Shown: positions 1 to 35,530 of the stretch, piece after piece | How the letters are laid out: each line of letters opens with the position of its first letter | Numbering within the stretch: the stretch's first letter is position 1 | Notes under the pieces: generated by a model | Told to the model about the DNA's origin: nothing | The model's input: the letters and a program-made list of their open reading frames with translations, nothing else | The model's database searches: none | Translations under genes and position numbers: made by a program | Source of the DNA: Pseudomonadota bacterium | GTDB taxonomy: Bacteria; Chloroflexota; UBA5177 | Assembly: GCA_021324655.1 (NCBI GenBank) | Contig: JAJPIP010000076.1 | Span: 1 to 35,530, forward strand | DNA length: 35,530 nt | Direction of reading: 5' to 3'

Positions 1-125
1 GTCTCCGGCGCCATGAGGACGCGCCCCGCGGCTTGCGCTTCGCGCCGCGTGACAGCTTTCTCGGTCACATCGACCATGCGCGCCGCGCCCGTTTCGTCAA
101 CGTGCGTCAAGTCCCGTCGAGTCAT
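1..125 (-). CDS. moaC: MoaC, cyclic pyranopterin monophosphate synthase (5' part only)
   Basis: Reading leftwards from an ATG at 125, the frame stays open to the window edge (about 41 codons). It begins with a run like the MoaC N-terminus: [15 protein letters not shown], then a TxREAxA segment. In known MoaC proteins this part starts with L-T-H-hydrophobic and has the MVDV core. MoaC acts with MoaA in the first step of molybdenum cofactor synthesis. The C-terminal catalytic part lies outside the window, so function rests on the N-terminal match. No Shine-Dalgarno is visible before the ATG. A GATAAT hexamer ends 10 nt upstream, which suggests a leaderless or nearly leaderless mRNA. Confidence 0.85.
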
Positions 126-131
126 AGCCGC

Positions 132-141
132 TAAAATTATC
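132..141. promoter_or_regulatory. Overlapping divergent -10 elements (moaC / phosphodiesterase)
   Basis: TAAAAT (132-137, plus) and GATAAT (141-136, minus) overlap in the only AT-rich patch between the two divergent starts. Each matches five of six positions of the sigma-A -10 consensus. No convincing -35 is seen on either side. The minus element sits 10 nt from the moaC ATG; the plus element sits about 36 nt from the GTG at 174. The call is inference from sequence only. Confidence 0.4.
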
Positions 142-173
142 CCGCGCGTCCCAAATCTGACCGGAGTATACCT

Positions 174-1889
174 GTGCGGCTTTCCCTCCGCGGCACGATC
201 GCTGCCCTGAAGGCGGCTGCGGCCCTGCGCCGATTACGCCTGCCCTTCAGCGAAATCGAGCGGCGTCGGCGCGGCTTTGTTCTGATCCAGATCGACGCGC
301 TGTCACACGAGGACCTCTTGAGGGCTCTGGAGCGCGGCTACATGCCGCACCTGAAGCAGTTACTGAGCACGACACACCGGGTGGACCGATGGCGGTGCGG
401 GATTCCGAGTGACACGGCGGCGATCCAGTGCAGCCTGATGTACGGGCGTAAATCGGACATCCCGGGCTTCTACTGGCTGGACCGAGAGCAGGGGAAGCCG
501 GTGATTTGCAGCTGGCCGCTTGACATGAACGGTGTGGAAACTCGGAACGCCGGTAGCCGTCCCGGCCTCTTCCGGCGTGGCAGTGTCTATATGGGAATGG
601 CGACCGGCGGCGCGCAGCGGGCCCCCTTCACGACGAGCGCCATCGGCCGGACCAGTTTCCCGCCGCGCCTCACCGGCATCGATGCTCTGGCCCTCCTGGT
701 TCTGCATCCCTGGCGTCTCGGCCGGGCCGCTGCCCTAACCGTGGCGGAAGTATTCATCGAGCTGTGGCAGACGCTGTGGGCCCGGCTGCACGGCCGTTAT
801 GTCACCCCAGAGGGCGTCTTTCCTATTACCCGCGCCTTTACGCATGTCCTGTTCAGAGAGCTGGCCACCCTCGGCATCAGGCTCGACATCTTCCGCGGGG
901 TGCCGGCCATCTATGCGAACTACATCGGTTACGACGGCGTTGCCCACCACACGGGGCCGCGCAGCCCCGAGGCCTACCGCGCTCTCAAGGCGCTCGACCG
1001 CCAGGTCCGGGACATCAAGCGTGCTATCGACACCATCGCCCTGCGCCCGTACGACGTGTACATCATGAGCGACCACGGAATGACGGAGTCCCGCCCCTTC
1101 GACTATTTGCACGGCGAGTCCCTGGCGCAATTCATCTCAAGATATGCCGTTCGCCCCGCCGCCGATCTGTCCACCCGGGAGCACCGTGACCGGGCCGCAT
1201 TTCGACAGGTGGAGGAACTGGCGGCCGAATTGGGCCCAAAAACAACGTCTCTCATGAGTCATCTGGCCGACCGAGGCATGCGCCTGGCCATGCGGCTCGG
1301 CACTGGCCCTCTTCAGGCCGGCCTGTCGGACGCGGACGCCGGTCCCGTGCTCGCCATCTATTCGAGTGCCCTTGCCAACGTGTACTTTACCGATGTCGAT
1401 CATCGTCCCGACCTGTCAGAGATCGAACGCGCCGCCCCCGATCTGATGGCACATCTGGCCGACCACCCGGGCGTCGGGCTCGTCATCGCGCGCGACGGTG
1501 GAAAGACAATCGCGCTTCATGGCGGCCACCGAGCGGTCCTGGAGGATGCCGACGTCGTGGACCTCTCGTTCCTCGCCGAGTACGATGATCCGGCCCTCTT
1601 GCGCCCGCAGCTCATCCATCTGGCCCGCATGCCCAGCGCGGGCGATCTGGTGGTGTTCGGCGCCTACAACGGAACGCGGGTGGTGAGTTTTGAGCAACAC
1701 GCCGGCGCGCATGGTGGACTGGGAGGACCGCAACAGTTTCCGTTCATGATTGTGCCGCGCGATGCCGGGTTGGAGTTTGGCTCGGTCACCGACGCCACAC
1801 AACTCAACGAGATGTTCGCGCGCCGCTACCGGCTGCTATATGACGCCGTCGCCGACGGACCGGCAACGCCGTCCGTCGCGGCCCGCTAG
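174..1889 (+). CDS. Alkaline-phosphatase-superfamily phosphodiesterase/phosphatase
   Basis: 571 aa. The GTG start is chosen because GGAG (163-166) lies 7 nt before it. Superfamily metal-site motifs are visible: D41 in the strand reading VLIQIDAL, a candidate nucleophile T81 in PSDTAAIQ, D254 and H258/H259 in [11 protein letters not shown]300-H301 in MSDHGM, and a late GAHGG motif. This layout is that of type I phosphodiesterase / nucleotide pyrophosphatase-like proteins, which hydrolyse phosphate mono- or diesters at a two-metal centre. There is no clear signal peptide; the N-terminus is basic, so the protein may be cytoplasmic or peripherally bound. The substrate is unknown. Its place beside a phosphoinositide lipid cluster makes it a speculative candidate for the phosphatase step missing from that cluster. 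Confidence 0.8.
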
Positions 1890-1896
1890 CACGAGC

Positions 1897-1930
1897 TTGA
1901 CCGGAGGCGTGTGGTTCGCTAATGTATAAG
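1897..1930 (+). promoter_or_regulatory. Candidate promoter of the arsR-ino1 operon
   Basis: TTGACC (1897-1902) matches five of six -35 positions. TAATGT follows at a 17-nt spacer (1920-1925). A better -10, TATAAG (1925-1930), has a 22-nt spacer, so the exact -10 is unclear. The gap after the phosphodiesterase stop is the only space for a promoter of the downstream run. No terminator is visible in the gap, so read-through from upstream is possible. Confidence 0.4.
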
Positions 1931-1956
1931 CGCATGTTTATTCAATTCTCGCTTAT
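1926..1956. promoter_or_regulatory. Inverted repeat, candidate ArsR-family operator
   Basis: ATAAGCG (1926-1932) and CGCTTAT (1950-1956) form a perfect 7-bp inverted repeat with 17 nt between arms, ending 12 nt before the ArsR start. The AT-rich centre containing TTCAATT resembles ArsR/SmtB-type operators. It overlaps the candidate -10 region, as expected for autorepression. That the adjacent ArsR protein binds it is inference. Confidence 0.5.
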
Positions 1957-1968
1957 GGATCGACAGAC

Positions 1969-2298
1969 GTGGCGCACGAATTGGCGGAGTACTTTCGGTC
2001 GCTGGCCGACCGGAAGCGGCTGCACATCGTGGAACTGCTGGCCGACCGCGGCCGCATGACCGTGAGTCAGCTCGGTGACGAGCTGGCGCTCAGCCAGCCG
2101 TTGATTTCGTGGCATCTGCGCATTCTGCGCAAGGCGGGAATCGTCGAGACCGAGCGCCGAGGCCGGCAAGTCTGGTGCTCACTGAATAGGGAGACCTTGG
2201 AGAAATACCAGTCGGAAGCCGCGGCTCGGTTCGGATTGGAGGCACCGGATCTGCCGTCGGCAGCCGGCCCCCGCCTCGAGGCTGTCGGTGAGCGGTAG
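1969..2298 (+). CDS. ArsR-family winged-helix transcriptional regulator
   Basis: 109 aa from a GTG. The N-terminal two thirds is a typical ArsR winged helix: FRSLADRKRLHIVELL, then the recognition region VSQLGDELALSQPLISWHLRIL, then the wing with ERRGRQVWCSL. The ELCVC-type metal-binding motif of arsenic sensors is absent and there is a single Cys, so a metal ligand is not indicated. The stop is 15 nt before ino1, so the two are probably co-transcribed. The regulator likely controls its own operon through the inverted repeat just upstream. The effector is unknown. No strong Shine-Dalgarno precedes the GTG. Confidence 0.85.
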   Translation: MAHELAEYFRSLADRKRLHIVELLADRGRMTVSQLGDELALSQPLISWHLRILRKAGIVETERRGRQVWCSLNRETLEKYQSEAAARFGLEAPDLPSAAGPRLEAVGER

Positions 2299-2313
2299 CG
2301 AAAGGAGCGATAG

Positions 2314-3420
2314 GTGTCGAAGGTACGAGTAGGAATCATCGGAGTCGGGAACTGCGCCTCTGCCCTGGTGCAGGGGGTGGAGTACTACCGGAATGCTCAG
2401 GACAGCGACAGCATCCCGGGCTTGATGCACGTCAATCTGGGCGGTTACCGCATCAGTGATATCGAGTTCAGCTGCGCGTTTGACGTTGATGCCGACAAGG
2501 TGGGGAAGGATCTCTCGCAGGCCATCTTCTCGGGGCAAAACAACACCTACAAGTTCTCCGACGTCCACTTCCTGGGTGTGCCGGTTCAGCGCGGCATGAC
2601 GCATGACGGGCTGGGCAAGTATCTGTCGCAGGTCATCACGAAAGCCCCCGGGCCGACCGTCGACGTTGTGAAAGTCTTGCAGGACACCGGCACCGACGTT
2701 GTGGTCAATTACCTGCCGGTGGGCAGTGAAGAAGCGACGAAGTGGTACGTCGAGCAGGTGCTGCAAGCAGGCTGTGGGTTCGTCAACTGCATCCCGGTCT
2801 TCATCGCGCGGGAACAGTACTGGCGCGGCCGCTTCGAGAAGGCGGGGGTGCCGATCGTCGGCGATGACATTAAGTCCCAGGTGGGCGCCACGATCGTTCA
2901 TCGCGTCTTGACCAGCCTCTTCCAGGATCGCGGCGTCAAGATGGAGCGGACCAGCCAGCTCAATGTAGGCGGCAATACCGACTTCATGAACATGCTGGAG
3001 CGCGAGCGCCTGGAGTCGAAGAAGATTTCCAAAACGAACGCGGTCACGAGCCAGCTCGACTACCAGCTGGATGCCGAGAACGTCCACATCGGGCCGAGTG
3101 ACTACGTTGCCTGGCTGACCGATCGCAAGTGGGCCTATATTCGCATGGAGGGGACGTCCTTCGGGGATGTTCCGTTGAATGTGGAGTTGAAGCTCGAAGT
3201 GTGGGATTCTCCGAACTCGGCCGGTGTCGTCATTGATGCTGTACGCTGCGCGAAGCTCGGCCTTGATCACGGCATCTCGGGTGCCCTTGAGGGGCCGTCT
3301 GCCTACTTCATGAAGTCTCCTCCGGTGCAGTACAAGGACGAGAAGGCCCGCGACATGGTCGAGGCGTTCATCAAGGCGACGGCGCGCGACGAGGAGCCGG
3401 CGCCGGCCACCGTCCAGTAG
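2314..3420 (+). CDS. ino1: Inositol-3-phosphate synthase (myo-inositol-1-phosphate synthase)
   Basis: 368 aa from a GTG, with AAAGGAG (2301-2307) 6 nt upstream. It converts glucose-6-phosphate to inositol phosphate with NAD+ as an internal redox cofactor. The N-terminus has the nucleotide-binding motif [16 protein letters not shown]. Further family blocks are [37 protein letters not shown], and a later block with [12 protein letters not shown] and KKISKTNAV. Length and sequence match the shorter actinobacterial/archaeal class (about 360 aa), not the roughly 500-aa eukaryotic one. It heads a tight run with two acyltransferases, a GT4 and a phosphatidyltransferase, consistent with supplying the inositol-phosphate head group. 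Confidence 0.95.
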
Positions 3421-3425
3421 TCCAG

Positions 3426-4340
3426 ATGGCGCTCTATCTGGTCATTCAGGTCGGCGCCTTTCTGTCCAGGTACATTCCCCGCCCATGGCGGTACCTCATC
3501 GGCACCGCCGTGGGCGACGCGGTCTTTTGGGCCTGGAGCCACAAGCGGCGCATTCTGCTTGACAACATGGCGACTGTGCTGTCTCTGGGTCGGCGCGATC
3601 CGCTGGTTCGCCGCCTCGCGCTCAAGTCAATGCGGAACTACGTCAAATACCTGGTGGAGTTCCTCGAACTACCCGTGTTGTCCCCGGAGGATGAGATCGT
3701 TTCGTCCATGCCGGTGCACGGGTTGGAGCATCTGCAAGAGGCATTGCAACGGGGCAAGGGTGTTATCCTTGCGACGGCGCACTTCGGCACCATAGAGCTC
3801 GCCGGCATGCGGCTATCGGAGCTGACGGATTTCCACGCCGTGTACGACTCGTTTCGCCCTGAGTACCTCGATCGGTTGATCCAACGAAAGCGGCGAGAAA
3901 AGGGCATTGACTTGATACCGGTCAACGATGTGCGCAAGATGATTCGCGTCTTGAGGCGGGGAGGCACCCTGGCGATGCTGTTCGATCGGCCGATGGATCT
4001 GGCGAAAGGGGTCAACGTCCACTTTTTTGGCCGGCCCGCGGCCGTTCCGGGCGGCCCCGCCGTCCTCGCTCTCCGCACCGGTGCTACCATCATCCCTGCC
4101 TATGTCTTTCGACAGCCGGATCGAACCTTTATGGGGCTGGTCTTTCCCGCGGTCGACGTTCAAGCCACTGGGGATTATCAGACCGATGTGCAGCGCATCA
4201 TGCAGCGTCTGGTCGATACCCTGCAGTCCGTGGTACGAGAGCGTCCCGACCAGTGGTATATGTTCCGGCCCGTCTGGCAGCGCGAGGCGGATGCCCAGGG
4301 CGCAGTACCGGCTCGCCGTAAGGACGCGGCGATCGGATGA
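3426..4340 (+). CDS. LpxL/HtrB-type lipid acyltransferase (PatA-like), first copy
   Basis: 304 aa; starts 5 nt after ino1. It belongs to the lysophospholipid/lauroyl acyltransferase family. The catalytic HX4E pair is H119 and E124 in ATAHFGTIE. A later family block has LFDRPMDLAKGVNVHFFGRPA, with the hydrophobic run ending near VPGGPAVLALRTGA, and a C-terminal DQWYMFRPVW motif. Family members transfer acyl chains from acyl-CoA or acyl-ACP to glycolipids at the membrane. In mycobacteria the homologous PatA acylates phosphatidylinositol mannosides beside pimA and the phosphatidylinositol synthase gene. The same neighbourhood here supports a similar role, but the acceptor is inferred. It overlaps the next gene by 4 nt (ATGA). 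Confidence 0.85.
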   Translation: MALYLVIQVGAFLSRYIPRPWRYLIGTAVGDAVFWAWSHKRRILLDNMATVLSLGRRDPLVRRLALKSMRNYVKYLVEFLELPVLSPEDEIVSSMPVHGLEHLQEALQRGKGVILATAHFGTIELAGMRLSELTDFHAVYDSFRPEYLDRLIQRKRREKGIDLIPVNDVRKMIRVLRRGGTLAMLFDRPMDLAKGVNVHFFGRPAAVPGGPAVLALRTGATIIPAYVFRQPDRTFMGLVFPAVDVQATGDYQTDVQRIMQRLVDTLQSVVRERPDQWYMFRPVWQREADAQGAVPARRKDAAIG

Positions 4341-5254
4341 TCGGTAATTTTGCTCTCTACATCGCGCTGCGATGTGCCAGCCTGGTGTTTCCGCATGTTC
4401 CCACCCGGGCGGCGTACTGGATAGCTGATGCGCTGGGGAGCCTGGCCTACATACTCTTTCCGGTGCCCCGGCGTGCCCTGCTGAGCAATCTCTCCGTGGT
4501 GGTCGGGTTGTCGCCGCGCGATCCCGCGCTGCGCCGGCTTGCGCGGCGTGCCTTCGGCAACGACGCGCGCAACTGGGTGGACATAGCGCGTTCGGCCGGG
4601 CTCAGCACCGCGGCCCTGCTGCGTCAGGTGGACCGCGTGGAGGGGTGGGAGCACGTGGAACAGGCCATGAGGCAGGGGCGCGGCATGATCCTCGTTCCGC
4701 TCCACCTCGGCAATTACGAACTGGTCGGTCAGATCCTGATCGCGCGCGGCTACCGACTCACGATTCCGGTAGAGCGTCTGCGTCCGGCTCGCCTCTTCAC
4801 GTTTCTCATGTCCATCCGTACAGGAAAGGGCTTTCGCGCCGTCCCGGTCGATCACGCGCCGCGGGAGCTGGTCAAAGCGCTGCGTGCCGGAGAGATCGTC
4901 GGCATCATGGGTGACCGCGTCTCCCGGGGGAAGGGTATTCGGGTCATCATGTTCGGGCGCGAGACGGCATTGCCCCGCTCCGCCGTGTCATTGGCCCGGC
5001 GAACCGGCGCGCCTCTCCATGTTGCGTTCGGCGCGCGAAGCGGCGACGGATTCGTGGGCCACATTTCCGATCCGGTCCCCATGGCACGGTCGGCTGACCC
5101 GCAGGCCGATGACCGCGAGAACGCCCAGCGGCTGGCCGACGCCATGCAACCCTACATCGCCGCCTTTCCGGACCAGTGGCTGGCTTTCACGCCCCTCTGG
5201 GCGATGCGCCCGGAAGAGGCTGCTACCATGGAGCGCACCGGAGCGGCAGTATGA
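4337..5254 (+). CDS. LpxL/HtrB-type lipid acyltransferase (PatA-like), second copy
   Basis: 305 aa, from the ATG in the ATGA overlap with the previous gene. It shares fold and layout with its neighbour: HX4E at H123 and E128 in PLHLGNYELVG, then GIMGDRVSRGKGIRVIMFG, and DQWLAFTPLW near the end. The two copies are clearly diverged, so this is an old duplication or a pair with different acceptors or acyl chains. One copy could acylate the sugar and the other the inositol. A short hydrophobic N-terminus may aid membrane association. A 4-nt overlap joins it to the tiny ORF at 5251. Confidence 0.85.
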   Translation: MIGNFALYIALRCASLVFPHVPTRAAYWIADALGSLAYILFPVPRRALLSNLSVVVGLSPRDPALRRLARRAFGNDARNWVDIARSAGLSTAALLRQVDRVEGWEHVEQAMRQGRGMILVPLHLGNYELVGQILIARGYRLTIPVERLRPARLFTFLMSIRTGKGFRAVPVDHAPRELVKALRAGEIVGIMGDRVSRGKGIRVIMFGRETALPRSAVSLARRTGAPLHVAFGARSGDGFVGHISDPVPMARSADPQADDRENAQRLADAMQPYIAAFPDQWLAFTPLWAMRPEEAATMERTGAAV

Positions 5255-5322
5255 GCAGGCGACTGGTTGACACGCCTCCCGAAGAGGTGGCGAGCCGCCG
5301 AGGGCGGGGCCGGCCCGCATGA
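5251..5322 (+). CDS. Tiny ORF (23 aa) bridging two genes through ATGA overlaps
   Basis: An ATG at 5251 overlaps the preceding acyltransferase stop as ATGA. The frame runs 23 codons to a TGA at 5320-5322 that overlaps the GT4 start, again as ATGA. GGAG (5240-5243) lies 7 nt before the ATG. The peptide is short, polar and Arg-rich (begins MSRRLVDTPPEE, ends RGRGRPA), with no recognisable domain. It may be a real small protein. It may also serve only to pass ribosomes across the 64-nt gap so that the lipid genes stay coupled. A chance origin cannot be excluded in GC-rich DNA. Confidence 0.4.
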   Translation: MSRRLVDTPPEEVASRRGRGRPA

Positions 5323-6482
5323 AGATCGGTCTGGTCTCGCCGTACGACTATCCCTATCCCGGCGGGGTGACCAACCACATCCGCCACCTGTATCGTGAGT
5401 TCCGCGCGCTGGGGCACGACGTTCGCATCCTGGCACCGTCCTCGGACCGGAACCTCGAACGTGAGTGTGAGGACGTCTATCGCGTCGGTGGAGTGCGTCG
5501 CGTGCGGGCGAATGGCTCGATCGCCCGCATAACCCTCTCCTTCCGGCTGGCGCGCCGCACCCGCGAGATTCTGGCGAACGAACAGTTCGATGTCATACAT
5601 GCTCACGAGCCGCTCATGCCGTCACTGCCTCCCACGGTGCTGCGCTATTCCACCGCCCTCAACATCGGTACTTTCCACGCCTACCGAGGCTCATACTACG
5701 GGTACTTTTACGGCCGCCCCATGCTCCGCCGCGTGTTCGACAGCCTGGATGGGCGCATCGCCGTCTCCTTTGCCGCCAAGCGGTTCGTGCGCCAGTACTT
5801 CATGGCGCCCTATCGCGTCATTCCGAACGGGGTGGACGTGAGCGCGTTTGACCCCGCGGTCGTCGAACCGCTTCCGGAGCTCTCCGACGGCCGCCCCAAC
5901 ATCCTCTTCCTCGGCCGCCCGGAAAAGCGGAAGGGAGTCGGGTACCTGCTGCGAGCGTACCCTCACATCAAAAGGGCGTGCCCGGAGGCGCGCATCATCA
6001 TAGCCGGCGCGGGCGACTGGGAACACTCACCGTATCGGGCATTTATCGAGAGCCATGGCTTTGATGACATCCTGGTTGTGGGACAGCTGTCGGAAGAAGA
6101 AAAGGCCCGCTATTTCCGCAGCGCCCACGTCTTCTGCGCGCCGGCAGTGCAAGGAGAGAGCTTCGGCATTGTGTTGCTGGAAGCTATGGCGGCTCGACTT
6201 CCCGTCGTGACGACCAACATCGAGGGGTATCGTGATGTGGTCAGCGATGAGCGTGAGGGCCTCCTGGTGCCTCCGCGAGATGAGGAGGCACTGGCAGGCG
6301 CCGTCTGCCGGCTCCTTGAAGACAATGAACTGGCCCAAAAGCTTGGAGCGGCCGGCCGCATCAAGGCCCAGCAGTACGCGTGGGATCGGATCGCCTCGCA
6401 GGTGCTCGACTTCTACGCGGAGACGGCGCGGCGGGCGACCCCGGCGGCTGCCACCTCTTCCGCGGCGTGGACGGCGACCTAG
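5319..6482 (+). CDS. GT4 glycosyltransferase, PimA-like (phosphoinositol mannosyltransferase candidate)
   Basis: 387 aa, GT-B fold. The N-terminal domain starts MKIGLVSPYDYPYPGGVTNH, with the glycine-rich acceptor loop and HVRHL-like helix seen in PimA. FHAYRGSYYGY is in the acceptor domain. The C-terminal donor domain has VIPNGVDVSAFDP, ILFLGRPEKRKGV and the E-x7-E motif in GESFGIVLLEAMA. PimA transfers mannose from GDP-mannose to the inositol of phosphatidylinositol on the cytoplasmic face. The match in N-terminal sequence and the gene context (ino1, PatA-like genes, phosphatidyltransferase) support that role, but the donor sugar cannot be read from sequence. The gene ends 2 nt before the next start codon. 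Confidence 0.8.
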   Translation: MKIGLVSPYDYPYPGGVTNHIRHLYREFRALGHDVRILAPSSDRNLERECEDVYRVGGVRRVRANGSIARITLSFRLARRTREILANEQFDVIHAHEPLMPSLPPTVLRYSTALNIGTFHAYRGSYYGYFYGRPMLRRVFDSLDGRIAVSFAAKRFVRQYFMAPYRVIPNGVDVSAFDPAVVEPLPELSDGRPNILFLGRPEKRKGVGYLLRAYPHIKRACPEARIIIAGAGDWEHSPYRAFIESHGFDDILVVGQLSEEEKARYFRSAHVFCAPAVQGESFGIVLLEAMAARLPVVTTNIEGYRDVVSDEREGLLVPPRDEEALAGAVCRLLEDNELAQKLGAAGRIKAQQYAWDRIASQVLDFYAETARRATPAAATSSAAWTAT

Positions 6483-6484
6483 CC

Positions 6485-7105
6485 GTGTTTCCTCTCTGGC
6501 TGCAGGGTCGCGCCCGCCGCGTTGCCGAGCGGCTGATCGGTCCGCTCGGGGCGCTCGGCATCAGCCCCAATTCCCTCACGCTCCTCGGACTCGGCCTGAA
6601 TCTGGTCACGGCGGCCGTGGTCGGCGGCGGCCAATATCGTCTCGGGGCCGCACTCTTGCTCGTTTCGGCGATCTTTGACATGTTCGACGGAGCGCTGGCC
6701 AGGGCGACGGGGCGTCAGACACGTTTCGGCGCGTTCCTGGATTCGGTCCTCGACCGCTACTCGGAGGCCGCTATCCTGGGCGGGCTCATCTACGTCTCGC
6801 TACAGCACCACCAATTGGCTACCGTTGTTCTGGCGTACGCCGTGGCCATCGGGTCCCTCTTGATCAGCTACACGCGGGCGCGGGCAGAGGGACTCGGCCT
6901 CGACGCGAAGGTCGGCATCGCGCCCCGGCCGGAGCGAATCGTCATTCTGGCCATCGGGCTGGCAATCAATCAGACCACTATCGTCGCGGCTCTCGTCGTG
7001 CTCGCCGTGCTCACGCACGTCACCGCCCTGCAGCGGATCTACCACGTCTGGCGTCAACTTCGCGACGACGGGCATGCTGCCGAGCCGGCAGCGGCGCCGC
7101 AGTAG
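6485..7105 (+). CDS. CDP-alcohol phosphatidyltransferase, likely phosphatidylinositol-phosphate synthase
   Basis: 206 aa from a GTG at 6485, 2 nt after the GT4 stop. A longer in-frame start at 6380 is rejected because it lies inside the GT4 gene and adds low-complexity sequence. The family active-site signature D-x2-DG-x2-AR-x8-G-x3-D-x3-D is complete: D65, D68, G69, A72, R73, G82, D86, D90. Hydrophobic segments surround it, as expected for a six-TM enzyme. Family members join CDP-diacylglycerol to an alcohol. With ino1 in the same run the likely alcohol is inositol-1-phosphate, as in actinobacteria; the product would then need a phosphatase. Glycerol-3-phosphate is the alternative substrate. 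Confidence 0.85.
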   Translation: MFPLWLQGRARRVAERLIGPLGALGISPNSLTLLGLGLNLVTAAVVGGGQYRLGAALLLVSAIFDMFDGALARATGRQTRFGAFLDSVLDRYSEAAILGGLIYVSLQHHQLATVVLAYAVAIGSLLISYTRARAEGLGLDAKVGIAPRPERIVILAIGLAINQTTIVAALVVLAVLTHVTALQRIYHVWRQLRDDGHAAEPAAAPQ

Positions 7106-7114
7106 GAACCGGGC

Positions 7115-8173
7115 ATGTCTGAGCGGCGCCTGGTGATCCTGGCCGAAGGATCGCTCGAATTCCACCATGGGAAGACCGCCATCTCGCTCCTCCGCTATCG
7201 CCCGGAGGAGGTCGTCGCCGTGGTCGACAGCACCAATGCGGGGAAGACGACAAACGAGGTACTCGGCATCGGCGGCGATATTCCGATCCTGGACTCGGTG
7301 GGCGCCTCGCTGAGACTGCGGCCCACGGCGGTCGTGATCGGCATTGCCCCACGCGGCGGCGGCCTTCCCGGTGCCTGGCGTCCGGCCATCGCGCAAGCAC
7401 TCGGAGCCGGGGTCGACGTGATAAGCGGTCTGCATTACATGCTGAGTGACGATTCGGCCTTCCGCCGGGACGCCGCCGCATCCGGCGCACGCCTCGTTGA
7501 CGTGCGACGCGCGCCCGACGGGCTACATGTTGCTGAGATGGCTCCGAGACGGCCCGGAAGCAGGGTCGTGACGTTTGTCGGCAGCGATTGCGCGGTGGGC
7601 AAGATGACCGCCGCGCTGGAAATCCACGCCGCCGCCGAAGCGATGGGGTTGTCGAGCGCATTCGTCGCGACGGGGCATACGGGCATCATGCTGGAAGGCA
7701 GCGGCATTTCGGTTGATCAGGTGATCGGCGACTTCATGGCCGGGGCGGTGGAACAGATGGTCGTGGACGCCGCGTCGCGGGCCGATCTGGTGTTCGTGGA
7801 GGGGCAGGGCTCACTCTTGCACCCGGCCTATTCTGGAGTCACGCTCAGCCTCCTGCATGGATCGCAGCCGGATGCCATGATTTTGGTCACTCAACCGTCG
7901 CGCGCTTTCATCTCGGGCTATCCGGTCCGGATTCCACCACTGCCGGAGCTCATTCGCCTGTACGAACAGGCCGCCGGCTGGGTGAAGCCGGCTCGTGTCG
8001 TGGGCATCGCCGTCAATACGCGGGATCTCAATGCAGACGAGACGGACAGAGTTACGGCAGAAGCCCGAGCACTGACCGGGTTGCCGGTGACTGATCCCGT
8101 GAAGCAGGGTGGCGAGGAGTTGGTGCGAGCCGTACTGGACTCGCTCTCCTCGCTGTCGGAAAGGAGGACATGA
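7115..8173 (+). CDS. DUF1611 family P-loop protein (DgcN-like)
   Basis: 352 aa. The N-terminal half is a Rossmann-like domain (RLVILAEGSLEFHHGKTA, then VVDSTNAGKT). The C-terminal half has a P-loop at about residues 156-164 (GSDCAVGKM) followed by TATGHTGIMLEG-type and VFVEGQGSLLHPAYSG blocks typical of DUF1611. Some DUF1611 proteins (DgcN) work with a dipeptide/mandelate-type epimerase (DgcA) in D-amino-acid metabolism. No such partner gene is present here, so the role is open. Its TGA overlaps the selD ATG by one base (TGATG), suggesting translational coupling. The ATG at 7115 has AGGA at 7104-7107. Confidence 0.75.
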   Translation: MSERRLVILAEGSLEFHHGKTAISLLRYRPEEVVAVVDSTNAGKTTNEVLGIGGDIPILDSVGASLRLRPTAVVIGIAPRGGGLPGAWRPAIAQALGAGVDVISGLHYMLSDDSAFRRDAAASGARLVDVRRAPDGLHVAEMAPRRPGSRVVTFVGSDCAVGKMTAALEIHAAAEAMGLSSAFVATGHTGIMLEGSGISVDQVIGDFMAGAVEQMVVDAASRADLVFVEGQGSLLHPAYSGVTLSLLHGSQPDAMILVTQPSRAFISGYPVRIPPLPELIRLYEQAAGWVKPARVVGIAVNTRDLNADETDRVTAEARALTGLPVTDPVKQGGEELVRAVLDSLSSLSERRT

Positions 8174-9213
8174 TGGCGAGAGACATTCGCCTCACGTCGC
8201 TGGTCCGCTGCGCCGGCTGAGCGAGCAAGGTCGGTGCCCCCGACCTGGCGCAGGTGCTGCGTCAACTCCCCCGCCGGCACGATCCCAATCTGGTTATCGG
8301 CGATAACCCCGCCGATGACGCCGGTGTCTATCGCTTGTCGGATACGCTCGCCCTCGTGGAGAGCATTGACTTCTTCACGCCGGTGGTCGACGACCCCATC
8401 ACCTTCGGGCGAATCGCCGTCGCCAACGCGTTGAGTGACGTGTACGCCCTGGGCGCATGCCCCCGAACCGCTCTCAACGTGGTCGGGTTCCCGATCGGAG
8501 CTATACCCCTGGATGTGCTGTCGCTGATCCTGGCCGGGGGAGCGGAAAAGGCTGCCGAAGCAGGTGTCACGATTGTGGGGGGCCACACGGTCGACAACCC
8601 AGAGCCCCTGTACGGGCTCGCCGTGACGGGGACACTACATCCCGATCGCATTGTCACGGCTCGCCACGCCCGGCCAGGAGATGTGCTGGTCCTGACGAAA
8701 CCGCTCGGAACCGGCGTCATCACGACGGCGCACAAGGCCGGGGCGGCGCGTGAAGCAGATCTGGAACAGGCCGTCCAATGGATGGTGACCCTGAATGCGG
8801 AGGCATCCGCGGCCATGATGGAAACAGGCGTCAGTGCGGCAACCGACATCACCGGTTTCGGGCTGCTCGGCCACCTGCTCGACCTGTGTACCGCGTCGGG
8901 GGTCAGTGCCGAGATTCATGCTCCGGCTGTCCCGCTGCTTCCCTTCGCCCGGCGATATGCCCGAGCGGGACATGTCCCGGGCGGAACGCGGACGAACCTG
9001 GAGCAGTTGAGCGACCGGGTGACGTTCGAAGACGTGGACGATGATCTACGGCTACTGCTGGCCGATCCTCAAACCTCGGGAGGCCTTCTCCTGTCATTGC
9101 CGGCCGATCGCCTCGAGTCACTACGGCGGGCGGGAGGCGCCCGCATGCTGACCGTCCCTATCGGCTCTGTGGCACCTTTCGGCCGGCCCCAGATTCGTGT
9201 GCTGGGCCATTGA
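8173..9213 (+). CDS. selD: Selenide, water dikinase SelD, with in-frame UGA (selenocysteine)
   Basis: 346 aa if the TGA at 8218-8220 is read as selenocysteine. The start is ATG 8173, 5 nt after GGAGG (8163-8167). The N-terminus reads RLTSLVRCAG-U-ASK, placing Sec at residue 16 and Lys at 19. This is the same C/U-x2-K spacing as the catalytic Cys17-Lys20 of E. coli SelD. Further blocks are GDNPADDAGVY, NALSDVYALGACPRTALN, GGHTVDNPEPLYG and ATDITGFGLLGH, all typical of SelD. The enzyme makes selenophosphate from selenide and ATP for Sec-tRNA and selenouridine synthesis. Starting at 8254 instead would remove the catalytic loop. No other selenium gene lies in the window. Confidence 0.93.
8221..8264 (+). 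promoter_or_regulatory. Candidate bacterial SECIS hairpin(s) after the selD UGA
   Basis: Two alternative stem-loops follow the UGA. The first pairs AGGTCG (8228-8233) with CGACCT (8241-8246) around GTGCCCC. The second pairs TGGCGCAG (8246-8253) with CTGCGTCA (8257-8264), eight pairs including one G-U, around a GTG loop. Both loops start with GU, the feature recognised by SelB in bacterial SECIS elements. The second loop is about 33 nt from the UGA, within the usual distance; the first is about 13 nt, rather close. Which one acts is not decidable by eye. Confidence 0.55.
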
Positions 9214-9239
9214 CAATCCGGCGCCGCGCGCCGGATACT
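9210..9239 (+). promoter_or_regulatory. Candidate lon promoter with embedded palindrome
   Basis: A perfect -35 TTGACA (9210-9215, overlapping the selD stop) is followed at 18 nt by GATACT (9234-9239, four of six). Between them lies a perfect 9-bp inverted repeat, ATCCGGCGC (9216-9224) with GCGCCGGAT (9228-9236). It could be a repressor operator or an RNA hairpin closing the selD transcript; there is no T-run after it. The rest of the 158-nt gap to lon shows nothing I recognise except AAGGA (9361-9365), the lon ribosome-binding site. Confidence 0.4.
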
Positions 9240-9371
9240 GAGTCATCATTAGCCCCTCTCCGCTCGGCTCTTCGTGTTTGTCGTTTCCCCTGACGGTGCC
9301 GGCCCTAAAGCACCAACACGAGCTGTGGCCGGGAGTGGCATTGGCAGTTCGCCTGCCCTGAAGGAAAATGT

Positions 9372-11813
<2,442 letters not shown>

Positions 11814-11830
11814 CCCTCCGCTTCCCGCCA

Positions 11831-11863
11831 GACGGGCCCTCCGGTGAGGGCCCGTCTTTTTTT
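11831..11863 (+). terminator. Intrinsic terminator of lon
   Basis: GACGGGCCCT (11831-11840) pairs perfectly with AGGGCCCGTC (11847-11856) around a CCGGTG loop. Seven T residues follow at once (11857-11863). This is a textbook rho-independent terminator. Confidence 0.95.
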
Positions 11864-11946
11864 GCGCAGCAATTCATTCTTCACGCTCCCGCTGGCAGGG
11901 TTCTTGCAGCGCTGAAGGCACGGAGCCCGTGTCTTCAAGTGATTTG

Positions 11947-11986
11947 TGTCAATGATCTTGACAGATTAACACTAAACATCTAGACT
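11947..11986 (+). promoter_or_regulatory. dnaK operon promoter with HAIR-like / palindromic operator
   Basis: TTGACA (11958-11963), 17 nt, then TAGACT (11981-11986) make a good sigma-A-type promoter 34 nt before the dnaK ATG. Two operator-like patterns overlap it. TGTCAA-N5-TTGACA (11947-11963) is a perfect 6-bp inverted repeat covering the -35. CTTGACA-N7-ACTAAAC (11957-11977) matches 10 of 14 positions of the HspR HAIR consensus CTTGAGT-N7-ACTCAAG, with the exact spacer. Since hspR lies in this operon, autorepression is likely, but the true site is uncertain. No CIRCE element (the HrcA site) was seen. Confidence 0.65.
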
Positions 11987-12020
11987 CAGGGCAGAAGGCC
12001 AGCGGATAAGGAGTGAAGAA

Positions 12021-13877
12021 ATGGCAAAGGTAGTAGGGATCGACCTCGGCACGACGAATTCTGTCGTTGCCGTCATGGAAGGCGGTGAGCCGACGGTCAT
12101 TCCGAACGCGGAGGGCAACCGCTTGACCCCCTCTGTCGTAGCGTTCACCAAGACAGGCGAGCGCCTGGTGGGACAACTCGCCAAGCGCCAGGCAGTGGTC
12201 AACCCGGATCGCACGATCTCGTCGATCAAGCGAAAGATGGGCACGAACGAGACGGTGTCCATCGACGGGAAGCAATACACGCCGCAGGAAATCTCGGCGA
12301 TGATCCTGGGCAAACTCAAGAGCGACGCCGAGAAATACCTCGGGGATAAGGTGACCCAGGCCGTCATTACGGTGCCGGCGTACTTCAATGACAGCCAGCG
12401 GCAGGCGACGAAAGATGCGGGCACGATCGCCGGTCTGGAGGTTCTGCGCATTATCAATGAGCCCACGGCCGCCTCCCTCGCCTACGGCCTGGAGAAGAAG
12501 CAGTCCGAGACCATCCTCGTCTTCGACCTGGGCGGCGGCACCTTCGACGTGTCGGTCCTGGAGGTCGGCGACGGCGTTTTCGAGGTGAAGGCGACGTCGG
12601 GAGATACCCATCTCGGCGGTGACGACTACGACCGGCGGATTGTGGATTACGTGGCCGAGCAGTTCCAGAAAGACGAAGGCATCGACCTGCGCAAGGACAA
12701 GCAGGCTCTGCAGAGGCTTCTGGAGGCGGCAGAGAAGGCCAAAATCGAGTTGTCGAGCGTCGTCACAACCGAAATCAACCTCCCCTTCATCACGGCGGAC
12801 CAGAACGGGCCGAAGCATCTGATCACCCAGCTCACGCGGGCCAAGTTCGAAGAACTGACCGACGACCTGACCCAGCGACTGGTAGGTCCCTTCCAGCGGG
12901 CGCTGGAGGACGCGAAGATGCAGCCGAGCAACATTGACGAGGTCGTGCTGGTTGGCGGCTCAACGCGCATGCCGGTCGTGCAGGAGCTTGTCAAGAAGCT
13001 GACGGGCAAGGATCCGCACCAGGGCGTGAACCCTGACGAAGTCGTCGCGGTCGGCGCAGCAATCCAGGCCGGGGTGCTGATGGGCGAGGTCAAGGATGTT
13101 GTCCTGCTGGACGTCACCCCGCTCTCGCTCGGCATTGAGACCCTCGGTGGCGTGAATACCGTCCTGATTCCCCGCAACACGACGATTCCGACGTCGAAGA
13201 GCGAGACGTTCAGCACGGCCGAGGACGGTCAGACGGCCGTGGACATCCACGTGACTCAGGGAGAGCGGCCCATGGCGCGAGACAACATGAGTCTCGCACG
13301 GTTCCGCCTGGAAGGCATTCCGCCGGCTCCCCGCGGCATGCCGCAGATCGAAGTCACCTTCGACATCGATGCCAACGGCATCATCAATGTGCACGCCAAG
13401 GATCTCGGAACGGGGCGTGAGCAGCGCGTGAAGGTGACAGCGTCCACCAACCTGAACTCGGACGATATCGATCGCATGGTCCGAGAGGCGGAGCAACACG
13501 CCCGTGAAGATGCGGAAGCGCGGCAGGCAGCTGAAGAGCGCAACGCGGCCGACGCCCTTGCGTACAGCACGGAGAAGACCTTGAACGAAGCCGGCGACCG
13601 CATCTCCGAGACGGACAAGCAGTCGGTACAGTCGGCACTGGGCCAACTCCGAGAGGCCTTGAAGGGCAATAACGCGGACCAGATTCGCAGTGCCCGCGAG
13701 CATCTTGAGCAGGTCTGGCAGCCCGTCGCGTCTGCCCTGTATCAGCAGGCCAGCACCGGCGCCGGGAGCGCGGGTGCGGCCGGCCGGCCGACATACGGTG
13801 GCGCCGAATCCGGCGGTCAGACCGGAGGTGACGAGGAGGTCGTGGACGCCGAGTTCCGAACGAGCGACGAAGGCTAA
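12021..13877 (+). CDS. dnaK: Hsp70 chaperone DnaK
   Basis: 618 aa. The start has AAGGAG (12008-12013) 7 nt upstream. The nucleotide-binding domain begins [15 protein letters not shown] and holds [45 protein letters not shown] and [13 protein letters not shown]. The linker region near [14 protein letters not shown] leads into the substrate-binding domain. The C-terminus is Gly-rich and ends in acidic residues including EEVVDAEF, close to the usual EEVD-like DnaK tail. DnaK binds exposed hydrophobic stretches in an ATP cycle driven by DnaJ and reset by GrpE, both encoded directly downstream. It is the first gene of the heat-shock operon. Confidence 0.98.
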
Positions 13878-13882
13878 GGCAC

Positions 13883-13902
13883 GGGGCGGCGCAAGCCGCC
13901 CT
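13883..13902 (+). other. Intercistronic GNRA hairpin between dnaK and grpE
   Basis: GGGCGGC (13884-13890) pairs with GCCGCCC (13895-13901) around a GCAA tetraloop, with an extra G-U pair outside. No T-run follows, so it is not an intrinsic terminator. A stable tetraloop stem between dnaK and grpE could stabilise the dnaK mRNA or set the expression ratio of the two chaperones. That role is inference. Confidence 0.5.
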
Positions 13903-13926
13903 GCCACCACGGCGGGGTGTTAGGGA

Positions 13927-14496
13927 ATGGCAGACCAACAGACTGAAGACAACGTGCGAGCGACTGCGGAGCAACTCAACACGCAGGAGGCCGGACCTCA
14001 GACTGACGAGAGTGGCGTTGCAGAGTTGCAACGGCAACTGACGGAAGCGGAGCAGCGAGCCGAAGCGAGTGAGAACAAGTATCTGCGTGCTCGCGCCGAC
14101 ATGGACAACTACAAGAAACGCATTGAGCGGACGTACGCAGATCTGGCGAAGTCATCCAAAAAGGATCTCCTGGTCAGGCTACTGAGCGTCAAAGACAATC
14201 TGGAACGGGCCCTACGCTACAGCGAGGGAAACGGCGGACAGTCGGAAGGAATTCTGGAAGGCGTGCGCCTCACGGAGTACCAGCTCAACCAGCTGCTCCA
14301 GCAGGAGGGCGTCAAACCGATCGACGCCGAGGGCAAGGCGTTCGACCCGAGCGACGAGGAGGCCATTCAGACGGTCCACGATCCGAACCTGCCGGATCAT
14401 ACGGTCGTACAGGTCGTTCGTCAGGGCTATCTCTACGACGGCGAGGTCTTGCGCCCCGCGCAGGTGATCGTCAACGTGCTCGACGACAGTCAGTAA
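13927..14496 (+). CDS. grpE: GrpE nucleotide exchange factor
   Basis: 189 aa. The N-terminus is polar and disordered. A long coiled coil (about residues 35-85, ending RARADMDNYKKRIER) leads into the compact head with LLVRLLSVKDNLERAL, VRLTEYQLNQLLQQEGV and the family C-terminal block HDPNLPDHTVVQVVRQGYLYDGEVLRPAQVIV. GrpE releases ADP from DnaK. It lies between dnaK and dnaJ. The ribosome-binding site is weak (TAGGGA just before the ATG). Confidence 0.95.
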   Translation: MADQQTEDNVRATAEQLNTQEAGPQTDESGVAELQRQLTEAEQRAEASENKYLRARADMDNYKKRIERTYADLAKSSKKDLLVRLLSVKDNLERALRYSEGNGGQSEGILEGVRLTEYQLNQLLQQEGVKPIDAEGKAFDPSDEEAIQTVHDPNLPDHTVVQVVRQGYLYDGEVLRPAQVIVNVLDDSQ

Positions 14497-14526
14497 GCCG
14501 CGACGTCTCGCGCCCGTGGAGAGGCG

Positions 14527-15525
14527 ATGGAGTACAAGGACTACTATCAGATTCTCGGCGTCAAGAAGACCGCTACCGACAAGGAGATTAAGTCCGCCTA
14601 TCGGAAGTTGGCCCGCAAGTATCATCCGGACGTCAATCCCAGTCCGGAGGCCGAGCAGAAATTCAAAGAAATCAACGAAGCGCACGCTGTGCTCACCGAT
14701 CCGGAAAAGCGGAAGAAGTACGATACCCTCGGTCCGGATTGGGAGAAGCGATTCCAGGGCGCACCCGGCGGATACACCTATACGTACGGTGGCCAGGCAA
14801 CCGACTTCAGCGATTTCTTCGAGACCCTGTTTGGCCAGCGGGGCAGTACCGGAACAGCCGGTGGAGGGTTCGACTTCGATCTCGGCTCTCTTTTCGGTAG
14901 GGGGCAGAGGCGAACGCGCGGGGCTGAACGCGGCGCTGATCTGGAACAGGGCATAGAGGTCACTCTGGCGGAAGCCTTCAACGGCGCCCAGCGCACCTTC
15001 ACCTTGCAGACCCAGGCCCCATGTCCGACCTGTCACGGTACAGGCTCTGTCAACCAGGGAGTGTGCCCCACCTGCCAGGGAGCCGGCGCCATACCGAAGA
15101 CCAAACGTCTTGACGTCAAGATTCCGGCCGGCGTCAAGGAAGGGTCGCGGATCCGCGTAAAGGGAGAAGGCAACCCCGGGACGGACGGAGGGTCGGCAGG
15201 AGACCTGTATCTCGTGGTCCACATGGTGCCGGACCCGCGTTTCCGCCGCGAAGGGCCGGATCTATACACGGAGGCCGATGTGCCCGTCACGACGCTGGTC
15301 CTGGGCGGCGAGGCTCGAGTGCAAACGCTCAACGGTCCGGTCACGCTGACCGTGCCGTCCGGGTCTCAAAACGGTCGGACGCTTCGGCTCCGCGGGCAGG
15401 GAATGCCTGACCTGCGCGGCTCGGGACAGGGCGATTTGTACGTCAAGCTCAGTGCGGTACTCCCCACGCACCTGAGTGAACGCCAGAAGACGCTGTTTGA
15501 AGAACTGGCGCAAGCGGGAGCGTGA
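14527..15525 (+). CDS. dnaJ: DnaJ/Hsp40 co-chaperone with a half zinc-finger domain
   Basis: 332 aa, shorter than the usual 370-390. The J domain (1-70) has the HPD motif at 33-35. A Gly/Phe-rich region covers about 78-130. The Cys-rich region contains only two CxxCxGxG repeats (C166/C169 and C180/C183), where type I DnaJ has four. The two C-terminal beta-sandwich substrate domains follow ([20 protein letters not shown], then [21 protein letters not shown]). It is therefore between type I DnaJ and the zinc-free type II (CbpA). The four Cys could still bind one zinc. It stimulates DnaK ATPase and delivers clients. GGAGAGG lies just before the ATG. Confidence 0.93.
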
Positions 15526-15539
15526 CGAGAGGACGGGCG

Positions 15540-15914
15540 ATGGACAGAGGAAGACAGCGAGGGCGGCAACGGTACACGATCGGTGTCGCCGCCGACCTGG
15601 TCAACGTTCACCAGCAGACGCTGCGCCACTATGAAAGGCTCGGACTCATCGAACCCGAGCGCGGCCGGGGCGATATCCGCTATTTCTCGCCCCATGACAT
15701 CGACCGCATCATGCAGATTCGCCGGCTGGTCGAGGAGCTGGGGGTCAATCTGGCGGGAGTCGAGGTGATCCTCAACATGCGCGAGCAGATGGAAGCCCTG
15801 CAGCGCGACATGCAGGAGATCGTTGAGCGAATGGCCGCCGAGCACGAGTCGGAGGTGCGGCGTCTGAAAGACATCATTATCAGGCTCCAGGGGCAGGAGG
15901 CCGAGGTCTCGTAA
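15540..15914 (+). CDS. hspR: HspR, MerR-family heat-shock repressor
   Basis: 124 aa from the ATG at 15540, which has GAGAGGA (15526-15532) 7 nt upstream. A GTG at 15522 overlapping the dnaJ stop is possible but its Shine-Dalgarno is only 1 nt away. The MerR-type winged helix reads [30 protein letters not shown], then [32 protein letters not shown], both very close to HspR. A C-terminal coiled coil follows. HspR represses dnaK, clpB and in some species lon, with DnaK as co-repressor, by binding HAIR inverted repeats. Its place as fourth gene of the dnaK operon is the actinobacterial arrangement. Confidence 0.92.
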
Positions 15915-15940
15915 CACCGGAGTCACGGAAAGGGACGTGC

Positions 15941-18562
<2,622 letters not shown>

Positions 18563-18567
18563 CCGGA

Positions 18568-18576
18568 TGGTAGAAT
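18568..18576 (+). promoter_or_regulatory. Extended -10 promoter of gatCAB
   Basis: TGG-TAGAAT (18568-18576) is an extended -10: TG one base before a five-of-six hexamer. It lies in the 45-nt gap between clpB and gatC, 31 nt before the gatC GTG. No -35 is evident, as is common for extended -10 promoters. No intrinsic terminator separates clpB from gatC. Confidence 0.5.
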
Positions 18577-18607
18577 TTGGCGTCATTCCGCCGAAGTAGG
18601 ACCATCC

Positions 18608-18895
18608 GTGCCAATCAGCCGCCACGAACTCGAGCACCTCTGCCGGCTTGCCCACATAGCGCTCGATGAGAGCGAGATGGTGGACATGCTCGGGCAGATT
18701 TCCACCGTTGTCGATCACGTGTCCCGTCTGCAAAGCGTCGACACGGAGGGTATTGAGCCGACCGCATACGCGGTGCCCATCGATAGCGTCGTCCGTGACG
18801 ACGACACCGAGTTGTCGTGGCCCACGGAAGCAGTGCTGACCAACGCACCCCGCCGGTACGGCGATTTCTTCGAAGTCCAGAGCATCTTCGAGTGA
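18608..18895 (+). CDS. gatC: Asp-tRNA(Asn)/Glu-tRNA(Gln) amidotransferase subunit C
   Basis: 95 aa from a GTG, with TAGGA (18597-18601) 6 nt upstream. The family pattern is clear: ISRHELEHLCRLAHIALDESE near the start, then LGQISTVVDHVSRLQSVDTEGIEPTAYAV. The C-terminus has the conserved R-DD-x and APR-FF-V-like segments (NAPRRYGDFFEVQSIFE). GatC wraps around GatA and GatB and stabilises the complex. Its stop overlaps the gatA start as GTGA. Confidence 0.93.
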   Translation: MPISRHELEHLCRLAHIALDESEMVDMLGQISTVVDHVSRLQSVDTEGIEPTAYAVPIDSVVRDDDTELSWPTEAVLTNAPRRYGDFFEVQSIFE

Positions 18896-20364
18896 TAGAC
18901 CTTACGTCGCTGACGCTGAGCGGGGCCCGGGGGCTCCTCGATCGGCGCGAGATAAGCTCGGTCGAACTCACGCAGGCGCATCTCGACCGCATCGACCGGC
19001 TCGAACCCCAGCTGAATGCGTACATCCGTGTCACCGGCGACATCGCGCTGGCGCAGGCCGTGCGAGCCGACGAGGCCATGCGGCGCGGTGAAGCAGGCGA
19101 ACTGGCGGGAATCCCGATGGCGTTGAAAGATATCCTCTCCACGGTCGGGGTGCCCACCACGTGCGGGTCGCGAATACTGGAGAACTATGTGCCTCAGTAC
19201 AACGCCACCGTCGTCGACCGCCTGGCTGCCTCCGGCGCCGTCGTGCTGGGCAAAACGAACATGGACGAATTCGCCATGGGCAGTTCAAACGAGAACAGCG
19301 CGTTCGGCCCGGTTCACAACCCCTGGTGTCTCGAGCGCGTGCCGGGTGGTTCGAGCGGCGGGTCGGCAACTGCGGTGGCGTCCAGCGAGGCTGTCTACGC
19401 GCTCGGGACCGACACAGGAGGATCCATTCGTCAGCCGGCCGCTCTGACCGGGACTGTCGGCCTCAAGCCAACGTACGGACGCGTGTCGCGCTACGGACTT
19501 GTGGCCTTTGCATCCTCACTCGACCAGATTGGCCCCATCACCCGCACCGTCGCGGATGCGGCCGCTGTCCTCGGGGTCATTGCCGGCCCGGACCCGCGAG
19601 ACTCCACGGCGCTCAATGCGCCCGTGCCTGATTACTCCGCGGCTCTGACCGGTGATATCCGCGGGCTCCGCGTCGGCATTCCACGGGAGTATTTTGGCGA
19701 CGGATTGGATTCGGAGGTTCGAGTCGTCGTCGAAAGGGCCATTGAGGTATTGCAGTCGCTCGGGGCCCGCGCGGTTCCGATTTCGCTGCCATCGTCCGAA
19801 CACGCTCTCTCCACCTATTACGTCATTTCCCCGGCGGAGGCCATGGCCAATTTGGCCCGGTACGACGGCGTGCGCTACGGGCTCTCCCTTCCCGGCGACG
19901 ACATCTGGAGTATGTACGCTCTCACCCGGGAAGCGGGTTTCGGAGCCGAAGTGAAGCGGCGCATCATCCTGGGCACCTATGTGTTGTCGGCGGGATACTA
20001 CGATGCGTACTACCGGAAGGCGCAACAAGTGAGAACGCTGGTCCGGCGAGACTTCGACGCAGCCTTCGGCGAGGTCGACGTTATCGTGGGACCGACGACT
20101 CCTACACCTGCCTTCCCGATTGGAGCGAAGGTAGACGACCCGCTGCAAATGTATCTCAACGATGTCTACACGGTGCCGATCAATATGGCGGGAATCACGG
20201 CGGTGTCAGTTCCGGCCGGGCTGGCCTCCGGTCTCCCTGTTGGCGTCCAGATCATAGGACGTGCCCTGGATGAAGAGACCATCCTCCGAGTCGGGGACGC
20301 GTTCGAACGGGAGACCGGCCATAACCTGCTCCGTCCCCCGATGACGGCCGAGGTCTCGGCATGA
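18892..20364 (+). CDS. gatA: Amidotransferase subunit A
   Basis: 490 aa from the GTG at 18892, in the GTGA overlap with gatC. A longer in-frame start at 18817 is rejected because it lies within gatC and the family length is about 485. Amidase-signature motifs are present: GIPMALKDIL with the catalytic Lys, the Ser-rich GGSSGGSATAVASSEA block, and DTGGSIRQPAALTGTVGLKPTYGRVSR. GatA hydrolyses glutamine and channels ammonia to GatB. The complex makes Gln-tRNA(Gln) and/or Asn-tRNA(Asn) in organisms lacking the direct synthetases. It overlaps gatB by 4 nt (ATGA). Confidence 0.97.
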   Translation: MIDLTSLTLSGARGLLDRREISSVELTQAHLDRIDRLEPQLNAYIRVTGDIALAQAVRADEAMRRGEAGELAGIPMALKDILSTVGVPTTCGSRILENYVPQYNATVVDRLAASGAVVLGKTNMDEFAMGSSNENSAFGPVHNPWCLERVPGGSSGGSATAVASSEAVYALGTDTGGSIRQPAALTGTVGLKPTYGRVSRYGLVAFASSLDQIGPITRTVADAAAVLGVIAGPDPRDSTALNAPVPDYSAALTGDIRGLRVGIPREYFGDGLDSEVRVVVERAIEVLQSLGARAVPISLPSSEHALSTYYVISPAEAMANLARYDGVRYGLSLPGDDIWSMYALTREAGFGAEVKRRIILGTYVLSAGYYDAYYRKAQQVRTLVRRDFDAAFGEVDVIVGPTTPTPAFPIGAKVDDPLQMYLNDVYTVPINMAGITAVSVPAGLASGLPVGVQIIGRALDEETILRVGDAFERETGHNLLRPPMTAEVSA

Positions 20365-21806
20365 ACGGTCCGTACGTACCGGTTGTCGGACTCGAAGTGC
20401 ATGCCCAACTTCTCACCGCGAGCAAGATGTTCTGCGGATGCTCGTCGCGCTACAGCGGAGCCCCTCCCGACACCCACTGCTGTGCCGTCTGTGCAGGGAT
20501 GCCCGGGGCGCTACCCGTCGTGAATGCCCGCGCGGTAGAACTCGGTCTGCTCACCGCACTGGCCCTCCACTGCACCGTGCCGCGCGCCAGTAAGTTCGAC
20601 CGCAAAAATTACTCGTATCCCGACCTTCCCAAGGGATACCAGATATCTCAGTACGATGATCCCATTGGCCGCGGCGGATTTCTCGACTATCGGATCGGGG
20701 ACCGAGTGATTCGGTGGGGCATCACGCGCGTGCATCTTGAGGAAGACACGGGTAAGACGACGCATACGGACGTGGACGGCCGGGAAGTGAGTTTGGTCGA
20801 CTACAACCGTTCTGGGGTTCCTCTGATGGAAATCGTGACCGATCCGGAAATGCGTATGCCGGAGGAAGCCCGTGAGTTTGTATCGGCGCTGCGGCAGGTC
20901 CTGATGTATCTGGGAGTCAACGACGGTGACCTTCAAGCAGGCAGCATGCGCGTCGACGTCAACATCTCGCTCACGGGACCGAACGGGGAGCGCAATCCGA
21001 AGGTCGAGGTCAAGAACCTCAATAGCCTGCGCGCGCTGGAGCGATCACTCGCGTATGAAATCGAACGGCAGGGGCGGCTTTTAGCCGGCGGAGAGACAGT
21101 TGAGCAGGAAACGCGCGGGTGGTCGGAGAAGGAGGAGAAGACCGTGCCGCAGCGCACCAAGGAGTACGCTCACGACTATCGGTACTTCCCCGAGCCGGAC
21201 CTCCCGCCACTCGTGATCCGGCAGGCTGATCTGGATCGCCTCACCGGGACGATGCCCGAGATGCCCATGACTCGTTCCGGAAGGTTCGTCTCGCAATACG
21301 GCCTCACGCCATTTCACGCGCAGGTGCTCACCCGGGAACGCCCGCTGGCTGACTACTTCGAGCGGGCCGCGGCCGCCGACCGTTCCGTTCCTCCCAGGAT
21401 CTACGCGAACTGGATCACCGGCGACTTGATGCGCCTCCTGGGGGAAGAGCAGCGCGCTGCCGAAGAGATTCCGATACCTCCCGAAAACCTGGCTGAGCTG
21501 CTCTCACTGATCGAAACAGGGGAAATCAGCGGCAGCGCGGGAAAACAGGTGCTGGACGAGATGTTCACTTCCGGCCAAGCTGCACATGCCATCGTTGAGC
21601 GGCGACAACTCCGGCAAGTGGCGGACTCTGCTGCCCTGGATACGCTGACAGACGAGGTGCTGGCCGCGAATCCCGGGATGGTGGATCAGTACCGCAAAGG
21701 TAAGACGAACGTTATCCAGGCTCTTGTCGGGCAGGCCATGAAGTCGAGCCAGGGCCGCGCCAATCCGCAGGTCGTACGCGACCTTCTCGAGCGCAAGCTG
21801 AACTGA
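20361..21806 (+). CDS. gatB: Amidotransferase subunit B
   Basis: 481 aa from the ATG in the ATGA overlap with gatA. The N-terminus has VVGLEVHAQLLTASKMFCGCS and HCCAVCAGMPGALPVVN; the Cys residues form the zinc site found in many GatB proteins. Later blocks are KFDRKNYSYPDLPKGYQISQ, VHLEEDTGK, VDYNRSGVPLMEIVTDPE and RTKEYAHDYRYFPEPDLPP. The C-terminal YqeY-like tail (NPGMVDQYRKGKTNVIQAL) is complete. GatB activates the mischarged tRNA with ATP and transfers the amide. It is the last gene of gatCAB; no terminator is seen before the tRNA. Confidence 0.97.
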   Translation: MNGPYVPVVGLEVHAQLLTASKMFCGCSSRYSGAPPDTHCCAVCAGMPGALPVVNARAVELGLLTALALHCTVPRASKFDRKNYSYPDLPKGYQISQYDDPIGRGGFLDYRIGDRVIRWGITRVHLEEDTGKTTHTDVDGREVSLVDYNRSGVPLMEIVTDPEMRMPEEAREFVSALRQVLMYLGVNDGDLQAGSMRVDVNISLTGPNGERNPKVEVKNLNSLRALERSLAYEIERQGRLLAGGETVEQETRGWSEKEEKTVPQRTKEYAHDYRYFPEPDLPPLVIRQADLDRLTGTMPEMPMTRSGRFVSQYGLTPFHAQVLTRERPLADYFERAAAADRSVPPRIYANWITGDLMRLLGEEQRAAEEIPIPPENLAELLSLIETGEISGSAGKQVLDEMFTSGQAAHAIVERRQLRQVADSAALDTLTDEVLAANPGMVDQYRKGKTNVIQALVGQAMKSSQGRANPQVVRDLLERKLN

Positions 21807-21821
21807 CGGTCGCGCTGCTCA

Positions 21822-21851
21822 TTGTCGGCGTCTGCGGAAACCTCGTACACT
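21822..21851 (+). promoter_or_regulatory. Candidate tRNA-Val promoter
   Basis: TTGTCG (21822-21827, four of six), 18 nt, then TACACT (21846-21851, four of six). The -10 ends 9 nt before the mature tRNA 5' end, so transcription would start at or next to the tRNA. The same TACACT hexamer precedes the tRNA-His unit. Confidence 0.45.
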
Positions 21852-21860
21852 GATGCGCGC

Positions 21861-21937
<77 letters not shown>

Positions 21938-21944
21938 ACCCTGT

Positions 21945-22496
21945 TTACGGAACGGCGGTCGCAAACACCATCCGTTTATGGTCATAGCCGCTTCCGTCGA
22001 AGTGAAACACGCCGGTGCACGTAATGAGAAGAATTCCGCGCTGCTTCGTGTTCTGGTACATCCACTTCGTGGGCAACTGGTTGTTCCAGTAGACTGCCTG
22101 CCACTTCACGCTGAAGCGCACGATCCGGCCATCACGATACCGTACGTCGATGATGTCGCCCGGGTGGAGATTCTTGAGCAGGTAAAACACGGCGGGACAG
22201 CACGTGGAGTCGACATGGCCATAGATCTGGGCAAAGCCCGGCTGGCCGGGCTTGGGGCCCAGGTCATACCACGCCACGTCTCCCCACCTGTAGGGGGCGT
22301 GCGTGTCCTGCGGGCGGTTGAGGGCAAGGCTCTCGACCGGAGCATTAACGCCTATCGACGGAATAACGACCTGCTTGGGCCAGCCCGGCGGGACGAAGAT
22401 CTTGGTTGGGTGAGCGGAGGTGGGAGAGAGGGATGCGGCGCCGAGAACGAGCGCCAGGGTGCATATGAGGACGCGGAAGGCGATAGACCGCAACAC
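21945..22496 (-). CDS. Sortase, class F-like, with signal peptide
   Basis: 183 aa from a GTG with GGGAG (22507-22503) 6 nt upstream. A hydrophobic N-terminal segment (about residues 8-25, ending near a Ser-Ala-His) acts as signal peptide or anchor. The sortase fold is marked by VVIPSIGVNAPV, then the catalytic His94 in QIYGHVDS, Cys160 in LLITCTG and Arg175 in YDHKRMVFA. The short length, the GHVDS block and PAVFYLLKNLHPGDIIDV fit class F, common in high-GC Gram-positives and Chloroflexota. Sortases cut a C-terminal sorting signal and attach proteins to the cell wall or other acceptors outside the cell. No sorting-signal substrate is encoded in the window. Confidence 0.88.
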   Translation of the reverse strand: MLRSIAFRVLICTLALVLGAASLSPTSAHPTKIFVPPGWPKQVVIPSIGVNAPVESLALNRPQDTHAPYRWGDVAWYDLGPKPGQPGFAQIYGHVDSTCCPAVFYLLKNLHPGDIIDVRYRDGRIVRFSVKWQAVYWNNQLPTKWMYQNTKQRGILLITCTGVFHFDGSGYDHKRMVFATAVP

Positions 22497-22534
22497 GTAT
22501 TACTCCCAGGGAAAGATTGCGACCACATCCTAGC

Positions 22535-22556
22535 AGAAGATGAACGTTAGATGAAG
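22535..22556 (-). promoter_or_regulatory. PHO-box-like 11-bp direct repeats upstream of the sortase
   Basis: On the minus strand TTCATCT-AACG-TTCATCT forms two direct repeats with an 11-bp period. The two units match roughly 8 and 9 of 11 positions of the streptomycete PhoP repeat G(G/T)TCAYYYR(G/C)G, recalled from memory. A possible -10, TAGGAT (22532-22527), follows. Binding by an OmpR/PhoB-type response regulator is inference, and a chance repeat is possible. Confidence 0.3.
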
Positions 22557-22576
22557 ACCCTTTTTTAGCGTCGCTG

Positions 22577-22585
22577 TGGTACACT
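22577..22585 (+). promoter_or_regulatory. Extended -10 promoter of the tRNA-His unit
   Basis: TGG-TACACT (22577-22585) is an extended -10 whose hexamer equals that of the tRNA-Val unit. It lies 43 nt before the tRNA. Just after it, CCGTGGT (22587-22593) and ACCACGG (22606-22612) can form a 7-bp leader hairpin with a 12-nt loop, which RNase processing would remove. No -35 is recognised. Confidence 0.45.
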
Positions 22586-22628
22586 TCCGTGGTGTAGCGG
22601 CTCAAACCACGGGGGCGTGGAGCACCAT

Positions 22629-22705
22629 GGTGACCGTAGCTCAATAGGCAGAGCTCTGGATTGTGGCTCCAGTGGTTGTGGGTTCGAGCCCCATCGGTCA
22701 CCCCA
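22629..22705 (+). tRNA. tRNA-His (anticodon GTG), CCA encoded
   Basis: A complete cloverleaf. Acceptor GTGACCG (22630-22636) pairs with CGGTCAC (22695-22701). Anticodon stem CTGGA/TCCAG has loop TTGTGGC with anticodon GTG at 22663-22665. T stem GTGGG/CCCAT has loop TTCGAGC. Discriminator C (22702) faces G(-1) at 22629, the hallmark pair of tRNA-His, and CCA follows (22703-22705). Confidence 0.97.
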
Positions 22706-22720
22706 ACTTGCCACGCACGA

Positions 22721-22754
22721 TGAAGGGCCCCCCGGCGGGGCTCTTCACTTTTTT
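22721..22754 (+). terminator. Intrinsic terminator after tRNA-His
   Basis: TGAAGGGCCCC (22721-22731) pairs with GGGGCTCTTCA (22737-22747), eleven pairs with one G-U, around a 5-nt loop. CTTTTTT follows (22748-22754). It ends only 29 nt before the start codon of the next plus-strand gene. Confidence 0.92.
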
Positions 22755-22783
22755 GCGCCCGACGGGGCGGAGGAGTTATCGAC

Positions 22784-23761
22784 ATGGAAGATTGGCAGGA
22801 GTGGCAGATCCGCGCGGAGCAGGTCGCGGCCGAACTCGGACAAGCCCTGGACGGTTTGGAAGCAGAGTACTTTGGTGAGGCGACGACGACGAACTTCCGG
22901 GCCTTCTGGCCGCGCTTCCGTGAATTGAAAGAGAACGTGCGAGTCGCGCCGGCCATCAAGCTGGAGGACAAGCTGGCCCTCGAACGCCGCTTACGGGGAA
23001 TGGGCTCCCGTGCCTACAAAGCCCAGGAAGTGGCCTTCTCCTCATCCGCGGAGCGCCGGTCGACAATTGGCCCGCGCCTCGAAGCGATTCGAGAGGCGGT
23101 TGAGGGGGCATCGTCGCCCCGTGAGATACGGTCGCTGCGCCGCGAGCTGGGAGCGATCCGCAAAGACTTTGAAGCGGACGAGACTCTGGTGGCAGCCGAC
23201 CGTCAGGGACTGTGGGACGAGTGGCGCCAAACAAACCAATTGGTCTGGGATCGTTTGAACGCACAGTGGGAAGCGAACGCGACCATCCTGCGCGATATTC
23301 TCACCGCCGCCCGCCAGGACCTTGAGCGCGGAAACGCGAACGGCGTCAGACAAAGCACCCGCCGCTTCTTCGAGGCGCTCCGGACGCACGAAGCAAAGCA
23401 GGAAACGATGACGGCGATGAAAGCTGAGGCCGACGAGCTGCGTCGCTCGGCGGATGAAATCGAGGAGAAGAAGGCCGCGGCCCGACAGACTTCCATGGCC
23501 GCGTCGATCCCGGCCACCCGGCCCGTCGAGTCATGGCGGTCCGACCTTGAAAAAGGACGTGAATCCGTGGCGCGGCTGACGCACGAAGCCTCTGAGCTGG
23601 AGCGCCGGATTGAGTCCGCTGATAGTATCCTCGAACAAGCGATGATCCGGGGTAACCTGGTGGAGAAGCGTCGCAAAATTGGGGAACTGGAGCGAGCGAA
23701 CCGGGATCTGGAGCATCGCATCGAGCAGTCTGAGGACTCGCCCCTTATTCCCACGGCCTGA
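22784..23761 (+). CDS. Coiled-coil protein, DUF349-like, function unknown
   Basis: 325 aa with strong GGAGGAG (22769-22775) 8 nt before the ATG. It is almost wholly helical, charged and rich in Glu, Arg and Ala, with no signal peptide or TM segment. The segment LWDEWRQTNQLVWDRLNAQWEAN recalls DUF349 repeats (Trp-x-x-x-hydrophobic, charged helices). The C-terminal third (about 215-315) is a long coiled coil. I do not recognise an enzyme motif. It heads a three-gene run with two small unknown genes. No promoter is visible between the tRNA-His terminator and the start, so it may depend on terminator read-through. Confidence 0.75.
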   Translation: MEDWQEWQIRAEQVAAELGQALDGLEAEYFGEATTTNFRAFWPRFRELKENVRVAPAIKLEDKLALERRLRGMGSRAYKAQEVAFSSSAERRSTIGPRLEAIREAVEGASSPREIRSLRRELGAIRKDFEADETLVAADRQGLWDEWRQTNQLVWDRLNAQWEANATILRDILTAARQDLERGNANGVRQSTRRFFEALRTHEAKQETMTAMKAEADELRRSADEIEEKKAAARQTSMAASIPATRPVESWRSDLEKGRESVARLTHEASELERRIESADSILEQAMIRGNLVEKRRKIGELERANRDLEHRIEQSEDSPLIPTA

Positions 23762-23793
23762 GCTGTAGCATCACTCCGGAAGAGAGACGGATA

Positions 23794-24147
23794 ATGACCG
23801 AGCACGTCGGGACCGGCCAACTCGTAGATTGGATTGTCGGTCTCATGGGGCCCGAGACCGAGCCGTCTCCAACACGTGATTACTACTTGACCCTCCTTCG
23901 ACAGGGACGGGGCGTGCCGGACGCGGTGCGAATCGCCGTGGATGACCTTCTCGAGGAGGTCCGCTCCGCCGTCGCGCGCGAGGAGCCGTACAACGCCCGT
24001 ACCCACCGCAGCCGCCTGGCATTGCCCTCGTATGTTCCCATGGCGCCGCACCGACTGCCTCGTCCGGCGCTTGTGCGCCGAATCGTGCTGGAGCGCATCG
24101 GGAGCTATGGCCAGCCGGCCACCCGAAACCGGCCGCAAGGCACCTGA
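23794..24147 (+). CDS. Small hypothetical protein, 117 aa
   Basis: Starts 32 nt after the coiled-coil gene. The N-terminus looks globular and acidic (LVDWIVGLMGPETEPSPTRDYYLTLLRQGRGVPDAVRIAVDDLLEEV). The C-terminal half is rich in Arg, Pro and His (MAPHRLPRPALVRRIVLERIGSYG). There is no TM segment, Cys or known motif. Codon use matches its neighbours (GC-rich third positions), and the spacing suggests co-transcription with the genes on both sides. I cannot assign a function. Confidence 0.6.
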   Translation: MTEHVGTGQLVDWIVGLMGPETEPSPTRDYYLTLLRQGRGVPDAVRIAVDDLLEEVRSAVAREEPYNARTHRSRLALPSYVPMAPHRLPRPALVRRIVLERIGSYGQPATRNRPQGT

Positions 24148-24161
24148 GGAGAGAGCATCCC

Positions 24162-24332
24162 GTGGATCTGAAAGAGGAACTCAGCCAGATGATCGCGCTG
24201 CCGCAAGTGCGGAGCGCGGACAGGGCCTACATGCAAAACATGCTGGGCCGGCTCAAGCGCGGGGAGCGTCTCTCGTATCAGGATCGCCGCAATCTCGAGG
24301 CCTACATTACGCGCTACTCAGCGCGCGGTTAA
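24162..24332 (+). CDS. Small hypothetical protein, 56 aa
   Basis: GTG start at 24162 with a strong GAGGAGAG (24146-24153) 8 nt upstream. The peptide is helical and charged (starts VDLKEELSQMIALPQV, ends YITRYSARG) with no TM segment or motif. It follows the 117-aa gene by 14 nt and is probably the last gene of that unit. Its TAA lies inside the 3' end of the convergent HAD gene (15-nt overlap). It was found by reading the frame after the ribosome-binding site, and it is short enough that confirmation by homologues would matter. Confidence 0.6.
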   Translation: MDLKEELSQMIALPQVRSADRAYMQNMLGRLKRGERLSYQDRRNLEAYITRYSARG

Positions 24333-25043
24333 TTCCTGTTCGACGCCGGCAAGCACGTCGGGAACGTCCCCAAAGCTCTCGGCAATCCGGAAACGGAGCC
24401 CTACCTCGGGAACGTCCTCCAACTCCATCTCCCAGGTTTCGGCATGCGGGACGAGGATTGCACCGAGCCCGGCTCCAAGAGCGGGATTAATGTCGGAGCG
24501 CGGGCTGTTCCCGATCATCCACGTCTTTTCGGGATCGAGATTATGGGCAGCAACGAGCGCGGCGTAGGTTTCCAGGTTCTTCTCCGCGACGACCTCAACC
24601 CCGGTGAAGTACGGCTCGAGACCCGAAATCTGCACCTTTCGCCGTTGTTCTTCGGGGTCGCCCTTCGTGACGAGAATGCAGCGGTATCGCCGGGACAGGG
24701 TCACGAGCGTTTCCTCAACGTCCGGCAACAGTTCCAGCGTCGCACGCTCGCCGATCGCTCGCGCCGCGTCCACGAGTCCCTCGAGAACAGGAACGTGGAG
24801 TTGCGGGACGAGTGACGCGCAGGCTTCGCGGACGGAATGTGCAAAGGAGGCAGAGCCGTACCCGTGCCGTTGAAGGTTTCGGCGCTCGATCTGATTCAAG
24901 TGCCGACGAGCGTGATCGCTTTCAATGCCGTGTCCGGAGACGGCCTGGACGAAATCTTCGATGACCCGAAGGAAATAGATGTTGTTCTCCCACAAAGTGT
25001 CGTCAGCATCAATGAGGAGAGTCAGCGGTGGGTTGTCGTTCAT
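24318..25043 (-). CDS. HAD-superfamily hydrolase
   Basis: 241 aa. Motif I is LLIDADDTLWENN with nucleophile D12 and acid D14. The Lys region is RCILVTKGDPEEQRRK, and motif III is KTWMIGNSPRSDINPALGAGLGAI. A helical cap lies between motifs I and II (about 20-95), so it is a subfamily I type with a broad small-phosphate substrate range, such as nucleotidase or phosphoglycolate phosphatase relatives. The exact substrate is not readable. No Shine-Dalgarno precedes the ATG. TAGAAT (25058-25053) ends 9 nt before it, pointing to a leaderless transcript. It overlaps the 56-aa plus-strand ORF at its 3' end. Confidence 0.82.
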   Translation of the reverse strand: MNDNPPLTLLIDADDTLWENNIYFLRVIEDFVQAVSGHGIESDHARRHLNQIERRNLQRHGYGSASFAHSVREACASLVPQLHVPVLEGLVDAARAIGERATLELLPDVEETLVTLSRRYRCILVTKGDPEEQRRKVQISGLEPYFTGVEVVAEKNLETYAALVAAHNLDPEKTWMIGNSPRSDINPALGAGLGAILVPHAETWEMELEDVPEVGLRFRIAESFGDVPDVLAGVEQELTAR

Positions 25044-25052
25044 TGGGTTCCG

Positions 25053-25058
25053 ATTCTA
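25053..25058 (-). promoter_or_regulatory. -10 element of the HAD gene (probably leaderless)
   Basis: Minus-strand TAGAAT (five of six) ends 9 nt before the ATG at 25043, so transcription would begin about at the start codon. No -35 is clear. Confidence 0.5.
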
Positions 25059-25087
25059 CCGCAGGCGGCTGCGGACCATGCGCTCCG

Positions 25088-25093
25088 TACAAT
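25088..25093 (+). promoter_or_regulatory. -10 element of the 2-TM protein gene (probably leaderless)
   Basis: TACAAT (five of six) ends 8 nt before the ATG at 25102. It faces away from the HAD promoter 30 nt to its left. No -35 is clear. Confidence 0.45.
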
Positions 25094-25101
25094 GGGACAG
25101 C

Positions 25102-25290
25102 ATGAAAGGTGAGTTGAGGAGGCGCTCGTTCGTTTGGGCGAGCGCGGTCTACGTCCTGCTGGGTGTCATCATCCTCGTGCGGGCGATCGTCGCGCACACC
25201 TATCCGCTCATCGTCCTGGCCCTGATCTTCGTCGCGCTCGGGCTGGTCAGGCTGCGGGACTACCGTTCGTGGAGGAACCGCACCTCGTGA
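25102..25290 (+). CDS. Small two-TM membrane protein, 62 aa
   Basis: The ATG at 25102 is chosen over longer in-frame starts because the upstream part lies across the divergent promoter and has odd composition. A basic N-terminus (MKGELRRRSF) is followed by two hydrophobic helices, about residues 12-30 and 34-50, then a basic tail (RLRDYRSWRNR). By the positive-inside rule both ends face the cytoplasm. There is no family I recognise. Its TGA overlaps the start of the UspA gene as GTGA, so the two are coupled and may form one membrane complex. Confidence 0.65.
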   Translation: MKGELRRRSFVWASAVYVLLGVIILVRAIVAHTYPLIVLALIFVALGLVRLRDYRSWRNRTS

Positions 25291-25859
25291 TCGTCGAGGG
25301 TTCCTCTGCCATCGGGATTCTGGTTGCGGCGGTTTATGCCACGGTGATCGGGTCCATCCTCTGGTGGATGTTGCATGTGCCGAGTGTGGGGGACATCGAG
25401 ACCCACATCAGCCGCATCAAGCGCGAGGAAGAGCGCTTCGCTCATATAGTCGTTCCGGTCCAGGGCGAGGTGCTGTCGGAGCGGCTGATCGCTCTCGCCA
25501 GCCAGATGGCTCGCTACCGCGGGGCCACTCTGGACATCGTGTACGTCACGGAGGTACCGCTTACTTTGCCGTTGAGCGCGATGACGGAAGAGGAGTCGAG
25601 GCGGGCCGATCAGGCATTTGAGCTGGCGGCGCGGATCGCGGCCCGATACGACGTTCGAATCAACAAGCGCGTACAGAAGGCGCGGCAGGCGGGACCGGCC
25701 ATCGTCCAGTATGCCCGGGAAAACAATGCAGACTTCGTACTCATGGCGGGTACGGCGACAAACGGCCGCAGGCCGAGCCACTATGCTCGCTCGGTGGAGT
25801 ACGTCCTCGCCCATGCGCTATCCGAGGTCATCATCGATCGGCCCCCTCTCGAGGCGTAG
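25287..25859 (+). CDS. Membrane-anchored universal stress protein (UspA) domain
   Basis: 190 aa from the GTG at 25287 (GTGA overlap with the 2-TM gene; GGAGGA at 25271-25276). A longer frame from 25134 is rejected as out-of-frame shadow of the previous gene. One TM helix (about residues 8-28) precedes a linker (HISRIKREEER) and a UspA-like domain: FAHIVVPVQGEVLSERLIALASQMA, LDIVYVTEVPL, YARENNADFVLMAGTATNGR, YVLAHALSEVIIDRP. The usual ATP-binding G-x2-G-x9-G-S/T motif is not well kept, so nucleotide binding is uncertain. UspA domains fused to a single TM helix are unusual; they are better known as tails of permeases. Confidence 0.75.
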   Translation: MIVEGSSAIGILVAAVYATVIGSILWWMLHVPSVGDIETHISRIKREEERFAHIVVPVQGEVLSERLIALASQMARYRGATLDIVYVTEVPLTLPLSAMTEEESRRADQAFELAARIAARYDVRINKRVQKARQAGPAIVQYARENNADFVLMAGTATNGRRPSHYARSVEYVLAHALSEVIIDRPPLEA

Positions 25860-25888
25860 TCGAGCGCGGACTTATCGTGAGGTAAGAC

Positions 25889-26716
25889 ATGCTGGACGAA
25901 AAGCGAGTGGCTCTGATCGGCGCAGGCGTTATGGCGGAGACGATCGCCGCCGGCCTCGTCCGTAGCAAACTTGTCTCGCCCGGCAACATCACGGTTTCGC
26001 ACTACCGCCCGGAACGGCTTACCGAAATTCGCGCCGCCCTGCCCGTCCAGACCACAACAGACAACCGGCTGGCGTATGACGAGTCTGACATCGCACTGCT
26101 GTGTGTCCGGCCCCAGGCCATGGCGTCGCTCCTCTCTGAGCTGGATTCGCAGGTCATCCCGCAGAAGCTTCTGATCAGCATCGCGGCGGGTTTGCCCATC
26201 CGCTTCTATGACGCGCGGCTGGGGAGCCGGGTACCCTTCGTGCGTGCCATGCCGACGTTTTTCGGGCGCATCAAAGCAGGGACGACGGGGCTGTCATTGA
26301 ACGCCGAAACGACCGCCGAGCACCTCGCGCTCGCGTCTCAGCTCTTTGCGACCATCTCCGAGAATGTCGTGGTTCTGCCCGAGCACGAAATCGATGCGTT
26401 CACCACGTTCGGTTCCACGACGACGGCCACGATCTACCTCCTGCTGGACGCGCTCATCACCGCCGGGTCGCTGGTCGGACTGCGGCATCAAGCATCACAC
26501 ACTCGAGCGATCGAGCAGGTGATCGCCGCTGCCCGCAATGTCGAAGCCTCCGACATCTCGCCGGCACAGCTCCTCGAAGAGATTTGCACCCCAGGCGGCG
26601 TGACTGTTGAAGGGGTCAAGGTCCTGGAGGAACGCGCGGCACGCGGAGCGGCCATAGACGCCATTCTGGCGGCTATGGAGCGCGCCAGAACTCTCGCCAA
26701 GGAGGCCGAAGCTTAA
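25889..26716 (+). CDS. proC: Pyrroline-5-carboxylate reductase-like protein
   Basis: 275 aa. The N-terminal Rossmann motif is VALIGAGVMAETIAAGLV, then an NADP-type region (VSHYRPERLTEI). LCVRPQAMASLL, ISIAAGLPI and RAMPTFFGRIKAGTTGL follow the ProC pattern, although the usual RAMPN is RAMPT here. The C-terminal dimer domain ends with the ICTPGGVTVEGVKVLEE signature. ProC reduces pyrroline-5-carboxylate to proline with NAD(P)H. The RAMPN change and a somewhat diverged core leave room for a related imine reductase. GAGG precedes the ATG. Its TAA overlaps the stop of the convergent membrane glycosyltransferase by 4 nt. Confidence 0.78.
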   Translation: MLDEKRVALIGAGVMAETIAAGLVRSKLVSPGNITVSHYRPERLTEIRAALPVQTTTDNRLAYDESDIALLCVRPQAMASLLSELDSQVIPQKLLISIAAGLPIRFYDARLGSRVPFVRAMPTFFGRIKAGTTGLSLNAETTAEHLALASQLFATISENVVVLPEHEIDAFTTFGSTTTATIYLLLDALITAGSLVGLRHQASHTRAIEQVIAAARNVEASDISPAQLLEEICTPGGVTVEGVKVLEERAARGAAIDAILAAMERARTLAKEAEA

Positions 26717-28335
26717 CCGATCCGCCCCGAGAGGGAGGCCGCTTCTATCCGTCCATACTGCGTCCGGGAGCGCGCCCTGGCGGGGCGCGCCAGCCCGAAG
26801 GCAGCGCCGAGCGAGGCCAGACCGACGAGAAGGAGCGCCGCTGCCAGGGCGAGACGGGTTTTGGCTCCGAGCAAAGGATGTCGGACGTCTGCCCACCAGA
26901 AATTCAGCGAGTTGACGGGATAGTTGTCGGCTGGGCTCGACACATACGGGTCCGGCCGCCCGGCAAGATGGTAATGACGATCGCCGGTGTCCAGACGGAC
27001 AACCTGATAGAGGTCGATGAATTGCCACGCCAACGGCGACTCGCTCGGAGCCCAGTAGTAGTGATATTCCTGCGGACCCCAGTGGAACGGGTGACCCGTC
27101 CACGTCGTCAGGTTAGCGGTTTGCTGGTCGACGACTTCCAGGTGATACCAGTACCTCCATTGCGTCACGGACACGGCTGCGATCTGGATTGCAAGACTGA
27201 GCAGGGCTAGAACGACGAAGGCAACTCGCAGCGATACGGAGCGATTGCTCCATTCCTCCAGGACCATGCCGAGCGGCAAGATCAGGTATGGAAGGGCGGC
27301 AAAGAGATAGCGGGGACCCCACGCAGGGTCACCGTGCCAGTAAAGTACTCCGGAGTAAAAGCCGAGCGGAAGGAGTACCAGAACCGCGAAGAGGAGGGCG
27401 AGAGACGGGCGCAGGCGGGTGAACCGGGGCGCCGCCCAGGGCAGCAGCAAGATCAAGGGCACATACCACAGGAGCCCCTTCCCCGGGCTGACCGTCAAGC
27501 CCCCGAGGCCCTGAACAATAGGCTCGCCGAACGTCGGCGTCCTGAGACCCATGTCAAACGGAGACCCAAAGCGGAGCCAGTTCCAGAGAGCGAGACCCGC
27601 TACGCCGGGGAAAACGCCGGCGGCGTAGATGAGCCAGTCGAGGGCGATGCCCGGCATGCGTCGGACCACACGCAGCAGCGCCGGGTACAGCGCAAGGACA
27701 GGAATGTAGAGCGCCGCATCGTAGCGCGTCAGGGCACCGAATCCCGCCATGAGTCCGGCAAGTACTATCCAACGTCGGTCGCGAAAGCCATCATCCACAA
27801 ACCGCCAGACGGAATAGGCGCCGGCCAGCAGGAAGAGGTCCACCTGTGTCTGTTCCAGGGCGCTCTGTGCGTCCGGCCACGCAGCGCTCGCGAAGGCGAA
27901 GATGAAGGTGAGCAGGACGGCGCCGCGCGCCGAGTACCCAATAGCCCGAGCCATTGCATAGAACACGACCGCGAGGGCTGCGCCGAGCCAGAGATCGATG
28001 GATCGCGCCGCATACAGCGTCGCGATGTCATAGGGCAGGGCCAGATGGTGGGCAACCACACGCCCCGCGACATAAAGCGGGACCATCAAAAGAGCCTGTC
28101 CGGGCGCGTAATACCCGTAGAGGTGACCGCCGCGGCCCGGTACCATGCGCAGGTCATTCCACATGGGCTGTGCCACCCAGATGTGGTGCTGCTCGACAAT
28201 GGCTTGCGTCGTCTGATAGCGGAGGTCCGTGTCGCCGTTGTGGCGGAGGTCGGCGGCTCCGGTCAGGAGATAGAGAGCGAGGACGCCGAGGCCAAGCAGT
28301 AGGGCCACGGCCACCGGGCGGAAGCCGGGGCGCAT
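26713..28335 (-). CDS. Polytopic membrane glycosyltransferase, GT39/ArnT-like
   Basis: 540 aa with roughly ten or more hydrophobic helices. The first helix is followed by an acidic periplasmic loop (HNGDTDLRYQTTQAIVEQHH), the place where GT-C enzymes keep catalytic Asp/Glu. Other features are VLLTFIFAFASAAWPDAQ, DQSALEQTQVD-type loops and a soluble C-terminal third ending in one last TM helix. GT-C proteins move a sugar from a polyprenyl-phosphate carrier to lipid or protein outside the cytoplasm. Donor and acceptor are unknown. The ATG shares one base with the stop of the upstream methyltransferase gene (TGATG), so the two are translationally coupled. Confidence 0.75.
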   Translation of the reverse strand: MRPGFRPVAVALLLGLGVLALYLLTGAADLRHNGDTDLRYQTTQAIVEQHHIWVAQPMWNDLRMVPGRGGHLYGYYAPGQALLMVPLYVAGRVVAHHLALPYDIATLYAARSIDLWLGAALAVVFYAMARAIGYSARGAVLLTFIFAFASAAWPDAQSALEQTQVDLFLLAGAYSVWRFVDDGFRDRRWIVLAGLMAGFGALTRYDAALYIPVLALYPALLRVVRRMPGIALDWLIYAAGVFPGVAGLALWNWLRFGSPFDMGLRTPTFGEPIVQGLGGLTVSPGKGLLWYVPLILLLPWAAPRFTRLRPSLALLFAVLVLLPLGFYSGVLYWHGDPAWGPRYLFAALPYLILPLGMVLEEWSNRSVSLRVAFVVLALLSLAIQIAAVSVTQWRYWYHLEVVDQQTANLTTWTGHPFHWGPQEYHYYWAPSESPLAWQFIDLYQVVRLDTGDRHYHLAGRPDPYVSSPADNYPVNSLNFWWADVRHPLLGAKTRLALAAALLLVGLASLGAAFGLARPARARSRTQYGRIEAASLSGRIG

Positions 28336-29168
28336 CAGACCGCACGCGCGACCACTTGCAGCCAGTTGCGGGGCAGGGTTTCTATCTGCAGCTCGTCGAA
28401 CGCTTCCGCCACCGACCTTTTCAGAATCGGCGTTGCAACGTCGACAGGAATGCCGGGCAGGGCCCCGTTGGCGAACTCGGAGTACTGGCTAATGTCCTGC
28501 CAGCTCTCGCAGGTCATGTTCGCCACCTCAGTCTTCATCTCTTCGATCTGGAACCCGTTGCGCTCCAGCATGACCCGGTAATCCTCCGGGGTGAGCCAAT
28601 TCATCGCTTCCACCCGATTGCGATCCGGCCGCAAACCCGTTTCTCGCTTGAGCATCTGGAGAGAGCGCAGCATCCACAACTTGTAGAAGCGCTCTGTGCC
28701 GGGCGCGTAGCACCCGTCATAGAAGGATGTGTTAAAGCCCAGGACACCCCCCGGATTCAGCGCCCGGTGCGCCTCCGCAACCACGGGTTCCTTCTGAGGC
28801 AGCAGGTGGATCGCGTTGCAGAACAGGATAATGTCGACCCCTGTCACGATATCGGAGAACGCCTGCGCCGTTCCCACGACGAAGGCTGCAGCGGAGCCCA
28901 CGAGCTTCCGCGCCTTCTCGAGGGCCGCGGTCGACGGGTCGACACCGATAATCTCGACAGGTTCCCGCAATTGACGGACGCGGTCGGCAAGCAGTTGAGT
29001 CACCGCTCCAGTCCCGCACGCCAGGTCGAGTGCCCGCCGCACCGGCTCCTCGACCCGCTCCCGAATCTGGAGCGTTCTATCGACGAGGTGCTCATTGACG
29101 GCACGGTAAAAGTCGTGGCGCGCGAAAGCCTCGAACGTCTGGTCCGTCGTGCCGTTTGTCGCGTCCAC
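28335..29168 (-). CDS. Class I SAM-dependent methyltransferase
   Basis: 277 aa from a GTG at 29168, which has GGGGGAGG (29186-29179) 10 nt upstream. A GTG at 29198 is the alternative. The open frame continues far upstream, but that part is antisense to the fabG-like gene and is rejected. Motif I is ALDLACGTGAVTQ (about 47-58), then VEIIGVDPSTAALEKAR with the ribose-binding Asp. DIILFCNAIHLLPQKE is motif post-II/III and ALNPGGVLGFNTS is motif IV-V. A C-terminal extension may be a lid or acceptor domain. The acceptor is unknown; coupling to a membrane glycosyltransferase suggests a lipid-linked or glycan substrate, but this is weak inference. Confidence 0.8.
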   Translation of the reverse strand: MDATNGTTDQTFEAFARHDFYRAVNEHLVDRTLQIRERVEEPVRRALDLACGTGAVTQLLADRVRQLREPVEIIGVDPSTAALEKARKLVGSAAAFVVGTAQAFSDIVTGVDIILFCNAIHLLPQKEPVVAEAHRALNPGGVLGFNTSFYDGCYAPGTERFYKLWMLRSLQMLKRETGLRPDRNRVEAMNWLTPEDYRVMLERNGFQIEEMKTEVANMTCESWQDISQYSEFANGALPGIPVDVATPILKRSVAEAFDELQIETLPRNWLQVVARAV

Positions 29169-29198
29169 TTCAGGAAAGCCTCCCCCGCCGTCTTGCAC

Positions 29199-29204
29199 TA
29201 GAAT
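29199..29204 (+). promoter_or_regulatory. -10 element of the fabG-like gene (probably leaderless)
   Basis: TAGAAT ends 9 nt before the ATG at 29214, and no Shine-Dalgarno lies between. The same hexamer and spacing occur before the HAD gene. On the other strand TATTCT (29205-29200) overlaps it and could serve the methyltransferase. Confidence 0.5.
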
Positions 29205-29213
29205 ACCAGAGCG

Positions 29214-29987
29214 ATGGAGAAAACCGGCCGCATCGGCTCTGCCCTCGTGACCGGTGGATCGCGAGGAATCGGACGCGCCATCGCCCTCCGTCTCGCTCGC
29301 ACCGGACGTGCGGTTGCCATTAACTACCGGGACTCGGCGGATCTCGCGGACGATGTTGCCTCGATAATTCGCGCCGCCGGGGGAACCGCTCTGACACTTC
29401 AGGCGGATGTGTCCGACCCAGAGTCGGCCTCCGCCCTGGTTTGCCGCGCCGAGGAGGCTCTGGGCCCGTTGGATGTCGTCGTCAGCAATGCGGGCATCAC
29501 CCGTGACAGGCTGCTCATCCAGATGTCTGAAGCAGATTGGTCGGCGACCTGGATGACCGATCTTGTTGGAGCGCGCGCGCTCTGCCGGCGCGCCCTGTCG
29601 GCGATGTCCGCAAGGGGCCATGGGAGCATTATTGCTGTCAGCTCTGTTGTGGGCACGACGGGTAATCCGGGACAAGCGAACTACGCTGCCGCCAAAGCCG
29701 GCTTGCAAGGGCTCTCCCGCCAACTCGCAGTCGAGGCGGCACCCTCCGGCGTCACGGTGAATTGCGTGGTACCCGGGTTCTTCCCCACGGATGCCGTGGC
29801 ACACCTGACCCCGGAGCAGAGAGACGCCTGGATTGGACGCGTGCCGATGGGACGTGAGGGGCCCGTCGACGACATAGCGGAGCTGGTGGCCTTCTTGTCG
29901 GGTGACGGTGCCCGCTACATTACCGGGCAGTGCATCGCCGTTGACGGAGGCTACCAGGCGAGCCTCGGGTTCGGCTTCGGCTCATAG
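29214..29987 (+). CDS. SDR-family 3-oxoacyl-ACP reductase (FabG-like)
   Basis: 257 aa. The cofactor motif TGGSRGIG is at about 13-20. NNAG-type SNAGITRD is at 91-98. The catalytic Ser is in AVSSVVG (143/144), with Y157 and K161 in ANYAAAKAG. The position usually held by the fourth tetrad residue, Asn, reads TDLVG, with Asp116 in its place. The C-terminus (YITGQCIAVDGGYQ) is standard. FabG reduces beta-ketoacyl-ACP in fatty-acid synthesis; many relatives act on other substrates. No other fatty-acid gene is nearby, so FabG proper is not certain. It is followed 73 nt later by a DsbA-family gene. Confidence 0.82.
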   Translation: MEKTGRIGSALVTGGSRGIGRAIALRLARTGRAVAINYRDSADLADDVASIIRAAGGTALTLQADVSDPESASALVCRAEEALGPLDVVVSNAGITRDRLLIQMSEADWSATWMTDLVGARALCRRALSAMSARGHGSIIAVSSVVGTTGNPGQANYAAAKAGLQGLSRQLAVEAAPSGVTVNCVVPGFFPTDAVAHLTPEQRDAWIGRVPMGREGPVDDIAELVAFLSGDGARYITGQCIAVDGGYQASLGFGFGS

Positions 29988-30018
29988 TGAGTCGCCAGGT
30001 GGAATGACCGGGGCACAA

Positions 30019-30035
30019 CTATTGCCTCGCAATAG
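30019..30035. promoter_or_regulatory. Perfect 17-bp palindrome before the DsbA-family gene
   Basis: CTATTGC-CTC-GCAATAG is a perfect 7-bp inverted repeat with a 3-nt centre. It lies 25 nt before the ATG at 30061 and 13 nt before the ribosome-binding site. It could be a regulator operator or an mRNA hairpin; there is no T-run. I cannot name a matching regulator. Confidence 0.45.
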
Positions 30036-30060
30036 GGCAGCAGACCCAGGAGGAATAGCT

Positions 30061-30603
30061 ATGATCAGTTCCCAAGCCACGCTGGCCGTTCCCGTCTCGC
30101 CGAACGACCACACCGAAGGACCGGCAACCGCGCCGGTCACGCTACTGGAGTACGGAGATTACGAGTGTCCCTATTGCGGACAGGCGAACCAGGTTGTGCA
30201 GGCTGTGCAGCAGCAGGTCGGCGACGGCCTGCGTTACGCGTTCCGTAATTTCCCGCTGACCCAGATCCATCCCTACGCGTACGGCGCGGCACTTGCTGCC
30301 GAGGCAGCCGGAGCGCAAGGCAAGTTCTGGGAGATGCACAACCTGCTCTACGCTCATCAGAATGCACTCGGGATGCAGAATCTCATGCGGTACGCGGACC
30401 AGTTGGGGCTCGACATGGATAAGTTTCGCCGCGCCATGCACACGGACGAGTTCGCCGGTAAGATTCGGGCGGACATCGAGAGCGGACTCGAGAGCGGTGT
30501 ACAGGGTACGCCGACGTTCTTCATCAACGGCCGCATGTACGAGGGACCGACCAGTCCGCAGGGGCTGATCCGGGCCATTCAGGAGGCGTCCCAGGCCCGG
30601 TGA
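30061..30603 (+). CDS. DsbA/thioredoxin-fold disulfide oxidoreductase
   Basis: 180 aa from the ATG with AGGAGGAA (30048-30055) 5 nt upstream; an in-frame start at 29902 inside the SDR gene is rejected. The active site CPYC is at 36-39 in LLEYGDYECPYCG. The cis-Pro loop is GVQGTPTFFINGRMYEG. A helical insertion between them is typical of DsbA/FrnE-like proteins. There is no signal peptide, so unlike classic DsbA it seems to act in the cytoplasm, or it is exported by another route. The partner is unknown. It converges on the WecA-like gene with only 6 nt between the stops. Confidence 0.85.
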   Translation: MISSQATLAVPVSPNDHTEGPATAPVTLLEYGDYECPYCGQANQVVQAVQQQVGDGLRYAFRNFPLTQIHPYAYGAALAAEAAGAQGKFWEMHNLLYAHQNALGMQNLMRYADQLGLDMDKFRRAMHTDEFAGKIRADIESGLESGVQGTPTFFINGRMYEGPTSPQGLIRAIQEASQAR

Positions 30604-30609
30604 CGAGAG

Positions 30610-31683
30610 TCAGGGTCCAGCGCGCCGGATACCCTCAGGCGGCTCGTGTGAGTTAGCGAGTCTCGAGGCCCGTATCTCCAACAGCCAAAACCCCGCCGCC
30701 ATCACCCCGGCGAGGACGATGAATGCGATGAGTTTGAGGAGCTTCAACAACAGAAGGTCAAGGGCCCCGAGCGCCACGCAGAGCAGGTAGAAAAGCAAGA
30801 CGACTCGCCGATACCCGACTCCCAGCTCCAGCAGCCGGTGATACACGTGCTGCTTGTCTCCGGACAGGAAACTTCTGCCGTGCATGCTTCGACGGACGAT
30901 GGCCCAGGCAACATCCAGCACGGGAATGATGAGCACCAGAAGGGCCGTTCCGAGCTTGGTCGCGCCGGTGATCGACAGGGCCCCCACGGCCAGACCGAGA
31001 AAGAGGGCTCCGGAGTCGCCCAGGAAAATCCGGGCCGGGCGCCAGTTGAAAGGAAGAAAGCCGATCAGCGCCCCGGCGAGCGCCAGCGGGAGGAAGAGAT
31101 TTTCCTGGTGCGTCCCCGGGAGAAAGAATCGCCTCGGCTCCGAGGCCCAGATCGCGAGCAATAACGCGGCCAGAGCCACGACGCCGGAGGCAAGCCCGTC
31201 GAGCCCGTCCAGGAAGTTGATGGTGTTCATCATGCCCACGAGCCACACCAGCGTGAACAGCAGACCGACGGCGCCCGGAACGACGAGACCGGGCGCAGTT
31301 AGTCCCGCGGTCGGCAAACTGATTGTCCTGACGAAACCAACGCCCGCCAGTATGGCGACGCCCGCGACCACCGCCTGTCCGATGAGATGAACCAGGGGAG
31401 GCAGGCTGACCTTCTCATCAACCACGCCGACGATCACGGCGACCAGTCCGCCCACCAGAAGTCCCGTGACGGTTGGAGTCAGGGGAAGGGTGGCAACAGC
31501 GGCCACGGCGAACGCAATGTACACGGCGACACCGCCCAGCAAGGGCGTGGCCGTTTTGTGAATTTTCAGCCCGACAGGTCGATCAATGATGTTGAAGCGA
31601 CCAGCCGCATAGATAGCGGCCGGCGTCACCAACAGGGCTACGACGATACCGATGGCAAGCGGTAGGTACCAGCCGGAACCCAG
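30610..31683 (-). CDS. WecA/MraY-type polyprenyl-phosphate sugar-1-phosphate transferase, CTG start proposed
   Basis: 357 aa if it starts at CTG 31683-31681. AGGAGG lies 5 nt upstream of that codon, right after the previous gene's stop. The first standard start in frame, TTG at 31632, would cut the first TM helix (YLPLAIGIVVALLVTPAAIY). No ATG, GTG or TTG occurs between the upstream in-frame stop and that TTG. Family motifs are clear: KIHKTATPLLGG, the Asp-rich NTINFLDGLDGLASG, FNWRPARIFLGDSGALFLG, and the cytoplasmic loop GDKQHVYHRLLELG. There are about ten TM helices. It links a sugar-1-phosphate (often GlcNAc) to undecaprenyl phosphate, the first step of many glycan pathways. Confidence 0.88.
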   Translation of the reverse strand: MGSGWYLPLAIGIVVALLVTPAAIYAAGRFNIIDRPVGLKIHKTATPLLGGVAVYIAFAVAAVATLPLTPTVTGLLVGGLVAVIVGVVDEKVSLPPLVHLIGQAVVAGVAILAGVGFVRTISLPTAGLTAPGLVVPGAVGLLFTLVWLVGMMNTINFLDGLDGLASGVVALAALLLAIWASEPRRFFLPGTHQENLFLPLALAGALIGFLPFNWRPARIFLGDSGALFLGLAVGALSITGATKLGTALLVLIIPVLDVAWAIVRRSMHGRSFLSGDKQHVYHRLLELGVGYRRVVLLFYLLCVALGALDLLLLKLLKLIAFIVLAGVMAAGFWLLEIRASRLANSHEPPEGIRRAGP

Positions 31684-31696
31684 AGGAGCCTCCTCT
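31682..31696. promoter_or_regulatory. 15-bp palindrome overlapping ribosome-binding site and start of the WecA-like gene
   Basis: AGAGGAG-G-CTCCTCT read on the minus strand: 7-bp arms around one base. It contains the Shine-Dalgarno AGGAGG and the first two bases of the proposed CTG. As RNA it can fold with a six-pair stem and a GGC loop, hiding the ribosome-binding site. The fold may be opened by ribosomes ending at the dehydrogenase TAG (31697-31695), which would couple the two genes. Confidence 0.5.
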
Positions 31697-33071
31697 ACCC
31701 GATGCCGACGGCGGTTGGATCAGGAATGTATTGTCGAGCCTCGCCGATGTCCCCAGCGGGGCGGCCCACCTCGTGGTACATGACTCCGGGGGCGAAGGTC
31801 CGATCTCGCCACGCCCCGAAGTTGTCCACGATGATGGTTCCAGGGCGAATGAAGCCTTCCACCGGCTCCGTCAGGTACGGAGTGTGTGAGGTCACGAGGA
31901 CGATCCCGTCGCACTCGGCTAGACCCTGCGGGAAGGACAGCCGCGTTACCCCACAGATGTCCTCGATCTCGTCGCTCGTGTAGTAGGGATCATGGGCCTG
32001 GAGCCGCGGGGTCTCTTTCAAACAGGCAACGGCATCGATCGCCGGTGAAAGCTTGTGCATTTTGGCGTCCGCCGTGTACGCCAGTCCGAGCACCGCTATC
32101 GAACGGCAGTCCTTCAACAAGTCGCGGAGTCGGTCCTCATAGAGGCGGCGGAAGTATCCGTCGTTAAATGCGACGGCCTCACGGACCGGAGCCAGGTAGC
32201 CGTTATCCGGACCGCCCTCGGCCAGGGCGTAGCGCGGCGCCAGAGGGATGCAGTGGCCGCCGATTCCCATCGAGGGATGATACCGAGGAATGTTCCACTT
32301 CGTTGACGCTAGCCCGAGGACGTGCGTCATGTCGTACTGGGGAAAGGCAAGTGCCAGGCTGTTGGCCAGCGCGAGCCCCTGAAATCGGAGCAGATTCTCG
32401 ATGACCTTGGTAAACGCGGCGTGATAGGCGTCGCGAGCCGGGACGATTTGTCCACAGACGAGGCTATAGACCTCCGACAGAAAGCGCGTGGCCTCGTCAG
32501 TGCTGCCCCCCACGATGCGTGGCAATGTTTCCAGGGTATGGTCACGGCCGGAAAACCAGTCACGCCGGGGAGCGGCGCCAATCAGGACGTCGACGCCCGG
32601 GCGTAAGCCGGCCGCGTGCAGGGCGGGAAACACGATCGTGTCCAGCCAGCTTGGCTGGATCGTGCTCTCAATGCTGACGACGGGGATGAGGCCATCAAGA
32701 TCGGTGGCGCGGATGACCTCACAGACTCGCGGCATGATGTCCTCGAGCGCGGCTGAACTCGGATCCGCGCCGCGTTCGGTGGGAACCGCGATGATGTGGA
32801 AGAGGACGCGCTGGTCAATCATCCGGCGCCAGTCTGTGGTGGCGATAACAGGGGCACCCGGGGACTCAAGGCGCTCGATGCCGGCGGTGTCGGTCGAGAG
32901 GAAGTGACCATCACGGATTTCCGAGACGCGCGTGTCGGCGATGTCGTAGCCGATACAGCGCACGCCCTGCTGGCAGAAGTGGTACATGGCACTCGCGCCG
33001 ATATGTCCGCACCCCCAGACACCCAGCGCGACGCTGCCTTGCTGTAATCGCTCCACTGCCCTATCCACCAT
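31695..33071 (-). CDS. UDP-glucose/GDP-mannose dehydrogenase family protein (WecC-like)
   Basis: 458 aa from the ATG at 33071, with GGAGAGGA (33085-33078) 6 nt upstream; a longer start at 33113 is rejected. The NAD-binding motif is VALGVWGCGHIGASAMYHF. The middle domain has AFTKVIENLLRFQGLALAN. The catalytic Cys lies in MGIGGHCIPLAPRYA. The C-terminal domain has AVLGLAYTADAKMHKLSPA. The enzyme oxidises a nucleotide sugar to its uronic acid by two NAD-dependent steps. It is rather diverged (APRRDWF where family members often have NPERV), so the substrate (UDP-ManNAc, UDP-GlcNAc or UDP-Glc) is open. It lies between WecG- and WecA-like genes. Confidence 0.82.
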   Translation of the reverse strand: MVDRAVERLQQGSVALGVWGCGHIGASAMYHFCQQGVRCIGYDIADTRVSEIRDGHFLSTDTAGIERLESPGAPVIATTDWRRMIDQRVLFHIIAVPTERGADPSSAALEDIMPRVCEVIRATDLDGLIPVVSIESTIQPSWLDTIVFPALHAAGLRPGVDVLIGAAPRRDWFSGRDHTLETLPRIVGGSTDEATRFLSEVYSLVCGQIVPARDAYHAAFTKVIENLLRFQGLALANSLALAFPQYDMTHVLGLASTKWNIPRYHPSMGIGGHCIPLAPRYALAEGGPDNGYLAPVREAVAFNDGYFRRLYEDRLRDLLKDCRSIAVLGLAYTADAKMHKLSPAIDAVACLKETPRLQAHDPYYTSDEIEDICGVTRLSFPQGLAECDGIVLVTSHTPYLTEPVEGFIRPGTIIVDNFGAWRDRTFAPGVMYHEVGRPAGDIGEARQYIPDPTAVGIG

Positions 33072-33828
33072 TAGCGATCCTCTCCGTTCCCACTCCCCGA
33101 CCCGACATGACAAGCCATACGAACCGTGGTAAGGCTACCATACGCCGCGCTCTCCACGGCTGTCGGACCAGTCTCCACAACCACTCCAGTCCGTGGTCCT
33201 GCATCCACCGCGGGGCGCGCTTCGCTCTGCCGGCGATATAGTCAAAACTTCCGCCGACGCCGAGCGCGACGGTCACCCCGCTCGCTGCCATATTCTCGGC
33301 GATCCACATCTCTTGCCTGGGGGCTCCGAATGCCACCATCACGATATCGGCTCCGGAGTCTCGGATCCGACCCGTAATCGGCCCGGCAAGTCGTGGATCG
33401 GGAGAACCCGCTTCGGCTCCGACGACAAGCAGACCGGAATAGGCGTGGGTCAGGCGACGTCGAACCGCCTCGGCGACGCCGGGCTGCCCACCAAGAAGGT
33501 ACAGGCGGTGGGAGTGCCGCGCTGCCTGCGCGCTGATCGTCCAGATCAGATCCGACCCGCCCACCCGGCGCCGGACGGACGCCCCCTGTCTCGCCAGAGC
33601 CCATATGACTCCCGCCCCATCGGGCGTTGCCAGGTCGGCGTCCTCAAGCACCTCCCGAAAGGCCGCATCGCGCTGTGCCCGCACCACGAACTCTGCATTC
33701 ACGGTCACGATGCGGCAACGGGTACCGGAGGTCACTCGCCCCGCTATAAGGGCGAGCACTTCATCTTCATTGACGGCGTCGACGGCGACGCCGGCCACCC
33801 GATAGCGCTCAGTCGTCTCGTTGGGCAT
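33061..33828 (-). CDS. WecG/TagA/CpsF-family glycosyltransferase (GT26)
   Basis: 255 aa from the ATG at 33828; the upstream continuation of the frame is antisense-like and rejected. Family blocks: GVAVDAVNEDEVLALI, the TVNAEF motif, ADLATPDGAGVIWA with the catalytic-type Asp, LYLLGGQPGVAEAVRRRL, DIVMVAFGAPRQEMWIAEN and VALGVGGSFDYIAGRAKRAPRWMQ. The C-terminal amphipathic helix (LEWLWRLVRQPWRARRM) is the membrane-contact part. WecG adds ManNAcA, TagA adds ManNAc, to undecaprenyl-PP-GlcNAc. It overlaps the GT9 gene by 20 nt and the dehydrogenase gene by 11 nt, so the operon is tight. Confidence 0.9.
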   Translation of the reverse strand: MPNETTERYRVAGVAVDAVNEDEVLALIAGRVTSGTRCRIVTVNAEFVVRAQRDAAFREVLEDADLATPDGAGVIWALARQGASVRRRVGGSDLIWTISAQAARHSHRLYLLGGQPGVAEAVRRRLTHAYSGLLVVGAEAGSPDPRLAGPITGRIRDSGADIVMVAFGAPRQEMWIAENMAASGVTVALGVGGSFDYIAGRAKRAPRWMQDHGLEWLWRLVRQPWRARRMVALPRFVWLVMSGRGVGTERIANGG

Positions 33829-34876
33829 CGGCCAGAGCGACCGCCTCGGCGGCAACCCGCGCGGCCGGCACGAGGCTGAGGCATTCGCGGGTGGCGCACC
33901 CGTTCGGCAATCCGCGCTCGAAGCCGCGATAGAAACAAGGGCGGCACGGCAGGTCGGCAGCGACGACAGTGCCGGATAGCGGGCGCCAGGCCGCGTCGTT
34001 CGAGGGACCAAAAACGGTAACGACCGGGCATCCCACGGCGGCGGCGAGATGCGCGACTCCCCCGTCATTGGCGATCAACACGGCACAGCGCGCGAGTACC
34101 GCTGCCAGCTGCTCGATGCCGGTCTGCCCCACCAGATCCACGGCCGCGATGTCCAGTGCGTTCAGCACGGCGTCGGCTGCTTCGCGGTCGGCTCCTGTCC
34201 CGACTATGACCGGGATCGCGCCGAGCGAGCGAGCCGCGGTGTCGGCCGCCTCGGCGAACCGAGTAGGATCCCAGCGGCGGCCGGGCCCGTACCACCCGGT
34301 GCCGGGGTGAATAGCTATGAAACGGCCGGCCGGGAGAAGATCGGCCGCGACCCGGCGATCCGCGTCGGAGAACATGACTTCCAATCGGAGCGGTGCGTCG
34401 GCCCCGAGTAGATTCGAGACAGCCATGAAGTACTCTGCCTCGTGCCGTGCTCCAAAGCCGTCGTCCGGAACGGCGGATGTCAGGAACCAGCCGCGCCCAT
34501 TGTCGATCCCGATTCGCTCCCTCGCCCCCGACGCGAGTGCCAGCGCCGCGAACTTGGCAGTTCCCCACCTCGTCACGAGGTGGTGATAGAGAACCACCGT
34601 GTCGGAGTTAAAACGGCGAATGCGGCGCCACAACTTCCAGAGGTATAGCCAGGCGCGCGGGGAACGCAGTGCCCCCGGGCTGTCGTACACATGTTTGTCG
34701 ATGACGATTACGTCGTCGACAAGATCGAGCGGGCGAACGATCTGGGCAGGTATTTCCTTCGTCAGCAGCGTGATCTGCGCCCGCGGATAGTGGCACCGGA
34801 GTGCGCGCAGAGCGGGGATGGTAAGAAGAGTATCGCCCAGGTCGCCAAACAGCAGGATGAGGATTCGGTCGCGCAT
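33809..34876 (-). CDS. GT9-family glycosyltransferase (heptosyltransferase-like)
   Basis: 355 aa. The N-terminal domain has ILILLFGDLGDTLLTIPALRAL, the GDxxxTxP pattern of GT9. The donor domain has FIAIHPGTGWYGPGRRWDPTRFAEAA and LIANDGGVAHLAAAVGCPVVTVFGPSND, the family nucleotide-sugar site. Four Cys near the C-terminus (PCRPC, then GCATREC) are arranged as often seen in GT9 proteins. True heptosyltransferases build LPS core, but the family is also found in bacteria without LPS, where donors vary. It is the first gene of the polysaccharide run. No Shine-Dalgarno is present; TATACT ends 7 nt before the ATG. Confidence 0.88.
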   Translation of the reverse strand: MRDRILILLFGDLGDTLLTIPALRALRCHYPRAQITLLTKEIPAQIVRPLDLVDDVIVIDKHVYDSPGALRSPRAWLYLWKLWRRIRRFNSDTVVLYHHLVTRWGTAKFAALALASGARERIGIDNGRGWFLTSAVPDDGFGARHEAEYFMAVSNLLGADAPLRLEVMFSDADRRVAADLLPAGRFIAIHPGTGWYGPGRRWDPTRFAEAADTAARSLGAIPVIVGTGADREAADAVLNALDIAAVDLVGQTGIEQLAAVLARCAVLIANDGGVAHLAAAVGCPVVTVFGPSNDAAWRPLSGTVVAADLPCRPCFYRGFERGLPNGCATRECLSLVPAARVAAEAVALADAQRDD

Positions 34877-34883
34877 GCGCCCG

Positions 34884-34912
34884 AGTATAAGGGGACTAGC
34901 AGACGGGGTCGA
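34884..34912 (-). promoter_or_regulatory. Promoter of the GT9-wecG-wecC-wecA-like operon (probably leaderless)
   Basis: Minus-strand TCGACC (34912-34907, four of six), 17 nt, then TATACT (34889-34884, five of six). The -10 ends 7 nt before the ATG at 34876, so the mRNA should begin at or within a base or two of the start codon. This is the best -35/-10 pair among the leaderless candidates here. The -35 lies inside the end of the upstream 100-aa gene. Confidence 0.6.
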
Positions 34913-35198
34913 TGTCCCCCAGGATGCGGGCGAGAGCCTGGACGGCGAGCGCCTCGATCTCGGGATCTATGTCCGCCGGCCGGGTCACCAGGCGATGACG
35001 ACCTGTCCGCGCTTCTTCCAGCACCAGTTGCACATGCCCGGCGCGGCGCGTCTCGCGAACGATGCGGAGGAGGCCCCGACGCACGCAGATCATCGTCCAG
35101 ACGTAATGGAACAACTCGTTGGAGCGGACCCGGTCGCCGCGGACGTCGTCAAGGAGGGCGTCTATCCTGCCCACGGTCTCGGCCTGATCGAGGGTCAT
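34896..35198 (-). CDS. Hypothetical protein, 100 aa
   Basis: The ATG at 35198 has GGGAGGGA 7 nt upstream. The longer open frame to 35480 is rejected because the added part is Gly/Arg/Asp-rich and crosses a strong ribosome-binding site and micro-ORF. The protein is helical and charged (MTLDQAETVGRIDALLDDV, NELFHYVWTMICVRRGLLRIVRE, then QLVLEEARTGRHRLVTRP). No TM helix or catalytic motif is visible and I do not recognise a family. Its start overlaps the stop of a 25-aa membrane peptide as ATGA. Codon use is like its neighbours. Confidence 0.65.
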   Translation of the reverse strand: MTLDQAETVGRIDALLDDVRGDRVRSNELFHYVWTMICVRRGLLRIVRETRRAGHVQLVLEEARTGRHRLVTRPADIDPEIEALAVQALARILGDIDPVC

Positions 35199-35272
35199 GC
35201 GTGCGTCCCTCCCGTCGGCATCATCAGATAGATAACTCCCAGCAAGATGAACATGCACGCCCACAACTCCAC
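35195..35272 (-). CDS. 25-aa single-TM micro-ORF
   Basis: A GTG at 35272 has an excellent GAGGGAGG (35285-35278) 5 nt upstream. The peptide is one hydrophobic helix (ELWACMFILLGVIYLMM) with a short polar tail. Its TGA overlaps the ATG of the 100-aa gene (ATGA). Strong ribosome-binding site, coherent TM composition and exact coupling favour a real small membrane protein. A leader peptide controlling the next gene is the alternative. Confidence 0.55.
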   Translation of the reverse strand: MELWACMFILLGVIYLMMPTGGTHA

Positions 35273-35285
35273 GGCAACCTCCCTC

Positions 35286-35486
35286 GGTACGTTCCAAAAT
35301 CCACTCTAGGCCGGTGCCGGGGGTGCGACTACCGCCGCTGCGATCCCTCGAAACACTGTCGCGTCTTATGTCAAACGCGCCCCGGAGCGCCGGAACCGGC
35401 GGTATGAACTGCCCGACCCCGTGCGCTACCTCCACCTGTCCGCGCCGGCCATCCACGTCTTTGTCCGCACCTTCATCCACGGCAAT
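35286..35486. other. Intergenic stretch with no supported gene
   Basis: About 200 nt between the micro-ORF and the right-edge terminator. Open frames here have poor, repetitive composition and no ribosome-binding site. A weak minus-strand TAGAGT (35308-35303) could be a -10 for the micro-ORF. I see nothing else. Confidence 0.4.
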
Positions 35487-35512
35487 AAAAAAGGCCGGCC
35501 CACCGGCCGGCC
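35487..35512 (-). terminator. Intrinsic terminator of an off-window minus-strand gene
   Basis: On the minus strand GGCCGGCC-GGTG-GGCCGGCC (35512-35493) is followed by TTTTTT (35492-35487). The 8-bp GC stem and T-run fit a rho-independent terminator for a gene entering from the right edge. In-frame stops TGA are present just upstream (35529-35527 and 35516-35514), but its frame cannot be known. Confidence 0.85.
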
Positions 35513-35530
35513 CTCAGGTGAAGGACTCAA

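Follow-up and report, generated by a model that had tools for sequence, protein, structure and literature searches.

The window, i.e. the whole stretch of 35,530 nucleotides analysed here, is the entire contig C36 of its genome (G000), one of the seven genomes (G000 to G006) of a Chloroflexota class used in this work. On the minus strand, positions 35272 to 35195 consist of a GTG, 24 further codons and a TGA, and encode the 25-residue peptide MELWACMFILLGVIYLMMPTGGTHA, a predicted single-pass membrane protein. The Shine-Dalgarno sequence GAGGGAGG is located at 35278-35285 (minus strand), with the GTG 5 nt further 3'; from the upstream stop codon to this GTG, the reading frame contains no other ATG, GTG or TTG. 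The TGA overlaps by 4 nt, as ATGA, the ATG of an open reading frame for a 100-aa protein (34896-35198, minus strand), whose product has a predicted HH-EEE-H fold. A preliminary description of this DNA had claimed a GTG-started 25-codon ORF with GAGGGAGG 5 nt upstream, one hydrophobic helix and an ATGA link, and each of these was re-read in the sequence.

The 100-aa gene is followed after 19 nt by a heptosyltransferase-like glycosyltransferase gene of family 9 (GT9, PF01075; 33809-34876), then by genes for a WecG/TagA/CpsF glycosyltransferase (PF03808; 33061-33828, ATG at 33828), a UDP-sugar dehydrogenase (PF03721, PF00984, PF03720; 31695-33071, ATG at 33071) and a glycosyl transferase of family 4 (PF00953, WecA/MraY superfamily; 30610-31632), all on the minus strand. 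These co-directional genes look like an envelope-polysaccharide set. Positions 35424-35530 of the window overlap the last 107 nt of contig C111 of the same genome (L082). The micro-ORF is thereby seen to be preceded immediately by a ferredoxin gene with its terminator, the terminator-like intrinsic hairpin lying at 35490-35515 (minus strand). The gene order ferredoxin, micro-ORF, 100-aa gene, GT9 is common to G000, G002 and G003. In G004 (G004:C104; L030/L070) the ferredoxin gene is followed directly by the GT9 gene, and the micro-ORF and the 100-aa gene are both absent. By eye, no standard start codon is seen where this GT9 gene would be expected to begin.

Gene finders usually skip ORFs of about 25 codons, and a functionless chance ORF was among the explanations considered: the window contains 581 ORFs of 20-40 codons (start to stop, both strands, each start counted). 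Only 18 of these 581 have a Shine-Dalgarno match of at least 5 nt and only three reach a 15-residue hydropathy of at least 2.0; the micro-ORF alone combines both. Together with the conservation and the further copies described below, this makes a chance ORF very improbable indeed.

The preliminary description had named conservation of the peptide in relatives as one check, and this conservation holds. G002 and G003 represent two further genera of this Chloroflexota family, and in both a 25-codon ORF also lies directly before the 100-aa gene (MSLWITMFIILGFAYLMIPGGRHFV and MTVWSILFIFLGFLYLTLPSGKFRS, respectively). Ten of the 25 columns are invariant among the three peptides, a Shine-Dalgarno sequence is present at the equivalent place (GGAGG in G002, GAGGGG in G003), and the overlap with the start codon of the 100-aa gene (ATG, ATG and TTG) is 4, 1 and 4 nt in the window, G002 and G003, respectively. 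For all ten pairs among five sequences, the similarity of the peptides exceeded that obtained when the observed substitutions were re-placed at random positions (P 0.00005-0.0055; the pairs share sequences and are not independent). In each of these pairs the micro-ORF frame was the top-scoring one of six frames, and the second codon position showed the fewest changes. This pattern of substitutions indicates that the peptide is under purifying selection and that the micro-ORF is very probably a real gene, so that an ORF of 25 codons can be recognised as a gene by sequence comparison alone.

A profile built from the three sequences retrieved further copies in G002:C87 (26 aa, E 2.7e-7), G005:C17 (29 aa counted from GTG, E 5.7e-4) and G000:C112 (27 aa, E 0.098); a profile including these three gives E values of at most 1.1e-10, which is circular. 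A degenerate DNA motif derived from the six copies had six matches in 400 genomes of the phylum, all of them members of the family, and the reversed motif had none in the same genomes. The family, which consists of six sequences from draft genomes, follows the pattern M-x-[LVI]-W-x3-[FC]-[IL]-x-[LV]-G-x2-YL-x2-P and ends in a short tail, basic in the five copies other than that of the window; the G005 copy has one extra N-terminal stretch. All six copies retain W4, G12, Y15, L16 and P19, and their 15-residue hydropathy ranges from 1.97 to 2.45. No match was found in Pfam, NCBIfam or PADLOC, the best PHROGs match had an E value of 0.3, and among the literature matches listed, as far as the available parts of these texts go, there was no paper on this family. 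The members known to date all come from a single order of a Chloroflexota class. Of the seven class genomes (82-88% complete), G001, G004 and G006 yielded no micro-ORF, so that the protein is either dispensable there or was missed.

Several weaker matches were discarded. Eight weak profile matches in the phylum fall in large ORFs (frames of 529-693 aa); three of them (L052, L054 and L059), together with a similar match in G003 (L064), lie in GMTIDLGFAY-type reading frames, which we take to encode SelB-like GTPases, and the remaining five were judged by their like range and frame size. Matches in G227 and G004 (E 0.76) contain an internal stop, a match in G123 is a portion of a 101-aa frame, and weak matches of the three-sequence profile in G001 and G006 (E of at least 0.29) were also dropped, L015 alone having been inspected.

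Three copies of the micro-ORF have no 100-aa gene beside them. In G002:C87 the flanking genes are a convergent ORF and, on the other side, a divergently oriented MMPL gene; a hairpin behind this copy has the form of a terminator solely for the convergent gene, which lies on the opposite strand. The copy in G000:C112 sits approximately 580 nt past an M55 peptidase gene, and the next co-directional ORF of at least 90 aa starts 428 nt downstream; in G002, an M55 gene is 4.6 kb from the C87 copy. The copy in G005:C17 lies 32 nt upstream of a set of AllH, CoA-ligase and AllG genes (an oxamate-carbamoyltransferase-type operon).

The 100-aa protein was detected in three of the seven class genomes (G000, G002 and G003), with one distant homologue among the 400 genomes of the phylum (G088, E 3e-8), which is not preceded by a micro-ORF. 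No homologue was found in G005, and candidates in G025 and G048 (E 0.003-0.008) were not recovered by a profile at E 0.001. Searches of Pfam, NCBIfam, PADLOC and PDB sequences gave no notable match, the best PHROG having an E value of 0.034. An AlphaFold2 model from three sequences (pLDDT 83.9) shows the HH-EEE-H fold; since Foldseek returned nothing at E of at most 0.001 and the best VIA Z score was 3.6, the fold search was uninformative on the function of this protein.

Upstream of the micro-ORF, on the minus strand, we found a putative -10 element, TAGAGT (35303-35308), which begins at position -36 relative to the start codon; it matches the consensus and was not listed by a sigma-70 scan. 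At -100 lies the element GACATAA (35366-35372), and further upstream three GTGGAY-type boxes (GTGGAT, GCGGAC, GTGGAT) follow each other with a 12-nt period (35449-35480; 17 of 18 positions, P 0.001). The same composite arrangement of three GTGGAY boxes at a 12-nt period, GACATAA and a TATAGT-like -10 element precedes four of the six copies, including the one in the unrelated operon of G005:C17. In the window, G002, G003 and G005, GACATAA starts at -100, -98, -100 and -104, the TAKAGT element (TAGAGT in the window, TATAGT in the others) lies at -36, -35, -38 and -40, and for the four copies the box array scores 17, 17, 14 and 15 of 18 (P 0.001, 0.001, 0.006 and 0.001). In 400 shuffles of the four upstream regions a shared 7-mer at one place never occurred, the longest shared word being 5 nt, and only one site in the window, that of the micro-ORF, reaches at least 18 of 24 for the array. 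The shared elements emerge only if position and spacing are taken into account: in pairwise comparisons of the upstream regions the window and G002 passed and the other 14 pairs did not. GACATAA was absent within 260 nt upstream of the copies in G002:C87 and G000:C112, and the array test failed for G002:C211 (P 0.118).

We then searched the seven class genomes for GACATAA-N54-58-TAKAGT, which gave 11 matches versus five for the reversed control. They comprise four micro-ORFs, four sites before conserved non-coding sequence, one before a hydrophobic ORF of 52 aa with the site GGGGGGAG and the promoter layout of the micro-ORF (G003:C69:5114-5183, minus strand; L092), and two that look like chance (G006:C133 and G003:C29). 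The array pattern, with up to three mismatches, gave 26 matches versus two for the reversed control; it was built from known promoters, five of which were re-found among the 26. Dropping the window site repeated in the overlapping contig and two loci that end before the downstream stretch (L117 and L118) leaves 23 sites. On the strand of the array and 40-220 nt downstream of it, 13 of these have an exact GACATAA, three a first-letter variant and seven neither. None of 25 array loci had GACATAA upstream or on the opposite strand (the upstream stretch of the window measuring 11 nt). Because five of the 13 sites are the source of the pattern, the independent count is eight of 18. At most two mismatches occur in 12 distinct sites (five of them source sites), of which 10 have GACATAA and the other two the variant; among the 11 sites with three mismatches and a complete stretch, three have GACATAA and one the variant. 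Several of the remaining array sites fall inside long reading frames.

Six small RNA-like loci, two each in G000, G002 and G003, have the promoter layout of the micro-ORF (L086:114-223, minus strand; L088:1571-1680, plus strand; L090:1391-1500 and L091:1391-1500, both minus strand; L096 and L116). They share a hairpin with the loop GGAGGTGGGGG, in which one C-G pair is changed to T-A on both sides in two of the six loci; in these two, the outermost two positions are unpaired. A second hairpin lies downstream in the four loci that were aligned, and an Rfam scan of these four gave no match at the conserved place. Array sites also precede proteins of 62-77 aa at five loci, one each in G000 to G004 (L110 in G000:C86, L098 in G001:C85, L105 in G002:C29, L102 in G003:C84 and L108 in G004:C315), with GACATAA following the array, in one case as the first-letter variant. 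These proteins have a common ADLKIFWGPEICRLEYLLHLLETGRI-type block that starts with DL(K/R)(I/V)(F/I)WG and ends with HL(L/V)(D/E)TGRI. One array site in G000:C21 precedes an ORF of 226 aa, and further sites are found in G002:C94 and G005:C7.

With a little less than even confidence, we propose that these elements define an undescribed regulon of this Chloroflexota lineage, in which three GTGGAY boxes at a 12-nt period, with GACATAA about 65-170 nt on and often a TATAGT-like -10 element, would drive membrane micro-proteins, the 62-77-aa proteins and a structured small RNA with the GGAGGTGGGGG loop, possibly under DnaA or another tandem-box regulator. DnaA is a candidate because TGTGGAYAA, the complement of the DnaA box, occurs in the consensus derived from the arrays of eight promoters; in the comparison with TTATCCACA-type DnaA boxes, the window's own boxes depart from this consensus. 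The dnaA regions showed no array at the threshold used, one contig ending shortly upstream of dnaA. The window boxes at 35449-35480 (minus strand) look like tandem DnaA boxes. If the shared promoter is confirmed, the array and GACATAA would provide a handle for locating small proteins and small RNAs left unannotated in these genomes, and would open the question of a regulator common to both.

As to function, selection on the peptide, the occurrence of the promoter layout before an unrelated operon and the copies without a close co-directional gene favour a micro-protein working in trans over a leader acting in cis. We consider it reasonably probable that the micro-ORF encodes a lineage-specific single-pass membrane protein of 25 residues, a real gene that would be translated as the first cistron of the operon, probably with translational coupling to the 100-aa gene. 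Most likely its product would act in trans, serving as a small adaptor or regulator at the membrane, with the helix in the membrane and a membrane partner bound through the invariant W, G, Y, L and P positions, which plausibly form a helix-packing face. According to the positive-inside rule, segments bearing lysine or arginine stay in the cytoplasm; the tail would thus be cytoplasmic, since five of the six tails carry one to three K/R and the first eight residues carry none in any copy. The topology of the window's copy is uncertain, as its tail has no K/R.

The preliminary description had suggested either a leader peptide or a subunit anchoring the 100-aa protein. A role in cis only, in which coupling or a leader function opens the start of the 100-aa gene and the amino-acid sequence is irrelevant, would suit the promoter-proximal position, the strong ribosome-binding site and the overlap of 1-4 nt in three genomes, but we regard it as unlikely: the amino-acid sequence is conserved in all pairs tested, a convergent gene lies behind the G002:C87 copy, and the next co-directional ORF is distant in G000:C112. 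Leader peptides of attenuated operons are likewise short first cistrons near the promoter, but here the residues are conserved, the next gene is overlapped and two copies have no close co-directional gene; because of the overlap in the three genomes, no attenuator hairpin fits between the micro-ORF and the 100-aa gene. A leader whose amino-acid sequence is irrelevant thus finds no support. The anchor hypothesis fared better, in part. That the micro-protein is an anchor or subunit dedicated to the 100-aa protein and the glycosyltransferase operon agrees with the gene order kept in G000, G002 and G003 and with the joint absence of both small genes in G004, but three of six copies are located elsewhere, that of G005 without a detected 100-aa homologue, which leaves the idea doubtful. 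The copies away from the 100-aa gene indicate that the peptide is selected without being tied to this partner. In the window operon it might still help to hold the 100-aa protein or the glycosyltransferases at the membrane, which is a guess with a modest chance of being right.

A small hydrophobic toxin (type I or TimP-like), damaging membranes and restrained by an RNA, was also considered. Like TimP (PMC7667032) and type I toxins, the micro-protein is tiny, hydrophobic and membrane-directed; its size, single helix and basic tail, the copies without a partner gene and the small RNA-like family with the same promoter layout would all fit. It differs from these toxins in being encoded by an operon gene that is conserved and has a strong ribosome-binding site, the operon copies standing before metabolic genes, and for two small RNAs of G000 against the two micro-ORF mRNAs of this genome no pairing beyond shuffled controls was detected (21-153 of 200 shuffles were as strong in the four combinations). 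We therefore judge a toxin improbable as well.

The trans-acting membrane adaptor that we favour has parallels in CydX (the subject of PMC4325964), KdpF, AcrZ, MgtS and PmrR, small accessory proteins with a single helix that serve bacterial membrane enzymes; some of these proteins are encoded in the operon of their partner. Like them, it has fewer than 40 residues and one hydrophobic helix, and is easily missed by annotation; unlike them, it has copies in different operons or without a close co-directional gene, and no sequence match to them was found. All six copies are shorter than 50 aa with one predicted helix, in keeping with an accessory protein, as is the purifying selection on the peptide. 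With E values of up to 10 allowed, the three operon copies matched no Pfam or NCBIfam model, those of KdpF and CydX included, in a search where HMMER filters weaken queries of 25 aa. Neither kdpA nor cydAB adjoined a copy among the scanned neighbours, which comprise ferredoxin, GT9, WecG, M55 and M24 peptidases, molybdopterin oxidoreductase, MMPL, AllH, AllG, CoA ligase and a family-less ORF of 878 aa.

In the G002:C87 copy (L066:6581-6661, minus strand), TATAGT lies 15 nt before the ATG and no Shine-Dalgarno sequence is seen by eye; for these two reasons, this copy may be leaderless.
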